A DNA stretch of 64,000 nt from positions 1 to 64,000 of the forward strand of contig NZ_VCQT01000019.1 in the NCBI RefSeq assembly GCF_005938655.1, in the 5' to 3' direction. The notes under the pieces are model-generated. The model saw nothing but the letters and a program-made list of their open reading frames with translations. It did not search any database and was not told where the DNA came from. Shown here piece after piece: positions 1-64,000 of the stretch (position 1 is the stretch's first letter; the number at the start of each line of letters is the position of its first letter). This stretch comes from Alloalcanivorax gelatiniphagus (GTDB lineage Bacteria; Pseudomonadota; Gammaproteobacteria; Pseudomonadales; Alcanivoracaceae). The translations under genes and the position numbers were made by a program.

Positions 1-200
1 ATATAAGCCGTCACTCCACCTGGCCATGTCTGTGCAGCCACTCTTCCAACGGGAAGTGGCTTGGATACCGTTCAAGTTTTGAGAGAAACAGCCCGGTGGT
101 CCGATCTACAACACAGGTTCACGGACCTCAGGAGCGGCTCGGGTTGCCACCGGGCTGATAGGATGATGGTAGCTAACCATCAACCCGTGGAAAGACACAA
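1..200. mobile_element. Possible right-end non-coding region of an IS110/IS1111-like element
   Basis: There is no open frame of useful length, but the segment has strong RNA-like structure. A perfect 10-bp inverted repeat joins 90-99 and 147-156 (AGCCCGGTGG/CCACCGGGCT). TCCG at 100-103 can pair with 122-125 inside it. GATGGT at 165-170 pairs with 176-181, and CGGGTTG at 140-146 with 181-187. The segment ends against a REP palindrome at 201-220 that lacks its usual leading GTA. IS110-family elements are known to insert into REP sequences, and IS1111-type members carry structured non-coding RNA at their ends. The identification is inference: no transposase is visible because the window starts here. 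Confidence 0.35.
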
Positions 201-242
201 GGAGCGGCTTTAGCCGCGATCCACCGTAGCCGCGATCCACCG
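201..242 (+). repeat. REP palindrome, single copy, with short direct repeat
   Basis: 201-220 matches the REP core found elsewhere in the window (GGAGCGGCTTTAGCCGCGAT) without the usual GTA in front. The 16-bp stretch TAGCCGCGATCCACCG is then repeated directly (211-226 and 227-242), suggesting slippage or a target duplication. Confidence 0.75.
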
Positions 243-243
243 T

Positions 244-1050
244 CTAGGTATGCCGCCGCAGCCGCCGGGCCTTTTCCTTCATCGCTTCCAAAAACCGCCC
301 CGGGCGGCGGCGCTTGCGGCGCCAGGCCTTTTTCGCTTCCCGCTGGGGAAAGATGTGCAGCGGCGCCTTGGGCAGATCGGCGAGGATACGCTCGGCCACC
401 CGGTCGGCGCTGTCCGGGGCGCCCTGCAGGGCCCGCCGCAGCCGCGCCCGGCTGAGCGCGTCGGAGCCGGCCATGTGCCGTTCCATCTCACTGGGAAACA
501 GGTCCGGACACACCACCGACACGCGGATGCCGAGCACCGACAGTTCCGCCGCCAGCGCCTCGCTGAGCCGGATCAGGGCGGCGTTGCAGGCCACGTAGCT
601 GGCCATGCCCGGCGGCGCGGTGAGCCCGGCCAGCGCCGCCACATTGACCACCTGGCCACTGCCCTGACGTTTCATCAGGGTGAGCGCCGCCCGGCAGCCG
701 TACACCGCGCCCATCACATTGACCCGCCAGGGCAGCTCCCAGCTTTCCTCGTCCAGGGCCTCGAAGGGACCGGCGGCGGCCACGCCGGCGTTGTTGATCA
801 GCACGTCGAGGCGGCCCCAGCGGCGCTGCAGGCGCTCCATGGCCTGGCGCAGATCCCGTTCGTTGGACACGTCGCCGTGCAGAAACAGCACCTCGCCGTC
901 GGCCCGGCGCAGCGCCTCGGTGGTGGCCTGGCCGGCGCTGTCGTCCCGGTCGAACAGCGCCACCCGGTATTCACCGATGGCGCGCTCCGCCAGGGCCCGC
1001 CCCAGTCCGTGGGCGGCGCCGGTGATCAGCATGACCGGTTTGCCGTTCAT
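244..1050 (-). CDS. SDR-family protein with altered catalytic triad
   Basis: 268 residues with a Rossmann fold typical of classical short-chain dehydrogenases/reductases. The cofactor motif TGAAHGLG is at residues 10-17 and NNAG at 86-89. The active-site positions that are canonically Ser139, Tyr152 and Lys156 read Ala139, Tyr152 and Asn156, within NVAALAG and SYVACN. Such a protein could still bind NAD(P) but would probably not be a normal oxidoreductase. The C-terminal 35 residues are rich in Arg and Lys. The stop codon is followed closely by a REP repeat. Its start codon touches the stop of the upstream symporter gene, so the two are probably co-transcribed. Substrate unknown. Confidence 0.8.
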   Translation of the reverse strand: MNGKPVMLITGAAHGLGRALAERAIGEYRVALFDRDDSAGQATTEALRRADGEVLFLHGDVSNERDLRQAMERLQRRWGRLDVLINNAGVAAAGPFEALDEESWELPWRVNVMGAVYGCRAALTLMKRQGSGQVVNVAALAGLTAPPGMASYVACNAALIRLSEALAAELSVLGIRVSVVCPDLFPSEMERHMAGSDALSRARLRRALQGAPDSADRVAERILADLPKAPLHIFPQREAKKAWRRKRRRPGRFLEAMKEKARRLRRHT

Positions 1051-2340
1051 TCAGTCCCGTTCCACGCTGAGTTCGCGCATCGGCCCCTGCAGCACCTGGT
1101 CCTCGCCTTCGCTGCGCGCCAGCAGCACCGCGCAGACACTGTCCCCCCAGATGTTCACGGCGGTGCGGCACATGTCCAGCAGCCGGTCGGTGACCAGAAT
1201 CAGGCCGATGGCTTCGGCGGGCAGGCCGATCACCCCCAGGATCACGGTGATCGCCACCAGGCTGGCGGCGGGAATGCTGGCCACGCCGATGGAGGTGAGC
1301 AGGGCGGTGATCACGATCAGGAACTGGGTGGTCAGGGAGAGATCCAGCCCGTAGGCCTGGGCGATGAAAATCGCCGCCACGCACTCATACAGAGCGGTGC
1401 CGTCCATGTTCACGGTGGCGCCCAGGGGCAGCACGAAACTGGCGGTGCGGTTGGAGACGCCGGAGCGCTTTTCCACGCACTCCATGCTCAGCGGCAGGGT
1501 GGCGGCGGAGCTGGCCGACGAAAACGCGGTGAGCAGGGCAGGGGTCATGGCCTGCAGATGCCGCCAGGGGGACCGTTTGGCCAGCCCCCGGATCAGCAGT
1601 GGCATGACCACGAACATATGAATGCCCAGCGCCAGCAGCACGGTGACGAAGAACAGCGCCAGCGGCTCCACCGCGTCCAGGCCGGTGCGGCTCACGGTCA
1701 CCGCGATCAGGCCGAACACGCCCACCGGGGCGAAGCGGATGATCACCATGGTGATGCGCAGGATCACCCGGTAGATGCCCTCGATGGTCTGGCGCAGGTG
1801 TTCGCCGGGGGCGCCGGGCAGGGTACGCAGGAAAAAGCCGAAGAACAGGGAGAACACGATCAGCCCCAGCATCTGCGTTTCCGCCGCCGCCTGGAACAGG
1901 TTGGGCGGCAGCATCTGGCGCAGGATCTCGGTGAAATCGGCGGCGCCCCGGCCCTCGATGCTTTGCAGCGTCTGCTCGGTGTCCGCGGACAACCCCAGCA
2001 GGTCCCGGGCCGGCTGACCGTCGATGATGCCCGGGGAAATCACATTCACCACCAGCAGGCCCACCAGCACCGCGATCAGGCTGGTGGTCAGATAGAACGC
2101 CACCGTCTTGGCGCCCAGGCGGCCCAGGTTGTCGCCGTCGCCCACATTGATCATGCCGCTGATGATGGCGGTGGTGATCAGCGGTACCACCACCATCTTC
2201 AGGGCGTTGATAAACAGGTCGCCCAGCAGATCGTAGACCGGCAGCAGCGGCAGGCCGAATACGGCGGTGTTTTCCGAGGTCAGGGCGCCGGCGATGCCAC
2301 CCAGCACCATGGCCAGAAAGATCTGGTGATGTAATTTCAT
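1051..2340 (-). CDS. Dicarboxylate/amino acid:cation symporter (DAACS family)
   Basis: 429 residues, the usual length for GltP/DctA-type secondary transporters of the inner membrane. Visible signatures are the serine-rich re-entrant loop SSASSAATLP and the cation/substrate motif NMDGTALYE, followed by hydrophobic helices with a second re-entrant loop around SIGVASIPAAS. The ATG at 2340 is chosen because an AGGGCGG ribosome site precedes it; an upstream in-frame start at 2400 would add an unsupported 20-residue tail. It probably imports C4-dicarboxylates or acidic amino acids with Na+ or H+; the substrate cannot be fixed from sequence. It lies directly upstream of the SDR-like gene. Confidence 0.9.
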   Translation of the reverse strand: MKLHHQIFLAMVLGGIAGALTSENTAVFGLPLLPVYDLLGDLFINALKMVVVPLITTAIISGMINVGDGDNLGRLGAKTVAFYLTTSLIAVLVGLLVVNVISPGIIDGQPARDLLGLSADTEQTLQSIEGRGAADFTEILRQMLPPNLFQAAAETQMLGLIVFSLFFGFFLRTLPGAPGEHLRQTIEGIYRVILRITMVIIRFAPVGVFGLIAVTVSRTGLDAVEPLALFFVTVLLALGIHMFVVMPLLIRGLAKRSPWRHLQAMTPALLTAFSSASSAATLPLSMECVEKRSGVSNRTASFVLPLGATVNMDGTALYECVAAIFIAQAYGLDLSLTTQFLIVITALLTSIGVASIPAASLVAITVILGVIGLPAEAIGLILVTDRLLDMCRTAVNIWGDSVCAVLLARSEGEDQVLQGPMRELSVERD

Positions 2341-2411
2341 TCCGCCGCCCTTTGTGTGCAGTAGCCGGCAAGCATAAAGACCGGTTGGAACCACTGGCAA
2401 CCCGCATGGGC

Positions 2412-3032
2412 TTACAACAGCTCATTCAATGCCTGGCCCAGTTCCGGCTGGTCCCGGCGCAGCCGGTCGCCGGCGTCCTTCAGCAAACGGTCGGCGCTGA
2501 CCGGGCCGAACCGTTCGCACAACAACACATAGCCGCGATTGAGCAGGGTGCGCAGGCTGCCCTGGTCCAGGGCGGCCAGTTCGGAGCGCGGGTGGTTGAG
2601 CCAGTATTCCAGGGCGGCGCGGGTGTCGGCGGGCAAGTCGGCCTGGCGCAGGTCGGTGAGCTGGTCCAGGCGCAGTTGCCCGGCCCGGGCCTCGCCCAGC
2701 GACGCCCACAGGGCCCGCATCAACCCCTGGAAGGCGCGGGTGGGCGGGTGCCGGTCTCCGGCCCCGGCGGCCCGGTCGTCGGCCAGCGGGTCGGCGGCCA
2801 GCCGCGCGTCCGGCAGGGACTGGGCGCGCACCAGGCTCAGATGCAGCTGGTGGCGCTGCTCGCCCAGGTCGAACAGGCGGCACAGCTCGCTGACATAGCC
2901 CTGCAGGGAAAAGCGCGGTCGGTCGGCGTAGTCCCGTTGCCACAGCGCCACCGCCTCGACCAGGGCGGCGGCATCCAGATAGGGCGCCAGGCCGGTGGCC
3001 AGGGCCCGTCGGCGGCGTTGCTCCGGGCTCAT
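2412..3032 (-). CDS. Conserved hypothetical protein linked to amtB
   Basis: 206 residues, no signal peptide or membrane segment, predicted mostly helical, rich in Leu, Ala and Arg. I do not recognise a family. The start ATG overlaps the amtB stop by 4 bp (ATGA), with a GGAG ribosome site, so translation is probably coupled to the ammonium transporter. That arrangement suggests a role tied to nitrogen supply or a shared membrane location, but nothing in the sequence shows a reaction. The usual partner of AmtB, the small PII protein GlnK, is not what this is: it is about twice too long and lacks the T-loop pattern. Confidence 0.7.
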   Translation of the reverse strand: MSPEQRRRRALATGLAPYLDAAALVEAVALWQRDYADRPRFSLQGYVSELCRLFDLGEQRHQLHLSLVRAQSLPDARLAADPLADDRAAGAGDRHPPTRAFQGLMRALWASLGEARAGQLRLDQLTDLRQADLPADTRAALEYWLNHPRSELAALDQGSLRTLLNRGYVLLCERFGPVSADRLLKDAGDRLRRDQPELGQALNELL

Positions 3033-4327
3033 GGCCGTGGCTCCAGGCCGCTGGCCACCTCCGCGTCATAGAGGTGGGGCTGGGAAAATTCCGGGTAGCC
3101 CAGTTCCGCGTGTTCGCTCACGTCCAGCCCCCGTTGCTCATGCAGAGCCGGGGCGCGCAGCCCGGCGCTCAGGGCCAGCAGCATATACAGGATCAGGGCG
3201 GCGAAGAACGCCCAGGCGAACGCCACCACGATGCCCAGCAGTTGCACCGTGATGCGGCCCGGGTCGAACAGATCGCCGCTGTAGAACAGGCCCGCCGCCA
3301 GGGTGCCCCAGGCGCCGGCGAAGGCGTGCACCGGCACCGCCGACACCACGTCGTCCAGTTTCAGGGCCAGCAGCAGCCGGCCGCCGGGGCCCACCAGCAG
3401 CCCCGCCACCAGGCCGGTGAGCACCGCGAAACCGGGGGCCATGGTGGCGCAGCCGGCGGTGATGCCGACCAGACCGGCCAGGCTGCCGTTGACGGTTTCG
3501 GTGAGCAGCACCGGGCGCCGCGCCGCCAGCCGGTAGAGCGCGGAGCCCAGGGCGCCGGCGCTGGCCGCCAGTTGGGTGTTGAGATTGATCAGGGCGATAT
3601 CGACGCTGGCGCCCAGGGTGGAGCCACCATTGAAACCGAACCAGCCGAACCACAGCAGAAAGCCGCCCAGCGCCACGAAGGACAGGTTATGGCCGCGGAT
3701 TTCCCGGGGCTGGCCCTGCTTGTCGAAGCGGCCCAGCCGGGGCCCCACCACCAGAATGCCGGCCAGGGCGCACCAGCCGCCGACGCTGTGAACCACCGTG
3801 GAGCCGGCGAAATCCACGAACCCCAGGCGCGCCAGCCAGCCGTCGCCGTTCCAGGCCCAGTTGCCGAACAGCGGGTAGATCAGCCCGGTGATCGCCACCG
3901 CCCCGCACAGATACCCCACATAGCGGGTGCGCTCGGCCATGGCGCCGGAGGCGATGGTGGCGGCGGTGGCGGCGAACATCAGCTGGAACAGCAGCAGGGT
4001 CCACAGGTCGCTGTCCCCCTGGCTGGGGGCGAACAGGCTCTGGCCCAGCCAGCCGCTGGGGTTGGCGCCGAACATCAGGCCGAAGCCCAGGGCCCAGAAC
4101 GCCAGGGTGCCCACGCACAGGTCCATGTAGTTCTTCATCAGCACGTTGACGGCGTTCTTGGCCCGGCTCAGCCCGCTTTCCAGCAGGGCGAAGCCGGCCT
4201 GCATCAGGAACACCAGGGCGGCGGCGATCGCCACCCACACCACATCGGCGCCCTGGTACTGGGGGCTAGCGGCCAGTGCCGGGGCGGGCAGCAGAACAAA
4301 GGCGAGAAGGATGGCGCGTCGTTCCAT
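3029..4327 (-). CDS. amtB: Ammonium transporter AmtB
   Basis: 432 residues: a cleavable signal peptide (about 20 residues ending ALA-A) and eleven expected membrane helices. The family signature around DFAGSTVVHSVGG carries the conserved Asp and the first pore histidine. The second pore histidine is in VPVHAFAGAWGT. The cytoplasmic tail holds the common LDVSEHAELGYPEF segment that contacts PII in related proteins. It conducts ammonium/ammonia across the inner membrane at low nitrogen. A ribosome site AAGGGGG precedes the start. No glnK lies next to it within the window, so PII control would come from elsewhere. The downstream gene overlaps its stop. Confidence 0.95.
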   Translation of the reverse strand: MERRAILLAFVLLPAPALAASPQYQGADVVWVAIAAALVFLMQAGFALLESGLSRAKNAVNVLMKNYMDLCVGTLAFWALGFGLMFGANPSGWLGQSLFAPSQGDSDLWTLLLFQLMFAATAATIASGAMAERTRYVGYLCGAVAITGLIYPLFGNWAWNGDGWLARLGFVDFAGSTVVHSVGGWCALAGILVVGPRLGRFDKQGQPREIRGHNLSFVALGGFLLWFGWFGFNGGSTLGASVDIALINLNTQLAASAGALGSALYRLAARRPVLLTETVNGSLAGLVGITAGCATMAPGFAVLTGLVAGLLVGPGGRLLLALKLDDVVSAVPVHAFAGAWGTLAAGLFYSGDLFDPGRITVQLLGIVVAFAWAFFAALILYMLLALSAGLRAPALHEQRGLDVSEHAELGYPEFSQPHLYDAEVASGLEPRP

Positions 4328-4452
4328 GAAACCCCCTTAACGGTTGTTGTCGGGGGAAGGCTGCAACGGCTATGCCAACGGGTGTGCACCGGCCGGCCAC
4401 GGCGGGGCGGGGCCCGGCGGGAAACGGCGCAAAAAGGAATGCTTCGGTTTGG

Positions 4453-4476
4453 GGCGCCCGGGAGACCCCGGGCGCC
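4453..4476 (-). terminator. Perfect 10-bp hairpin downstream of the EVE gene
   Basis: GGCGCCCGGG (4453-4462) pairs perfectly with 4467-4476 around a 4-nt loop. It lies between the EVE gene and amtB, both on the minus strand. Only a delayed T-rich run follows on the minus strand, so termination may be weak or Rho-assisted. Confidence 0.45.
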
Positions 4477-4502
4477 GCCTGCCTCGGAACGGGGCAGGGG
4501 CT

Positions 4503-5003
4503 TTAGAAGAGCGCCGACACCAGGCCGCCGGGTACCGATAGCTCCGGTTCGCACAGTGACAGGATTTGCTGGTACTGGCGGTCGGTGATCTGCTGGATCG
4601 ACAGCCGCGGGCGGATCACCAGCTCCAGATCGGCGAACTCCGGATACTGGCGCATGCGCGCCAGGGGCAGGGGCTCGGCGTAGCTGCTCACGTAGCGCAC
4701 GTCCACCTGGAACCAGCGCGGCATATCCTCGCTGCTGCGCGGGTCGAAGCCCGGGTGCTGCGGCTGAAACTGGGTCGGGTCCGGGTAGGGAGCGGAAACC
4801 ACGCGGGCTTCACCGACGATGGAGGGATTCTTGCCACGGGAGTGGTAGATCAGTACCCGGTCGCCTTCCTGCACCTCGTCGCGGATGCGGTTGCGTGCCT
4901 GGTAGTTGCGAACACCATCCCAGCCCGTGGTCTGATCCGGCGCGTCCTGCAAATCCTGCAGACTGAAATCCTTTGGCTCGGTCTTGAAAAGCCAGCTGCG
5001 CAT
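4503..5003 (-). CDS. EVE domain-containing protein
   Basis: 166 residues starting RSWLFKTEPKDFS and continuing with GWDGVRNYQARN and VLIYHS, the hallmarks of the EVE domain (a PUA-like fold also seen in thymocyte nuclear protein 1). EVE domains bind modified bases in DNA or RNA; the ligand in housekeeping bacterial copies such as this one is not settled. The ATG at 5003 is preceded by GGGAGGA; a longer in-frame start at 5105 lacks a ribosome site and adds residues not typical of the family. It is transcribed divergently from prmB. Confidence 0.9.
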   Translation of the reverse strand: MRSWLFKTEPKDFSLQDLQDAPDQTTGWDGVRNYQARNRIRDEVQEGDRVLIYHSRGKNPSIVGEARVVSAPYPDPTQFQPQHPGFDPRSSEDMPRWFQVDVRYVSSYAEPLPLARMRQYPEFADLELVIRPRLSIQQITDRQYQQILSLCEPELSVPGGLVSALF

Positions 5004-5187
5004 ACCGATCCTCCCGCGTGTGAAGGGGCAATGTATCACGTCTGTCAATAAAGTCATCCTCACTTTAAGTAATGACTCCAATGCGCCCCGCCATGGGCTC
5101 CACACTGGGCCTTCGGGATGTCATTCCGGTGACGGCCAACCGGCCGATTTTGTGCTACGCTTCCGCGCCCATTATGGAGGCGTACCC

Positions 5188-6129
5188 GTGATCGAACCCC
5201 GCGAACAGGATCAGGCCCAGGCCACCTTGCGAACCCCGCGCGATTGTCTGCGCTGGGGCGAGTCGGTGCTGCGCCGGGGCGGCGTCTTTCTCGGCCACGG
5301 CACCGACGATCACGGCGACGAATGCCTGGCCCTGCTGTTGCATGTGCTGGCGCTGCCCCTGGACACCGACCCGCGCATGCTGGATGCCCGTCTGCTGCCC
5401 GATGAGGTATCGGCGTTCGTGGCGCTGATGAAGCGCCGCGTGAACGAACGGGTGCCGGTGCCCTATCTGACCGGCGAAGCCTGGTTCTGCGGCCTGCCGT
5501 TCCAGGTGGATGAGCGCGTGCTGATTCCGCGTTCGCCCATCGCCGAGCTGATCGAGGCCCGCTTTCAGCCGTTTCTGGACCCGGACCGCATCGACCGGGT
5601 GCTGGACCTGTGCACCGGCAGTGGCTGCATCGCCATCGCCTGCGCCCACGCCCTGGAACAGGCCCAGGTGGACGCCAGCGACATCTCCGAGGACGCCCTG
5701 GCGGTGTGCCGCGCCAACGTCCAGCGCCACGGCCTGGAGGAGCGGGTGTTTCCGCTGCGCGCCGATGGCCTGGACGGGCTCACCGGCCCCTACGATCTGA
5801 TCGTCTCCAACCCGCCCTATGTGGACGCGGAGGATCTGGCGGCGATGCCGGATGAGTACCGCCACGAGCCGGAACTGGCCCTGGCCTCCGGCGTGGACGG
5901 GCTGGATTTCACCCGCCGCCTGCTGATCGAGGCGCCGGAGCGCCTCAGCGAGGACGGCGTGCTGATCGTGGAGGTGGGCAACAGCGACCGGCACATGATG
6001 GCCGCCTGGCCGGAGGTGCCGTTCCTGTGGTTCGAGTTCGAGCGCGGCGGCCATGGGGTGTTCATGTTGGATCGGCGCCAGCTGATCGAGCATCGGGATT
6101 GTTTCAAGCGAGATCATGTCACGGGCTGA
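5188..6129 (+). CDS. prmB: Ribosomal protein uL3 glutamine N5-methyltransferase PrmB
   Basis: 313 residues from a GTG start at 5188, chosen because TGGAGG lies 7 bp upstream. An N-terminal helical domain is followed by an AdoMet-binding Rossmann domain with VLDLCTGSGCIAI (motif I) and the glutamine-binding NPPY motif at residues 208-211. It methylates a glutamine of ribosomal protein L3 during 50S assembly. The tail differs from PrmC (release factor methylase), and the position directly before aroC is the typical prmB location. aroC starts 18 bp after its stop, so the two form an operon. Confidence 0.93.
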   Translation: MIEPREQDQAQATLRTPRDCLRWGESVLRRGGVFLGHGTDDHGDECLALLLHVLALPLDTDPRMLDARLLPDEVSAFVALMKRRVNERVPVPYLTGEAWFCGLPFQVDERVLIPRSPIAELIEARFQPFLDPDRIDRVLDLCTGSGCIAIACAHALEQAQVDASDISEDALAVCRANVQRHGLEERVFPLRADGLDGLTGPYDLIVSNPPYVDAEDLAAMPDEYRHEPELALASGVDGLDFTRRLLIEAPERLSEDGVLIVEVGNSDRHMMAAWPEVPFLWFEFERGGHGVFMLDRRQLIEHRDCFKRDHVTG

Positions 6130-6147
6130 GGCCCGAAGAGGAAAGCT

Positions 6148-7245
6148 ATGTCCGGGAACAGTTTTGGTGAGCGCTTCCGCGTCACCACTTTCGGTGAAAG
6201 TCACGGCGCCGCGCTGGGTGCCATCGTGGACGGCTGCCCGCCGGGGCTGACGCTCAGCGAGGCTGACCTGCAGCACGAACTGGACCGCCGCAAACCGGGC
6301 ACCAGCCGCTATACCACCCAGCGCAAGGAACCGGACCAGGTGCGCATCCTGTCCGGGGTGTTCGAAGGCAAGACCACCGGCACCGCCATCGGCCTGCTGA
6401 TCGAGAACACCGACCAGAAGTCCAAGGACTACGGCAACATCGCCACCACCTTCCGGCCGGGCCACGCGGACTACACCTACACCCAGAAATACGGCTTCCG
6501 GGATTACCGGGGCGGCGGCCGCTCCTCCGCCCGGGAAACCGCCATGCGGGTGGCCGCCGGCGCCATCGCCCGCAAGTTCCTCAGCGAACGGCTGGGCGTG
6601 CGGCTCTACGGTGGGGTGGAGCAGATCGGCCCGATCCGCGCCGAGACCTTCGACTGGACCACGGTGGACAGCAATCCGTTCTTCTTCCCGGACCCGGACA
6701 AGATCCCGGCCCTGGAACAGCTGATCAACGACCTGCGCAAGGACGGCTCGTCCATCGGTGCCCGGGTCACGGTGTACGCCGACAACCTGCCGCCGGGCTG
6801 GGGCGAGCCGGTGTTCGACCGGCTCGACGCGGACCTGGCCAAGGCGCTGATGTCGATCAACGCGGTCAAGGGCGTGGAAATCGGCGACGGCTTCGAGGTG
6901 GTCAACCAGCGCGGCGAACAGCACCGCGACGAGATCACCCCCCAGGGCTTTCTCAGCAACCACGCCGGCGGCGTGCTGGGCGGCATCACCAGCGGCCAGA
7001 CCCTGCGTGCCAGCATGGCCCTCAAGCCCACCTCCAGCATCACCATCCCGGGCCGCTCCATCACCCTGGACGGCGAACCCACCGAGGTGATCACCAAGGG
7101 CCGCCACGACCCCTGTGTGGGGGTGCGCGCCACGCCCATCGCCGAGGCCATGCTGGCCCTGGTGCTGATGGACCATTACCTGCGCCACCGGGCGCAGAAC
7201 GGAGACGTGACGCCGCCGCTGGCGCCGATCCCCGGCCAGGCCTGA
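6148..7245 (+). CDS. aroC: Chorismate synthase
   Basis: 365 residues, normal family length. It begins [19 protein letters not shown], the conserved first signature, and contains [16 protein letters not shown] and the C-terminal [18 protein letters not shown]. It converts 5-enolpyruvylshikimate 3-phosphate to chorismate using reduced FMN, the last shared step for aromatic amino acids and folate. The ribosome site GAGGAAAG is close to the ATG. Being between prmB and an MFS gene matches the order seen in Pseudomonas. Confidence 0.97.
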
Positions 7246-7254
7246 CGCTCGCCC

Positions 7255-8394
7255 ATGCATTATTATTGGCGCCTGTCGGCCTTCTATTTTCTGTATTTCG
7301 GCCTGTTGGGCACCCTGGTGCCCTACTGGTCCCTGTACCTCAAGGACCTGGGCTTCTCCGCCACCACCATCGGCCTGCTGATGGCGGTGCCCCATCTGAC
7401 CAAGGTGGTGGCCCCCAATCTGTGGGGCTGGCTCGCCGACCGCTCCGGCGCGCGCATGCGCATTATCCGCCTGGGCAACCTGGCGGCGGCGGTGGCCTTT
7501 CTGCCGGTGTTCTGGGCCGACCAGATCTGGTCCATGGCCATCCTTCTCGCCGTGTTCAGCTTTTTCTGGAACGCGGTGCTGGCCCAGTTCGAGGTGGTCA
7601 CCCTGCACACCCTCGGCGACCAGGCCCACCGCTACAGCCAGGTGCGGGTGTGGGGCTCGCTGGGCTTTATCACCTGCGTGTTGCTGGTGGGGCTGGCCCT
7701 CGACCATCTGCCCATGGGCCTGCTGCCCTGGGTCATGTCGGTGCTGCTCTGGCTGCTGTGGCTGGCCACCCTGGCGCTGCCGGCGGAACGGGGCGAGCCC
7801 CGCCGTAACGCCGACGGCGGCCTGATCAAGCTGCTCAAACGCCGCGATATTCAGATCTTCATGCTGGTGGCCTTTCTGATGCAGGCCTCCCACGGCCCTT
7901 ACTACACCTTCTACAGCATCCACCTGGAAGAGATGGGCTTCCGCAAGGTCACCGTGGGCACGCTGTGGGCGGTGGCGGTGACCTCCGAGGTGGTGGCCTT
8001 TCTGATCATGCACCGCCTGATGACCCGCTTCGCCCTGAACCGCATCCTGCTGACCTGCCTGTTGCTGGCCAGCGTGCGCTGGGTGGTGGTGGCGCTGTGC
8101 GGCGACAGCATCCCCTGGCTCACCGCCGCCCAGCTGCTGCACTCCGCCAGCTACGCCAGTTTTCACGCCGGCGGCATCGCCTGGGTGCAACGGGCCTCCG
8201 GCCGCGCCTTCGCCGGCCAGGGCCAGGCGCTGTATTCCAGCCTGGGCTACGGTGCCGGCTGGGGCCTGGGCTCCGGCCTCACCGGCCTGGCCTGGCCCTA
8301 CCTGGGCGTCTACTGCTTCCTGGTGGCCGGCGCCCTGACCCTGGTCGCCGCCGCCCTCTGCACCCGCCTGCCGGTGGCCGCCGAAGCGCGATAA
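7255..8394 (+). CDS. MFS transporter, phenylpropionate-permease-like (HcaT type)
   Basis: 379 residues with about twelve hydrophobic helices and no signal peptide. The N-terminus (WRLSAFYFLYFGLLGTLVPYW) and the loop GWLADRSGARM match the MFS_1-like/HcaT group. The gene starts 9 bp after the aroC stop and probably belongs to the same transcript. Its homologue sits after aroC in Pseudomonas as well, where its substrate is undefined. Export or uptake of a small aromatic or nucleoside-like compound would fit the family, but the substrate is unknown. Confidence 0.85.
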   Translation: MHYYWRLSAFYFLYFGLLGTLVPYWSLYLKDLGFSATTIGLLMAVPHLTKVVAPNLWGWLADRSGARMRIIRLGNLAAAVAFLPVFWADQIWSMAILLAVFSFFWNAVLAQFEVVTLHTLGDQAHRYSQVRVWGSLGFITCVLLVGLALDHLPMGLLPWVMSVLLWLLWLATLALPAERGEPRRNADGGLIKLLKRRDIQIFMLVAFLMQASHGPYYTFYSIHLEEMGFRKVTVGTLWAVAVTSEVVAFLIMHRLMTRFALNRILLTCLLLASVRWVVVALCGDSIPWLTAAQLLHSASYASFHAGGIAWVQRASGRAFAGQGQALYSSLGYGAGWGLGSGLTGLAWPYLGVYCFLVAGALTLVAAALCTRLPVAAEAR

Positions 8395-8413
8395 ACCGCC
8401 CCCGGCGGCACCG

Positions 8414-8473
8414 GTAGGAGCGGCTTCAGCCGCGATCTTCGGCGTCCTTTATCGCGGCTAAAGCCGCTCCTAC
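8414..8473. repeat. REP pair, head to head
   Basis: Two copies of the REP palindrome in opposite orientation (8414-8437 and 8451-8473), both of the GGCT/AGCC stem class, separated by 13 bp. The pair can fold into one long hairpin. It lies just after the MFS gene and before the decayed ABC-F gene. Confidence 0.9.
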
Positions 8474-8539
8474 CGGGATAGTCGGGCGACGGCGGGATGA
8501 ACGCGGGCCCGTCAAGACCGGGCGTGCTCCAGGGGGCGC

Positions 8540-8665
8540 CACGCCGTTACGGCCCACCACGCCGGTATGGGAAGCGTCGAAGGTTTCATTGAGGTCCGCG
8601 AACAGCGGTCGGCCGTCCGGGAGCACGAAGGACAGGTCGTGCAGCGTGAGATACGGATTCGTCAT
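8540..8665 (-). pseudogene. N-terminal remnant of an ABC-F ATPase gene
   Basis: Read on the minus strand from an ATG at 8665, the frame gives an ABC-F-like start (NPYLTLHDLSFVLPDGRPLF, then DLNETFD). It runs into TGVVGRNGV, the first part of the Walker A motif usually completed by GKS. After residue 42 the similarity stops abruptly (APPGARP) and the frame runs into the REP pair. About 90 percent of a normal ABC-F gene (500 or more residues) is missing. The frame stays open to 8426, but no further domain is recognisable. ABC-F proteins act on ribosomes; this fragment cannot. Assignment rests on my recognition of the N-terminus. Confidence 0.6.
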
Positions 8666-8839
8666 GCGGATTTCCAGGGATGCCAGATTCTCCCCCTGCG
8701 TATGGGGGCCGGTGGAGACTGGCCGTCGTGAAGACGGCGGCATCAATGGCGCATTGGACGAACACCTCGGAGTGGATAAGCGGGGGGACGAGTATGACCG
8801 GTCCGCCGCGTTTTCCGCAGGGTGGCCGGGTTTGGGTGG

Positions 8840-8904
8840 TTAACCCCAGGTTAATCAGTGGCTCTTTTTATTCAATTTAATTAAGAAAACGACTTTCCTA
8901 TAGT
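8840..8904 (+). promoter_or_regulatory. LysR-type operator and promoter of the gentisate operon
   Basis: Perfect palindrome TTAACC-CCA-GGTTAA at 8840-8854, 21 bp gap, -35-like TTTAAT (8876-8881), 17 bp spacer, -10 TATAGT (8899-8904). The palindrome centre would lie near -65 from the start of transcription, the usual recognition site of LysR activators. The same architecture occurs inverted at 17397-17461 in front of the porin gene. Confidence 0.8.
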
Positions 8905-8960
8905 GCCTCGCAAGACACAACAACCCACGACACAACAACAATAGTCGCAGCGAGGTTGCT

Positions 8961-9998
8961 ATGGCAGGCAAGACCACCTCTGCGCGCCGACGCGCGTTCT
9001 ATCAACGGCTGGCGGCGTTCGAAGCCGCTCCCCTGTGGGAGGTGCTCGGCAACATCGTGCCGCGCCAGCCCACCTCCCATTACCACGCCCATCAATGGCA
9101 TTACTCGCAGTTGCGCCCGCTGCTGCTGGAAGCCGGTGATCTGCTTACCGCCGAGGAGGCGGAGCGCCGGGTGCTGGTGCTGGAAAACCCGTCCTGCCCC
9201 GGCCAGTCCCGGGCCACGCCCAGCCTCTATGCCGGCTTGCAGTTGATTCTGCCCGGTGAAACCGCCCCGGCGCACCGGCACACGCCGTCGGCGTTGCGCT
9301 TTCTTATCGAGGGCGAGCGCGGCTACACCTCGGTGGGCGGTGAGCGCACCACCATGCGCGAGGGCGACTTCGTGATCACCCCGGCCTGGGCCTGGCACGA
9401 CCACGGCAACGACGGCGATGAGCCGGTGATCTGGCTGGATGGGCTGGATATTCCGGTGATCAGCTATTTTGAGTCGGTGTTCTCCGACCCCCACGAAGAA
9501 AGCCGCCAGCCGCTCAGCCGGCCGGAGGGCGACTCCCTGGCCCGCTACGGCCAGAACCTGCTGCCCATCGACGCGCGCAGCCCCTACGGGCCGACCACGC
9601 CGATTTTCAATTATCCCTACGAGCGCACCCGGGACGCCCTTATCAAGGCCGCCCTGGGCGCCGCGCCGGATGAGCATTGGGGCACCACCCTGCGCTACGC
9701 CAACCCCATCGACGGCGGCTGGCCGATGCCCACCCTGGCCACCTGGATGACCCATCTGCGCAAGGGCGAGCAAACCACCGCCCTGCGTTCCACGGACAGC
9801 CAGGTGATGCACGTGGTGGAGGGCCGGGGCGAGATCACCATCGACGGCCAGGTGATCAGCTTCGGTCCCAAGGATGTGATCGCCATTCCCGGCTGGCAGT
9901 GGCGGCGTTTGTCGGCCAGCGAGGACTGCTTCCTGTTCTTTTTCTCGGATCGCGCTTTGCACGAGAAGCTCGGCTTCCACCGCGAAGAGCGCCAGTAA
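8961..9998 (+). CDS. Gentisate 1,2-dioxygenase
   Basis: 345 residues with two cupin domains, as in gentisate dioxygenases. The N-terminal cupin has GETAPAHRHTPSALRF with likely Fe(II) ligands His105 and His107, and His146 in AWHDHGN. The second cupin (about 270-335) lacks the full metal set, as is usual. It opens the ring of gentisate with O2 to give maleylpyruvate in the cytoplasm. It is the first gene after the promoter at 8840-8904, with a CGAGG ribosome site. A fumarylpyruvate-type hydrolase follows 19 bp downstream. Salicylate dioxygenases are close relatives, but the neighbouring hydroxylase and hydrolase favour gentisate. Confidence 0.92.
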   Translation: MAGKTTSARRRAFYQRLAAFEAAPLWEVLGNIVPRQPTSHYHAHQWHYSQLRPLLLEAGDLLTAEEAERRVLVLENPSCPGQSRATPSLYAGLQLILPGETAPAHRHTPSALRFLIEGERGYTSVGGERTTMREGDFVITPAWAWHDHGNDGDEPVIWLDGLDIPVISYFESVFSDPHEESRQPLSRPEGDSLARYGQNLLPIDARSPYGPTTPIFNYPYERTRDALIKAALGAAPDEHWGTTLRYANPIDGGWPMPTLATWMTHLRKGEQTTALRSTDSQVMHVVEGRGEITIDGQVISFGPKDVIAIPGWQWRRLSASEDCFLFFFSDRALHEKLGFHREERQ

Positions 9999-10017
9999 TA
10001 AACCCAGAGGTAATCAA

Positions 10018-10875
10018 ATGCGTATTTGTAGATTCGATAACGACCGCGTGGGCGTGGTCGTCGGCGACCGCGTGGCGGATGTCACCGAGGTGGTGAGCGA
10101 AGCGCTGCCGTCGCAACAGTGGCCGTTCTCCCGGGGCGATGCCTTTATCGCCGCGTTGCCGGAACTGCGCCAACGGTTGGAAGCGGCCGCCGCCGACGCG
10201 CCCAGCAGGCCGCTGGCCGAGGTGCGTCTGCTCAGCCCGGTGGCCAACCCGGGCAAGATCATCGCCGCGCCGGTGAACTACATGAAGCACGTGGAGGAGT
10301 CCCGCGAGGACGCCGGCATCAACTTCGGCACCGAGATCTCGCTGATCGACCGTTACGCCCTGTTTCTCAAGGCCAACAGCTCCATGGTCGGCGCCGGTGA
10401 AGGGGTGGAGATCCATCACGACGATGGCCGCCGCACCGATCACGAGGTGGAGCTGGCGCTGGTGATCGGCAAAACCGCCCGCAATGTCTCCGAGCAGGAC
10501 GCTCTTGACTACATCGCCGGTTACTTCATCGGCCTGGATATCACCATTCGCGGTACCGAGGATCGCAGCTATCGCAAATCCCTGGATACCTTCACGGTGC
10601 TCGGGCCCTGGCTGGTGACCGCCGATGAATTCGGTTCCCCGGAGTCGGTGGAGCTGGACATCAAGGTCAACGACGAAACCCGTCAGAACGCCAACACCCG
10701 CGATCTGATCTGGTCGGTGGCCAAGATTATTTCCTTCGCCTCCCACTCCTACACCCTGGAGCCCGGCGACGTGATTCTCACCGGCACCCCGGAAGGGGTG
10801 GCACCGATCCAGCGCGGTGACCGTATGGATGCCTGGATCGAACGGATCGGCGCCATGCGCGTGATGGTGCGCTGA
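10018..10875 (+). CDS. Fumarylacetoacetate hydrolase family protein, probable fumarylpyruvate or maleylpyruvate hydrolase
   Basis: 285 residues, FAH fold. The metal ligands of the family are visible as Glu143 and Glu145 in DHEVELALVIG and Asp174 in IGLDIT, with the loop ILTGTPEGV near the C-terminus. It would split the ring-opened product of gentisate to pyruvate and fumarate (or malate). No glutathione-dependent maleylpyruvate isomerase gene lies in the island, so it may act directly on maleylpyruvate, or the isomerase is elsewhere. It is co-transcribed with the dioxygenase (19 bp upstream) and the monooxygenase (26 bp downstream). Confidence 0.87.
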   Translation: MRICRFDNDRVGVVVGDRVADVTEVVSEALPSQQWPFSRGDAFIAALPELRQRLEAAAADAPSRPLAEVRLLSPVANPGKIIAAPVNYMKHVEESREDAGINFGTEISLIDRYALFLKANSSMVGAGEGVEIHHDDGRRTDHEVELALVIGKTARNVSEQDALDYIAGYFIGLDITIRGTEDRSYRKSLDTFTVLGPWLVTADEFGSPESVELDIKVNDETRQNANTRDLIWSVAKIISFASHSYTLEPGDVILTGTPEGVAPIQRGDRMDAWIERIGAMRVMVR

Positions 10876-10901
10876 AGTTCGGTGACAAGCGGAGTCCTTG
10901 C

Positions 10902-12086
10902 ATGAGCAAAAACAAAGTTCTGATTGCCGGCGGCGGCATCGGCGGCCTTACCGCCGCCGCCTGTCTGCTGCAGCGCGGCATCGACGTGGAGGTCTACGAA
11001 CAGGCCGATGTGCTGGGCGAGGTGGGCGCGGGCATCCAGGTCAGCGCCAATGCCAGCCGCGTGTATCGCCATATCGGGGTGCTGGACGCCCTGGTGGAGA
11101 CCGGCTCGCGGCCGGAAGCCTACCGGTTTCGTCTGTTCGACAGCGGCGAGGTGCTGCAGACCATTCCCCTGGGCGATGCCTACACCCGTCGCCACGGCGT
11201 GCCCTATGTGTCCGTGCACCGGGCCGATCTGCACCGGCTGCTGGTGGAGCGGGTGCGCGCCCTCAAGCCCGATGCCATCCACCTCGGCAAGGAGGTGGTG
11301 CGCTTCGAGGAGCAGGGTGGCGGGGTAACGCTGTATTTCGCCGATGGCGGACAGGCTGAGGGCGCCGTGCTGCTGGGCGCCGACGGCATCAAGTCGGCGA
11401 TCCGTGAGCAGATCGTCGGTGCCGCGCCGGTGACCTATACCGGCGATGCCTCCTGGCGGGTGGTGGTCAGCGCCGACGATGTGGACGAGGCGCACCGGCT
11501 GCGCACCGTGGACATCTGGGTGGGGCCCGGCAAACACGCGGTGACCTACCCCATGCGCGGCGACAGCCTGATCAATCTGGTCGGCTGCGTGGAGCACGAC
11601 CAGTGGGACGAGGAGTCCTGGGTGGCCAGCCGTCCCTGGGAGGAACTCAACGCGGACTTCCAGGGCTGGCATCCGGCCATCGGCGCGCTGATCGCGGCCG
11701 CTGACCGGGACCACTGCTATCGCTGGGCGATGAATAACCGCCCGCCGGTGGCCAACTGGACCGCCGGCGCCGCCACTCTGTTGGGCGACGCCGCCCATCC
11801 GACCTTGCCTTACATGGCCCAGGGCGCGGCCATGGCGGTGGAAGACGCGGCGGTGTTCGCCCGCGCCCTGGCGTCCGCGGGCACCGACCACCAAGCGCTG
11901 TTGTTGTATCAGCGCAACCGTATCGAGCGGACCACCCGCATCGTCAATGAATCGTCGGCCAACCGACGTCTTTTCCATCTCAATTCCACCGACGAACTGC
12001 GTCAGGAGTTCGCCAAACGGGATATGAACTCAGAGCGTTCCGCCTGGTTGTTTTCCTACGACCCGGTGAGCGTGGACATGCTCTGA
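10902..12086 (+). CDS. FAD-dependent ring hydroxylase, probable 3-hydroxybenzoate 6-hydroxylase
   Basis: 394 residues, single-component flavin monooxygenase of the salicylate/3-hydroxybenzoate hydroxylase group. It shows the FAD motif GGGIGG (residues 10-15), the DG motif in LGADGIKSAI, and the second FAD motif GDAAHPTLPYMAQGA (about 295-309). With NAD(P)H and O2 it would hydroxylate a monohydroxybenzoate to gentisate, feeding the dioxygenase two genes upstream. 3-Hydroxybenzoate is the favoured substrate because salicylate hydroxylases of this family normally produce catechol and no catechol gene is here. The substrate assignment is inference from context. Confidence 0.85.
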   Translation: MSKNKVLIAGGGIGGLTAAACLLQRGIDVEVYEQADVLGEVGAGIQVSANASRVYRHIGVLDALVETGSRPEAYRFRLFDSGEVLQTIPLGDAYTRRHGVPYVSVHRADLHRLLVERVRALKPDAIHLGKEVVRFEEQGGGVTLYFADGGQAEGAVLLGADGIKSAIREQIVGAAPVTYTGDASWRVVVSADDVDEAHRLRTVDIWVGPGKHAVTYPMRGDSLINLVGCVEHDQWDEESWVASRPWEELNADFQGWHPAIGALIAAADRDHCYRWAMNNRPPVANWTAGAATLLGDAAHPTLPYMAQGAAMAVEDAAVFARALASAGTDHQALLLYQRNRIERTTRIVNESSANRRLFHLNSTDELRQEFAKRDMNSERSAWLFSYDPVSVDML

Positions 12087-12201
12087 AACGATTGTTCTTA
12101 CGCAGCCGGAAGTGGCGGCGGCTAGCATGTCCGTTTTTCAAGCAGACGCCGCCACTCCCTAATAAAGTCCGATAACCGTGCCGGTTAAGGAGAAAAAACC
12201 A

Positions 12202-13167
12202 ATGATAATGACAATGACCCGTAAGCTGCTTACCGCCCTGATGCTGGCCGCCACCCTGACGGCCACGGCTCAGGCGCAATCCTTCGGCATCGGCACCGCC
12301 GGCGGCGGTTCGTCGACCTACAGCATCGGCGCCGCCATCGCCAATGTGATCTCCAACGCCACCGGCGACCAATACCTGGTGCAGCCCTATGGCGGCACCG
12401 GCCGGGTGATGCCGCTGGTCAACAGCGGCCGCACCGACTTCGGCCTGGCCAATATTCTTGAGGTCAGCAACGCCTATAACGGCGTCGGCGATTTCCAGGG
12501 CCACGAACACCCGGATCTGCGTGTGGTGGCGGTGCTTTATCCGTTCGACGTGGGCCTGTTCGTGCGCGAGGACGCGGAGTACCAGAGCATCAACGACATC
12601 AAGGGCGCGCGCATTTCCTCCGGCTACAGCGGCCAGCGGATTATCGGTGAGCTGATCGACGCCGCCCTGGCCAACGCCGACCTGACCATGGACGACATGC
12701 GCGCCGTGCCGACCACCAATCTGCTCTCCAACGCGGACGACTTCACCGCCGGGCGCACCGACGTGGGCTTCTTCGCGCTGGGCTCCGGCAAGCTGGACGA
12801 GGTCAACGCCTCGGTGGGTGGCATTCGCTTCCTGCCGTTCAATATCGACGCGGAAGCCCAGGCCCGCATGCAGGCGCTGATGCCGCAGACCTATGTGCGC
12901 GTGGTGCAACCCCGGGACAACCTGACCGGGCTGAAAAAGCCCGCGCCGATGATGGCCTACGATTACATTCTGTACGCCGGCAAGCATGTGGACGACGACG
13001 CGGTTTATCGGCTGGTGGAGGGCTTGATCGAGCACCGCCAGGCCCTGGCCGACAACTACGCCAACCTGAGCCGGCTGGAGCCGCGCAAGATGGCCAAGAA
13101 CGTGCGGCTTCCCTATCACCCGGGCGCCATCCGCTATTACCAGGAGCACGACCTCTGGTCGCGCTGA
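12202..13167 (+). CDS. TAXI-family TRAP transporter solute-binding protein
   Basis: 321 residues, signal peptide of about 26 residues ending AQAQS, then FGIGTAGGGSSTYSIGAAIA, the typical opening of TAXI periplasmic binding proteins. The ATG at 12202 is used because AAGGAG lies 9 bp upstream; a GTG at 12178 would give an atypical hydrophilic extension. It captures a substrate in the periplasm and delivers it to the fused TRAP permease encoded 23 bp downstream. By context the ligand is probably an aromatic acid that enters the gentisate route. TAXI binding proteins have few characterised ligands, so this is worth testing. Confidence 0.9.
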   Translation: MIMTMTRKLLTALMLAATLTATAQAQSFGIGTAGGGSSTYSIGAAIANVISNATGDQYLVQPYGGTGRVMPLVNSGRTDFGLANILEVSNAYNGVGDFQGHEHPDLRVVAVLYPFDVGLFVREDAEYQSINDIKGARISSGYSGQRIIGELIDAALANADLTMDDMRAVPTTNLLSNADDFTAGRTDVGFFALGSGKLDEVNASVGGIRFLPFNIDAEAQARMQALMPQTYVRVVQPRDNLTGLKKPAPMMAYDYILYAGKHVDDDAVYRLVEGLIEHRQALADNYANLSRLEPRKMAKNVRLPYHPGAIRYYQEHDLWSR

Positions 13168-13190
13168 GCCACACCGGCGAGTAGCGAATC

Positions 13191-15149
13191 ATGACCACAT
13201 TGACTGAAGCCAACGGCGCCGCCGGCAGTGCGGCTGCCCGGCGGGCGACCGTGCTGCGTGGGCTGGTGGCGGTATTGATCACCGCCCTCAGTCTGGGTTG
13301 GACCGCGGAGCTGCCGCGCCTGTTATGGGGCCGCGTGTACCTGGTACAGGAATTTTCCCTGGTGATCCTGGGGCTGTGCCTGGCGCTTATCTATCTGAGT
13401 CGGGACCTGCGCGGGCGTGACTACGCCGGCGCCCCGGCGCGGTTCAATCTGCTGATCGCGGCGCTGGTACTGGGCACCTGCTGGTATGCCGCCTGGCGCT
13501 ATAAGGTGCTGTCCGCGCAGATGTTCTACTTCCCGGTGGAGACCTTCATCATCGGCGCCATTATCGTGCCGGCGGTGATCGACGGTTTGCGTCGCATGGT
13601 GGGCTGGGCGCTGGTGCTGATCGTGCTGGCGTTCATTGCCTACGGACTGTGGGGCAATCTGATGCCGGCGCCGTTCACCGCCCGGCCCTGGACGGTGATG
13701 GATCTGGCTCCGCATCTGGTGCTCGACACCACCGCCATGGTGGGCCTGCCGATCACCATCGGCGTCACCGTGGTGATTCCGTTTATCTTCTTCGGTGTGC
13801 TGCTGAACCGCGCCGGCGGCGGCGAGTTCTTCTCCGATCTGGCGGTGGCGGCGGTGGGGCGGTTCCGTGGCGGTAGCGGCAAGATCGCCATTGTCGCCTC
13901 GGCGCTGTTCGGCACCATCTCCGGCAGCGCCGTGTCCAATGTGGTGTCCACCGGGGTGATCTCGATTCCATTGATGAAGCGCTCCGGCTTCAGCGGACGG
14001 GTGGCGGCGGCCACCGAGTCGGTGGCCTCCACCGGCGGGCAGTTCATGCCACCGGTGATGGGCGCCGCCGCCTTCCTGATGGCGGAACTGTCGCAGACCC
14101 CCTACGAGACCATTGTGCTGGCGGCGGTGCTGCCGGCGCTGTTCTTCTTCTTCGCGGTGTTCATGCAGTCCGATGCGGACGCCATCCACCAGAACGTGTC
14201 TCCCGTGCCCCGGGAGGAGCGCAAGCCGTTCAGCCAGGTGATGAAGCAGGGCGGGCATTTTCTGTTGCCGTTCGTGCTGCTGATCGTGCTGCTGTTCAAC
14301 TTCAACCAGTCTCCGGAACTGTCGGCGCTGGCGGCGGCGGTGCTGGTGGCGGTGCTCGGGCTGACCCGTGGCTATGGCGGTGAGCGCATCGCTTTCCGGG
14401 ACATTCTGGAAGCGTTCCGCAAAACCGGCCAGGCGTCCATGGAGATCCTGGCCATCGTCGCCGCCGCCGGTTTCGTTATCGGTGTGCTCAATGCCACCGG
14501 CGTGGTGTTCGCGCTCACCTCGATCATGGTCGACGTCGCCGGTGGCGATGTGGTGGTGCTGCTGGCACTGACGGCGGTGATCAGTATCGTGCTGGGCATG
14601 GGCATGCCCACCGTGGCGGTCTATGTATTGCTGGCGTCCCTGGTGGTGCCGGCGCTGGTGCACGCCGGCGTGCCCAAGCTGTCGGCGCATATGTTCGTGT
14701 TGTACTACGGCATGATGTCGATGATCACGCCGCCCATCGCCATCGCCGCCTACGCCGCCTCCAGCATCGCCGACGAGAAGCCGCTGGCGGTGTCGGTGAC
14801 CGCCATGCGCTACGCCTGGATCGCCTACCTGGTGCCGTTTATTTTCGTGTTCCGTCCCGAGATGTTGCTCAGCAAGAGCCATTTCGACGCGGCCGGATTG
14901 ACGGAGGTGGTGCTCGCCACCACGCTGTTGATCTTTATTCTCAACGGCGCCCTGGCCGGCTACCTGCGCGGTGCGCTGCGCTGGCCCTGGCGTCTGATAC
15001 TGGGCGTCACCGGGCTGGCCGTGTTTCTGGCCCTGGTCAGTGGCAGCCACGCCGTGCCGGCCTACGCCCTGGGGCTGGCGGTGATGGCGGCCTGTGCCGG
15101 GCGCGGTTATTGGCGCCGGCGCGCCTGGAACCCCCAGAGCCAGCCATGA
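13191..15149 (+). CDS. TRAP transporter permease, fused small and large subunits (4TM/12TM)
   Basis: 652 residues, the normal size of the fused DctQM permeases that partner TAXI binding proteins. The first four helices (to about residue 150) correspond to the small subunit. The rest is the large subunit with GGGEFFSDLAVAAVGR, FGTISGSAVSNVVSTG and the discontinuous-helix motif VLGMGMPTVAVYVLLASL. It works as a sodium-driven importer in the inner membrane. It lies 23 bp after its binding-protein gene. A hairpin with a T-run follows it (15191-15230), which may reduce transcription into the TauE-like gene. Confidence 0.93.
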   Translation: MTTLTEANGAAGSAAARRATVLRGLVAVLITALSLGWTAELPRLLWGRVYLVQEFSLVILGLCLALIYLSRDLRGRDYAGAPARFNLLIAALVLGTCWYAAWRYKVLSAQMFYFPVETFIIGAIIVPAVIDGLRRMVGWALVLIVLAFIAYGLWGNLMPAPFTARPWTVMDLAPHLVLDTTAMVGLPITIGVTVVIPFIFFGVLLNRAGGGEFFSDLAVAAVGRFRGGSGKIAIVASALFGTISGSAVSNVVSTGVISIPLMKRSGFSGRVAAATESVASTGGQFMPPVMGAAAFLMAELSQTPYETIVLAAVLPALFFFFAVFMQSDADAIHQNVSPVPREERKPFSQVMKQGGHFLLPFVLLIVLLFNFNQSPELSALAAAVLVAVLGLTRGYGGERIAFRDILEAFRKTGQASMEILAIVAAAGFVIGVLNATGVVFALTSIMVDVAGGDVVVLLALTAVISIVLGMGMPTVAVYVLLASLVVPALVHAGVPKLSAHMFVLYYGMMSMITPPIAIAAYAASSIADEKPLAVSVTAMRYAWIAYLVPFIFVFRPEMLLSKSHFDAAGLTEVVLATTLLIFILNGALAGYLRGALRWPWRLILGVTGLAVFLALVSGSHAVPAYALGLAVMAACAGRGYWRRRAWNPQSQP

Positions 15150-15190
15150 TGGCGGGCCACTGACCGCCGCCTTTCCCTGTCTCCCGGGTT

Positions 15191-15230
15191 GGCGTCCCCG
15201 CTCACGGTTCCGGCGAGGGGCGCCTTTTTT
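15191..15230 (+). terminator. Hairpin with T-run between TRAP permease and TauE-like gene
   Basis: GGCG-TCCCC pairs with GGGG-CGCC around a long GC-rich loop and is followed by TTTTTT ending at 15230. It is placed 15 bp before the next start codon, so it probably attenuates rather than isolates the last gene. Confidence 0.6.
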
Positions 15231-15244
15231 GTCAGGATTTCGCC

Positions 15245-16003
15245 TTGAGCACTCTCGTGTTGCCTTCGCTGGCCACCTTCGCCGCCCTCTGTCTCACCTT
15301 TGGTACCGCCGGCACCGTCAAAGGCCTGACCGGTTTCGGCATGCCGCTGGTGGGCATTCCGTTGACCATTCTGCTGCTGGACGTTCCGCCCACCACGGTG
15401 ATGGGCTGGATGCTGGCGCCGATCTTTATCACCAACCTGGCGCAGTTGATCAGCAGCCGCCATCGGGCGGCGGTGGTGGTGGGCCTGTGGCCGTTGTTCG
15501 CCGGTTTGCTGCTGGCGATGCTGGCCAGCGTGCCGCTGCTGGCACGGCTGCATCAGGATCAGCTGTCGCTGTTGGTGGGCGTGTTGGTGCTGTTGGTGAC
15601 CCTGTCGCAATTCATGCGGCCCTGGCGGGTGGCGCCGGCCTGGCGGCGGGCCTTTCTGTTCACCGCAGGCGTGGTCAGCGGCGCGGTGGGCGGCGCCACC
15701 TCGTTTTTCGGTTTTCCCGCCGTGCACGCCCTGCTGGCCGTGGACCTGGACAAGACCGGGTTCATCTTTTCGGTGAGCCTGATGTTTCTGGTGGGCGGGG
15801 TGGTGATCGCCGCGGCCCTGGGTGGCTACGGGCTGATCGGCGGCGCCGATCTGGTGATCTCGGCGCTGGTGGTGGCGCCGGCATTGGCCGGGCTGTGGCT
15901 GGGGCAGCGGCTGCGCGGCCGGCTGTCCCTGCTGGCGTTTCAGCGGCTGGTGCGGGTGGTATTGCTGCTGGTGGGTTGCAGCATGATTTACAAGGGGCTG
16001 TGA
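15245..16003 (+). CDS. TauE/SafE family permease
   Basis: 252 residues, about eight hydrophobic helices in two similar halves, with GTVKGLTGFGMPLVG near the N-terminus and GGATSFFGFPAVHALL in the second half, as in TauE/SafE (DUF81) proteins. The start is a TTG at 15245 with CAGGA 8 bp upstream; no ATG is available before the first conserved helix. Family members move sulfonates, sulfite or organic acids across the inner membrane. Being last in the aromatic operon suggests transport of an aromatic acid or a pathway product. Direction and substrate are unknown. Confidence 0.8.
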   Translation: MSTLVLPSLATFAALCLTFGTAGTVKGLTGFGMPLVGIPLTILLLDVPPTTVMGWMLAPIFITNLAQLISSRHRAAVVVGLWPLFAGLLLAMLASVPLLARLHQDQLSLLVGVLVLLVTLSQFMRPWRVAPAWRRAFLFTAGVVSGAVGGATSFFGFPAVHALLAVDLDKTGFIFSVSLMFLVGGVVIAAALGGYGLIGGADLVISALVVAPALAGLWLGQRLRGRLSLLAFQRLVRVVLLLVGCSMIYKGL

Positions 16004-16004
16004 A

Positions 16005-16027
16005 GGACCCGGCCGTTGGCCGGGTCC
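16005..16027. terminator. Bidirectional hairpin between convergent TauE-like and porin genes
   Basis: GGACCCGGCC (16005-16014) pairs perfectly with 16018-16027 around GTT. It starts 1 bp after the TauE-like stop and lies 22 bp past the porin stop on the other strand. No long T-run is present on either side. Confidence 0.55.
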
Positions 16028-16049
16028 GTGGTACTGGTCGGGAGGGTGC

Positions 16050-17261
16050 TCAGAACTGGTAGAGGAAGCTGGTTTGCAGACGATTGGCGGTTTCCGATTC
16101 GCCGTTGACCTGCTCCAGATCCACCCGTTGCAGCTCCACGCCCACCATCATGCGCGCGGTCACGTCCCAGATCAGATTGGCGAAGCCGTAATCCAGCGTT
16201 TCGAAGTGCTCGCCGTATTCGGTTTCCGGCAGGTCCTGCTTGAGCCGGGAGAAGCCCACCGAGGCGAACCAGTCACGGCTCAGCGGCTGGTTGAGAGAGA
16301 CGCCGAAGGCGGTCAGGTCCACGGTTTCCAGCTTGCCGTTTTCCACGTAAACGTCCGGCGCCCGGCGGTGGCCGGTATTGCCCGGGTTGCCCATGTAGTT
16401 GCCGATGCCGCTGCCGCCGATCACGTTGCCCTTGAAGGTGAGGCCGTTGAACAGCGGCAGGCTGATCTGCGCCAGGGCACCGTAACCGGTGGCGCTGTCG
16501 TCGACCTGGGCCACTTCATCGTTGGTGGACAGCTTGCGCGCCAGCAGCGACAGGGTGAACAGGCGCCGGTATTCGTAGCGCAGGGTCAGGTCCGGCAGCG
16601 GGCTGTCGCCGCTGGCGGCGCTGTTGGGGTCCGGCGAGACGTTGGCGCGGGCGATCACCGTGTCCGGGTCCTCCAGGGCCACCGCCAGGGTGCCTTTGCC
16701 GATGGAGCGGGTGTAGCGCAACTGCGCCTTGCGGTCGAAGGCGTAGCCCTTGGGGCTGCCCAGGGCCAGGGTGCGCGGCGTGGCCACGAAGCTCATGAAG
16801 TTGGTCCAGGTTTGACCGGCCAGCAAGCCGTTCATCTCGCCATAGGCATGGCGCAGATTGAACTTCTCGTCGGGCATGAAGTGCCCTTCGAAATAGGTGG
16901 TGAGCACGCCCCGGTCGGTGCGCGTATGGGTGCGGAAATTGAGCCGGGACTCCGCCGCCGTGAAACGGGTGCGGCCGTCGGTGCGGTTGCTGTCGTCGAG
17001 CACGTTGAACGGCGTGGTGGAGGCGCCCAGGTCGTAGTCGAAGTCGTAGAAGATGTCGAGTTTTGCGTAGCCGCCGAACGCCACGTCGGTGGCGGTGCCG
17101 GGAATGTTGAAGGTGCTGCGGTGGTTCCAGGGCGGGCCCACCCGGCTGGGTTCGCCGGTGACCACCGGCTGGCCGGCCTCGACCACGTCGAAAGCGTGGC
17201 TTTGCGGCGCCGCCAGCCAGGTGGAGGCCAGCACCAGAGGAACCAGAGGTTTGAATTTCAT
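16050..17261 (-). CDS. Outer-membrane porin, DcaP-like
   Basis: 403 residues, signal peptide of 23 residues ending SHA, then a beta-barrel pattern with alternating hydrophobic residues and a C-terminal Phe as in outer-membrane proteins. Segments GGYAKLDIFYDFDYDLG and ESRLNFRTHTRT resemble the DcaP family of trimeric porins, which take up carboxylic acids. The gene is driven leftward by a promoter module almost identical to that of the gentisate operon, so it is most likely the outer-membrane entry route for the aromatic substrate. Substrate is inferred from regulation only. Confidence 0.85.
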   Translation of the reverse strand: MKFKPLVPLVLASTWLAAPQSHAFDVVEAGQPVVTGEPSRVGPPWNHRSTFNIPGTATDVAFGGYAKLDIFYDFDYDLGASTTPFNVLDDSNRTDGRTRFTAAESRLNFRTHTRTDRGVLTTYFEGHFMPDEKFNLRHAYGEMNGLLAGQTWTNFMSFVATPRTLALGSPKGYAFDRKAQLRYTRSIGKGTLAVALEDPDTVIARANVSPDPNSAASGDSPLPDLTLRYEYRRLFTLSLLARKLSTNDEVAQVDDSATGYGALAQISLPLFNGLTFKGNVIGGSGIGNYMGNPGNTGHRRAPDVYVENGKLETVDLTAFGVSLNQPLSRDWFASVGFSRLKQDLPETEYGEHFETLDYGFANLIWDVTARMMVGVELQRVDLEQVNGESETANRLQTSFLYQF

Positions 17262-17396
17262 GGCGATTTCCTTGTTTCTCTTATGAATGTTGTTATTCGC
17301 GTTTTGCGTTTTTCAGGCACGAAGCGTCCCGCCCCGGGGCCGGAGCCACGGGAAAAAACAGGGCGGGGGAGGCGTGGGAAGTGCCGTTGAACCGGG

Positions 17397-17461
17397 ACTA
17401 TAGGAAAGGCTTTTTATTAATTAAATTGAAAAAACGGGACCCGAAGTTAACCTTGGGTTAA
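17397..17461 (-). promoter_or_regulatory. LysR-type operator and promoter of the porin gene
   Basis: Mirror copy of the module at 8840-8904. On the minus strand: palindrome TTAACC-N3-GGTTAA (17461-17447), 21 bp gap, TTTAAT (17425-17420), 17 bp spacer, TATAGT (17402-17397), then the porin ATG 136 bp further on. The palindrome ends 20 bp before the LysR ATG at 17482 on the other strand, so a bound regulator could also repress its own gene. Confidence 0.8.
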
Positions 17462-17481
17462 CCAATAACAAGGAGAACCCC

Positions 17482-18411
17482 ATGGACCGGCGTCTTAAGC
17501 TGCGTCATTTCCAGTGCTTTCTGTCCGCCGCGCGATCCCGCTATCTCCGCGAAGCGGCCACCGCCCTGAACATCACCCAGGCGGCGGTGACCAAAACCCT
17601 CAATGAGCTTGAAGAGATCGTGGGCCACCGGCTGGTGGTGCGGGACCGTTCCGGGGTCAAGCTGACCCACCAGGGGGAGCTGTTCTTTCATTACGCGGCG
17701 GCCGGCATGGCGTCCCTGGAGCAGGGCTACGACGGCCTGCAGGCGGACCCCAGCGCACCGCGCATCGAAGTGCGCCTGGGCGTGCTGCCCACGGTGGCGG
17801 CGCGCTTTCTGCCCCGCGCCACCAGCCGCTTTCTGGAGGAAACCCGGCGCTCGGTGAATTTCTCCCTGCTCACCGGCCATAACCAGCATCTTCTGGAGCT
17901 GCTGCACCGGGGCAAGGTGGACCTGGTGGTGGCGCGGATCGGCTCGCCGGACGACATGCAGCAGCTGGAATTCAAGCACCTCTACGCGGAGCCGCTGGTG
18001 CTGGTGGCCCGGGCCGGCCATCCGCTGTGTCAGTCCGGCGGCGTGCGGCTGCGCGATGTGAGCGGCTATCCGTTTCTATTGCCGCCGGTGGGCACGCGCA
18101 TCCGGCCCCTGGTCGAGCAGGCGCTGACCAATCTGGGCATCCCGATGCCGGGCACCGTGATCGAAACCGTCTCCAACACCTTCGGGCGCTCTTTTCTGCG
18201 CGGCTCCGACGCGGTGTGGATGATTTCCTACGGGGTGGTGGAGGATTACATCGAGGCGGGCCTGCTCAGCCTGCTCGCCGACCCGATTGAGAACACCAGT
18301 GACCCGGTGGGGGTGATCCGGCGCAAGGACCAGGAGATGGACGCCGCCACCCGTCAGATCACGCAGATTCTGTTGTCCCAGACCCGCCACCTGCGGCCGC
18401 TGGGGCAGTGA
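17482..18411 (+). CDS. LysR-family regulator, PcaQ-like, of the aromatic island
   Basis: 309 residues. The N-terminal winged helix-turn-helix (MDRRLKLRHFQCFL, then EAATALNITQAAVTKTLNELE) resembles PcaQ, the regulator of protocatechuate genes. The effector domain starts near residue 90. The gene has AAGGAG before its ATG and is divergent from the porin; the TTAACC-N3-GGTTAA operator lies just upstream. A second copy of that operator stands before the gentisate operon 8.6 kb away. I infer that it activates both and autoregulates. The inducer is probably a hydroxybenzoate or gentisate; not shown by sequence. Confidence 0.85.
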   Translation: MDRRLKLRHFQCFLSAARSRYLREAATALNITQAAVTKTLNELEEIVGHRLVVRDRSGVKLTHQGELFFHYAAAGMASLEQGYDGLQADPSAPRIEVRLGVLPTVAARFLPRATSRFLEETRRSVNFSLLTGHNQHLLELLHRGKVDLVVARIGSPDDMQQLEFKHLYAEPLVLVARAGHPLCQSGGVRLRDVSGYPFLLPPVGTRIRPLVEQALTNLGIPMPGTVIETVSNTFGRSFLRGSDAVWMISYGVVEDYIEAGLLSLLADPIENTSDPVGVIRRKDQEMDAATRQITQILLSQTRHLRPLGQ

Positions 18412-18414
18412 CCC

Positions 18415-19284
18415 TTAGCCGTCGGCCTGCAGAATCTCCAGAAACGCCCGCGCCGCGTTGGAGCGGCTGCGGCCCGGGTGGGTGACCACCCCCAGTTTGC
18501 GCACCGGCAGCGGCGTGTCCACGTTCAGGGTCACCACCTGATCGTCGAGCATGGTGGCGGGCAGCACGCTCCAGCCCAGGCCGATGGCGACCATCATATG
18601 GATGGTCTCCAGATAGTTGGTGGACATGGAAATATTCAGCGCCGCCTGCTGTTCGTGGAACAACTGTTCGACGATACCCCGGGTGAAGGTGGCCGGGGAG
18701 GGCAGGATGGCGCTGTAGCGGGTCAGGGCATCCAGGGTCAGGTCCCGGTGCCGGGTCAGCGGGTGCTCCGGGGCGCACATGAACACCAGCGGATCGTTCC
18801 ACACGGTCTGGGTGTGCAGGCGGCCGTCCGGGCGGGGCGGCAGGGTCACCACGCCCAGTTCCAGGTCGCCGTGGAGCACCCCTTCCCAGGCTTCCTCGGA
18901 GTCGATGAACTGGATATCCAGGCGCACCTCCGGGTAGTCCCGGGAAAAGCGCCGCAGCACCGGCGGCAGACGGTGCAGGCCGATATGGTGGCTGGTGCCG
19001 ATGCGCAGGGTGCCGGCCACCCGGCCGGTAAGGTTGCTGATCGCCCGGCCCATGTCCTCCAGGTCGAGCAGCACCTGACGGGCCCGGGGCAGCAGCGCCT
19101 CGCCGGCCTCGGTGAGGCGGATGCGGCGGCCCACCCGGTCGAACAGGCGGGTGCCCAGTTGCTGCTCCAGCTGGGCGATCCGTTTACTCACCGCCGGCTG
19201 GGTGAGGAACAGTCGCTCGGCGGCGGTGGAGAACGAGCCGCTTTCGGCCACGGCGGTGAAAACCGTGAGGGAGTGGGTGTCCAT
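18415..19284 (-). CDS. LysR-family regulator divergent from leuC
   Basis: 289 residues with N-terminal helix-turn-helix (SFSTAAERLFLTQPAVSKRIAQLE) and a LysR substrate-binding domain of the CysB/CbbR shape. A LysR gene occupies the same place before leuC in Pseudomonas aeruginosa, so it is part of the conserved neighbourhood and not of the aromatic island, although only 3 bp separate the two convergent LysR genes. It may control leuCDB. An imperfect inverted repeat in the shared intergenic region (GATAACCAAAT at 19342-19352 and ATTGGAATTATC at 19378-19389) is a possible binding site. Confidence 0.85.
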   Translation of the reverse strand: MDTHSLTVFTAVAESGSFSTAAERLFLTQPAVSKRIAQLEQQLGTRLFDRVGRRIRLTEAGEALLPRARQVLLDLEDMGRAISNLTGRVAGTLRIGTSHHIGLHRLPPVLRRFSRDYPEVRLDIQFIDSEEAWEGVLHGDLELGVVTLPPRPDGRLHTQTVWNDPLVFMCAPEHPLTRHRDLTLDALTRYSAILPSPATFTRGIVEQLFHEQQAALNISMSTNYLETIHMMVAIGLGWSVLPATMLDDQVVTLNVDTPLPVRKLGVVTHPGRSRSNAARAFLEILQADG

Positions 19285-19378
19285 GGGCAGGGGGCTCCGT
19301 TGCCGGTGTCCGTGATAGTGACTTTGACGGTGGTGTTTTCAGATAACCAAATGGAATCCTAAACATAAAAAATATGAA

Positions 19379-19408
19379 TTGGAATTATCGAATGCCCCTG
19401 CGTATGGT
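19379..19408 (+). promoter_or_regulatory. Candidate sigma70 promoter of leuC
   Basis: TTGGAA (19379-19384), 18 bp spacer, TATGGT (19403-19408), 49 bp before the leuC ATG. The -35 overlaps one arm of the imperfect inverted repeat noted for the divergent LysR gene. Confidence 0.4.
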
Positions 19409-19457
19409 GTGCCTACCCTGATGATTTCCCCTTTGAACCAGGACCAGGACAAGACCT

Positions 19458-20873
19458 ATGGCTGGCAAGACGCTTTACGACAAATTGTGGGATGCCCACC
19501 TGGTCGCCGAACGCGAAGACGGCTCGGCGCTGATCTACATCGACCGGCAGATCATCCACGAAGTGACCTCGCCGCAGGCGTTCGAGGGCCTGCGTCTGGC
19601 CGGCCGCCAGCCGTGGCGCGCCGGTGCCTCGGTGGCCACCATCGACCACAACGTGCCGACCACGCCGTTCAACAGCGCGGCGGACATCGAGGACGAAACC
19701 TCCCGCCTGCAGGTCACCACCCTGCAGGACAACACCCGTGAGTTCGGCATCACCGAGTACGGCATTGGCGACGTGCGCCAGGGCATCGTGCACGTGATGG
19801 CGCCGGAGCAGGGCGCGGTACTGCCCGGCATGACGGTGGTGTGCGGCGACTCCCACACCTCCACCAACGGCGCGCTGGCCTGCCTGGCCCACGGCATCGG
19901 CACCAGTGAGGTGGAGCATGTGTTGGCCACCCAGACCCTGGTGGCCAGCAAGATGAAGAACATGCTGGTACGGGTGGACGGCGATCTCGGTCCCGGCGTC
20001 ACCGCCAAGGACGTGGTGCTGCACATTATCGGCATCATTGGCACCGCCGGCGGCACCGGCCATGCCATCGAGTTCGCCGGCAGCGCCATCCGCTCCCTGA
20101 GCCTGGAAGGCCGCATGACGGTCTGCAATATGTCCATCGAGGCCGGTGCCCGCGCCGGCATGGTGGCGGTGGACGACACCACCATCGACTACGTGCGCGA
20201 CCGCCCGGCGGCCCCCAAGGGCGCGGACTGGGACAAGGCGGAAGCCTACTGGCGCACCCTGGTGTCCGACGACGACGCCCGCTTCGACACCGTGGTGGAG
20301 ATCGATGCCGCCGACATCAAACCCCAGGTGTCCTGGGGCACCAGCCCGGAAATGGTGGTGCCGGTGGACGCCCTGTTGCCGGACCCGGACGCCGAGCAGG
20401 ACGAGGTGAAACGCTCCGGCATGAAGCGGGCCTATGAATACATGGGCCTCAAGCCGGGCAGCAAGGTCAGTGATATCCGCGTGGACCGGGTGTTCATCGG
20501 CTCCTGCACCAACTCCCGCATCGAGGACCTGCGCGCCGCCGCCGCGGTGATCAAGGGCCGCAAGAAAGCGGACTCGGTGAAACAGGTGCTGGTGGTGCCC
20601 GGTTCCGGCGTGGTCAAACAGCAAGCCGAGAAGGAAGGCCTGGACAAGATCTTCCTGGAAGCGGGCTTCGAATGGCGTCAGCCCGGCTGCTCCATGTGCC
20701 TGGCCATGAACCCGGACCGTTTGCAGCCCGGCGAGCACTGTGCGTCCACCTCGAACCGCAACTTCGAGGGGCGCCAGGGCAACGGTGGCCGCACCCATCT
20801 GGTGAGCCCGGCCATGGCCGCCGCCGCCGCGGTGGCCGGTCACTTCGTCGATATTCGTGATTTGGACGCGTAA
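19458..20873 (+). CDS. leuC: 3-Isopropylmalate dehydratase large subunit
   Basis: 471 residues, aconitase-family subunit of leucine synthesis. The three cysteines that bind the 4Fe-4S cluster are at 350 ([10 protein letters not shown]), 411 and 414 (GCSMCLAM). It isomerises 2-isopropylmalate to 3-isopropylmalate as a heterodimer with LeuD, whose gene begins 12 bp after the leuC stop. An upstream region with a candidate promoter separates it from the divergent LysR gene. Confidence 0.97.
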
Positions 20874-20885
20874 GGAGCGGTCATC

Positions 20886-21539
20886 ATGGAAAAATTCGTT
20901 AAACATACTGGCCTGGTGGCGCCCCTTGATCGCGCCAACGTGGACACCGACCAGATCATTCCCAAGCAGTTTCTGAAGTCGATCAAACGCACCGGCTTCG
21001 GTCCCAATCTGTTCGACGAGTGGCGTTATCTGGACGAAGGTCAGCCCGGCCAGGACAACGACGTACGCCCGAAAAACCCGGACTTCGTGCTCAACAAGCC
21101 CGAGTACCAGGGCGCCAGCGTGCTGCTCACCCGCCGCAACTTCGGCTGCGGCTCCAGCCGTGAGCACGCCCCCTGGGCACTGATGGATTTCGGCTTCAAG
21201 GCGATCATCGCGCCCAGTTACGCCGACATTTTCTACAATAACTGCTTCAAGAACGGCCTGTTGCCGATCGTGTTGCCGGACGCTACCGTTGAGAACCTTT
21301 TCAAGGCCGAGGCGGCCAGCGACGACTTCCGGCTCACCATCGATCTGGAAAATCAGCAGGTACTGACCGCCGAGGGCGAGGCGCTGCCGTTCGAGATCGA
21401 CGGCTTCCGCAAACACTGCCTGCTCAACGGCCTGGACGAGATCGGCCTGTCCCTGCAGCAGGCGGATGCGATTCGTGATTACGAAAGCCGCCGCCAGGCC
21501 GCCGAGCCTTGGGTTTTCCAGGAGCCGCAACCACAATAA
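20886..21539 (+). CDS. leuD: 3-Isopropylmalate dehydratase small subunit
   Basis: 217 residues, swivelling-domain subunit. It shows the conserved [14 protein letters not shown] and the loop [17 protein letters not shown] that completes the active site. Ribosome site AAGGAG. It pairs with LeuC upstream. leuB follows after one small lipoprotein gene. Confidence 0.97.
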
Positions 21540-21554
21540 AGTGAAGAGGCGGGA

Positions 21555-21983
21555 ATGAGAGTTTGTAGCGCTGTCCTGTTGCTGGCCCTGGCCATGGCGG
21601 TCACCGGGTGTACCGGTACCGCCCTGTACGAGCCGCCCGGGGACGGCGCTCCCAAAGCCCGGCTGAGTATCGAGACCATGTTTGGCGGCAATGGGGAGCG
21701 CGGCGCAGGCGAAAGCATCGTGGCGATGCTCAAGGTGGACGGTGAACGGCTGGCGGAAACCGGCGGCAAGCAAAGGGTATTTCTGGAGCCCGGCGAGCAC
21801 AGCGTGGCATTTTCCGCCGACCACCAGGGCACTTTGCGCTTCGGCACTCTGAGCCATGATTTCCAGGCCGGCGCGGACTACCTGATTTGGGTCGGCGAAG
21901 GCGAGGGCGACAGGCCCTACAGCGCCGTGCTGGTGCCGGCGGGCAGTGGCGTGGTCAACATTTATGACGAGACCCTGTTCTGA
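21555..21983 (+). CDS. Small lipoprotein between leuD and leuB
   Basis: 142 residues. Signal peptide ends in the lipobox VTGC with the acylated Cys at residue 19. The mature part is a compact beta-rich domain (about 120 residues) with LEPGEHSV, which resembles PEGA-like or carbohydrate-binding surface domains, but I do not recognise a named family. Ribosome site AGAGGCGGGA. It lies in the leu operon without an obvious link to leucine synthesis; an extra gene at this place is also known in Pseudomonas. Likely an envelope protein of unknown role. Confidence 0.75.
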   Translation: MRVCSAVLLLALAMAVTGCTGTALYEPPGDGAPKARLSIETMFGGNGERGAGESIVAMLKVDGERLAETGGKQRVFLEPGEHSVAFSADHQGTLRFGTLSHDFQAGADYLIWVGEGEGDRPYSAVLVPAGSGVVNIYDETLF

Positions 21984-22014
21984 ACAGGGTGATTCAAAAG
22001 TTTAAGGAATTTGA

Positions 22015-23091
22015 ATGAGCAGTATTCTGGTGTTGCCCGGCGACGGGATTGGTCCGGAAATCGTCGACGAAGCCCTGCGGGTGCTGGACGCCGCCAAGGC
22101 GCGCTTTGGCCTGGACATCGACCTGGATCACGGCCTGGTGGGCGGTGCCGCCTACGACGCCGAGGGTGATCCGCTGCCCGAAAGTACCCTGGAGAAGGCC
22201 CGGGCCGCCGATGCCATTCTGTTCGGCAGCATCGGCGGGCCCAAGTGGGACACCATCGAGCGCGACAAGCGCCCGGAGCGCGGCCTGCTGCGGCTGCGTT
22301 CGTCCCTGGGCCTGTTCGCCAACCTGCGCCCGGCGATCCTGTTCCCGCAACTGGCCGGCGCTTCCAGCCTCAAGCCGGAAGTGGTGTCGGGCCTGGATAT
22401 CCTGATCGTCCGTGAGCTGACCGGTGGCATCTATTTCGGCCAGCCGCGCGGCATCAAGGAAGAGAACGGCGAGCGCGTCGGCTTCAACACCTATGTGTAC
22501 TCCGAATCGGAAATGAAGCGCATCGCCCGGGTCGCCTTCGACCTGGCCATGCAGCGCGGCAAGCGCGTGTGCTCGGTGGACAAGGCCAATGTGCTGGAAG
22601 TCACCGAGCTGTGGAAGGAAGTGGTCACCGAGGAGGCCAAGGCCTACCCGGAGATCGAGCTGTCGCACATGTACGTGGACAACGCCGCCATGCAGCTGGT
22701 GCGCGCGCCCAAACAATTCGACGTGATCGTCACCGGCAACCTGTTCGGTGACATCCTCTCCGATGAAGCCGCCATGCTCACCGGCTCCATCGGTATGTTG
22801 CCCTCCGCGTCCCTGGACGAAAACCGCAAGGGCCTGTACGAACCCTGCCACGGCTCGGCGCCGGATATCGCCGGGCAGGGCATCGCCAACCCGCTGGCCA
22901 CGATCATGTCGCTGGCCATGCTGATGCGTTACAGCCTGCAGCGGGGCGATGTGGCCGACGCCATTGAGGCGGCGGTGGAAAAGGTGCTGGATCAGGGACT
23001 GCGAACCGCGGATATTCACACCGAGGGCACCCGCAAGGTGAGCACCGGGGAAATGGGCGCCGCCGTGGCCGAAGCACTGGTCAACGGCTGA
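22015..23091 (+). CDS. leuB: 3-Isopropylmalate dehydrogenase
   Basis: 358 residues, isocitrate/isopropylmalate dehydrogenase family. N-terminal [12 protein letters not shown], substrate-binding arginines in [18 protein letters not shown], and the metal and cofactor segment [14 protein letters not shown]. It oxidises and decarboxylates 3-isopropylmalate to 2-oxoisocaproate with NAD+. Ribosome site AAGGA. It ends 69 bp before asd. Confidence 0.97.
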
Positions 23092-23160
23092 CCGATCGCC
23101 ACCCCGTTCATCCATGGAAAAATAGAGAAGGGCGGTACGCTCTTCAGGAGAACAGACTCA

Positions 23161-24273
23161 ATGAAGAAAGTCGGTTTTGTAGGTTGGCGTGGCATGGTGG
23201 GCTCCGTGCTCATGGACCGTATGCGCGCGGAGAACGACTTTAAGGACATCGAGCCGGTATTTTTCTCCACCTCCCAGGTGGGCCAGCAGGGCCCGGACGT
23301 GGGTAAGGACATCGCGGTGCTCGGCGACGCCAAGAGCATCGATGAACTGAAACAGCTGGACGTGATCGTTACCTGCCAGGGCGGCGACTACACCAATGAG
23401 GTGTACCCCAAGCTCCGTGAAGCGGGTTGGGACGGCTACTGGATCGACGCCGCCTCCGCCCTGCGCATGGCGGACAACAGCGTGATCGTGCTGGACCCGG
23501 TGAACCGGGGCGTGATCGACCAGGCTCTGGATAAGGGCATCAAGGACTACGTGGGCGGCAACTGCACCGTCAGCCTGATGCTGATGGCCCTCGGCGGCCT
23601 GTTCAACGCCGGCCTGGTGGAATGGGCCAGCGCCCAGACCTACCAGGCGGCCTCCGGCGCCGGTGCCCAGAACATGCGTGAGCTGATTGCCCAGATGGGC
23701 AAGATCCACGGCGATGTGGCGGACAAACTGGCGGACCCGGCCAGCGCCATCCTGGACATCGACAGCCAGGTGGCGGCGACCATGCGCGGCGCCGATCTGC
23801 CCACCGAGCATTTCGGTCACTCCCTGGCCGGCTCCCTGCTGCCCTGGATCGACAAGGAAATGGAAAACGGCCAGAGCAAGGAAGAGTGGAAGGCCCAGGC
23901 CGAGACCAACAAGATCCTCGGCCGTGGCGATCAGCCGATCCCGCTGGACGGCACCTGCGTGCGCATCGGCGCCATGCGCTGCCACGCCCAGGCGCTCACC
24001 GTGAAGCTGACCCGCGACGTGCCCCTGGACGAGATCTACCAGCTGGTGGGTCAGGCCAACGATTGGGTAAAAGTAGTGCCCAACGAGAAGGAAGCCACCC
24101 TGCGCGACCTGACGCCCACCGCCGTTACCGGTACTCTGTCCGTTCCCGTGGGTCGTCTGCGGAAACTCAACATGGGCGGTGAATACCTGAACGCCTTCAC
24201 CGTGGGCGACCAGCTTCTGTGGGGCGCCGCGGAACCGCTGCGCCGCATGCTGCGCATTTTGCTGGAGCACTGA
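23161..24273 (+). CDS. asd: Aspartate-semialdehyde dehydrogenase
   Basis: 370 residues, Gram-negative type. NADPH-binding [11 protein letters not shown] at the N-terminus and active-site Cys135 in [11 protein letters not shown], the same residue number as in the E. coli enzyme. It reduces aspartyl phosphate to the semialdehyde for lysine, threonine and methionine. Ribosome site AGGAG. Its stop overlaps the start of the asd-like paralogue by 1 bp. Confidence 0.97.
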
Positions 24274-25292
24274 TGACAAGCACCGTCGATCTGGCCGTGG
24301 TGGGAGCCACCGGCCTGGTAGGCGAGGCCTTTCTCGAACTGCTCGCTGATCGGAAGCTTCCGATCGGCGAGTTGTTCGTTCTGGCCTCCGAGAACAGCCT
24401 GGGCAAGACCCTTCAGGTGGGCAAGCGCAACTATAAGGTTGGCAAGGCCGAGGACTTCGACTTTTCCCGGGTGCAGCTGGCGGTGTTCGCCGCCGGTGCC
24501 CGGGTGTCCCAGGAGCTGGCGCCCCGGGCGGCGGACGCCGGGGCACTGGTCCTGGATCTGTCGCCGGCGTTCCGCTATGAACCGGACGTGCCGCTGGTGG
24601 CCGCCGGCGTCAACGAGGAACAGCTGGAGGCGGCCCGGGAGCGCAACATCGTGGCCGCCCCGGACGCGGCCACCGTGCAGCTGCTGCTGGCCCTCAAGCC
24701 GCTGCAGGAACTGGGCGATCTGCTGCGGGTGTCGGTGACCCAGTTGCAGGGCGCCTCGGCGGCGGGCCGCAACGGCGTGGAACGGCTGGCCCGGCAGAGC
24801 GCCCGTCTGCTTAACGGTCTGGACGCCCAGGAGGGCGGCGACGCCCAGCACGCCTTCAATCTGCTGCCAGTGGCCGGTCGTCTGCAGGACAACGGCTACA
24901 CCAGCGAGGAATTGAAACTGATGCTGGAAACCCGGCGCGTGCTGGGGCAGCCGGAACTGGCGGTGGACGTGAGCTGCGTGCAGGTGCCGGTGTTCCACGG
25001 CATCGCCCAGACGGTCACCGTGCAGGGCACTCTGCCGATGGGCCTGGCCCAGGCGGAAGCCTGCTGGGACCGGGCCCCGGGCCTGCAGATGGACAGCGGC
25101 GGCGAGGATCTTGGCAGCGCCTCGCCGGTGTCGCAGATTCGCGCTGATCTGGGGGTGCGGCTGGCGCGGGTGCGCGAGGACATCGACGGCCAGGGCGCAT
25201 TGAGTTTCTGGACGGTGGCGGACAACATCAAGACCGGCGCGGCGTACAACGCGGTGCTGCTGGTGGAGAAGTTGATAAAAGACTATCTGTAA
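24273..25292 (+). CDS. Asd-like paralogue lacking the catalytic cysteine (Usg type)
   Basis: 339 residues related to aspartate-semialdehyde dehydrogenase: nucleotide-binding VGATGLVGEAFLELL at the N-terminus and the family segment around residue 133. Where Asd has GNCT, this protein has DAAT, so the nucleophilic Cys is Ala133. It is therefore probably not an ASA dehydrogenase. A cysteine-less paralogue is also present next to asd or truA in other gammaproteobacteria (Usg). The start ATG overlaps the asd stop (TGATG), so it is translationally coupled. Function unknown; a regulatory or scaffolding role with Asd is a guess. Confidence 0.88.
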   Translation: MTSTVDLAVVGATGLVGEAFLELLADRKLPIGELFVLASENSLGKTLQVGKRNYKVGKAEDFDFSRVQLAVFAAGARVSQELAPRAADAGALVLDLSPAFRYEPDVPLVAAGVNEEQLEAARERNIVAAPDAATVQLLLALKPLQELGDLLRVSVTQLQGASAAGRNGVERLARQSARLLNGLDAQEGGDAQHAFNLLPVAGRLQDNGYTSEELKLMLETRRVLGQPELAVDVSCVQVPVFHGIAQTVTVQGTLPMGLAQAEACWDRAPGLQMDSGGEDLGSASPVSQIRADLGVRLARVREDIDGQGALSFWTVADNIKTGAAYNAVLLVEKLIKDYL

Positions 25293-25447
25293 TGAATACT
25301 TAGCGGGATTATGTGACACAGTTTCTAGGTGATGTGTCCAGGATCCTGCACAATCCGGTGTTGCCACTGCCCAGCTGGGGTGGCGCGGGGATGCCAGCGC
25401 ATGGGGCCTCTGAGCGGGGATGGGATAATAAGTAAAGGGTTCGATTG

Positions 25448-28400
25448 ATGCTCCGAAAACTTGGGATAGGCATTATCACTCTGGCGACGCTGACGCCGGG
25501 GTTATCGGCTGCACTGGGGGTGGGCGAGTATCGGCTGAACTCCTACCTTAACGAGCCCCTGGACATGACCGTGGAGCTGCAGGACCTGGGCGATCTGTCC
25601 CGGGAGCAGATCCTGGTGGAGCTTGCGTCCCAGGAACAGTTCGACGCCGCCGGCGTGGAACGGGGCTATTTCCTCAATGACCTGAACTTCCAGGTGACGC
25701 TGGACGGTAAGCGGGGTGAGTTGCACATCACCTCCGATCAGCCGGTGCGCGAACCCTATCTCGATTTTCTGGTGGAATTTCTCTGGCCCACCGGCCGCCT
25801 GATGCGCGAATACACCATCCTGCTGGACCCGCCCAGCTACGGCAGTGACAGCGGGGTCAGCCCGGCCCGCTCCGAGGCGCCGCCGCGCGCCACCAGCCCG
25901 GTGCCGACGCCGGCCCGGCCGCAGCCGGCCCGCCCCCAATCCGAACGTCCGCAGTCAGAACGTCCGCAACCGGCACGTCCGCAACCGGCCCGTCCCGCCG
26001 CCGAACGCCCGGCGCCTGAACGCCCGGCGGTCGCCGAACGGCCGCGGGTTGCCCCCCGTCCGGCGGCCACCAATACCTCCGCCAATGCCGCCGGCGGCAC
26101 CCCGGAAACCTACCGGGTGCGTGCCTCCGACACGCTCTGGCGGATCGCCGACCGCACCCGGCCGGGCACCGATGTGTCCGTGCAGCAGATGATGCTGGCG
26201 ATCCAGGAAAGCAATCCGGACGCCTTTATCAACGATAACGTGAACCTGGTTCGGGAAGGCGCCGTGCTGCGCCTGCCCGACGGTGATCAGGTGCGCCGGC
26301 TCTCCAACCGGGATGCCCTGGCCCGGGTGGCCACCCAGAATCAACAATGGCAGCGCCTGCGTGAGCAGCGCCAGGCGCCGGCGGACGCGGCGCCGGTGGA
26401 CGCCACCGGCCGCGACGGTGGCGACACCCGTGCCGCCGGCGACGGCGAAGGCCGGGTCACCCTGGTGACCCCGGACAGCACCGAAGGGGTCGGCGACGGT
26501 GACGGTACCGGCACCCAGGGCGGCGGCGCCAACACCGCCGCGCTGCAGAACGAGCTGGCGATCCGCGAGGAAAACCTGGACAGCCTGCGCCGGGAGAACG
26601 ACGAACTGCGCAGCCGCATCGGTGACCTGGACGATCAGGTCAGCATCAGCCAGCGTCTGCTGGAACTGCGCAACGAAAAAATCGCCGCGCTCCAGGACCA
26701 ACTGCGCCGCCTCAGCGAAGAGCAGGGCGTGGAAGTGGACCCGCAACTGCTGGAAGAACCGGCCACCCCCATGCCGGTGGAACCGGACGGCGGCATCGGT
26801 GACGGCGCCGTGGGCCCCAACGGCGAAACCGCCGGGTCCACGACCAACAACGAGTCCATGGCCAACAACCCGGGCGGCAACGGCACCGACCGGGCCGACG
26901 GCGCCGATAACGCCGACCAAAACGACACCGGCGGCGATGCCCAAGACCCGGCATCAGCCCAGGCTCAAGCCAAGGCCAACGCCCAGGCCGGAGCGGACAG
27001 CAACCCCGCCACCGCGCCGGCCAAGCCGAAGCCGGCCCCCGCCGCCAACAGCGGCGGCGGCTTCGTCGATATGATCATGGCCAATCTGCTCTATATCGGC
27101 GCCGCCCTGGCGGTGTTGCTGCTGCTGATTCTGCTGGCAGTGCGCCGCCGCCAGGCCGACCAGGGCAAGGATGACGACAACGATAACGGCGACGACGGCT
27201 TCGGTGGCCCCGGCTTTGCCGATGACGACGACGGCGACTTTGATACCACTCCGGTGAATGCCGGGGACCAGGGCACGTCCAGCATGGACGCCCAGGCGGT
27301 GCCCGAGGACGACCTGGACGACGAGCACATGGACCCCATGGAGCGCGCCGATGTCTATGTGGCCTACGGCCAGTACCCGCAGGCGGTGGACTTCCTGCGC
27401 AATGAGATCAATCAGGCGCCGGAGCGGGCGGATCTGAAAATCCGGCTGCTGGAGCTGCTGCGCGAAACCAACGACGACAGCGGGTTCCGGCAGCAAGCGG
27501 CCATGTTCGCCGGCACCAGCGTGGCGGTGGACGCGGCCATCAAGCGGCTGGGCGGAGACGCCACCGCCGCCGGCGGGCCGGCGCCCGCCGACGAGGACGA
27601 CCAGGACTACGCGGCCATTGCCGATGATCCGGAAGAGGACGGCCAGGAAGACGAGGAACTGTCCCTGGATGACCTGGAACTGGATCTCGCCTCGGACCTG
27701 TCCGGCTCCGATGAAACCGTGCTCGGCGGCCATGCCTATGGCGACAGCACCGGCGAACCGGAAGAGGACGACGACGGCCTGGACCTGGAAGACTTCGACT
27801 TCCGGCTCGACGATGAGGAGCCGGCCGGCGACGACCGTGCCCCGGCCCTGGCCGACCGGGACCAGCCCCTGGCGGACCGCGACCAGCCGCTGGAACTGGA
27901 TGACCTGGACTTCGGCGCGGAAAGCGACGACCAGGACGACGACAGCTTCGAATTCACCCTGGACGAGGACACCGGCACGGATGTGTCCGATACCTCGTTC
28001 ACCGAGGAAGAACTGGCCGCCCTGGAGGGCCGCAGCGACAAACCGTCCGCCGAGGACCGGGATGACGACGGCCTGATGGAACTGGACCTGGATGATCTGG
28101 AACTGGACGACCTGGACGTGGAGCTGGATGACGACCGGGGGCAGGGCGCCAGCCTGGCTTCCGGGGCCGCCGACCAGCCGTCGTCCGACGCCGGGCTGGG
28201 TGATCTGGAGCTGTCCCTGGACGATCTGGAATTGGACGACGGCGATGCCCCCGGCGACCGCGCCCTGGACAGTGACCTGGACAGCGACCTGGCGTTCAAC
28301 GACGACCAGCCGGAGCCGGCGCGGGACGAGAGCCTCGATGATCTGAGCCTGGATCTGGACGACCAGGGCCCGCTGGCCGGTAGCCCGTCGGAGCCGGCCC

Positions 28401-28615
28401 CGGGCGGCGTGGAGGGTGACGATATGCTCGGCGACGACGATGACTTCGACTTCCTCGGCGAAACCGACGAGAACGCCACCAAGCTGGACCTGGCGCGGGC
28501 CTATATCGATATGGGTGACGCCGAAGGCGCCCGCGACATCCTCAACGAAGTGCTCAGCGAGGGCAGTGAGGAGCAGCAGGGCGAAGCCCGGGAGTTGCTG
28601 TCCCGGGTCGGTTGA
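25448..28615 (+). CDS. fimV: FimV, peptidoglycan-linked polar hub protein
   Basis: 1055 residues. Signal peptide (about 22), conserved N-terminal FimV domain (30-135), Pro/Arg-rich linker with repeated RPQ units (about 155-205), LysM-like peptidoglycan-binding domain (about 218-278, YRVRASDTLWRIAD), coiled coil (about 367-430), a single membrane helix (about 541-563), then a very acidic cytoplasmic part with repeated DDLELD segments. TPR-like helices are near 630-690, and the C-terminal FimV motif (LDLARAYIDMGDAEGARDIL) ends the protein. In Pseudomonas it organises type IV pili, twitching and polar signalling. The ATG at 25448 is preferred over a TTG one codon earlier; AAAGGG precedes it. Confidence 0.93.
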   Translation: MLRKLGIGIITLATLTPGLSAALGVGEYRLNSYLNEPLDMTVELQDLGDLSREQILVELASQEQFDAAGVERGYFLNDLNFQVTLDGKRGELHITSDQPVREPYLDFLVEFLWPTGRLMREYTILLDPPSYGSDSGVSPARSEAPPRATSPVPTPARPQPARPQSERPQSERPQPARPQPARPAAERPAPERPAVAERPRVAPRPAATNTSANAAGGTPETYRVRASDTLWRIADRTRPGTDVSVQQMMLAIQESNPDAFINDNVNLVREGAVLRLPDGDQVRRLSNRDALARVATQNQQWQRLREQRQAPADAAPVDATGRDGGDTRAAGDGEGRVTLVTPDSTEGVGDGDGTGTQGGGANTAALQNELAIREENLDSLRRENDELRSRIGDLDDQVSISQRLLELRNEKIAALQDQLRRLSEEQGVEVDPQLLEEPATPMPVEPDGGIGDGAVGPNGETAGSTTNNESMANNPGGNGTDRADGADNADQNDTGGDAQDPASAQAQAKANAQAGADSNPATAPAKPKPAPAANSGGGFVDMIMANLLYIGAALAVLLLLILLAVRRRQADQGKDDDNDNGDDGFGGPGFADDDDGDFDTTPVNAGDQGTSSMDAQAVPEDDLDDEHMDPMERADVYVAYGQYPQAVDFLRNEINQAPERADLKIRLLELLRETNDDSGFRQQAAMFAGTSVAVDAAIKRLGGDATAAGGPAPADEDDQDYAAIADDPEEDGQEDEELSLDDLELDLASDLSGSDETVLGGHAYGDSTGEPEEDDDGLDLEDFDFRLDDEEPAGDDRAPALADRDQPLADRDQPLELDDLDFGAESDDQDDDSFEFTLDEDTGTDVSDTSFTEEELAALEGRSDKPSAEDRDDDGLMELDLDDLELDDLDVELDDDRGQGASLASGAADQPSSDAGLGDLELSLDDLELDDGDAPGDRALDSDLDSDLAFNDDQPEPARDESLDDLSLDLDDQGPLAGSPSEPAPGGVEGDDMLGDDDDFDFLGETDENATKLDLARAYIDMGDAEGARDILNEVLSEGSEEQQGEARELLSRVG

Positions 28616-28642
28616 GTCTTCGCCATCGCGGCGACTCTTTGA

Positions 28643-28665
28643 GGCGCGGCTTCAGCCGCGATTCC
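28643..28665 (+). repeat. REP palindrome, single divergent copy
   Basis: GGCGCGGCTTCAGCCGCGAT, stem class GGCT/AGCC, with one change from the consensus and no partner. It lies between the fimV stop and its terminator. Confidence 0.75.
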
Positions 28666-28692
28666 CGTAAAAATACGCTAAACTACAGCGCA

Positions 28693-28720
28693 GGGGCGGT
28701 GCCAAAGGCACCGCCCCTTT
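28693..28720 (+). terminator. Terminator downstream of fimV
   Basis: GGGGCGGTGCC (28693-28703) pairs perfectly with 28707-28717 around AAA and is followed by TTT. It separates fimV from truA. Confidence 0.8.
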
Positions 28721-28745
28721 CCTATGGGCTTTACGTGGACCGAAG

Positions 28746-29555
28746 ATGACGCGAATCGCGGTGGCGGTGGAGTATGACGGCAGCGGCTTCCATGGCTGGC
28801 AAACCCAGCAGCCGGGGGTGCGCACGGTTCAGCAGGTGGTGGAGACCGCCCTATCCCGGGTGGCGGATCATCCGGTCACGCTGATCTGCGCCGGGCGCAC
28901 CGATACCGGCGTGCACGCCACCGGCCAGGTGTGCCATTTCGATTCCGATGCGCCCCGGGACATGAAGGCCTGGCTGATGGGCGGCAACCGCTTTTTGCCC
29001 GACGACGCGGCGATCCGCTGGGCGGTGCCCATCGATGACGACTTCCATGCCCGGTTCAGTGCCTATCGGCGGCGCTATCGGTATGTGATCTACAACCATG
29101 CCACGCCGCCGGCCCTGTTCCGCCGCCAGGTGACCTGGAATTACCGGCCCCTGGATGTGGAGGCGATGACCGCCGCCAGCCGCCATCTGATCGGCACCCA
29201 CGATTTCACCTCCTACCGCAGCGTGCACTGCCAGGCCAAATCGCCGGTCAAGGACCTGACCCGGTTCGAGATCCGCCGGCACGGCGAGATGATCGTGCTG
29301 GAAGTGGAGGCCAACGCCTTCCTGATGCACATGGTGCGCAATATGGCCGGCGTGCTGATGGCCATCGGCGCCGGCTACCGGCCGCCGGAGTGGGCGGCGG
29401 AGGTGCTGGAAGCCCGCGACCGCACCCGGGGCGGGGTCACCGCGCCGCCCTACGGGCTCTACCTGGTGGAGATCGGCTATCCGGAGCGCTTCGCGCTGCC
29501 CCGGGAACCACTGGGTCCGCTCTGGCTCAGCGGCCTCGCCGACGGTCATAATTGA
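28746..29555 (+). CDS. truA: tRNA pseudouridine(38-40) synthase
   Basis: 269 residues. The catalytic Asp53 is in [25 protein letters not shown] at the N-terminus and [11 protein letters not shown] in the C-terminal half are typical of TruA. It converts uridines 38, 39 and 40 of many tRNAs to pseudouridine. It follows the fimV terminator and is in turn followed by trpF, the same order as in Pseudomonas. Confidence 0.96.
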
Positions 29556-29592
29556 CGCCTTGCTCGCTTCGGTCTGCTATGATGGATTTCGC

Positions 29593-30237
29593 ATGAACGC
29601 ACCCCGGGTCAAAATCTGCGGCATCACCCGCCCCGAGGACGGCCTCCACGCCGCCCTCGCCGGAGCCGATGCCATCGGCCTGGTATTCCATCCGGCCAGC
29701 TCCCGTTACGTGACGCCCCGGCTCGCCGCCGAGATCATCGCCGCGTTACCGCCGCTGGTGACCACGGTGGGCCTGTTCGTGGACGCCGCGCCGGACACCG
29801 TCGCCGGCATCCTCGACCAGGCTCCCCTGGACCTGCTGCAATTCCATGGCGATGAAACGCCGGAATACGGCGCCGCGTTCCGGCGTCCCTGGATCAAGGC
29901 CCTGCGCATGCGCGACGGCGCGGATCCGGCCGCCGAGGCGCGCCGGTTCGCCGCCGCCGGCGCCCGTGGCCTGCTGGTGGACAGCTACGTGCCCGGCGTG
30001 CCCGGCGGCACCGGCGAGCGGTTCGACTGGTCCCGTTTGCCCGCCGACCTGGCGCTGCCGCTGATCCTGGCCGGCGGCCTGGACGCCGGCAACGTGGCGG
30101 AGGCGGTACGCACGGTACGTCCCTGGGCGGTGGACGTGAGCGGCGGGGTGGAAGCGTTCGATGAGCAGGGCCGCCGGCGCGGCGGCATCAAGGACCCGGA
30201 CGCGGTAAGCGCCTTTATCCGCGCCGCCCGGGTCTGA
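29593..30237 (+). CDS. trpF: Phosphoribosylanthranilate isomerase
   Basis: 214 residues, TIM barrel. Catalytic Cys is in [11 protein letters not shown] near the N-terminus and the general acid Asp and phosphate loop are in AVDVSGGVE near the C-terminus. The ATG at 29593 sits just before the conserved VKICG strand; an in-frame TTG at 29560 would add 11 residues. It makes the ribulose derivative of anthranilate, third step of tryptophan synthesis. trpB follows 74 bp later. Confidence 0.95.
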
Positions 30238-30311
30238 GCCGCGCGCCTGCCAGCGCCGCCCGGGCGGGGCGGGCCCTAAGAATCAGGCACCATGAACTCA
30301 AGGAGCAACAG

Positions 30312-31541
30312 GTGACTCAACGTCCTGACAGCACTCAATCCCCGGACTATGGGGCTTTCCCCGACGCGCGCGGGCACTTCGGGCAGTTCGGCGGACGCTT
30401 CGTCTCCGAAACCCTGATGGCCGCCCTCGATGAGCTGGAGACCATGTACCGCCGGCTCAAGGACGACCCGCAATTCCAGGCTGATTTCGATCATGACCTG
30501 GCCCATTACGTGGGTCGTCCCTCGCCGCTGTATCTGGCGGAACGCTGGACCGGGCAATTGGGTGGCGCGCGCATCTGGCTCAAGCGTGAGGACCTGAACC
30601 ACACCGGTGCCCACAAGGTGAACAACACCATCGGCCAGGCGCTGCTGGCCCGGCACATGGGCAAGAAGCGGGTGATCGCCGAGACCGGCGCCGGCCAGCA
30701 CGGCGTGGCCTCGGCCACGGTGGCCGCCCGCCTGGGCCTGGAATGCCATGTGTTCATGGGCGAGGAAGACATCCGCCGCCAGCGCCTCAATGTGTACCGC
30801 ATGAAGCTGCTGGGCGCCGAGGTGATTCCGGTGACCTCCGGTTCGCGCACCCTCAAGGACGCCATGAACGAGGCCATGCGTGACTGGGTCACCAACGTGG
30901 ACGACACCTTCTACATCATCGGCACCGTGGCCGGGCCGCACCCGTACCCGATGCTGGTGCGCGACTTCCAGTCGGTGATCGGCCGCGAGGCCCGCGAACA
31001 GAGCCTCAAGCAGGCCGGCAAACTGCCGGACGCCCTGGTCGCCTGCGTGGGCGGCGGCTCCAACGCCATCGGCCTGTTCCACCCGTTCCTCAACGATGAA
31101 AGCGTCGCCATGTACGGCGTGGAAGCCGCCGGCGACGGCGTCGCCACCGGCCGCCACGCGGCGCCGCTCAGCGACGGCCGGCCCGGCGTGCTGCACGGCA
31201 ACCGCACCTACCTGATGGAAGACGACAACGGCCAGATTATCGAGACCCACTCGGTGTCCGCCGGCCTCGACTACCCGGGGGTGGGCCCGGAACACGCCTG
31301 GTTGAAGGACCTGGGACGGGTCAGCTATGTGGCCGCCGATGACCAGGAAGCGCTGGCCGCGTTCCGTGAGCTGACCCGCGTGGAAGGCATCATGCCGGCG
31401 CTGGAATCCGCCCACGCCCTGGCCTATGCCCGCAAGCTGGCGCCCACCATGGGCAAGGATCAGGACATCATCGTCAACCTGTCCGGCCGTGGCGACAAGG
31501 ACATCCTGACGGTGGCGGAAATCGATGGCATCAACTTTTGA
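30312..31541 (+). CDS. trpB: Tryptophan synthase beta subunit
   Basis: 409 residues from a GTG start with AAGGAG 8 bp upstream. The pyridoxal phosphate lysine is Lys102 in [12 protein letters not shown]; the phosphate-binding GGGSNAIG loop and ETGAGQHG are present. It joins indole and serine to tryptophan with TrpA. In this genome trpB-trpA lie between trpF and accD, which they do not in Pseudomonas aeruginosa, but do in several other gammaproteobacteria. Confidence 0.97.
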
Positions 31542-31562
31542 GAATCGGGGAGACCACGCACA

Positions 31563-32369
31563 ATGAGCCGAATTGAAACCACCTTCGCGCAGCTCAAACA
31601 AGACCGGCGCAAGGCCCTGATTCCCTACATCACCGCCGGCGACCCGGGTCTGGAGATCACGGTGCCGTTGATGCACGCCATGGTGAAGGCCGGCGCCGAC
31701 GTGATCGAGCTGGGGGTGCCGTTCTCCGACCCGATGGCCGATGGTCCGGTGATCCAGAAAGCCTGTGAGCGGGCCCTGGCCGCCGGCACCGGCCTGCGCG
31801 ACGTGCTCGCCATGGTGCGCGAATTCCGCCGTGGCGACGACGCCACGCCGGTGGTGCTGATGGGTTACCTGAACCCGGTGGAATGCATGGGCTACGAGCG
31901 CTTCGCCGAGACCTGCCTGGAAGTGGGCGTGGACGGCGTGCTGCTGGTGGATCTGCCGCCGGAGGAATGCGACGAGATCGCGCCGCTGTTCAAGGAACGG
32001 GGCGTGGATCTGATTTTCCTGGTGGCGCCGACCACCACCGACGCGCGCATCGCGCGCATCGCCAAGGCCGCCAGCGGCTACCTGTATTACGTGTCCGTGA
32101 AGGGCGTCACCGGCTCCGCCAGCCTCAATGTGGAGGAAGTGGCGGCGCGGGTTGAAACAATTCGCAACCTGGCGCAATTGCCCATCGGTGTGGGCTTTGG
32201 TATCAAGGACGCGCAATCGGCGCAGGCGGTGAGTCGCGTGGCCGATGGCGTGGTGGTGGGCAGTGCCCTGGTCAACCAGGTCGCCGAACACGCCGATGAC
32301 CCCATGGCCATTAGCCGGGCGGTGTCCGGGATTCTCGCCGACATGCGCGCCGCCATGGACAAGCATTGA
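31563..32369 (+). CDS. trpA: Tryptophan synthase alpha subunit
   Basis: 268 residues, TIM barrel. Conserved [10 protein letters not shown] with the catalytic Glu region, [19 protein letters not shown] with the catalytic Asp, and phosphate loop GVGFGIKD. It cleaves indole-glycerol phosphate and passes indole to TrpB, encoded 21 bp upstream. accD begins 22 bp after its stop. Confidence 0.97.
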
Positions 32370-32391
32370 TCACCTGGAAAAGGCTCGAGCG

Positions 32392-33276
32392 ATGAGCAAT
32401 AACTGGCTGGAAAAGATTCTTCCCACGGTGCGCCGTTCCCAGGAGAACCGGCGCAGCAACATCCCCGAGGGGCTGTGGCGAAAGTGCCCGCGCTGTGACA
32501 GCGCCCTGTACCGGCCGGAACTGGAACGCAATCAGGACGTGTGCCCGAAATGCGGCCACCACCTGCGGGTGGGCGCGCGCAAACGGCTGCGCATGTTCCT
32601 GGACGAAGGGCAGACCACCGAGATCGGCGCCGACCTGGCCCCGGTGGACCGCCTCAAGTTCAAGGACTCGAAGAAATACAAGGACCGCATCACCGCCGCC
32701 CAGAAGGACACCCAGGAGAAAGACGCCCTGGTGGCCATGAAGGGCCGGCTGCACGACATGCCGCTGGTGGCGGTGGCGTTCGAGTTCCGCTTCATGGGCG
32801 GCTCCATGGGCTCGGTGGTGGGCGAGCGCTTCGTGCGCGCCGTGGACGTGTGCCTGGAACAGCGCCTGCCGCTGATCTGCTTCGCCGCCAGCGGCGGGGC
32901 GCGCATGCAGGAAGCACTGTTCTCGCTGATGCAGATGGCCAAGACCTCCGCCGCCCTGGAGCGCATGCGCGAGGCCGGCCTGCCGTTTATTTCCGTGCTC
33001 ACCGATCCGGTGTACGGCGGCGTGTCCGCGTCCCTGGCCATGCTCGGCGACCTGAACGTGGCCGAGCCCAATGCCCTGATCGGCTTCGCCGGCCCCCGGG
33101 TGATCGAGCAGACCGTGCGCCAGAAGCTGCCGGAAGGCTTCCAGCGCAGTGAGTTCCTGCTCGAACACGGTGCCATCGACATGATCGTGGAACGTCAGCA
33201 CCTGCGCGACACCCTGCACCGGGTGCTCGCCAACCTGACCGGCGCACCGCTGGCGGAACTGGCGGACGACGCCTGA
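32392..33276 (+). CDS. accD: Acetyl-CoA carboxylase, carboxyltransferase beta subunit
   Basis: 294 residues. The N-terminal four-cysteine zinc ribbon has Cys32, Cys35, Cys51 and Cys54 (KCPRC, CPKCGHH), followed by a crotonase-fold carboxyltransferase domain with [18 protein letters not shown] and [11 protein letters not shown]. With AccA it transfers carboxyl from biotin to acetyl-CoA, making malonyl-CoA. The ATG at 32392 gives the normal length; longer in-frame starts lie inside trpA. folC follows. Confidence 0.97.
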
Positions 33277-33299
33277 GCGTTGTCCGTGAATCCGCGACC

Positions 33300-34553
33300 A
33301 TGAATACCTCCCGGCTCGACGGCTGGCTTGCCCGCATAGAGCGTCTCCACCCCAGTGAAATCGAGCTGGGGCTGGAGCGCCTGCGTGAGGTGGCCGCCCG
33401 GCTCGGCGTGGACCGGCTGCCGATGCCGGTGATCACCGTGGCCGGCACCAACGGCAAGGGGTCCGTGGTGGCCCTGATCCAGGCCCTGGCGGAAACCGCC
33501 GGCCTGGGCGTCTGTGTCTATACCTCCCCGCACCTGCAACGTTTCAACGAGCGTGTCCGCCTGCCCGATGGGCCGGTGGCGGACCAACCCCTGTGCGCGG
33601 CGTTCGAAGCGGTGGAGGCGGCCCGGGGCGACACGCCGTTGACCTATTTTGAGTTCACCACCCTGGCCGGGCTGTGGCTGTTCCGCGACAGCGGCGCCGA
33701 CCTGGCGGTACTGGAAGTGGGCCTGGGTGGGCGCCTGGACGCGGTCAACCTGATCGACGCGGACGTGGCGGTGGTCACCTCGGTGGGCCTGGACCACACC
33801 GACTGGCTGGGCGACAGCCGTGAAAAGGTGGCGGTGGAGAAACTGGGCATCGGCCGGGCCGGCCGGCCACTGGTGTACGGCGAACTGGACGCCCCCGCCA
33901 ACCTGGATCAGGAAATCGACAGACTCGGCGTGGTGCCGCTGCGCGCCGGCCGTGAATACCGGGTGGCGGACTCCCATCTGGCGATCCGCGTGGGCGAGCG
34001 CCTGCGCCGCTATCCGCTGCCACTGCCGGCGCGCCTGGGCTCCGACAATCTGGCCACCGCCTGCCAGGCGCTGGCCGCCGCCGGCCTGGCGCCGGCCGGC
34101 GATCTGCCCCATCGGGTGGCCGACACCGGCCTGGTGGGCCGCTGCCAGGTGCGCCGTTACCGGGGCGCCCAGTGCGTGCTCGACGTGGGCCATAACCTGG
34201 AAGCGGTGACCCGGCTGCGCGAACGGCTGCCACCCTGTGCCGGCCGCCGCCGTATCGTGCTCGGCATGATGGCGGACAAGCCGGTGGAGGAGGTGGTCGC
34301 GCTGCTCGCCGAGCGGCCCGCCCACTGGTATCTGGCGCGGCCGGATCTGCCCCGGGCCGCCCCCGTGGAGCGGCTGGCGGCGGCGTTGCCGGCGGACACC
34401 ACGGCCACCCCCTGCGCGTCCGTGGCCGAGGCCCTGCGGCGGGCGGTGGACGATTGCGGGGCTGGAGACCAGGTGTTGATCGTGGGATCCTTCTACACCG
34501 TCGCCGAGGCGCTCGACGCCATGGACGAGGATTCCACGGACTGCAAGGACTGA
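33300..34553 (+). CDS. folC: Dihydrofolate/folylpolyglutamate synthase
   Basis: 417 residues, Mur-ligase fold. ATP loop GTNGKGSVV (residues 49-57), TYFEFTTLAGLWLF, and LEVGLGGRLDAVN are visible. It adds glutamate to dihydropteroate and extends folate glutamate tails. Placed between accD and the SPOR-domain gene, as in Pseudomonas and E. coli. Confidence 0.95.
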   Translation: MNTSRLDGWLARIERLHPSEIELGLERLREVAARLGVDRLPMPVITVAGTNGKGSVVALIQALAETAGLGVCVYTSPHLQRFNERVRLPDGPVADQPLCAAFEAVEAARGDTPLTYFEFTTLAGLWLFRDSGADLAVLEVGLGGRLDAVNLIDADVAVVTSVGLDHTDWLGDSREKVAVEKLGIGRAGRPLVYGELDAPANLDQEIDRLGVVPLRAGREYRVADSHLAIRVGERLRRYPLPLPARLGSDNLATACQALAAAGLAPAGDLPHRVADTGLVGRCQVRRYRGAQCVLDVGHNLEAVTRLRERLPPCAGRRRIVLGMMADKPVEEVVALLAERPAHWYLARPDLPRAAPVERLAAALPADTTATPCASVAEALRRAVDDCGAGDQVLIVGSFYTVAEALDAMDEDSTDCKD

Positions 34554-34566
34554 ACAGGGCCGCCCC

Positions 34567-35181
34567 ATGCATGTGAAAACCCGCCAACGCCTGATCGGTT
34601 TGCTGCTGTTGCTGCTACTGGCCGCGATCCTGGCGCCCTTGGTGCTGCGCACGCCGGACCAGGTGCGCGTGGCGCTGGACATGAGTATTCCCGAGCCGCC
34701 GCCGGTCAGTGAGCCGGAGGTGGCGCCGGTGGTCAGCGAGGAAGAACGGGCCGCCACCGACGACCAGATCGACGAGGAACGCCAGGCGGTGCTCGACGCC
34801 GGCGAACGCGCGTTGTCGACACCGGAACAACCGAAGCAGCCGGCGGCGCAACCGAAGACCGCCGAGCCTGAACCGGCGCCGCCCGCCGCCGTGGCCCCGG
34901 CGAAGGATTCCTCCCCGGATATCGAGGACGGTCCGGCGCCGGCCTTCACCGTGCAGGTGGCCAGTTTCAGTGATGCCGGCAACGCCGAGGCGCTGGTGAA
35001 ACGGCTGCGCGGCAGTGGCTACAACGCCTACCACCGCACCGTCAGCCAGGACAACAATACCTGGGAGCGGGTGTTCGTGGGCCCGGAGGTCCGCCGCGCC
35101 GACGCCGATGCCCTGCGCCAGCGTCTGGCCGCCGACAAAACCTTCGCCCTGGACGGCCTGGTCAGGCCGTTCGTGCCGTGA
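34567..35181 (+). CDS. SPOR-domain cell-division protein (DedD-like)
   Basis: 204 residues. Short cytoplasmic start, one membrane helix (about 9-27), a Pro/Glu/Ala-rich periplasmic linker, and a C-terminal SPOR domain (about 125-200, FTVQVASFSDAGNAEALVKRLR). SPOR domains bind glycan strands stripped of stem peptides at the division septum. The order folC-SPOR-cvpA-purF matches the dedD locus of E. coli, so this is probably the functional DedD. Confidence 0.9.
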   Translation: MHVKTRQRLIGLLLLLLLAAILAPLVLRTPDQVRVALDMSIPEPPPVSEPEVAPVVSEEERAATDDQIDEERQAVLDAGERALSTPEQPKQPAAQPKTAEPEPAPPAAVAPAKDSSPDIEDGPAPAFTVQVASFSDAGNAEALVKRLRGSGYNAYHRTVSQDNNTWERVFVGPEVRRADADALRQRLAADKTFALDGLVRPFVP

Positions 35182-35258
35182 AGCGCCACCATAAAGCCCT
35201 GGGACGGGTCCGGCCGCTCTGGTAGACTTTGCCGCCTGTTCCAACCACGCGCGTGTTC

Positions 35259-35753
35259 ATGAATCTGGCAGACGGCATCATTCTGTTCATCATCGCCGTA
35301 TCGGCACTACTCAGTGTGCGACGCGGTTTTACGCGCGAAGCGTTTTCCCTGCTGACCTGGGTGGCCGCCTTCGTGGTCGCGCGCCTGTTCAGTCCGGCCC
35401 TGACATTGCTCCTGGCCGATTCCATCGAAACACCCAGCCTGCGCCTGGCGGTGGCGTTCGGCGTGCTGTTCGCGATCACGCTGGTGGTGGGTGCTCTGAT
35501 CAGTCATTTGCTCGGCGAACTGATTCGTGTCACTGGTCTGAGTGGCACCGATCGTCTGTTGGGCATGGTATTCGGGGCCCTGCGTGGTGCCCTGGTGGTG
35601 GTTGTGTTGGTGGCTCTGGGCCACCATCTCTTCGCCCAGGATGTCTGGTGGCAACAGTCGATGCTGGTCCCGCATTTCGCCATGCTGGAGGACTGGACGC
35701 GGCGCGTCGCCGGAGACCTGATCGCTTATCTCATGAACGTCAGCGGAAGCTAA
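35259..35753 (+). CDS. cvpA: CvpA family membrane protein
   Basis: 164 residues with four membrane helices. NLADGIILFIIAVSALLSVRRG at the start and LIRVTGLSGTDRLLGMVFGALRG are typical of CvpA. It was first noted for colicin V production and is now linked to envelope stress tolerance; the exact activity is not known. The ATG at 35259 is chosen at the family start; a GTG at 35253 is an alternative. purF follows 34 bp later. Confidence 0.92.
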   Translation: MNLADGIILFIIAVSALLSVRRGFTREAFSLLTWVAAFVVARLFSPALTLLLADSIETPSLRLAVAFGVLFAITLVVGALISHLLGELIRVTGLSGTDRLLGMVFGALRGALVVVVLVALGHHLFAQDVWWQQSMLVPHFAMLEDWTRRVAGDLIAYLMNVSGS

Positions 35754-35787
35754 CCCCGGTTAGTCAAGCAAGCTAGAGGATACGCAA

Positions 35788-37317
35788 ATGTGCGGCATTG
35801 TTGGCATTGTCGGCCACTCCTACGTGAACCAGGCGATCTATGACGCCTTGACGGTTCTGCAGCACCGCGGCCAGGACGCCGCCGGCATCGTCACCTGCGA
35901 CGGCGATCGCCTGTTCCTGCGCAAGGACAATGGCATGGTGCGGGACGTATTCCGCAACCGCCACATGCGCCGGCTGGTCGGCAACATGGGCATCGGCCAT
36001 GTGCGCTATCCCACCGCCGGCAGCTCCAGCTCGGCGGAGGCGCAGCCGTTCTACGTCAACTCGCCCTATGGCATCACCCTGGCGCACAACGGCAACCTGA
36101 CCAATTCCGAGGTGCTGGCCGAGCATCTGTACCGCTCGGACCTGCGCCATATCAACACCACCTCGGACTCCGAGGTGCTGTTGAACGTGTTCGCCCACGA
36201 GCTGCACGAGCGCGGCAAGGGCAAGCTGCGCCCGGAGCCGGACGACATCTTTGACGCGGTGGCGGCGGTGCACCGCCGCGCCGAGGGCGCCTACGCGGTG
36301 GTGGCGATGATCACCGGCTACGGCATCCTGGCGTTCCGCGACCCGCGCGGCATTCGTCCGGTGTGCTTCGGCCGCAAGGACACCGAGCACGGCCCGGAAT
36401 ACATGGTGGCCTCCGAATCGGTGGCGCTGTCCTCGCTGGGCTTCCAGCTGGAGCGTGACCTGGCCCCCGGCGAGGCGATCTACATCACCGCCGACGGCGA
36501 GGCGCACACCCGCCAGTGCTATGACGAGCCGGAACTGAATCCCTGTATCTTCGAGCAGGTCTATCTGGCGCGGCCGGACTCCATCATCGACGACATCTCC
36601 GTCTACAAAGCCCGTCTGCGCATGGGCGAAAAGCTGGCGGAGAAGATCGAGCGCGAATGGCCGGACCACGACATCGACGTGGTGATTCCGATTCCGGACA
36701 CCAGCCGTACCTCGGCGCTGCAGATGGCCAACCGGCTCAACCTGAAATACCGGGAAGGCTTTATCAAGAACCGCTACATCGGCCGCACCTTCATCATGCC
36801 CGGCCAGCAACAGCGGCGGAAATCCGTGCGCCAGAAGCTCAACGCCATCGAGCTGGAATTTTCCGGCAAGAACGTGCTGCTGGTGGACGACTCCATCGTG
36901 CGCGGTACCACCTGCCACGAGATCATCCAGATGGCCCGTGAAGCGGGCGCGCGCAAGGTCTACTTCGCCTCCGCCGCGCCGGCGGTGAAATTCCCCAATG
37001 TGTATGGCATCGATATGCCCGCCGCCAGCGAGCTGATCGCCCATGGCCGCACCACCGAGGAAGTCTGCCAGCTGATCGGCGCCGACAAGCTGATCTATCA
37101 GGAGCTGGACGACCTGGTGAACGCCTGCAAGGAAGGCAACGCCACCATCCGGGAGTTTGATTGCTCGGTGTTCAATGGCCACTATCTGGCCGGTAACATC
37201 GATCAGAATTACCTGGATGACCTGGAAGCCCGGCGCAGCGACGGCGCCAAGAAAAACCGCGAAAAGACCCGCGCCCTGGCCGATAACGAAGTGATCGACC
37301 TGCACAACTCCAACTGA
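35788..37317 (+). CDS. purF: Amidophosphoribosyltransferase
   Basis: 509 residues. Starts [10 protein letters not shown], so Cys2 becomes the N-terminal nucleophile of the glutaminase domain without a propeptide. The C-terminal phosphoribosyltransferase domain has the PRPP motif [13 protein letters not shown]. It makes 5-phosphoribosylamine, the first step of purine synthesis. Ribosome site AGAGGA. It is followed by metZ after 31 bp. Confidence 0.97.
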
Positions 37318-37348
37318 GCCTGAATATTTCACCCGTACCGAGAAGGCA

Positions 37349-38560
37349 ATGAGCGACAAACCGGATCCGAACGATTTTCACACCGACACCCTGGCCATCC
37401 GTTGGGCGCAGCTGCGCACCGACGAGATGTCGCACTCGGATCCGATCTTCCTCACCTCCAGCTTCGTCTATAACAGCGCCGCCGAGGCCGCCGCCCGTTT
37501 TTCCGGCGAGCAGCCCGGCAACGTTTACTCCCGCTTCACCAACCCCACGGTGCGCGCCTTTGAGCAGCGCCTGGCGGCCCTGGAAGGGGGCGAACAGTGC
37601 CAGGCCCTGGCGTCCGGCATGGCGGCCATCAGCAGCACCTTCTTCGCGCTGCTGGCCCCCGGCGATCACGTGATCAGTTCACGCAGTGTGTTCGGTACCA
37701 CCAACGTGATCTACAGCCGCTATCTGAAGAAATTCAATATCGACACCACCCTGGTTGACCTGGACGATCTGGACCAGTGGCGGGCGGCGATTCGTCCGGA
37801 AACCAAAATGCTGTTTCTGGAAACCCCGTCCAACCCGTTGTCCGAGGTGGGCGATATCCAGGCGCTGGCCAAGCTGGCCCACGACAATGGCGCGCTGCTG
37901 GTGGTGGATAACTGTTTCTGCACGCCGGCCCTGCAAAAGCCCATCGCCCTGGGCGCGGATCTGGTGATCCACAGCGCCACCAAGTACATCGACGGCCAGG
38001 GCCGCTGCCTGGGCGGCGCCGTGGTCGGCCCGGCGGACCTGATCAAGGAAGTGCACGGTTTCGTGCGCTCCGCCGGCCCCAGCATGAGCCCGTTCAACGC
38101 CTGGGTGTTCCTCAAGGGGCTGGAAACCCTGGGCCTGCGCATGAAGGCTCACTCCGCCAACACCCTGGAACTGGCACGCTGGCTGGAACAGCAGCCGGGC
38201 ATCGCCAAGGTCCATTACGCCGGCCTGGAAAGTCACCCCCAGCACGCCCTGGCGGCCCGCCAGCAAAGCGGCTTCGGCGCGGTGCTGGCGATCGAGGTGG
38301 AAGACAGTGACGGCCGCGCCGACCGCCAGGCCGCCTGGCGCTTTATCGACGGTACGGAACTGATGTCGATCACCGCCAACCTGGGTGATGTGAAATCCAC
38401 CATCACCCACCCCGGCTCCACCACCCACGGCCGCGTCGACCCGGAGGAAAAAAAACGGGCGGGTATCACCGACAACCTGATCCGTATCGCGGTAGGCTTG
38501 GAGGACGTGGACGATCTCAAACGGGATTTGGCGCGGGGGATCACGGCGCTGGGTTTCTAA
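37349..38560 (+). CDS. metZ: O-succinylhomoserine sulfhydrylase
   Basis: 403 residues, pyridoxal phosphate enzyme of the Cys/Met metabolism family. PLP lysine in HSATKYIDGQGR, with SRFTNPTVRAFEQRLAALEG and SLGD-like NLGDVKSTITHPGSTTH. It makes homocysteine directly from O-succinylhomoserine and sulfide. The neighbour purF and the opening (DFHTDTLAIR) match MetZ of Pseudomonas rather than MetB or MetC. A GC hairpin and an AT-rich inverted repeat follow. Confidence 0.94.
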   Translation: MSDKPDPNDFHTDTLAIRWAQLRTDEMSHSDPIFLTSSFVYNSAAEAAARFSGEQPGNVYSRFTNPTVRAFEQRLAALEGGEQCQALASGMAAISSTFFALLAPGDHVISSRSVFGTTNVIYSRYLKKFNIDTTLVDLDDLDQWRAAIRPETKMLFLETPSNPLSEVGDIQALAKLAHDNGALLVVDNCFCTPALQKPIALGADLVIHSATKYIDGQGRCLGGAVVGPADLIKEVHGFVRSAGPSMSPFNAWVFLKGLETLGLRMKAHSANTLELARWLEQQPGIAKVHYAGLESHPQHALAARQQSGFGAVLAIEVEDSDGRADRQAAWRFIDGTELMSITANLGDVKSTITHPGSTTHGRVDPEEKKRAGITDNLIRIAVGLEDVDDLKRDLARGITALGF

Positions 38561-38569
38561 AACCAGTTC

Positions 38570-38685
38570 AAAGTTGAAAGTGAAAAGTTAAAAGGGGCCG
38601 GCGGGCGCCGGCCGCTTCGACCGCGGGCACGGCCCGGCCGGATCACGACGCTCCCTTCGCGTTTCAACTTTTAACTTGTAACTTT
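38570..38685. repeat. AT-rich imperfect inverted repeat around a GC hairpin
   Basis: A 25-bp arm at 38570-38594, built from AAAGTT/GAAAGT words, matches the reverse complement of 38661-38685 at 20 of 25 positions. The base composition is strikingly unlike the surrounding GC-rich DNA. It fills the gap between metZ and the moxR gene. Confidence 0.7.
38596..38613 (+). terminator. GC hairpin downstream of metZ
   Basis: GGCCGGCG (38596-38603) pairs perfectly with 38606-38613. No T-run follows. It may act together with the AT-rich inverted repeat that encloses it. Confidence 0.4.
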
Positions 38686-38701
38686 CTCCTTTGGGGTTTT
38701 T

Positions 38702-39613
<912 letters not shown>

Positions 39614-39632
39614 CACCGGCCGAGGAGGTGCC

Positions 39633-40577
39633 ATGGTCCGTAACGCCTGGCAACGCTGGCTCGACCGGCGCCTGCCCCGCGCCCGTCAGGTGCGGCTCGA
39701 TCAACGGGGCATCTTCATCCTGCCCAGTGGCTACGGCTATCTCTATCTGCTGGTGGCGGTGCTGCTGTTTTTCGGTGGCATCAATTACGAGAACAACCTG
39801 ATTCTCGGCCTCTGCTTTCTGATGATCGGCCTGTTCGTGGTCGCCATTCTTCACACCTACCGCAACCTTTCCGGCCTGACCCTGCGCGCCGGTGGCGCCC
39901 GCTCCGGTTTTGTCGGCGGGCAGGGCAGTCTGGAAGTGGTGCTGATCGCCCGCCGGCGCGGTCACCGCGCCCTGTGGCTGCGCTGGCTGGAGCAAACCGC
40001 CCAGGAAGTCAGCGTGGAGCGCAACGAGGAAACCGGGCTGTGGCTGAACCTGCCACTGACCCGGCGCGGCGCCCGCCGGCCGCCCAGGCTACGGGTGGAA
40101 AGCCGCTATCCCCTGGGCCTGCTGCGCGCCTGGTCCCTGGTGGCCCTGGATCAGGTGTGCCTGGCCTGGCCCCGGCCCCAGCAGGGCGCCGAGTGTCCGG
40201 CCCGGGGCGGCGACCGGGAGCGGCGCCCGGCCCCGGCCGCGCAGAACGGCAGCGAGGAGTTTCGCGGTTTGCGCGGCTATGTGCCCGGTGATGCGCTGAC
40301 CCAGGTGGACTGGAAGGGCTACGCCCGGGGCCGGGGCCTTAACGTCAAACTGTTCGATGAACCGGCCAGCGGCCGGTTGTGGCTGCGCTACGACCTGCTG
40401 GAGGGGGTGCCGGTGGAGCAGCGCCTGTCGATCCTGTGTGATTGGGTATTGCAGCTGAGCCGGGAAAATCGCCCCTTCGCGCTCTGGCTGCCCGGCGCCG
40501 AACTGCCACCGGGGCAGGGCGACGAGCAGCGGCGGCGGGCCCTGGACCTGCTGGCCCGCCACGGGGAGGCGGACTGA
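39633..40577 (+). CDS. DUF58 domain membrane protein
   Basis: 314 residues. Two membrane helices near the N-terminus (about 33-75, LYLLVAVLLFFGGINYENN), then a beta-rich domain, then the DUF58 core (EEFRGLRGYVPGDALTQVDWKGYARG) which belongs to the von Willebrand A-like fold. It is the usual partner between MoxR ATPase and TgpA. ATG at 39633 follows GAGGAGG; its stop overlaps the tgpA start (TGATG). Precise function unknown. Confidence 0.9.
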   Translation: MVRNAWQRWLDRRLPRARQVRLDQRGIFILPSGYGYLYLLVAVLLFFGGINYENNLILGLCFLMIGLFVVAILHTYRNLSGLTLRAGGARSGFVGGQGSLEVVLIARRRGHRALWLRWLEQTAQEVSVERNEETGLWLNLPLTRRGARRPPRLRVESRYPLGLLRAWSLVALDQVCLAWPRPQQGAECPARGGDRERRPAPAAQNGSEEFRGLRGYVPGDALTQVDWKGYARGRGLNVKLFDEPASGRLWLRYDLLEGVPVEQRLSILCDWVLQLSRENRPFALWLPGAELPPGQGDEQRRRALDLLARHGEAD

Positions 40578-42595
40578 TGGCGCGCATCTACCAGGTGCCC
40601 AGCCACGCCCGTGGCTGGCTGACCCTGGCGATCATCGCCACCTCGCTGCCCCAGCTCAGCGATGGCCCCTGGTGGCAAAGCGGCTTGCTGCTGCTGGTGC
40701 TGGGCTGGCGGGCGCTGGTGGACCGCCAGCGGCTGGCCTTGCCCGGCCGGCTGGTGCGGCTGGTTCTGCTGCTGGCCACGGTGGCCGCCACCTGGCAAAG
40801 CTACGGCCGGCTGCACGGCCCGGAGGCCGGCAGCGCCCTGATCACCGCGCTGTTCGCTCTGAAATACCTGGAACTGGTCAGCAAACGGGACGCCTATGTG
40901 CTGATCGTGCTGGGCTATTTCGTGTGCGCCACCATTCTGCTGTTTCACCAGGGGCCGCTGGCCGCCCTCTACGTGATCGGCTGCCTGGCGCTGCTCACCG
41001 CCAGCCTGGCCGGCATCAACTACAGCGATACCCATGCCCGCCGCCGCCAGCACCTGGGCGTGGCGGCGGTGATGCTGCTGCAGGCGCTGCCGCTGGCCGC
41101 CATTCTGTTCGTGCTGGTGCCCCGGGTGGCGCCGCTCTGGAACATGCAGCTGGACAGCGGCCAGGCACGCACCGGCATGAGCGACAGCATGTCGCCGGGC
41201 CAGGTCAGCCGCCTCACCGAATCCGCCGAGCTGGCATTCCGGGTGCAGTTCGAGGGGCAGGCGCCGCCGCCCCGGCAGCGCTATTGGCGGGGCCTCACCT
41301 ACAGCTACTTCGACGGCACCACCTGGCGCCAGGCGCGGCCGCCGGGCTGGAGCGACCGGGACACCGTCTACGGCGGCCGGGGCCCGCAGCCGGACTGGTA
41401 CCGTGACCTGCGCGCCGCCGACAGCGGCCCGGCCTGGCGTTACCGGGTGATCATGGCGCCCAGCCAGCAACGCTGGCTGTACGCCCTGGCGGTGCCGTTC
41501 ACCGACCTGGATGGCCTGGCCCTGGCCCGGGATCTGCGACTGGTGGCGGATGCCCCGGTCACCGGGCCGCTGAGCTACCGGGTGCGCAGCGTGCCCGCCG
41601 CCGGCGCCGGCGCCACCCTGGACGGCGCCGAGCGCGAGCTGATGCTGAGTCTGCCGGAGCAGGGCAATGCCCGGGCCCGGCGTCTGGCCGGCGAATGGCG
41701 CCGCCGCTACCGCCAGGACGACGCCCTGGTGCGGGCGGCGCTGGATTATTTCCGCCAGCAGCCGTTCTTCTACACCCTGGAGCCGCCGCCGGTCACCGGC
41801 GATACCGTGGACCGCTTTCTGTTCGACACCCGGCGCGGCTTCTGCGAGCACTACGCTTCCAGCTTCACCTTCCTGATGCGCGCCGCCGGCATCCCCGCCC
41901 GGGTGGTGGCCGGCTACCAGGGCGGCGAGGCCAACGGCGATTATCTCCAGGTCCGCCAGTACGACGCCCACGCCTGGAGCGAAGTGTGGCTGGACGGCCG
42001 CTGGCAGCGGGTGGACCCCACCGCCGCGGTGGCCCCGGAGCGCATCGAGCTGGGCCTGCGCCAGACCCTGCGCAACCTGGGCGCCGACCAGGACGGCGAG
42101 GGCGGCGGCGCGTTCAACCGGGTGCCGCTGCTGTTCCAGCTGCAGCAGTGGGCCGACTATGTGGACTTCAACTGGCAGAAATGGGTGCTCGGCTACCGCC
42201 AGGATCAGCAGCGGGCCTTCCTGGAACGTCTACTGGGCGCGGTCACCGCCACGCGCATCGCCCTGGCCCTGCTGGTGGCGGTGCTGGTGACCACCGCGCT
42301 GTTGGCGCTGCTGGTGCTGAGTCGCCGGCGGGACGATCCCACCCGGCCCCTGGAGCGGGAATTCCGGCGCTTGCGTCAGGCCCTGCGGCGGCGCGGACTG
42401 GAGCTGCCCGAAGCGTCCTCCGCCGCCGTGCAGAGCGCGGTGAGCGGCCGCTGGCCCGGTGCCGCCACCGCCGCCGGCCATTGGCGTCGTTACTTCGAAT
42501 ATCTGGCCTATCGGCTCGACCAGGAACCTTCCGGTGGCCAATTACGCCAGCTGGCGCGCCGCCGGCGCGCATTGCTGCGCGCCCTGGGCCGCTGA
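40577..42595 (+). CDS. tgpA: Membrane transglutaminase-like protein TgpA
   Basis: 672 residues. N-terminal half has about six membrane helices (DUF3488), followed by a periplasmic transglutaminase-like domain with a Cys-His-Asp triad: Cys423 in GFCEHYASSF, His465 in YDAHAWSEVW, Asp480 in RVDPTA. A further membrane helix (near 560-580) and a cytoplasmic DUF4129-like tail end the protein. The Pseudomonas aeruginosa homologue PA2873 is needed for viability, with the same gene order. Its substrate, probably in the cell envelope, is not established. Confidence 0.93.
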   Translation: MARIYQVPSHARGWLTLAIIATSLPQLSDGPWWQSGLLLLVLGWRALVDRQRLALPGRLVRLVLLLATVAATWQSYGRLHGPEAGSALITALFALKYLELVSKRDAYVLIVLGYFVCATILLFHQGPLAALYVIGCLALLTASLAGINYSDTHARRRQHLGVAAVMLLQALPLAAILFVLVPRVAPLWNMQLDSGQARTGMSDSMSPGQVSRLTESAELAFRVQFEGQAPPPRQRYWRGLTYSYFDGTTWRQARPPGWSDRDTVYGGRGPQPDWYRDLRAADSGPAWRYRVIMAPSQQRWLYALAVPFTDLDGLALARDLRLVADAPVTGPLSYRVRSVPAAGAGATLDGAERELMLSLPEQGNARARRLAGEWRRRYRQDDALVRAALDYFRQQPFFYTLEPPPVTGDTVDRFLFDTRRGFCEHYASSFTFLMRAAGIPARVVAGYQGGEANGDYLQVRQYDAHAWSEVWLDGRWQRVDPTAAVAPERIELGLRQTLRNLGADQDGEGGGAFNRVPLLFQLQQWADYVDFNWQKWVLGYRQDQQRAFLERLLGAVTATRIALALLVAVLVTTALLALLVLSRRRDDPTRPLEREFRRLRQALRRRGLELPEASSAAVQSAVSGRWPGAATAAGHWRRYFEYLAYRLDQEPSGGQLRQLARRRRALLRALGR

Positions 42596-42674
42596 ACCGC
42601 TGCTCCGGACCGGGCTGGCCGCCGTGGCAATGGCTGGTTAGCATGGACTAACAATAATCCGCCGGAGGAATGCC

Positions 42675-43451
42675 ATGGGGGTCGCTCGTTACAAGGATGC
42701 ACTGACACTGACGGAACACCCGTCCTGGGCCCAACGGTTCTGGGACGCCCTGGTGCCGCTCAAGGATCGGGTGGTCGATCACCCGCTGTTTGTGGAGATG
42801 GGCGAGGGCCACCTGTCCCTGGAGCGCTTTCAGGACGCCTTGCTGCACTTCTATCCGCTGGTGGAGAACTTTCCCAAGTACATGGGGCTGGCGTTGGCCA
42901 AGACCCGGGCCGGGCGGGCGCCTGGCCATGAGGACACCAAGAATTGGCTGATTGGCAACATCCGCATCGAACAACGCCACGCCTACTGGTATCAGGACTG
43001 GGCGGCCGGGTTCGGGTTGTCCCGGGAGCGTCTGGAAACCACCACGCCGCCGCCGGCCATGGACGCGGTCAATCAGTTCCTCTGGACCACCGGCCACCAG
43101 GGCACCCTGGAAGAGAGCATCGCCGCCACCAATCTGGCCATCGAGTGGGCCACCGGCGAGTGGAGCCAGCGGGTGGTGGCCGGCGTCAAACACTACGCCG
43201 AACAGGGCCGCGCCGAGATCAATCGCCACACCATGGCCTGGTTGCGGGCCCATGCCAGCTACGACGACGCCCACCCCCATGAAGCCATGGAACTGATCAA
43301 GCTGCTGGCCGTGGACGAGCCTTCACGGCGGCGGGCCTTCACCGCTGCTCGACGCGGGTTGGAATATTATCTGCTCGCCCTGGATGACTGTTACCGGCAT
43401 TCCGGCGAGCGCGCCCCAACGGAACTTCCGGGCCTGCTCGACTCGGTTTAA
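42675..43451 (+). CDS. TenA/haem-oxygenase-like protein, possible diiron enzyme
   Basis: 258 residues, all-helical. Acidic and His residues expected for haem-oxygenase-like diiron proteins are spread through it: Glu in PLVENFPKYM, Glu and His in RIEQRHAYW, Glu in ATNLAIEWATGEW, and His, Asp and His in LRAHASYDDAHPHEAM. Classical TenA thiaminases have a catalytic Cys that I do not see here. It could oxidise a small acid or amino acid using O2, but the substrate is unknown. GGAGGAA precedes the start. It stands alone between tgpA and the c-di-GMP gene. Confidence 0.75.
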   Translation: MGVARYKDALTLTEHPSWAQRFWDALVPLKDRVVDHPLFVEMGEGHLSLERFQDALLHFYPLVENFPKYMGLALAKTRAGRAPGHEDTKNWLIGNIRIEQRHAYWYQDWAAGFGLSRERLETTTPPPAMDAVNQFLWTTGHQGTLEESIAATNLAIEWATGEWSQRVVAGVKHYAEQGRAEINRHTMAWLRAHASYDDAHPHEAMELIKLLAVDEPSRRRAFTAARRGLEYYLLALDDCYRHSGERAPTELPGLLDSV

Positions 43452-43671
43452 GCGGCGCTGCCCGGGGCGTTTTAGCGGAGATTTAATATTGCTGAATCCC
43501 GGCATGGGAGACAAAAACAGCAATTTTAATGTTCGTTACGCATAAACACTTATCGCATCAATAATGTTGCTGGACCGGGCAGAATATCGACGCTATTTTT
43601 CGCGAAATGGAGGTGCGGGCGTTCACGGGCGCGCATTCGCCATTATTGGTGGCCTCAGTCGGGAAATAAAG

Positions 43672-45801
43672 ATGGCGCTTCATTCCTTGGATGAAACATC
43701 GCGTCTGGACGCGCTTAGCGATTATCAAGTTTTTGGCACACCTCCAGAGAAAGAGTTCGACCGTATCGTCAAGATGATGTCGAGCATATTCTCGGTGCCC
43801 ACTGCTCTGATCGGCTTCATGAGCAATGATTCTCATTATTTTAAGGCGCGGGTCGGTTTTGACGCCTGCGAAGCCTCGCGGGAGGTTTCGTTTTGCACCT
43901 ACACGGTGGAGCGTAATGAGATCGTGGTGATTCCGGATACGCTGGCCGATCCCGCCTACCGGAACAGCACCCTGGTTCAAGGGGGGCCGCGCATCCGTTT
44001 CTATGCCGGCGCCCCGATCCGCACCTCGTCCGGCCATTGTCTCGGTGCCATCAGCCTGGTGGATTATGTGCCCCGCGACCCCCTTACCAAAGCCGAGGAG
44101 ACCCTGCTCGAGGGCTTCGCCGAGATGGTCATGGATCATCTCGCCCGCCGTCGCCTTTTGCTGGTACGCCGCGCCGCTCTGAAGCTGGCGTCATCGATCC
44201 CCGACGCCATTATCTGTATCAACCAGGCGGATGAAGTCACCTTCTGGAACCGGGGCGCGGAGCAGCTCACCGGCCTGCATGCCCATCGAGCCCGGGGCCA
44301 GAAGCTGGGGGCGCTGCTGGGTGCCCAGTTCCAGCACCTGCTGTTCGACGCCGGCGGCGGCAGCCGGGACTGGCGCTCGCTGGAGAACCAGCGAAGCTTC
44401 CTGTTGCGTACCGATGGCAGCCACCTGCCGGTGGAGGTGTCGTCCGCCATTTGGGTGGAAGACGATCAGTATCAGCGTGGCTTCGTGATCCGCGATATTG
44501 CCCACCGCCAGGATCTGCAGAACCGGGTGCGGTTGATGCGCGACACCGACCGCCTGACTGGCCTGCCCAACCGGGGACGGTTCCTGGAAATGACCCAGGG
44601 CTATATGGACCGTGGACGCGCGGTGACGGTGCTGAAGGTGGACCTGGACAGTTTTAAAGCGGTGAATTCCTCCCTGGGCATGGCCACCGGTGACGAGGTG
44701 CTGCGCGAGGCGGCGCGGCGGTTTTCCGATCTGGCGCCGGAGTCGTCGCTGGTGGGGCGGCTGGCCGGCGATGAGTACGGCATGCTGCTGTATGGGGAGC
44801 AGGACCCGGAATACCTGCGTACCCTCGGCGAGAAGGTGATCGAAGAGGTAAGCCGGCCCTATCGCATTCATGGCTTCGAGTGCCGGGTCACCGCCTGCGT
44901 GGGCATTGTCTCGGCGCCGGCTGAGGCCTCCGGCGAGCTGGACAGCGCCGGGGTGTTGAAACAGGCGTTGCTGGCGTTGCAGGAAGCCAAATGTCTGGGC
45001 TCCAGACATTTGGTGATCTTCAACGACGAGCTCAACGAGCGGGTGGAGAAGAAGCACCGCCTGGAACAGGATCTGCGCATCGCTTTCAAGCAGCGCGATT
45101 TCGAGCTGCACTTTCAGCCTCAGAACACTCTGGGCAGCGGCAAGGTGGTGGGCGCCGAGGCGTTGCTGCGCTGGCGGCATCCGCAGCGGGGCCTGGTGTT
45201 CCCCGGCGACTTCATCAGCGTGCTGGAGGTCAGCGATCAGGCCCTGCGGGTGGGCGATTGGATTCTGGAAGCCAGTTGCGCCTTCGCGGCGGCGCAACGG
45301 GCCAAATACGACAGTTTCCGGATCGGCGTGAATCTGTTTGCCTGCCAGCTCCGCGATACCGCTCTGGCGGACAAGGTGGAGACCTTGCTGAAGCGCTACG
45401 ACCTGCCGCCCCAGTCGCTGGAACTGGAGATCACCGAAACCACCATTCTTGGCATCAGCCCGGAAATCCTCAGCGTGCTGCAGCGGCTGCACGATCTTGG
45501 CGTGGGCCTGGCCTTCGACGATTACGGCACCGGCTATGCGTCCCTGAGCCTGCTGAAGAAATACCCGCTGACGCGGCTCAAGATTGATCGCCAGTTCGTG
45601 GCCAATCTCACCACTTGCCCGGACGACCTGGCGATCGTTAACTCAATCATCTTGCTGGGGCGCAATCTGGGGCTGCAGATCATCGCCGAGGGCATCGAGA
45701 CCCGGGAGCAGGCGGACATGCTGCGGCGGCTGGGCTGCCATGAAGGCCAGGGTTACATGTTCAGCCGGCCGGTGCCGGAAGCGCAGTTTCCCGGCGGCTG
45801 A
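43672..45801 (+). CDS. GAF-PAS-GGDEF-EAL cyclic di-GMP protein
   Basis: 709 residues from the ATG at 43672. GAF domain (about 15-160), PAS (about 165-285), GGDEF domain (about 290-450) and EAL domain (about 460-705). The GGDEF signature reads AGDEY (365-369), a departure from GG[DE]EF that may weaken cyclase activity. The EAL part keeps E496-A497-L498 (GAEALLRW), ETT, DDYGTGYASL, KIDRQF and AEGIET, so c-di-GMP hydrolysis is likely. No membrane helix: a soluble sensor. The upstream 200 bp is AT-rich; an ATG at 43564 would add 36 residues without similarity. Confidence 0.9.
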   Translation: MALHSLDETSRLDALSDYQVFGTPPEKEFDRIVKMMSSIFSVPTALIGFMSNDSHYFKARVGFDACEASREVSFCTYTVERNEIVVIPDTLADPAYRNSTLVQGGPRIRFYAGAPIRTSSGHCLGAISLVDYVPRDPLTKAEETLLEGFAEMVMDHLARRRLLLVRRAALKLASSIPDAIICINQADEVTFWNRGAEQLTGLHAHRARGQKLGALLGAQFQHLLFDAGGGSRDWRSLENQRSFLLRTDGSHLPVEVSSAIWVEDDQYQRGFVIRDIAHRQDLQNRVRLMRDTDRLTGLPNRGRFLEMTQGYMDRGRAVTVLKVDLDSFKAVNSSLGMATGDEVLREAARRFSDLAPESSLVGRLAGDEYGMLLYGEQDPEYLRTLGEKVIEEVSRPYRIHGFECRVTACVGIVSAPAEASGELDSAGVLKQALLALQEAKCLGSRHLVIFNDELNERVEKKHRLEQDLRIAFKQRDFELHFQPQNTLGSGKVVGAEALLRWRHPQRGLVFPGDFISVLEVSDQALRVGDWILEASCAFAAAQRAKYDSFRIGVNLFACQLRDTALADKVETLLKRYDLPPQSLELEITETTILGISPEILSVLQRLHDLGVGLAFDDYGTGYASLSLLKKYPLTRLKIDRQFVANLTTCPDDLAIVNSIILLGRNLGLQIIAEGIETREQADMLRRLGCHEGQGYMFSRPVPEAQFPGG

Positions 45802-45859
45802 TCCACCGGCGGGCGCTTTCCGCTACCATGCCGTTTTTCACGGTGAAGGGGCTGGCCCC

Positions 45860-48316
45860 ATGTCCGACATCAACCCCGCCGCATTGCCGGTGGAGGCGGT
45901 GCTGCCACGACTGCTGGAGTGCCTGGCCAGCAGTGGCGGGGCGGTGCTGGAGGCGCCCCCCGGCGCCGGAAAATCGACCCGCGTGCCACTGGCACTGCTG
46001 GACGCCGACTGGTGCCACGGCGGGCGCGTGCTGGTGCTCGAACCGCGCCGGGTGGCGGCCCGGGCGGTGGCCGGGTTCATGGCCCGCCAGCGCGGCGAAC
46101 AGGTGGGCGCCACCATTGGCTATCGCACCCGTTCCGACTCGCGCATCAGCGCCGCCACCCGGGTGGAGGTGGTCACCGAAGGCATCTTGACCCGGATGCT
46201 GCTGGACGACCCCTCCCTGGACGGCTACGCGGCGGTGGTGTTCGACGAATTCCATGAACGTTCCCTGCAGGCGGATCTGGGCCTGGCCCTGGTCCAGGAG
46301 GTCCGTGGCGCCCTGCGCGAGGACCTGCGTTTGCTGGTGATGTCGGCCACCCTGGAGCTGGGGCCGCTGGCCGAGGGCCTGGGGTTGCCGGTGGTGAGCA
46401 GCGAGGGGCGCGCCTATCCGGTGACCATCAGCCACGCGCCGCCGGGCCGCGACCAGGACCCGCTGGCCCACTGCGCCGCTCAGGTGACGGCGGTGGCGGG
46501 GCAGGGCACCACCCTGGTGTTTCTGCCCGGCGTCGGCGAAATCGAACGGGTCCGCCAGCGGCTGCCGGCGCAGCCGCCGGTGCAGGTGCTACATGGCCGT
46601 CTCGATGGCGACCAGCAGGCGGCGGTGCTGGCCGCCCCCGCCGACGGCGCCGCCCGGGTGGTGCTGGCCACCAACGTGGCCGAGACCAGCGTTACCATCG
46701 GCGGCGTCACCACCGTGGTGGACAGCGGCCTGGCCCGGCGTCCCCAGTACGATCCGCGCCGCCATCGCAGCCGTCTGGTCACCCGCCGCATCAGCCAGGC
46801 CAACGCCGACCAGCGTGCCGGCCGCGCCGGCCGTCTGGGGCCGGGCCGCTGCATCCGCTTGTGGGCCCGGGAAGAAGTGCTGGCCCGCCATATCGAACCG
46901 GAAATCCGCCATACCGCCCTGGACGGGCTGGTACTGGACCTGGCCCGCTGGGGATGCCGGGACCCGCGCGAGCTGTTCTGGCTGGACCCGCCGCCGGAGG
47001 GGGCCTGGCAGGCGGCCCGGGAACGGCTCACCGGCCTGGGCGCCCTGGACCGGGACGGCGGCATCACCGACCTGGGCCGGCGCCTCAACGGCCTGCCGCT
47101 GCCGCCGGATCTGGCGGTGCTGGTGCTCACCGGCCGGGACCGGGGCCGGCCGCGCAGCGCCGCCGCGCTGGCGGTGCTGCTCAATGAACGGGCCCCGGGC
47201 CTGGACCGGGAACCGGACCTGGCCCGCCGGCTGCAACGTTTTCTGGCGGCGCCGGGGCAATGGCCGCTGTTGCAGCGGGAGCTGACGCGGCTGGCCGGTG
47301 ACCGCCGGGACCGCCCGGACGCGGAGCCCCTGGACCTGATTCTCGCCGACGCCTTTGCGGAGCGCCTGGCGCGCTGCCGGGAGCCGGGCAGTGGCCGCTA
47401 TCTGCTCGCCGATGGCGGCGGCGCCCGCCTGGAGCCCGGCACGCCGCTGGCGGCCCGCGACTGGTTGTTGATTCTGGACACCGACGGGCAAAGCCGGGAC
47501 GGCCGGGTGCGACTGGCCTGGCCGCTGGCCACGGAGGCGGTGGACGCGGTGCTGGAGCGCCGCGCCAAGGAACAGGACCAGGTGCACTGGGACTCCCGGC
47601 GGGAACGGGTGGTGGCCGAGCGGGTGCGTGCCGTGGGCGCGCTGGTGCTGGACCGCCGGCCGCTGGCCGAGCCGTCCCCGGAGCTGCTCCAGCAGGGGCT
47701 ACTGGCCGCCCTGTGCGATCGTGGCCTGGCCATGCTGCCCTGGGACGAAGACAGCCAGCAGCTGCGCGCGCGCATCGCCTGGATGCACGAGCTGGAACCG
47801 GAGCACTGGCCGGCCATGGACGACGACAGCCTGCTGGCCGGGCTGGAGACCTGGCTGGCGCCGTTTCTGGCCGGCTGCCGCACGCCCCGGGATATGCAGC
47901 GGGTGCCGCTGGGCGAGGCCCTGGGCCTGTGGTTGGGCAGCGACCGGCGGCGCCGGCTGGAGCGCGCCTTGCCGGCCCGCTGGCCGGTGGCCTCGGGCCG
48001 TTCGGTGGCGATCAATTACCGGGCCGAGGGCGGCCCCCGGCTGGCGGTGAAGCTGCAGGAGTGCTTCGGCATGGAGGCCCTACCGGTGCTGGCCGATGGC
48101 CGGCTGCCACTGACCGCGGAACTGCTCACGCCGGCGGGCCGTCCGGCGGCCATCACCGGCGACTTGGGGCGGTTCTGGCGGGAAGGTTACACGGCGGTGC
48201 GCAAGGACCTGCGCGGCCGCTATCCCAAGCATCCCTGGCCGGAGGACCCGCTCACCGCGCAGGCCACCGGCAGGACCAAACGGGCACAGGCGGCGAAGGG
48301 TGGGGATCGCGGCTGA
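45860..48316 (+). CDS. hrpB: ATP-dependent helicase HrpB
   Basis: 818 residues, DEAH/RHA-type RNA helicase. Walker A GAGKST (35-40), DEFH box near 128, SATLE, and the C-terminal HrpB-specific region ending LRGRYPKHPWPEDP. Function in bacteria is poorly known; RNA unwinding is expected. The ATG at 45860 starts the family-typical sequence. The last three codons and the stop (Asp-Arg-Gly-stop) lie inside a REP repeat that begins at 48305, so the terminal residues are repeat-encoded. Confidence 0.94.
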   Translation: MSDINPAALPVEAVLPRLLECLASSGGAVLEAPPGAGKSTRVPLALLDADWCHGGRVLVLEPRRVAARAVAGFMARQRGEQVGATIGYRTRSDSRISAATRVEVVTEGILTRMLLDDPSLDGYAAVVFDEFHERSLQADLGLALVQEVRGALREDLRLLVMSATLELGPLAEGLGLPVVSSEGRAYPVTISHAPPGRDQDPLAHCAAQVTAVAGQGTTLVFLPGVGEIERVRQRLPAQPPVQVLHGRLDGDQQAAVLAAPADGAARVVLATNVAETSVTIGGVTTVVDSGLARRPQYDPRRHRSRLVTRRISQANADQRAGRAGRLGPGRCIRLWAREEVLARHIEPEIRHTALDGLVLDLARWGCRDPRELFWLDPPPEGAWQAARERLTGLGALDRDGGITDLGRRLNGLPLPPDLAVLVLTGRDRGRPRSAAALAVLLNERAPGLDREPDLARRLQRFLAAPGQWPLLQRELTRLAGDRRDRPDAEPLDLILADAFAERLARCREPGSGRYLLADGGGARLEPGTPLAARDWLLILDTDGQSRDGRVRLAWPLATEAVDAVLERRAKEQDQVHWDSRRERVVAERVRAVGALVLDRRPLAEPSPELLQQGLLAALCDRGLAMLPWDEDSQQLRARIAWMHELEPEHWPAMDDDSLLAGLETWLAPFLAGCRTPRDMQRVPLGEALGLWLGSDRRRRLERALPARWPVASGRSVAINYRAEGGPRLAVKLQECFGMEALPVLADGRLPLTAELLTPAGRPAAITGDLGRFWREGYTAVRKDLRGRYPKHPWPEDPLTAQATGRTKRAQAAKGGDRG

Positions 48317-48368
48317 AGCCGCTCCTACCCCGGTTCTTGACGTCGTAGGAGCGGCTTCAGCCGCGATC
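48305..48368. repeat. REP pair overlapping the hrpB stop codon
   Basis: Two inverted REP units, 48305-48328 and 48345-48368, GGCT/AGCC stem class. The first supplies the TGA stop of hrpB at 48314-48316. Confidence 0.9.
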
Positions 48369-48451
48369 CAACGCCAACGCCCTTAACAGAACGCCCCTTT
48401 CCAAGCCGGGTCCGCTCTGCTATCAATAGCCGCTTTTGCCGGGAGCGATTT

Positions 48452-49249
48452 ATGAAATACAGTTCCATCGTGGCCGCCGCCGCCGGCACGGAAATGACCG
48501 TGCCGGAAGGCTGGGGCCAGGGGCGCGCCACCTTTGGCGGCATCGTCGGTGCCATTCTGATCGCCCATATGGACGCCTATCTGGCGGCGGAGCAGGGCGA
48601 CCAGCGGGCGCCGCTGCGCAGTTTTTCCCTGTCGTTCGTGGCGCCCATGGCGCCGGGCCCGCTGGCCCTGTCGGCGGAGATTCTGCGCGCCGGCAAGTCG
48701 GTGACCCAGGTACAGGTGACCGCCCGCCAGGAAGGCCAGGTGGTGGCGGTGATGCTGGGCAGCCTGGGCCAGCCGCGCCCGTCGTCCCTGGCGGTGGCCG
48801 GCAGTCCGCCGCCGGAGATGCGGCCGGCGGCGGAGTGCAATCCGGTGCCGTTCGTGGAAGGCCTGACACCGGATTTTCTGCGCCACTTCCACCTGCTCTA
48901 CGCCGACGATAACTACCCCTACACCGGCTCCTCGCGGCCGGATTTCCAGGGCTACATGCGCTTCGCCGAACCGGGCCAGCCCCAGGACGCGGCCAGCCTG
49001 GCCTGCCTGGTGGACACCTGGCCGGCCTCGGTGATCACCATGCTGAAAAAGCCGGCGCCGATGAGTTCGCTGACCTGGACCATGGACTTTCTGGTGGACC
49101 CGGCGACCCTGCCGCCCACCCGCGACTGGCAGTACGACGTGATCACCGACGCCTTCGCCGATGGCTACGGCCACACCCGCTCGCGGATCTGGGACGAGCA
49201 GGGCCGGCCGGTGGCTTTCAGCCGCCAGACCGTGGTGGTGTTCGCCTGA
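48452..49249 (+). CDS. Acyl-CoA thioesterase-like protein (double hotdog)
   Basis: 265 residues with two hotdog repeats: first half with WGQGRATFGGIVGAILIAHM and SFSLSFVAPMAPGPL, second half with SLTWTMDFLVDP. This matches the TesB-like thioesterase group that hydrolyses acyl-CoA. Substrate chain length cannot be read from sequence. It starts after a REP pair with a GGGAG ribosome site. The acyltransferase gene begins 1 bp after its stop, so both act in lipid metabolism on one transcript. Confidence 0.82.
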   Translation: MKYSSIVAAAAGTEMTVPEGWGQGRATFGGIVGAILIAHMDAYLAAEQGDQRAPLRSFSLSFVAPMAPGPLALSAEILRAGKSVTQVQVTARQEGQVVAVMLGSLGQPRPSSLAVAGSPPPEMRPAAECNPVPFVEGLTPDFLRHFHLLYADDNYPYTGSSRPDFQGYMRFAEPGQPQDAASLACLVDTWPASVITMLKKPAPMSSLTWTMDFLVDPATLPPTRDWQYDVITDAFADGYGHTRSRIWDEQGRPVAFSRQTVVVFA

Positions 49250-49250
49250 T

Positions 49251-49880
49251 ATGGGGGCCCGCCTCGCGCCCCTGACGCCGGCGGACATCGGCCCGCGGGT
49301 GCCGCGCCGGGGCAGTGCGGTAACCGCCTGGCTGGGCCGTGCCGTGCTGCGTGCCATCGGTTGGCAGGTGGTGGGGCGGCTGCCGGACGTGCCCCGGGCG
49401 GTGATGATCGCCGCGCCGCACACCTCCAACTACGACGGCCTGGTGGGGATCGCCGCGATCCTGGGGCTGCGTCTGGATATCCGCTTCATGGCCAAGCACA
49501 GCCTGTTCCGGGGGCCGGCGGGAATGTTGCTGCGCGCCGCCGGTGGCATGCCGGTGGACCGCCGCCGTCCCGGTGGGGTGGTGGCCGACACCCGGCGGCT
49601 GCTGGCCGGCGGCGACCCGTTCTGGCTGGGGATTACCCCGGAGGGCACCCGCAGTGGGGCGGGGGAATGGAAAACCGGCTTCCACCGCATCGCCGTGGAA
49701 CTGGCGCTGCCGATCGTGGTGGTCACCTTCTGTTACCGCCGCCGGCAGGCGCGGATTCTGGAAACCTTCTGGCCCGGCGGCGATCTGGAGCAGGATCTGG
49801 AGGCCATCTATGCGGCCCTGGACGATGTCACCCCGCGCCACCCGGAGCGCCTTTCCGCGCCCTTGAAACGCCGCCGCTGA
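49251..49880 (+). CDS. PlsC-like 1-acylglycerol-phosphate acyltransferase family protein
   Basis: 209 residues. Acyltransferase motif I HTSNYD (His57, Asp62, the HX4D pattern), motif II region RFMAKHSLF, and motif III PEGTRS are all present. Only a weakly hydrophobic N-terminal region, so it may be peripheral. Members acylate lysophospholipids or other lipid acceptors; this shorter form (about 200 residues) is distinct from the main PlsC. Coupled to the thioesterase gene upstream. Acceptor unknown. Confidence 0.82.
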   Translation: MGARLAPLTPADIGPRVPRRGSAVTAWLGRAVLRAIGWQVVGRLPDVPRAVMIAAPHTSNYDGLVGIAAILGLRLDIRFMAKHSLFRGPAGMLLRAAGGMPVDRRRPGGVVADTRRLLAGGDPFWLGITPEGTRSGAGEWKTGFHRIAVELALPIVVVTFCYRRRQARILETFWPGGDLEQDLEAIYAALDDVTPRHPERLSAPLKRRR

Positions 49881-49893
49881 GCGCCGCCGGCGT

Positions 49894-51111
49894 TCAGCCG
49901 GCCTGGCGGTGGCGGCGCATATAGTCCTCCCGGCCCATGGCCGCCACCAGGGCGTAGGCCAGCGACGGCGCCAGACTCTCCAGCAGCGCCCGGGCGTCGT
50001 CGTCGAACGGGGTCAGGGCGGCCAGTTCCAAGATCCCCAGCGGCTCGTCGTCGCCCTGGCGCACGGTGACAAACAGCACCTGGCCCGGGCGCATGCGGCT
50101 GTGGCCGGTTTCCAGATCCAGGTAACCCGCCGGCACGTCGTGGCGGACGGTGACATCGCCTTCGCTGTCCAGGGCCCCGGCCAGCAGCCCTTCCCGGGGC
50201 AGATGCCGGCGCCCGCGGGCCACCGCGTCCAGGCCCCGGCTGGCCTCCTGGTGCAGGCCGTCGTCGGCCAGCCGCCAGGCGGCGCCGGCCACCGCCGGGG
50301 TGTGCTCGATCATGAAAGCCAGGGCCTGGTCGAGCAGCACCGACACCCGGGGGTTGCCGGCGATATGGGCCATGAACTCGTTGAGCAGGCGCTGCCGGCG
50401 GGCTTCCCGGTCGGCGTTGTCGCGCCACTGGCGCAGCCGGTCGGATTCCTTGGCCAGCAGCAGATTGTTGGCATAACTGTGGCGGGCGCTGGCGTCCAGC
50501 ATGTAGCCGTTGAGCGCGCACACCACCAGCGGAAAGCCGTAGAACAGCAGCAGCGAGGCCGGCTGCACCGACCAGCCCAGCACCAGCGCCAGGGTCAGCG
50601 CCAGCACCAGCGAGCCCAGGCACCAGAACAGGGTGCGGGTGGGCGGCAAGCGCAGAATCGAGAAGCCGATGATCAGCACGTAGACGGTCTCGAACGCCGC
50701 CACCTGGCCCAGGAAGGTATCGGCCAGCCGGATCGCGCCCAGCAGGGTGCCGGCCAGGGCGACCATCAGGGCCAGCCCTACCAGGGTGCTCACCCAGCGG
50801 GTCAGAGCGTCCACTTTCACCGCCAGGAACAACAGCACCAGGGCGCCCACCAGGGGCCAGAACCCGAACCACCGCCAGCCGGCCAGGCCCGGGTCGTCCA
50901 CCAGTACCAGCACCGGCACGGTGACCACCAGGAACAGGGCGATCAGCACATACAGCGAGCGGCCGATCAGCTTGCGCGCCCGGCGGATCGAGTGGTGGAT
51001 GTACTGGTCTTCCAGGGAACCGGAGAAGCGTACCCAGACGCTGCCCAGGGCTTTCTTCAGGTCGCGCTCCTGGCGCGCATCCACGACGGTGTTTCCGGTG
51101 GCCCGGGCCAT
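49894..51111 (-). CDS. Membrane protein with C-terminal GAF-like domain, no output domain
   Basis: 405 residues. N-terminal soluble part (1-50), about six membrane helices (about 52-205) like MASE-type sensor domains, then a short coiled coil (about 215-245) and a GAF-like domain (about 250-395) ending SLAYALVAAMG. In related layouts the membrane part is followed by GGDEF, cyclase or kinase domains; here the protein ends after GAF. It may signal through partner contact or be a relic. Divergent from the acyl-CoA-binding protein gene. Confidence 0.7.
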   Translation of the reverse strand: MARATGNTVVDARQERDLKKALGSVWVRFSGSLEDQYIHHSIRRARKLIGRSLYVLIALFLVVTVPVLVLVDDPGLAGWRWFGFWPLVGALVLLFLAVKVDALTRWVSTLVGLALMVALAGTLLGAIRLADTFLGQVAAFETVYVLIIGFSILRLPPTRTLFWCLGSLVLALTLALVLGWSVQPASLLLFYGFPLVVCALNGYMLDASARHSYANNLLLAKESDRLRQWRDNADREARRQRLLNEFMAHIAGNPRVSVLLDQALAFMIEHTPAVAGAAWRLADDGLHQEASRGLDAVARGRRHLPREGLLAGALDSEGDVTVRHDVPAGYLDLETGHSRMRPGQVLFVTVRQGDDEPLGILELAALTPFDDDARALLESLAPSLAYALVAAMGREDYMRRHRQAG

Positions 51112-51243
51112 GGCGACTTTCCCCCTTGATGGTGTTGCCTTGCTTTGCGTTATCGTTATCGTCGAGAGTAGAGCGCCGGCGCGCCTTCCCGAGGGCGTGG
51201 CCGGTGGTTCCTAAGCATAAATACCAACCAACAGGTGAGAATA

Positions 51244-51507
51244 ATGGCCGATACCGCCCGCTTTGAACAGGCCCAGAAAGACGTCAAAACCCTCAACAAG
51301 AAACCGAGCAACGACGATTTGCTGTTCCTCTACTCCCATTACAAGCAGGGGAGCGAGGGCGATGTGAGCGGCAAGCGGCCGGGCATGCTGGATATGGTGG
51401 GGCGCGCCAAGTACGACGCCTGGGCCAAGCTCAAGGGCATGAGCAAGGACGACGCCATGGGCAAGTACATCGACAAGGTGGAGTCCCTGCTCAAGACCCA
51501 CAAGTAA
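51244..51507 (+). CDS. Acyl-CoA-binding protein
   Basis: 87 residues, four-helix bundle. Characteristic motifs are LLFLYSHYKQGSEGDV, AKYDAWAKLKGMSKDDAM and KYIDKVE. It binds medium and long-chain acyl-CoA and buffers the cytosolic pool. ACBP genes are patchy in bacteria. The start ATG at 51244 is used because the family begins there; an earlier in-frame ATG at 51235 adds three residues. The thioesterase and acyltransferase genes about 2 kb away suggest a local lipid theme. Confidence 0.92.
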   Translation: MADTARFEQAQKDVKTLNKKPSNDDLLFLYSHYKQGSEGDVSGKRPGMLDMVGRAKYDAWAKLKGMSKDDAMGKYIDKVESLLKTHK

Positions 51508-51535
51508 GCACCGGGGCGCGCCCGGCGGCGATGCG

Positions 51536-52093
51536 CTAGCGGTTTTGCAGCTGCATCTGCTGGGCCTTGGCGCGCTCCACATAGGTCTGGTAGGCGGGCA
51601 GGGCGACGGCGGCCACGATGCCGATCAGGGCCAGCATCACCAGGCCCGCCGCCACCGCGCCGAGCACCACGCCGGTGCCGTTGGCCGGCGGGCGCGGGCC
51701 GTAGCGATTGTCGCCGGGGCTGCCCGGCGCGAACAGCAACACCAGCGCCAGCACCAGGTTCAGCACCGGCACGAACCCCAGCACCATCAGCCAGCCGCTG
51801 CGGTCCATATCATTGAGCCGCCGCACGCCGTACACCACCCAGGCGAAGGTGGCCACCACCATCAGCGCCAGCGCCACCAGGCCCACCAGCACCGTCGGCC
51901 GGCCATCGCCGGCCACACCGGCGCTGAGGATCGAGGCGAAGGTCAGCATCAGATACAGCACCAGCATCACCAGGCCCACGTAAGCAAAATAGCGCAGCCG
52001 GCCGAGCCGGCCCCGGAATGCGAACGGGTCCGTGGTGCGACGGTTGAGCGGGTCCGCCGGAGCGGCCTCCGGGGCATGGTAGGGCTGGTTCAT
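51536..52093 (-). CDS. DUF805 membrane protein with pilin-like C-terminal helix
   Basis: 185 residues. The DUF805 region has about four helices (AFRGRLGRLRYFAYVG, RRLNDMDRSGWLMVLGFVP). After a linker with PGDNRYGPRPP, the C-terminus is GIVAAVALPAYQTYVERAKAQ, very like the first helix of type IV pilins, but without the prepilin cleavage motif (G-F-x5-E). The start at 52093 has AAGGA upstream. Function unknown; the hybrid layout may anchor or mimic a pilin helix. Confidence 0.8.
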   Translation of the reverse strand: MNQPYHAPEAAPADPLNRRTTDPFAFRGRLGRLRYFAYVGLVMLVLYLMLTFASILSAGVAGDGRPTVLVGLVALALMVVATFAWVVYGVRRLNDMDRSGWLMVLGFVPVLNLVLALVLLFAPGSPGDNRYGPRPPANGTGVVLGAVAAGLVMLALIGIVAAVALPAYQTYVERAKAQQMQLQNR

Positions 52094-52163
52094 GGGCAAT
52101 CCTTGATGGTCGGTTATCGGCCCGAGCATAACCGCGACGCCGGCGGCTGGCCACCCGGCTGGT

Positions 52164-53102
52164 TCAGGCCAGCCAGGTTTTCAGCGCCCGCCGCACGCTG
52201 CTCCAGCGATTGACCAGCAACGACAGAAAGATCATCAGGCAGCCGCTCACCTGCACGGCGGTCATGGTTTCGCCGAACCACAGCGCGGCGAACAGCGCCG
52301 TCCACATCGGTTCCAGCACCAGGATCACCACCCCGTGGCTGTGCACCGACAGGCTCTGGGCGTAGGTCTGCATAAAGAAGCGCACGGCGGTGCCCAGGGT
52401 GGCGCTGGCGATCACCCAGCCGGCCATGGCGCCGCTGAACTCGTCCAGAGTGGCCTGCCAGGGCTCCAGCGCCAGCGACCCCAGCCCGGTCACCAGGCTG
52501 ACCGTGAACATCACCACCGTGGTCAGCGCCAGCGCCGGCACCCGCCGGCGGGTGGTCACCGCGCCGTCGGCGCCGGCGCGCACCGCGTCATTGGCGGCCC
52601 GGGTATTGAGCGTGAAGAACAGCGCGAACATGGCCGCCGCCGCCACATAGAACCACTGACCCGGTTCGGCGCGGAAGCCGCCTTCCAGGGCCAGCAGCGC
52701 CAGGCCGCTGGCGGCCACCGGCAGGGCCACCCAGGTGCTCGGCGGCGGCCGCTCCTTGAACACCAGCCGTGCCATCACCGGCACCAGCACCACGCCAAGA
52801 CTGGTGAGAAAGGCCCCTTCGCCCACATGGGTGCCGAAGTTCAGACCCAGAATCCAGAAACTCATCGCCAGGCCGAACACCAGCCCCACCCGCAGGCTGC
52901 GCAGGTACTGGTCCCGGTCCAGGCGCAGCAGGCGTGGCCAGGCCACCGTGGCCAGCACCAGCCCGGCCAGAAAGAAGCGCAGTGCCATGAACAGCAGCGG
53001 CGGCATCAGCAGCACCGCTTCCTTGGAGAAGATCCAACTGAGCCCGGCCAGCAGGGTCACCGCCACCAGCAGCAGATCGGCGCGTCCGGCGGCGGCGCTC
53101 AT
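52164..53102 (-). CDS. EamA/DMT family exporter
   Basis: 312 residues with ten membrane helices in two EamA repeats (LLAGLSWIFSKEAVLLMPP, FFLAGLVLATVA in the first; EPMWTALFAALWFGE in the second). Such proteins mostly export amino acids or metabolites. Start at 53102 is chosen next to the first helix; an in-frame ATG at 53180 would add a proline-rich 26-residue tail. The substrate is unknown. Upstream lies a REP pair and a 41-bp repeat related to the element near 60.6 kb. Confidence 0.85.
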   Translation of the reverse strand: MSAAAGRADLLLVAVTLLAGLSWIFSKEAVLLMPPLLFMALRFFLAGLVLATVAWPRLLRLDRDQYLRSLRVGLVFGLAMSFWILGLNFGTHVGEGAFLTSLGVVLVPVMARLVFKERPPPSTWVALPVAASGLALLALEGGFRAEPGQWFYVAAAAMFALFFTLNTRAANDAVRAGADGAVTTRRRVPALALTTVVMFTVSLVTGLGSLALEPWQATLDEFSGAMAGWVIASATLGTAVRFFMQTYAQSLSVHSHGVVILVLEPMWTALFAALWFGETMTAVQVSGCLMIFLSLLVNRWSSVRRALKTWLA

Positions 53103-53227
53103 TGGCGGCGGGAGCGGTGTGGGGCCAGGGCCATGGTGGTCTCCGGGGCGGGGCGGCAGGGGGCGCAGACAATACCGCATTTGCCCCGGGCGGCACTAGC
53201 GGCGCCCGGCCCGGGTTAAAAAAAGCT

Positions 53228-53290
53228 GTAGGAGCGGCTTCAGCCGCGATCCCCCGTCGCCATCGTGATCGCGACTAAAGTCGCTCCTAC
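53228..53290. repeat. REP pair, mixed stem classes
   Basis: 53228-53251 (GGCT/AGCC class) and 53267-53290 (GACT/AGTC class), inverted, 15 bp apart. Located in the 390-bp intergenic region between the EamA and decarboxylase genes. Confidence 0.9.
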
Positions 53291-53296
53291 CAGGGG

Positions 53297-53337
53297 CCGG
53301 AAGGCCCCCACGCGGATCCGCGTCCGGGATAGAGACC
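53297..53337 (+). repeat. Diverged copy of the 60.7-kb inverted-repeat arm
   Basis: 34 of 41 positions match 60729-60769, starting CCGGAAGG and ending AGACC. In both places an A-rich run and a GCCC-rich segment follow. The rest of the 53338-53493 gap shows no gene. Confidence 0.7.
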
Positions 53338-53493
53338 TCCCGATTTCCCGCCCGACCATGATGAACCAAAAAAAAGCCCGCCCGGTATCTCCCCAAGCGG
53401 CCCGTACCTTGATAACTTGGGCGCCCGTTGCCCCTGGAACGGCCGGAGCCCTTGCCGGGCCCGGTCCGTGTGTTGAGAGGAAAGAGGACCCCC

Positions 53494-54666
53494 ATGACCA
53501 CCGAGGCCATTCGCGTCGAGGATTTTTACGAACCGGCGGTGTTCCGTCGCATCAAGGACCTGGCGGACACCAAGGAGACGCCCTTCGTGGTGATCGACAC
53601 GGAAACCGTGGGCAAGCACTACGATCAGCTGATCGAACAGTTTCCGTTCGCGCGCATCCATTACGCGGTCAAGGCCAACCCGGCGGAGCAGCTGATCAGC
53701 CTGCTGCGTGATCGCGGCGCCAACTTCGACATCGCCTCCACCTATGAGCTGGAGAAGGTGATGGGCCTGGGCGTGTCCGCCGAACGCTGCATCTTCGGCA
53801 ACACCATCAAAAAAGCCCGCGACATCCGCGCCTTCTACGAAAAGGGTGTGCGCATGTTCGCCACCGACTCGGAGGCGGATCTGCGCAACATCGCCAAGGC
53901 GGCGCCGGGCTCCCGGGTCTATGTGCGCATCCTCACGGAAGGCACCCACACCGCCGACTGGCCGCTGTCGCGCAAGTTCGGCTGCCAGACCGACATGGCC
54001 CTGGATCTGATGATCCTGGCCCGGGACCTGGGCCTGGAACCCTACGGCGTGTCCTTCCATGTGGGCTCCCAGCAGCGCGACATCGGCGCCTGGGACGCGG
54101 CCATCGGCAAGGTCAAGATCATGTTCGAGCGGCTCCGCGAGGAAGTGGGCATCGAGCTGAAGATGATCAATCTGGGCGGCGGCTTTCCGGCCAACTACAT
54201 CGCCAAGACCAATGACCTGGAGACCTACGCCTCCGAGATCATCCGTTTTCTCAAGGAGGATTTCGGTGAGGAACTGCCGGAGATCATCCTGGAGCCGGGC
54301 CGCTCGCTGATCGCCAACGCCGGCGTGCTGGTCAGCGAAGTGGTGCTGATTTCTCGCAAGTCGCGGACCGCCCTGCAACGCTGGGTGTTCACCGACGTGG
54401 GCAAATTCTCCGGGCTGATCGAGACCCTGGACGAGGCCATCAAGTACCCGATCTACACGGAGAAGAAAGGGGAAATGGAAGAGGTGGTGATCGCCGGGCC
54501 CACCTGCGACAGTGCCGACATCATGTACGAGAACTACAAATACGGGCTGCCGCTGAACCTGGCCATCGGCGACCGTCTGTACTGGTTCTCCACCGGTGCC
54601 TACACCACCAGCTACAGCGCGGTGGAATTCAACGGCTTCCCGCCGCTGGCCAGTTACTACATCTAG
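53494..54666 (+). CDS. Type III PLP decarboxylase, probable ornithine/lysine decarboxylase
   Basis: 390 residues, alanine-racemase-fold group of decarboxylases. PLP lysine Lys60 in HYAVKANPAEQL, glycine-rich LGGGFPANY, EPGRSLIANAG, and the second active-site segment GPTCDSADIMYEN with Cys338. It makes putrescine or cadaverine in the cytoplasm. Short forms like this (about 390 residues) are typical for ornithine decarboxylase (SpeC-like) of Pseudomonas; dual activity on lysine is possible. The ATG at 53494 follows AGAGGA. A hairpin lies 11 bp past the stop. Confidence 0.88.
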   Translation: MTTEAIRVEDFYEPAVFRRIKDLADTKETPFVVIDTETVGKHYDQLIEQFPFARIHYAVKANPAEQLISLLRDRGANFDIASTYELEKVMGLGVSAERCIFGNTIKKARDIRAFYEKGVRMFATDSEADLRNIAKAAPGSRVYVRILTEGTHTADWPLSRKFGCQTDMALDLMILARDLGLEPYGVSFHVGSQQRDIGAWDAAIGKVKIMFERLREEVGIELKMINLGGGFPANYIAKTNDLETYASEIIRFLKEDFGEELPEIILEPGRSLIANAGVLVSEVVLISRKSRTALQRWVFTDVGKFSGLIETLDEAIKYPIYTEKKGEMEEVVIAGPTCDSADIMYENYKYGLPLNLAIGDRLYWFSTGAYTTSYSAVEFNGFPPLASYYI

Positions 54667-54676
54667 TCCCCCCGCG

Positions 54677-54698
54677 GGCCGTGCCGGTCGGCACGGCC
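54677..54698 (+). terminator. Hairpin downstream of decarboxylase gene
   Basis: GGCCGTGCC (54677-54685) pairs perfectly with 54690-54698 around GGTC. There is no T-run. Confidence 0.5.
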
Positions 54699-54841
54699 TC
54701 CGCACCCGGCGGCCCCGGGGCCATCCACGTCTTCCTGCTCATATTATGGGACGCCCCCCGGGCAAACCGCTTTACGGTTCACCGGCAAAAAGGGCAAGCT
54801 TTCAGACCTAATTTTTTTCGTTTGTTGTTGGGGAAAACAGG

Positions 54842-55597
54842 ATGTTAAAGCAGGCCAGGAAATGGCTGGAGGACCGCAAGCTATCGCGGCTGCCGGTCAG
54901 CCGGCAGCAGTGGGAAGCGGCGGTGGCCGGCTGGCCGGTGGCGGCCCGTTATCAGGGGGAGCTTCGTCAGCGCCTGTTCGATAACGCCCTGCGCTTTCTG
55001 TTGCGCAAGGAATTGGCCAGTGGCGGTGGCTTTCAACTGAACGACGACCAGCGCCTGCTAATCGCCACCATGGCGGTGGTGCCGGTACTGGAACTGGGGC
55101 TGGACTGGTACGACGGCTGGTACACGGTGATCGTCTACGAGGACACCTTCGTGACCCCGGACGGCGGCGTGGATGAATTCGGCGTGGTCCACGAGGAAGG
55201 CCGGGCGCTGGCCGGCGAGGCCTGGCTGCAGGGGCCGGTGATCCTGTCCTGGGGCGACATCGCCCAGGCCAGCTCCGAGGATGGCTACAACGTGGTGCTG
55301 CATGAACTGGCCCACAAGCTGGACATGCTTGACGACGGGCCCAATGGCGCGCCGCCGTTGCACCGGGGCATGGAGCCGGGCCGCTGGCATGAGGTATTCA
55401 CCAATGCCTGGCACGCCCTGGAAGGAGCCCACCAGCGCGGCGAGCCGTTCCTGGACCCCTATGCCCTGGAAGATCCCGGCGAGTTCTTCGCCGTGGCCAC
55501 CGAGAGTTTCTTCGAGTCACCGGATTATCTGCGCGAGGTGCTGCCGGAGGTGTATGAGCAGCTGGCGCTGTTTTATCGGCAGCGGCCTACCGGGTGA
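54842..55597 (+). CDS. mtfA: Zinc metallopeptidase MtfA
   Basis: 251 residues. Metal site HELAH with His154, Glu155 and His158, third ligand Glu in AVATESFFE, as in MtfA (peptidase family M90). In E. coli MtfA binds the Mlc repressor and links to glucose uptake control; it also has aminopeptidase activity. Here no phosphotransferase genes are near. Upstream 175 bp includes the decarboxylase hairpin and an AT-rich stretch with TTTTTT. Confidence 0.92.
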   Translation: MLKQARKWLEDRKLSRLPVSRQQWEAAVAGWPVAARYQGELRQRLFDNALRFLLRKELASGGGFQLNDDQRLLIATMAVVPVLELGLDWYDGWYTVIVYEDTFVTPDGGVDEFGVVHEEGRALAGEAWLQGPVILSWGDIAQASSEDGYNVVLHELAHKLDMLDDGPNGAPPLHRGMEPGRWHEVFTNAWHALEGAHQRGEPFLDPYALEDPGEFFAVATESFFESPDYLREVLPEVYEQLALFYRQRPTG

Positions 55598-55609
55598 TCG
55601 GGGATGATC

Positions 55610-55688
55610 GATCGCGACTGAAGTCGCTCCTACAATACCCTTGCCAAACCGCACCGCGCTTTTTGTAGGAGCGACTTCAGTCGCGATC
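55610..55688. repeat. REP pair, GACT/AGTC class, with short direct repeats
   Basis: Inverted units at 55610-55633 and 55665-55688, 31 bp apart. CGCGATCACC is then repeated after the second. The pair lies between convergent mtfA and cbpM and may serve as a bidirectional stop. Confidence 0.9.
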
Positions 55689-55708
55689 ACCCGCGATCAC
55701 CCGCGATC

Positions 55709-56005
55709 TCATTCAAGCAACCGCGCCAGCCGCCGCCGCAGCGCCTCGTTTTCCCGGCGCAGACGCTGATTGTCCTCCGCCAGCTCCAGGGCCAGGGCCA
55801 CGCCGTTCCAGTCCATGGCCAGGTCCCGATGCAGGCGGGCGGCGCGGCTGACCACCACCACCACGGTTTCATCGAACAGCCAGTGCGGGTCCCGTGCCTG
55901 GGGTTCGATAATGCCGAGTTCCACGATTTCGGTGACCGTGGCCACCGGCAGGGCGACCCGCTGGGACAGTTCACCCAGGGTCAGAGAACGGATGCGGTTG
56001 CTCAT
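55709..56005 (-). CDS. cbpM: Chaperone modulator CbpM
   Basis: 98 residues, MerR-like helical fold: LTLGELSQRVALPVATVTEIVELGIIEP, then WLFDE, then a C-terminal helix with ENQRLRREN-like coiled coil. CbpM binds the J domain of CbpA and inhibits it. The start at 56005 has GGGAGTGA upstream and lies 4 bp after the cbpA stop, the normal operon order. A longer in-frame ATG at 56053 lies inside cbpA. Confidence 0.9.
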   Translation of the reverse strand: MSNRIRSLTLGELSQRVALPVATVTEIVELGIIEPQARDPHWLFDETVVVVVSRAARLHRDLAMDWNGVALALELAEDNQRLRRENEALRRRLARLLE

Positions 56006-56009
56006 ACCA

Positions 56010-56909
56010 TCACTCCCAATCCGCGCGCGGGTCGAAGCCGCTGTGTTCGGCAAGCTGCCGCCACAGGGCCTGGCTGTGTTCGTCGTTGTGGTCGGGCATC
56101 ACCACCTTGAGCACGGCGTACAGGTCTCCCGGTGCTTTCTTGCCGTTCAGCCCCTTGCCCTTGAGCCGCAGCCGCCGGCCGTTCTGGCTGTTGGCGGGCA
56201 GGGTGACGCTGATGCGCCCGCTCAGGGTAGGCACCGACACCTTGCCGCCCAGGGCCGCTTCCCAGGGCGCCACCGGCACGGTGACGATCAGGTCGTGGCC
56301 GTCCACATCGAACAGCGGGTGGGGCACCAGCCGTACTCGCAGGTACAGATCGCCGGCCTCGCCGCCGCCGGCGCCGGGGGCGCCCTGGCCCTTGAGGCGG
56401 ATGCGCTCGTTGTCGCCGGTTCCGGCGGGAATGGTCACGTTGAGGGTGCGCTCGCCGACCCGGATCTGCTTGCGGGTGTCGGCCACCGTGTCCTCCAGGA
56501 ACAGCGGCATTTCCACTTCCAGGTCGCGGCCCGGCCGGGGCCCGGAGGAGCGCTGCCGGAAACCGCCGCCGAACAGGGATTCGAAGAAGTCCGAAAAGTC
56601 CCCTTCGCCCTGGAAGTCCGAGCCGCCGGAGCCACCCTGGAACCCCTGCCAGCCCGGCGGTGGTTGAAAGCCACCTCCGCCACCGCCGCCTTGCTGGTAT
56701 TGGCGCAGGCGGTCATACTCCGCCCGTTTTTCCGGGTCCTTGAGGGCGTGGTAGGCCTCCGACACCTCCTTGAATTTGCTTTCGGCGTCGTCGTCGCTGC
56801 TGACGTCGGGATGATACTGGCGCGCCAGCTTGCGGTAGGCGCTTTTGATCACCTTGTCATCCGCGTCTGGCTCGACGCCGAGGATGCGGTAATAATCCTT
56901 GAATTCCAT
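56010..56909 (-). CDS. cbpA: DnaJ-like co-chaperone CbpA
   Basis: 299 residues. J domain with HPD at 33-35, glycine/phenylalanine-rich linker ([16 protein letters not shown] and after), and two C-terminal substrate domains, with no zinc finger (type II J protein). It stimulates DnaK and binds curved DNA in E. coli. Paired with cbpM downstream. Its start region faces the glycosyltransferase operon across 180 bp. Confidence 0.94.
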
Positions 56910-57089
56910 ACTCGCCGCGACTCCCGTGCCGCTGTTGCCGATCAGTGTCCCTTTTATGGCGGCGCCGCGGCCTTTTACAAGCCTTTACCGGGTGGGCGGG
57001 GCCGCTCTTCAAGAAGCGATGCTATCTTAGGCCCATCTTGGGGTTTTTGACGAAAATCAGCGAGTTGAGCCAGGGAGAAGGAGAGCCGC

Positions 57090-58220
57090 TTGAAGATTCT
57101 CGATAGCACCTTGTTTTATACGCAATCAAGCGGCGGGGTGCGCACTTATATTGATGCCAAGCGTCAGGCGCTGCTGCGCCGTGACGGCATGGGCCACAAG
57201 GTGGTGCTGCCCGGCGCCGGGGTACGCTTCGAAGAGGATTTCATCCAGTTGCCGGCCATGCCGCTGCCGCTGGCGCCGGGTTACCGGTTCCCGGTACGGC
57301 TGGGGCTGTGGGCCAACGTGATGGCCGGTTTGCAGCCGGACGTGATCGAAGCCGGCGACCCCTATTCGCCGGCCTGGGCCGCCCAGCGCGCCGCGCGCAT
57401 GCTGGACGTGCCGGCGGTGGGTTTCTACCACTCGGACCTGCTGTCGCTGATCCACCATCGGGTGGGCGCCTTTCTGGATTCCGGCACGCGGGCCTATATC
57501 CGCCGTCTGTACCAGGGCTTCGACCTGGTGCTCAGCCCCAGCCAGGTGATGGCGCGGCGGCTGGCGGAGTGTGGCGTTGAAGACGTGCAGGTGCAGGCCC
57601 TGGGCGTGGATCTGAACGCCTTTCATCCGCGCCGGGCCAAACCCGATGCCCGCCGCACCCTGGGCATCGAGGACGACCGCCCGCTGCTGGTATTCGCCGG
57701 CCGTGGCACCCAGGAGAAAAACATCCCGGTGCTGCTGGAGGCGATGCGCGCCTTGCCCGACTATCACCTGCTGCTGATCGGCACCGGCCTGCAACCGGAG
57801 GCGCCGGACAATGTGTCGGTGATCCATGAATTCTGCCCGACCCCGGAAGTGGCCGGCTGGATGGCGGCGGCGGATGCCCTGGTGCACGCCGGCGACCAGG
57901 AAACCTTCGGGCTGGTGGCCCTGGAAGGCATGGCCAGCGGCCTGCCGGTGGTGTGCGCCGATGCCGGCGCGCTGCCGGAGGTGGTGCCGGCCCGTTGCGG
58001 TCGCCATGCACCGGCCAACAACGGCGGCGCCTTCGCGGAAGCTATCCGTGATCTGTTCGAGCACGACGATCCGGCGGCGCTGGGCCGTGCCGCCCGGGCC
58101 CACGTGGAAGCCCGGCACAGTTGGGACACCGTGGTGGACAGCCTGCTGGGCCACTACCACCGGGTGCTGGGCGTTTACGATCAACCTGTCTTGGCGCGAA
58201 CCCATGAATCCCATCCCTGA
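57090..58220 (+). CDS. Glycosyltransferase family 4 (GT-B)
   Basis: 376 residues. GT-B fold: N-terminal domain starting KILDSTLFYTQSSGGVRTY, C-terminal domain with FAGRGTQEKNIPVLLEAM and the catalytic E271-x7-E279 (ETFGLVALE). It transfers a sugar from a nucleotide donor with retention of configuration. The TTG at 57090 is used as start, with GGAGAAGGAGAG upstream. The next gene overlaps its end by 17 bp. The acceptor may be a lipid, because a lipid-flippase-like gene is in the operon. Confidence 0.85.
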   Translation: MKILDSTLFYTQSSGGVRTYIDAKRQALLRRDGMGHKVVLPGAGVRFEEDFIQLPAMPLPLAPGYRFPVRLGLWANVMAGLQPDVIEAGDPYSPAWAAQRAARMLDVPAVGFYHSDLLSLIHHRVGAFLDSGTRAYIRRLYQGFDLVLSPSQVMARRLAECGVEDVQVQALGVDLNAFHPRRAKPDARRTLGIEDDRPLLVFAGRGTQEKNIPVLLEAMRALPDYHLLLIGTGLQPEAPDNVSVIHEFCPTPEVAGWMAAADALVHAGDQETFGLVALEGMASGLPVVCADAGALPEVVPARCGRHAPANNGGAFAEAIRDLFEHDDPAALGRAARAHVEARHSWDTVVDSLLGHYHRVLGVYDQPVLARTHESHP

Positions 58221-59001
58221 CGATCCCCGGGCACCGGCGTTCATGCTTTCCCTGCATGACGTGGCGCCCCACAGCTGGCCGCTGTACCGCGCGTTCCTGG
58301 CGGAGCTGGAGCGCGAGGAAGAGGGCGGTGAGCTGCGCTGCACCCTGTTGGCGGTACCCAATTTTCACCATGACGACCTGGCCGAACGGCACCCGGCGTT
58401 CTGCCGGGCGCTGCGGGCCCGCCAGGACGCCGGGGACGAACTGGTGCTGCACGGTTACTACCATGAGGACGACGGGCCGCCGCCCCACGGGCCCGCCGGC
58501 CTGCTGCGTCGCCGGGTGCTCACCCACGAGGGCGAGTTCTCGGCGCTGAACCGGGGCGAGGCGGCGCGCCGCATCCGCGACGGCCTGGCCATGTTCTACG
58601 GCCAGGGCTGGCACGCCGATGGCTTCGTGCCGCCGGGCTGGGTGACCAACAGCGAAGGCCGCAACGCGATCCGCGAAGCCGGCTTCGCCTACCGCACCGA
58701 CGGCGGCGCCATCTACCGGCTGCCGGACGAGCGCCGCTGGCCACTGCCGACCCTGGTGATGTCCTCGCGCAGCGCCTGGCGCCGGCGCCTGTTTATCCTG
58801 CTCAACCGGTGGCGCATGTTCTACTACCGCGGTGCGCCGATTCTGCGCCTGGCGCTGCACCCGGTGGATCTGCGCCATGAAGAGAGCCGCCGCTTCTGGC
58901 TGGACACGGTGCGGCGCCTGCGCCGGCAGCGGCGCACCGTGACCAAGCGCCGCTGGCTGCTGGAACAAAGCCGGTTCGAGCAGCGGCGAGCGGCGCAGTG
59001 A
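58204..59001 (+). CDS. DUF2334 polysaccharide deacetylase-like protein
   Basis: 265 residues. FMLSLHDVAPHSWPLY holds the metal-binding Asp19 and the HGYYH segment gives histidines, a NodB-like fold. PPGWVTNSEGRNAIREAG marks DUF2334. Probably removes acetyl groups from an amino sugar of a glycolipid or glycan. The start at 58204 lies within the end of the glycosyltransferase gene, so translation is coupled. The C-terminus is rich in Arg. Substrate unknown. Confidence 0.82.
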   Translation: MNPIPDDPRAPAFMLSLHDVAPHSWPLYRAFLAELEREEEGGELRCTLLAVPNFHHDDLAERHPAFCRALRARQDAGDELVLHGYYHEDDGPPPHGPAGLLRRRVLTHEGEFSALNRGEAARRIRDGLAMFYGQGWHADGFVPPGWVTNSEGRNAIREAGFAYRTDGGAIYRLPDERRWPLPTLVMSSRSAWRRRLFILLNRWRMFYYRGAPILRLALHPVDLRHEESRRFWLDTVRRLRRQRRTVTKRRWLLEQSRFEQRRAAQ

Positions 59002-59984
59002 GTCGGCACTGGCGCTGGTTGCTGGCCCTGGCCCTGCTGGTGGGCGGCACGGTGCCGCTGGTGCTGGGCGGGCCGGAAGCGTTCCACGATCTGGCCCGGT
59101 TGCCGCTGGGCTGGTTGCTGCTGCTGCTGGCGATGATCGGTCTGTGCTGGAACCTGAACGCCTGGCGCCTGCGCCTGATGCTCAACGGCCGGGCGCCGAC
59201 CCTGGGCCACGGTTCCGCGCTGATCACCACCGTGGCCACCGAGTTCAGTCTGAACGCCACCCCCGGGGGCAGCGGCGCGCCGTTCACACTGGCCGCCCTG
59301 TTGTCCCGCCATGGGGTGGCGCCTTCCCGGGCCACCGCCGTTCTGGCGGTGGATCAGCTTACCGACATGCTGGTGTTCGCCACCTTGCTGCCCACCGTGG
59401 CCTTCTACGGCCTGGCCCGCTATCTGGACTGGGGGGCCTGGTGGCAATTGGCGGTGCCGCTGGGGCTGCTCTTGGGCGGACTGGCGGCGGTGGTGCTGAC
59501 CGTGCGCCACCAGCGCTGGCTGCTCGTGGCCTCCGGCGAGCTGCTCGCCTGGTTGGGCATGCGCCGGCGGCGCCGCTTCCGGCTGGCCCGGGCCACCCTG
59601 CGTTTTCGGCGCGGCCTGGAGGAGACCCTGGCGGTGTCCCGGCGCCGGCTGGCGCTGATGTTCGGCCTGTGCATGTTGCACTGGTTGCTGCGCTATTCGG
59701 TGATCTATATCGCGGTGCTGGCCCTGGGCCAGCATCTGGATTGGGCCTATGGCTTTTTCGTGCAGATGGTGGCCATGGGCGCCGGCCATCTCACCCTGCT
59801 GCCCGGCGGCGCCGGTGGCGCCGAGGTGGCCGGCGCCGCCTTGCTCAATCCCTGGCTCGGCACTGTCACCGCCGCCACCGTGATCGTGATCTGGCGATTC
59901 GTGACCTTCTACTGGTACCTGATCGTCGGCGCCCTGCTGATGCTCTACCTCGGCGCCCGCGAAACCCGTCCGCTGATGAGCTGA
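58998..59984 (+). CDS. Lysylphosphatidylglycerol synthase TM-like (UPF0104) membrane protein
   Basis: 328 residues, about eight membrane helices. Conserved ATEFSLNATPGGSGAPFT and LLPGGAGGAEV match the flippase part of MprF and UPF0104 proteins, without the aminoacyl-transferase domain. The GTG start overlaps the deacetylase stop by 4 bp (GTGA). A likely role is moving a lipid made by the two upstream enzymes across the inner membrane. This is inference from operon order. Confidence 0.83.
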   Translation: MSRHWRWLLALALLVGGTVPLVLGGPEAFHDLARLPLGWLLLLLAMIGLCWNLNAWRLRLMLNGRAPTLGHGSALITTVATEFSLNATPGGSGAPFTLAALLSRHGVAPSRATAVLAVDQLTDMLVFATLLPTVAFYGLARYLDWGAWWQLAVPLGLLLGGLAAVVLTVRHQRWLLVASGELLAWLGMRRRRRFRLARATLRFRRGLEETLAVSRRRLALMFGLCMLHWLLRYSVIYIAVLALGQHLDWAYGFFVQMVAMGAGHLTLLPGGAGGAEVAGAALLNPWLGTVTAATVIVIWRFVTFYWYLIVGALLMLYLGARETRPLMS

Positions 59985-60063
59985 TCTGACAGCGGCGAAC
60001 TGTTTAACGGTTGATTGAAGTTTCGTTCTCCAGCCGGGACGCAATCACGATGGCGCCGGAAGG

Positions 60064-60480
60064 GATCGCGACTAAAGTCGCTCCTACAGGTCAACACTGG
60101 TCTCCCCAGAGGTGGCTGGGGGTGTTGTAGGAGCGACTTTAGTCGCGATGAAGATGGCGCCGAGGGGATCGCGGCTAAAGCCGCTCCTACATCTCAACAC
60201 TGGCCTCCCCGGACAGTGGCTGCGGTTGTTGTAGGAGCGACTTTAGTCGCGATAACGATGGTGCCGGAGGTGATCGCGGCTGAAGCCGCTCCTACATCTC
60301 AACACTAGCCTCCCCGGACAGTGGTTGGGGTTGTTGTAGGAGCGACTTTAGTCGCGATGAAGATGGCGCCGAGGGGATCGCGACTAAAGTCGCTCCTACA
60401 GTTCAACACTAGCCTCCCCGGACAGTGGTTGTGGTTGTTGTAGGAGCGACTTTAGTCGCGATAACAATGGCGCCGGAGGT
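60064..60480. repeat. Four tandem repeats of about 104 bp, each with two opposed REP units
   Basis: Units begin at 60064, 60167, 60272 and 60376. Each holds a REP in minus sense (60064-60087, 60167-60190, 60272-60295, 60376-60399), a spacer with CTCAACACTGGCCTCCCC-like sequence, a REP in plus sense (60127-60149, 60231-60253, 60336-60358, 60440-60462) and a tail like GATGGCGCCG. The tail also occurs alone at 60049. Minus-sense units alternate between GGCT/AGCC and GACT/AGTC stems, each self-compensated. It lies in a gene-free 880-bp region (59985-60865) between the flippase-like and sulfatase genes. Confidence 0.93.
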
Positions 60481-60566
60481 ACAGCAATCCCCAGCCTACG
60501 AAGCCGCCACCACCACCCACCCCGGTTCATCGTTGTTGGTACCCGGAACGGTTCCGCTACCTCGGA

Positions 60567-60753
60567 GCAGAGCCGTGTGGGGACCTTCCGGGACCCTTGA
60601 GAACAGGACGTTCGAAAGGGAGCCTACAGGGGTGAGGCAAGCGTGTTGCGAAGCACTGCTTCGCGCGCCGCCGAACGCCGCCCATCTGTGATGGGTGGCC
60701 GGGCCCGCTTGCGGGTACTCGCGGCGTTCCCGGAAGGTCCCCACACGGCTCTG
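60567..60753. mobile_element. 187-bp segment with perfect 27-bp inverted ends
   Basis: 60567-60593 is the exact reverse complement of 60727-60753 (GCAGAGCCGTGTGGGG and continuing). The 133-bp centre has no convincing gene; it contains GAAGCACTGCTTC. A related single arm is found at 53297-53337. The size and inverted ends suggest a non-autonomous (MITE-like) element, or a very large hairpin. No target duplication could be confirmed. Confidence 0.5.
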
Positions 60754-60791
60754 CGCCCCGGATAAAGACCCGCTTTTTCAAACGATGCACC

Positions 60792-60823
60792 AATAAAAAG
60801 CCCCGGACCTTGCGGCCCGGGGC
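60792..60823 (-). terminator. Rho-independent terminator of the sulfatase gene
   Basis: On the minus strand GCCCCGGGCC, loop GCAA, GGTCCGGGGC (60823-60800) with one G-U pair, followed by CTTTTTATT. It ends 43 bp past the sulfatase stop. Confidence 0.85.
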
Positions 60824-60865
60824 ACGCCCCCCAAGGGCGAATACGGAATCAGCGGTGTGGCTGGT

Positions 60866-62563
60866 CTAGAGCGTGTACATAAAGGTGGGTCCGATAAATT
60901 CGGCGCCGTTGTCCTCGCCCACCTCGTCGGCCACCAGCCGGTTGGTTTTCTCGTTCATGGCCATGATCAGGGCCTGGTCCGGGTCCCGCCCGGTGGCCAG
61001 GTTGTGGAGTTCGTGGGGGTCCTGCCAGGTGTCGTAGAGCTCCAGGTCGTTGTGGGCGTTGAGGGTGTTCCAATCGGTGGGAGTGTGGTGGCTGTCCGGG
61101 CTGAAGTAGCGGGCGAACTTATAGCGGCCATCGAACACGCCCCGGTGCAGTCCCCGGTTGCCCAGTTCCGGGCCCAGCCGCAGCTGCTTGAGAAAATCGG
61201 CCATCAGCTTCACCGGGGTGATTTCGTCGCCTTCGGTGACCAGCCGGCGGGTGGCTTCCGGGTCGGTGTACAGCAGCACCCCGTAGGCGAACAGCACCCC
61301 TTGGTCGTCCCGGCGGGTAGCGCCGCCGTTAAGCACCGGGCTCAGGTCCACCCCGGGGGTGTCGGTCTTGCTCTGGCCCTCGGTGGCCAGCCCCACCAGG
61401 GTCGGCAGCAGGTCCAGGGTGGAGCCCAGGTTGGCCACGGTGCGCCCGCCGCGCACGTCCGGGTGGCGGATGATCAGTGGCACCCGGCTGTTTTCCTTGT
61501 AGACCATCGGGCCCTTCTGTCGCAGGCCGTGGGCGCCGGCCATTTCGCCGTGGTCGGCGGTGTAGACGATGATGGTGTTGTCCATCTGGCCGCTTTTTTC
61601 CAGCGCCCACAGCACCCGGTCCACCTGCCGGGACACGTCGCGCAGGCAGTTGTAGTAGTAGCTTTGGTTGGCCAGCCAGGCGGCTTCGTCGTCCTTGTCG
61701 ATGTGCCCGTAGAGGGTGTCGATCACATCGGCATAGGAGTGGTGGCACCAGGGTTTGCCGGCCAGGGTTTCACGATGGAAGGAGGCGGGCAGGGGCAGGT
61801 GGGTCCAATCCCGGTCGTAGAGCGGGTCGTTGGGCGCCGGTCGCAGCGGCGCCATGAACATGGGATTGGCCCGGGAGCGGTCCTGGGCCTCGCTGGTGGA
61901 GAAGAACATGATGTCGTGGGGATTGACGAAGTTCACAGCCAGCAGCCAGGGCCGGTCCAGTTTGCCGCTGTCGCGCAGCAGCCATTGGCCGGCCTCGCCG
62001 GACACCATGCGATCGGCCAGATAGCCCTGCCATACGGAGCCGTGCACGTCGCCGGTGAGGTTGTAGTCGTGGAAGCCGTAGGGTTCCAGGGCCTGGCGCC
62101 GGCTGGGGTAGCTGCCGTACATCAGGCCGGGGCCGTCCTCGATATCGGACAGGTGCCACTTGCCCTTGTAGGCGGTGTGGTAGCCCAGGGCCTGGAACAC
62201 ATGGCCCAGGGTCGGCAGGTCGGTGTTCAGGGTGGGAAACGGCGGCGCGTGCAGGTTGGCGGTCATGCCGGTGTGCATGGTGTGCTGGCCGGTGTACATC
62301 ACCGAACGGGACGGCGAGCAGGGCGAGGTGTTGGCGTGGTACTGGGTGAAGCCCACGCCCCGGGCCAGCAGCTTTTCGTGGGCCGGCAGGTCCAGCTCGC
62401 CGGGCAGGTCCGGCCAGCTTCTTTCCTGATCGGAGACCAGCAACAGCACATTGGGGCGCTTGCCGGCGCCACCGGCGGCGGCACGCAGGGCCGGCGCGGT
62501 GCCCAGGGCGGCGGTGCCCAGCGCCAGTTGCTTGAGCAGGGTGCGTCGGCTGAAGGACGTCAT
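60866..62563 (-). CDS. Tat-exported sulfatase
   Basis: 565 residues. Signal peptide with twin-arginine motif FSRRTLLKQ, then PNVLLLVSDQ, and the formylglycine site C82-S-P-S-R in NTSPCSPSRSVMYTG. Further family segments are GKWHLSD and VYTADHGEMAGAHGL. The Cys must be converted to formylglycine by a maturase not seen in this window. It would release sulfate from an organic ester in the periplasm. Start at 62563 places the Tat motif at the N-terminus; upstream in-frame codons are not supported. The LysR gene is divergent, with a palindrome in between. Confidence 0.87.
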   Translation of the reverse strand: MTSFSRRTLLKQLALGTAALGTAPALRAAAGGAGKRPNVLLLVSDQERSWPDLPGELDLPAHEKLLARGVGFTQYHANTSPCSPSRSVMYTGQHTMHTGMTANLHAPPFPTLNTDLPTLGHVFQALGYHTAYKGKWHLSDIEDGPGLMYGSYPSRRQALEPYGFHDYNLTGDVHGSVWQGYLADRMVSGEAGQWLLRDSGKLDRPWLLAVNFVNPHDIMFFSTSEAQDRSRANPMFMAPLRPAPNDPLYDRDWTHLPLPASFHRETLAGKPWCHHSYADVIDTLYGHIDKDDEAAWLANQSYYYNCLRDVSRQVDRVLWALEKSGQMDNTIIVYTADHGEMAGAHGLRQKGPMVYKENSRVPLIIRHPDVRGGRTVANLGSTLDLLPTLVGLATEGQSKTDTPGVDLSPVLNGGATRRDDQGVLFAYGVLLYTDPEATRRLVTEGDEITPVKLMADFLKQLRLGPELGNRGLHRGVFDGRYKFARYFSPDSHHTPTDWNTLNAHNDLELYDTWQDPHELHNLATGRDPDQALIMAMNEKTNRLVADEVGEDNGAEFIGPTFMYTL

Positions 62564-62622
62564 CGGCTTGGTCTCGGCGATTTCTCGTTGTTTTTTTGAA
62601 CGATGGGCGGGAGTATGGCGCC

Positions 62623-62644
62623 ATAACCCATTACTCGGGGTTAT
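62623..62644. promoter_or_regulatory. Candidate LysR operator between sulfatase and LysR genes
   Basis: Perfect inverted repeat ATAACCC-N8-GGGTTAT, 60 bp before the sulfatase start and 76 bp before the LysR start. TATATA follows on the plus strand. The half-sites resemble those of the aromatic island (TTAACC), but with wider spacing. Confidence 0.55.
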
Positions 62645-62719
62645 ATATCCATGCCTTCGGCGCCGGCCGAGGCTGCCAAGGCCGCCGCCGGGCGGCACCG
62701 AGAAGCCCCGGGAGGGCCC

Positions 62720-63667
62720 ATGTGGCAATTGCAGCAGTTGGTTCAGTTCCGCGCGGTCTATGAGCACCGCAGCCTGTCGGCGGCGGCGCGGGCGCTGGGC
62801 GTCACCCAGCCGGCGCTGAGCCGGGTCCTGCAGAAACTGGAGGAGGAGCTGGGCGCGCCGCTGTTCCAGCGCCATACCCGTTCGTTGCGTCCCACCGAGT
62901 TCGCCTCCGTGTTGTACCGGCAGGCGTCACGGGTGCTGCACGAGAGCGCCGGCCTGGACCAGATGGTGGAGCGCTTCCGCCAGGGCCGGGAGGGGCAGGT
63001 GCGGCTGGGCTGCGGGCCGTTCGTGCCGGACTTGCTGTCCCGGGAGCTGGCGCTGGCCATGGAGCGGGCCGGGCTGAAGCTGCATCTGGATGTGCACACC
63101 GACCATTTCGAGGCCCTGCGCGAAGGGTTGTACGGCTACCGCTATGATTTTCTGCTCTACGACGTGCGTGGCCGGGCCAATCTGCCCGACCTGGACGACG
63201 CGGTGGTGGAACCGTTGCTGGACCTGCCGCTGAGAATGGTGGCGCCGGCGGACTGGCTGCGCGGCGAGGCCCGGGCGGCGCTGGACTCGGAGGCGGCGGC
63301 GCTGGCGTTCGTGGCCGGCCGGCCCTGGGCGATGCCCCGGGTGTCGCCGGATTACGGCCGCCAGGCGGCGCCCTGGTTCCACCGCTTGCTGATGGAGCGC
63401 AATGGCGCTGAATTCCTGATGCCGACGCTGAGCGCCTGTGTGGGGCTGTGCCGGGCCGGCCACGCCCTGACGCTGGCGCCGGACGCACTGATCCGCGAAG
63501 AGCTGGCGGCGGGCTGGCTGGTGTCGCTGCCCCTGGATGTGGGCGCCACCGCCCACACCTGCGCCTACCGGTTGCGCTCGCGGCCCCTGTCCCAGGCCGC
63601 CGGCCGGCTGTGGCGGCTACTGGCGGAGGGCGGCCTGGGGCTGCGCGAGCAGACCGTTATACCTTAG
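62720..63667 (+). CDS. LysR-family regulator divergent from sulfatase
   Basis: 315 residues. N-terminal helix-turn-helix (SLSAAARALGVTQPALSRVLQKLEEEL), then a LysR effector-binding domain starting near 90. ATG at 62720 with GGGAGG upstream; an in-frame ATG at 62651 would put 23 low-complexity residues in front. It probably controls the sulfatase through the palindrome at 62623-62644. The gene ends (Val-Ile-Pro-stop) in the first copy of a 14-bp tandem repeat. Confidence 0.85.
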   Translation: MWQLQQLVQFRAVYEHRSLSAAARALGVTQPALSRVLQKLEEELGAPLFQRHTRSLRPTEFASVLYRQASRVLHESAGLDQMVERFRQGREGQVRLGCGPFVPDLLSRELALAMERAGLKLHLDVHTDHFEALREGLYGYRYDFLLYDVRGRANLPDLDDAVVEPLLDLPLRMVAPADWLRGEARAALDSEAAALAFVAGRPWAMPRVSPDYGRQAAPWFHRLLMERNGAEFLMPTLSACVGLCRAGHALTLAPDALIREELAAGWLVSLPLDVGATAHTCAYRLRSRPLSQAAGRLWRLLAEGGLGLREQTVIP

Positions 63668-63711
63668 GCGTTATACCTTAGGCGTTATACCTTAGGCGTT
63701 ATACCTTAGGC
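63656..63711. repeat. Four perfect copies of a 14-bp tandem repeat
   Basis: GTTATACCTTAGGC repeated at 63656, 63670, 63684 and 63698. The first copy holds the stop codon of the LysR gene (TAG). The last copy holds the stop codon of the convergent MFS gene (TAA on the minus strand). Confidence 0.95.
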
Positions 63712-64000
63712 GTCACGCCAATCCGCAACAGACTGATCAGCGCCGCCGCCAAGGAGAAGCCGGCGGCCATCAGCAGCGCCGGGGTGATGGCGTCGTCCAT
63801 CAGGCCGAACATCAGCGCGGTGAGGGCCGCGCCCAGGGTCTGGCCAAGCAGCCGGGTGGTGCCCTGCATGCCGCCGGCGCCGCCACTGCGCTGGCGCGGC
63901 GCGGAGCCGATGATGGCGCGGTTGTTGGGGGCCTGGAAAAAGCCGAAGCCGAACCCGCACAGCGCCATGCAGCCGAGAATCACCCCCAGCGGTGCCTGAT
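63699..64000 (-). CDS. MFS drug/metabolite exporter, C-terminal end (cut by window)
   Basis: About 100 residues at the C-terminus of a major facilitator protein. The helix-loop GFGFGFFQAPNNRAIIGSAP and then GGAGGMQGTTRLLGQTLGAALTAL is typical of the DHA2 (14-helix, EmrB/QacA) group at its final helices. The reading frame stays open to the window edge, so the rest lies to the right. Ends Thr-Pro-Lys-Val-stop within the 14-bp repeat. Confidence 0.85.
   Translation of the reverse strand, partial: QAPLGVILGCMALCGFGFGFFQAPNNRAIIGSAPRQRSGGAGGMQGTTRLLGQTLGAALTALMFGLMDDAITPALLMAAGFSLAAALISLLRIGVTPKV

Follow-up and report, generated by a model that had tools for sequence, protein, structure and literature searches.

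Gene content of the gentisate island

The window, by which we mean the whole stretch of 64,000 nucleotides that was analysed, comes from Alloalcanivorax gelatiniphagus. On its forward strand, gtdA (8961-9998), encoding gentisate 1,2-dioxygenase (TIGR02272, 467 bits against a cut-off of 442.1, the sole match in the genome), is followed by a gene for an FAH-family hydrolase (10018-10875; Pfam FAA_hydrolase), probably acting on fumarylpyruvate or maleylpyruvate, and by one for an FAD monooxygenase (10902-12086), probably 3-hydroxybenzoate 6-monooxygenase, whose best NCBIfam match, NF006021, reached 301 bits and thus stayed below its cut-off of 459. Transport genes come next on the same strand: a TAXI-type TRAP solute-binding protein (12178-13167; TIGR02122), a fused TRAP permease (13191-15149; TIGR02123) and a TauE/SafE-type permease (15245-16003; Pfam TauE), the last of which has no match in the A. 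marinus cluster (L020). A DcaP-like outer-membrane porin is encoded on the reverse strand (16050-17261; Pfam DcaP 7.6e-11, Porin_2 4.9e-10). Then follow, convergently, two LysR genes, namely lysR1 on the forward strand (17482-18411; TIGR02424), the predicted activator gene for both promoters described below, and the neighbouring lysR2 (18415-19284). No maleylpyruvate isomerase match (TIGR01262) exceeded the cut-off anywhere in the genome, the best one scoring 66.7 against 171.05.

The genes from gtdA to lysR1 belong to an inserted island with approximate ends at 8402 and 18398, located between an MFS gene and lysR2. In two genus-mates the MFS gene abuts lysR2, and blastn homology stops at 8401 and restarts at 18399. 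A 106-aa frame at 8426-8746 gave no Pfam or PADLOC match. Among 46 Alcanivoracaceae genomes, gtdA exceeds its cut-off in two and a third has a weak match (18.5 bits); the LysR protein encoded at 17482 was found in 2 of the 46 genomes of the same genus or family (among 94 searched), and these are the same two that have gtdA above the cut-off.

Two mirrored promoter-operator modules

Direct reading confirmed the original observation of two mirrored modules, at 8840-8904 on the forward strand and at 17461-17397 on the reverse strand, each consisting of the palindrome TTAACC-N3-GGTTAA, a 21-bp gap, TTTAAT, a 17-bp spacer and TATAGT. In the forward copy, operator box 1 (TTAACCCCAGGTTAA, 8840-8854) is where LysR is predicted to recognize the gentisate operon promoter with high affinity. 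The element TTCAATTTAAT (8871-8881), which includes the weak -35 TTTAAT (8876-8881) and may be the second contact of a LysR tetramer, and the -10 TATAGT (8899-8904) stand further downstream, with a transcription start predicted near 8911. In the reverse copy, operator box 2 (TTAACCCAAGGTTAA, 17461-17447) faces the porin gene and its other end lies 20 bp before the lysR1 ATG; the second TTCAATTTAAT element (17430-17420) again includes the weak -35 (17425-17420), and the -10 TATAGT of the putative porin promoter (17402-17397) points to a start near 17390.

The sequence between these elements had also been claimed to be mostly conserved, and this proved correct: outside the box the copies agree at 37 of 50 columns (25 of 38 when the hexamers are left aside), a value reached by none of 20,000 first-order Markov shuffles, of which the highest gave 29. 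With an assumed transcription start 7 nt beyond the -10, the centre of the palindrome falls at -64, practically where it had been placed before (near -65), and under the same assumption both modules have a weak promoter preceded by a T-N11-A palindrome near -65. A search for sigma-70 promoters matching at 9 of 12 positions found none in 8000-18600, which is weak evidence given a shuffle average of only 1.7. As for the idea that the modules bound the aromatic island, the pair does enclose the operon and the porin gene, but the island is larger (about 8402-18398) and the regulator gene is not enclosed.

When up to three mismatches were allowed, the full 65-bp module was found in the 4.2-Mb genome at these two places only. 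With up to two mismatches, the palindrome TTAACCN3GGTTAA occurs twice in the window, against a shuffle mean of 0.25 (two or more in 4 of 100 shuffles), and genome-wide there are two exact and three one-mismatch places. We rejected the latter three as chance occurrences, two of them overlapping open frames and the third having no matching -10. The start of this third palindrome is 61 bp upstream of a frame resembling, by eye, a response regulator. The genome-wide operator scan suggested at the outset gave sites in relatives, but no further site in this genome.

The candidate regulator and the conservation of its modules

The LysR protein encoded at 17482 has HTH_1 and LysR_substrate domains and scores 323.3 bits with the PcaQ model TIGR02424 (curated cut-off 303.8), being the only match above this cut-off in a genome in which 30 stretches match the model at E<=0.001. 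Its neighbours are gentisate genes, so the company of pca genes that would characterize a PcaQ protein is lacking. Because its own genome gave no match to the protocatechuate 3,4-dioxygenase beta subunit (TIGR02422), it is very likely that a regulator which a trusted automatic model would call PcaQ serves another pathway here.

In a smaller tree, built with one outgroup from 22 of the best 80 loci (described below) together with L024 and L025, this protein and three gentisate-linked relatives formed a clade with support of 100/99, which was 90/99 once more distant LysR proteins had been added (larger tree; 17 of the best 80 loci, L024 and L025). The best larger tree joins this clade to PcaQ (84/61) and leaves MhbR/GtdR apart (99/97), but the MhbR/GtdR branch meets the long outgroup. 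A single common clade of all gentisate-linked LysR proteins was not the best arrangement in the larger tree, but it was not rejected (p-AU 0.213). Long-branch warnings concerned L088 with the LysR clade in the smaller tree and MhbR/GtdR with the outgroup in the larger one.

In each of the four clade genomes that were read, the LysR gene is accompanied by a module pair, which follows the pattern exactly in three of them and loosely in the remaining one. In the three, six modules have the exact box, N16 and TTCAATTTAAT, and no other match with up to three mismatches is present there. Among all eight modules, TTCAATTTAAT is identical and in register in six, TCAATTTAAT in seven, and TATAGT itself is present in five. 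The A. marinus pair faces gtdA and a porin gene, whereas the pair of relative G318 faces gtdA and a TAXI-type frame, with a transporter-side spacer of 16 instead of 17. This G318 frame has 186 aa versus 317 in Natronospirillum and a family match in its first part only; the target on this side may not be intact. In Natronospirillum operosum, whose LysR protein is 67% identical to ours, a perfect box 44 bp upstream of TATAGT faces TAXI-TRAP-lysR, and the gtdA side carries a degenerate box with TTTAAT-17-CATACT. Each of these two modules departs in one part, and the pattern of box plus TTCAATTTAAT with up to three mismatches had no match in that genome (G368). A porin gene is a member of the pair only in Alloalcanivorax, and the second target elsewhere is not a porin.

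In the light of these comparisons, we consider it highly probable that the mirrored modules form a pair of activator-dependent promoters in one small regulon controlled by the LysR protein encoded at 17482. Co-activation of the operon and the porin gene by this protein, as originally predicted, is favoured by the comparative evidence, namely the pairs in the clade, the lack of an exact box or element in the stretches read of four genus-mates without the gene, and the likeness of the modules to promoters beside pcaQ genes and of the protein to PcaQ. Each module would hold a tetramer of the PcaQ-like LysR, with one dimer contacting the palindrome near -64 and the other the A+T-rich TTCAATTTAATTAA overlapping the weak -35. 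Upon induction, most likely by the ring-cleavage product maleylpyruvate and possibly by gentisate, it would recruit RNA polymerase to the TATAGT -10, and the DcaP-like porin would be switched on simultaneously with the gentisate/3-hydroxybenzoate operon, which includes the TRAP importer. Since 20 bp separate the right-hand box from the lysR1 ATG, this box probably also sets the level of LysR itself.

One might ask whether this last role is the main one. A box just upstream of its own gene is a common place of LysR autoregulation, and the short distance to the lysR1 ATG would suit a right palindrome serving mainly lysR autorepression, with the porin gene driven independently and the shared -35 and -10 being by-products of a duplicated fragment. 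We regard this as unlikely. The porin-side copy of A. marinus also keeps the box, gap, -35, spacer and -10, and the second modules of Natronospirillum and G318 are directed at transporter frames a long way from lysR. Moreover, paralogous modules share roughly as many of their 65 positions (51 and 50) as orthologous ones do (48 and 54), which fits a similar constraint on both copies, although gene conversion could do the same.

It is more doubtful still that some other regulator binds the boxes, such as the product of lysR2 or another LysR protein of this genome, even though lysR2 is adjacent and convergent and there are 30 stretches matching TIGR02424 to choose from. The boxes follow lysR1 across families. 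The gene lysR2 is present in 12 of 13 genus genomes, mostly without lysR1, and neither an exact TTAACN5GTTAA nor TTCAATTTAAT was found beside it in four genus-mates lacking lysR1 (2.1-9.5 kb each). Finally, that these mutually inverted copies inside a 10-kb island are recombination repeats of an invertible or mobile segment, and not promoters, is hardly credible, as they have no stretch of identity longer than 14 bp, those enclosed genes that also occur in A. marinus keep the same order and orientation, the island ends about 440 and 940 bp outside the copies, and the promoter-like spacing is kept across families.

Relation to PcaQ, MhbR/GtdR and classical LysR promoters

Under the preferred reading of two co-activated promoters, the locus would be a two-promoter regulon for the use of gentisate and 3-hydroxybenzoate in Alloalcanivorax, and its nearest counterparts are the PcaQ-dependent pca promoters of Sinorhizobium, Agrobacterium, Mesorhizobium and Burkholderiales. 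A matrix derived from six alphaproteobacterial pcaQ upstream regions ranked both modules joint first among 127,860 window positions, with scores of 18.3 each, followed by 10.0 (the right palindrome in the other direction) and 7.4. This ranking arises mainly from the palindrome, the downstream part alone not singling out the modules; with a 16-bp box they still came first (11.4 versus 5.8). The underlying loci were the best 80 of at least 464 relatives, mostly from Mesorhizobium, and a PcaG/PcaH relative was encoded in the fetched stretch of 75 of these 80 nearest named loci. A box with a 6-bp centre, within 300 bp upstream of pcaQ, is usual among them (53 of the best 80). After removal of L078, whose fragment was unlike the others, the remaining 52 were reduced to six at less than 85% identity: four from loci with PcaG/PcaH, one from a locus with PobA only and one from a locus with neither.

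The pca promoters share with our modules the box core TAAC..GTTA, and in both a CAWTTTA element and a stretch resembling a -10 follow the box at similar distances; in front of alphaproteobacterial pcaQ genes, the element CATTTTAC, similar to TTCAATTTAAT, stands in the corresponding register. The modules likewise have the PcaQ-type core TAAC-N5/6-GTTA and its fixed spacing from the -10, the -10 of the compared regions being itself an inferred one. For published PcaQ sites we used the letters given in PMC5002191 and PMC3572157, the latter of which describes a Burkholderiales consensus, ATAACN5GTTAT, with the same 5-bp centre as in the modules. The PcaQ model cut-off is exceeded by three of the four clade members (A. 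marinus 330.4 and Natronospirillum 308.7 bits besides the protein studied here, and G318 287.9, below it). Unlike the pca promoters, however, the modules stand with gentisate and not protocatechuate genes, and their outer box bases are T/A rather than A/T. According to PMC7532196, P. syringae PcaQ binds GGTTATG as a monomer and represses two genes, so activation by the LysR protein encoded at 17482 should not be taken for granted.

The other obvious comparison is with MhbR and GtdR, which similarly are LysR proteins whose genes adjoin gentisate operons. MhbR of K. pneumoniae is described as an activator (PMC3572157), and C. necator GtdR as responding to 3-maleylpyruvate (PMC11603403). Proteins of this type are only 26-34% identical to ours, and the four that were scanned gave 175-202 bits against the PcaQ cut-off of 303.8; moreover, their annotated clusters have maiA and an MFS transporter gene in or near them, whereas the operon in the window has neither. 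Enteric gentisate operons carry ATAACCTCCAGGTTAT, a related box (ATAACC-N4-GGTTAT), upstream in all three loci read, and a literature search on its letters found no paper. In two plasmid clusters of Pseudomonas, the LysR genes next to gtdA lack such a box (14 regions were opened of 105 plasmid records with a gtdA relative, two of these regions being unannotated; the GtdR-type names of plasmid proteins are our own labels).

We tentatively suggest, without leaning towards it, that the proteins described here are a third LysR lineage of the PcaQ/MhbR group, which may have passed from protocatechuate to gentisate while keeping an ancestral promoter geometry and a two-promoter regulon of catabolic and uptake genes. 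The uptake target would have been swapped (porin or TAXI) and the inducer changed from carboxymuconate to maleylpyruvate. Be that as it may, PcaQ, MhbR-GtdR and the present clade have differing ring-cleavage pathways and, in some cases, near-identical boxes, and this set of three groups seems a tractable one in which to follow how the inducer specificity of LysR proteins shifts while operators stay. The fixed module can also be used as an operator for target prediction in draft genomes.

Classical LysR promoters, such as those regulated by CatR, BenM and OccR, have a recognition site near -65 and an activation site at -35. The modules resemble them in having a T-N11-A palindrome centred near -64 and a further element that overlaps the -35, and differ in that two separate copies, one for the operon and one for an uptake gene, take the place of one shared intergenic region.

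The paired module and its island

Both stretches were read directly, and each carries the module that had been described for it, namely the palindrome TTAACC-N3-GGTTAA (the box), a 21-bp gap, TTTAAT, a 17-bp spacer and TATAGT; one copy faces the gentisate operon (8840-8904, forward strand) and the other the porin gene (17461-17397, reverse strand). Beyond the palindrome, the copies agree at 37 of 50 columns; in 20,000 first-order Markov shuffles, agreement never went that high. The 4.2-Mb genome holds the exact palindrome at two places, and the genome-wide operator scan that the original prediction called for, run on the entire module and allowing up to 3 mismatches, returned these two copies only. 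The palindrome centre, expected near -65, is computed at -64 when the start is assumed 7 nt past the -10 element. No consensus sigma-70 promoter was found by scanning 8000-18600 (shuffle mean 1.7), which would be compatible with weak promoters requiring an activator.

The leftmost gene of the cluster encodes gentisate 1,2-dioxygenase (gtdA, above the TIGR02272 cut-off). To its right lie genes for an FAH-family hydrolase, an FAD monooxygenase (best likeness, under the model cut-off, to 3-hydroxybenzoate 6-monooxygenase), a TAXI-TRAP importer and, at the operon end, a TauE/SafE-type permease (15245-16003). A DcaP-like porin gene on the opposite strand stands between the permease gene and the LysR gene (17482-18411). 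As the whole genome has no maleylpyruvate isomerase at the model cut-off, the FAH-family hydrolase may act directly on maleylpyruvate.

In two genus-mates (G002 and G003), an MFS gene directly abuts the neighbouring LysR gene (lysR2, 18415-19284), and homology to the window stops at 8401 and restarts at 18399, which gives the insert a length of about 10.0 kb. The idea that the modules bound the island thus holds in part: both lie within the insert, but its ends are about 440 and 940 bp farther out. A. marinus has the cluster genes at the equivalent position, minus the TauE-type gene, which marks a gain or loss inside the island. Also missing there is the stretch of roughly 440 bp that in the window separates the left module from the MFS gene (8402-8839), and the A. 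marinus box overlaps the MFS stop. The sole frame of more than 90 aa inside 8402-8839 (8426-8746, reverse strand) has no Pfam match and by eye resembles an ABC-F gene remnant. Two repeats lie elsewhere in the window: a 104-bp tandem array at 60040-60480, which has a GTAGGAGCGACTTTAGTCGCGA-like core and by eye looks REP-like, and a perfect 14-bp tandem repeat, CGTTATACCTTAGG, in 4.2 copies at 63655-63713.

Gentisate dioxygenase is above cut-off in 2 of 46 Alcanivoracaceae genomes, with one more weak match (18.5 bits). When 94 relatives were searched at E <=1e-30, the LysR protein was found within this family in the same 2 genomes; two more distant matches (34-38% identical) lie outside the family.

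The module in relatives

A. marinus keeps both module copies with identical spacing. Within Alloalcanivorax, paralogous copies share 51 and 50 of 65 positions and orthologous ones 48 and 54 of 65, a near-equal likeness that could reflect one shared constraint. In the relative G318 (LysR 61% identical), two modules with spacers of 17 and 16 stand back to back, with gtdA on one side and a TAXI-type frame on the other (locus L110, 213-773). This frame may be incomplete: its length is 186 aa, compared with 317 in Natronospirillum, and it matches the family only at positions 1-128 of 289.

Natronospirillum operosum (LysR 67% identical) has a perfect palindrome 44 bp ahead of TATAGT, facing TAXI-TRAP-lysR, and the stretch between the two is diverged. 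Its gtdA side carries CTCAATTTAAT, 17 bp and CATACT, plus a degenerate box in register. TTCAATTTAAT is found unchanged and in register in six of the eight modules, TCAATTTAAT in seven and TATAGT in five. Box, 16 bp and TTCAATTTAAT, scanned with up to 3 mismatches, occur at exactly 2 places each in the window genome, A. marinus and G318, all with 0 mismatches, and nowhere in the Natronospirillum genome; three of the four genomes thus fit the module reading exactly, and Natronospirillum fits it more loosely. The gentisate operons of Natronospirillum (L025, 3289-4731) and G318 (L110, 3079-4590) include an aldehyde dehydrogenase that the window operon does not have, which suggests an aromatic aldehyde as an upstream substrate there.

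Identity and kinship of the probable regulator

With the PcaQ model, whose cut-off is 303.8 bits, the LysR protein reaches 323.3 bits and is the only match in the genome to exceed that cut-off. Automatic annotation would probably misname it PcaQ; no protocatechuate 3,4-dioxygenase beta subunit was detected in this genome. Among the nearest named loci (the best 80 of 464 relatives), 75 have a PcaG/PcaH relative within the region retrieved, 2 have gtdA (L024, L025), 2 a PobA relative only and 1 none of these.

The four gentisate-linked LysR proteins form one clade (support 100/99; 90/99 with MhbR/GtdR-type regulators added). In the best tree this clade groups with PcaQ (84/61) and MhbR/GtdR stand apart, but a single gentisate clade is not rejected (p-AU 0.213), and there is a warning of long branches attracting each other. 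The clade is rare: samples of 390 genomes from the order and 369 from the class gave 3 and 1 genomes with it (E <=1e-70, window genome counted in each). G318 also has a second, classical gentisate cluster (L110, 7180-14488) of gtdA (52% identical), FAH, maiA and, by eye, a small MarR-like gene. It adjoins one more TAXI-TRAP pair and another LysR, which at 322 bits also exceeds the PcaQ cut-off; the two PcaQ-like regulators lie about 3.5 kb apart.

Proposed mechanism and known operators

LysR activators place one dimer on the palindrome and a second at the -35 element; the inducer relaxes the bend and polymerase is recruited. By analogy, one dimer of the LysR protein would sit on the palindrome and a second would touch the element over the -35, and inducer would relax the DNA bend and recruit polymerase at the modules. 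PcaQ responds to a ring-cleavage product, although a C. necator study gives protocatechuate itself as the PcaQ ligand (PMC12839019). Another study has GtdR of this species responding to 3-maleylpyruvate (PMC11603403). Maleylpyruvate is the preferred candidate for the inducer here, at roughly even odds versus gentisate or another compound. As repression of two genes by a P. syringae PcaQ is reported (PMC7532196), the co-activation originally proposed stays a prediction as to direction. The right-hand box ends 20 bp ahead of the LysR start, and autoregulation through it is thus likely. Since lysR follows the TAXI-TRAP genes in Natronospirillum and the gtdA operon in G318, such feedback may differ among lineages.

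Within 300 bp upstream of LysR genes, TAAC-N6-GTTA (up to 1 mismatch) occurs in 53 of the best 80 of 464 loci, mostly Mesorhizobium near-copies, and other spacings from 2 to 10 in 0 to 7 each. Fragments from these loci have in common both CATTTTAC and a -10-like stretch, roughly as far from the box as in the window modules. With the box cut to 15 bp, a matrix built from six non-redundant fragments (four from PcaG/PcaH loci, a fifth from a PobA-only locus and the sixth from a locus with none of these) puts the two modules level at the top of 127,860 positions (18.3 each, then 10.0 and 7.4), the score coming mostly from the palindrome. The 5-bp centre of the box matches the Burkholderiales PcaQ-box consensus, ATAACN5GTTAT (PMC3572157).

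Three enteric gentisate loci have ATAACCTCCAGGTTAT and then CATTGTAC downstream; the former is a perfect 16-bp palindrome, identical ahead of the gentisate operons of Salmonella, Klebsiella and E. coli plasmids (L137, L139, L140). The two Pseudomonas plasmid gentisate loci read have no such box. Of the other plasmid gentisate clusters read, that of Neorhizobium has IclR and MarR genes nearby, that of Caballeronia a MarR gene, that of Azospirillum a two-component pair and that of Sagittula TetR genes, and those of Novosphingobium and Cupriavidus have LysR genes more than 2 kb away. In the literature searched, mostly outside subscription journals, we noticed no description of the paired promoters or of this clade of LysR proteins. 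Each ingredient is already known from other systems: LysR activators, palindromes at -65, PcaQ boxes and gentisate operons.
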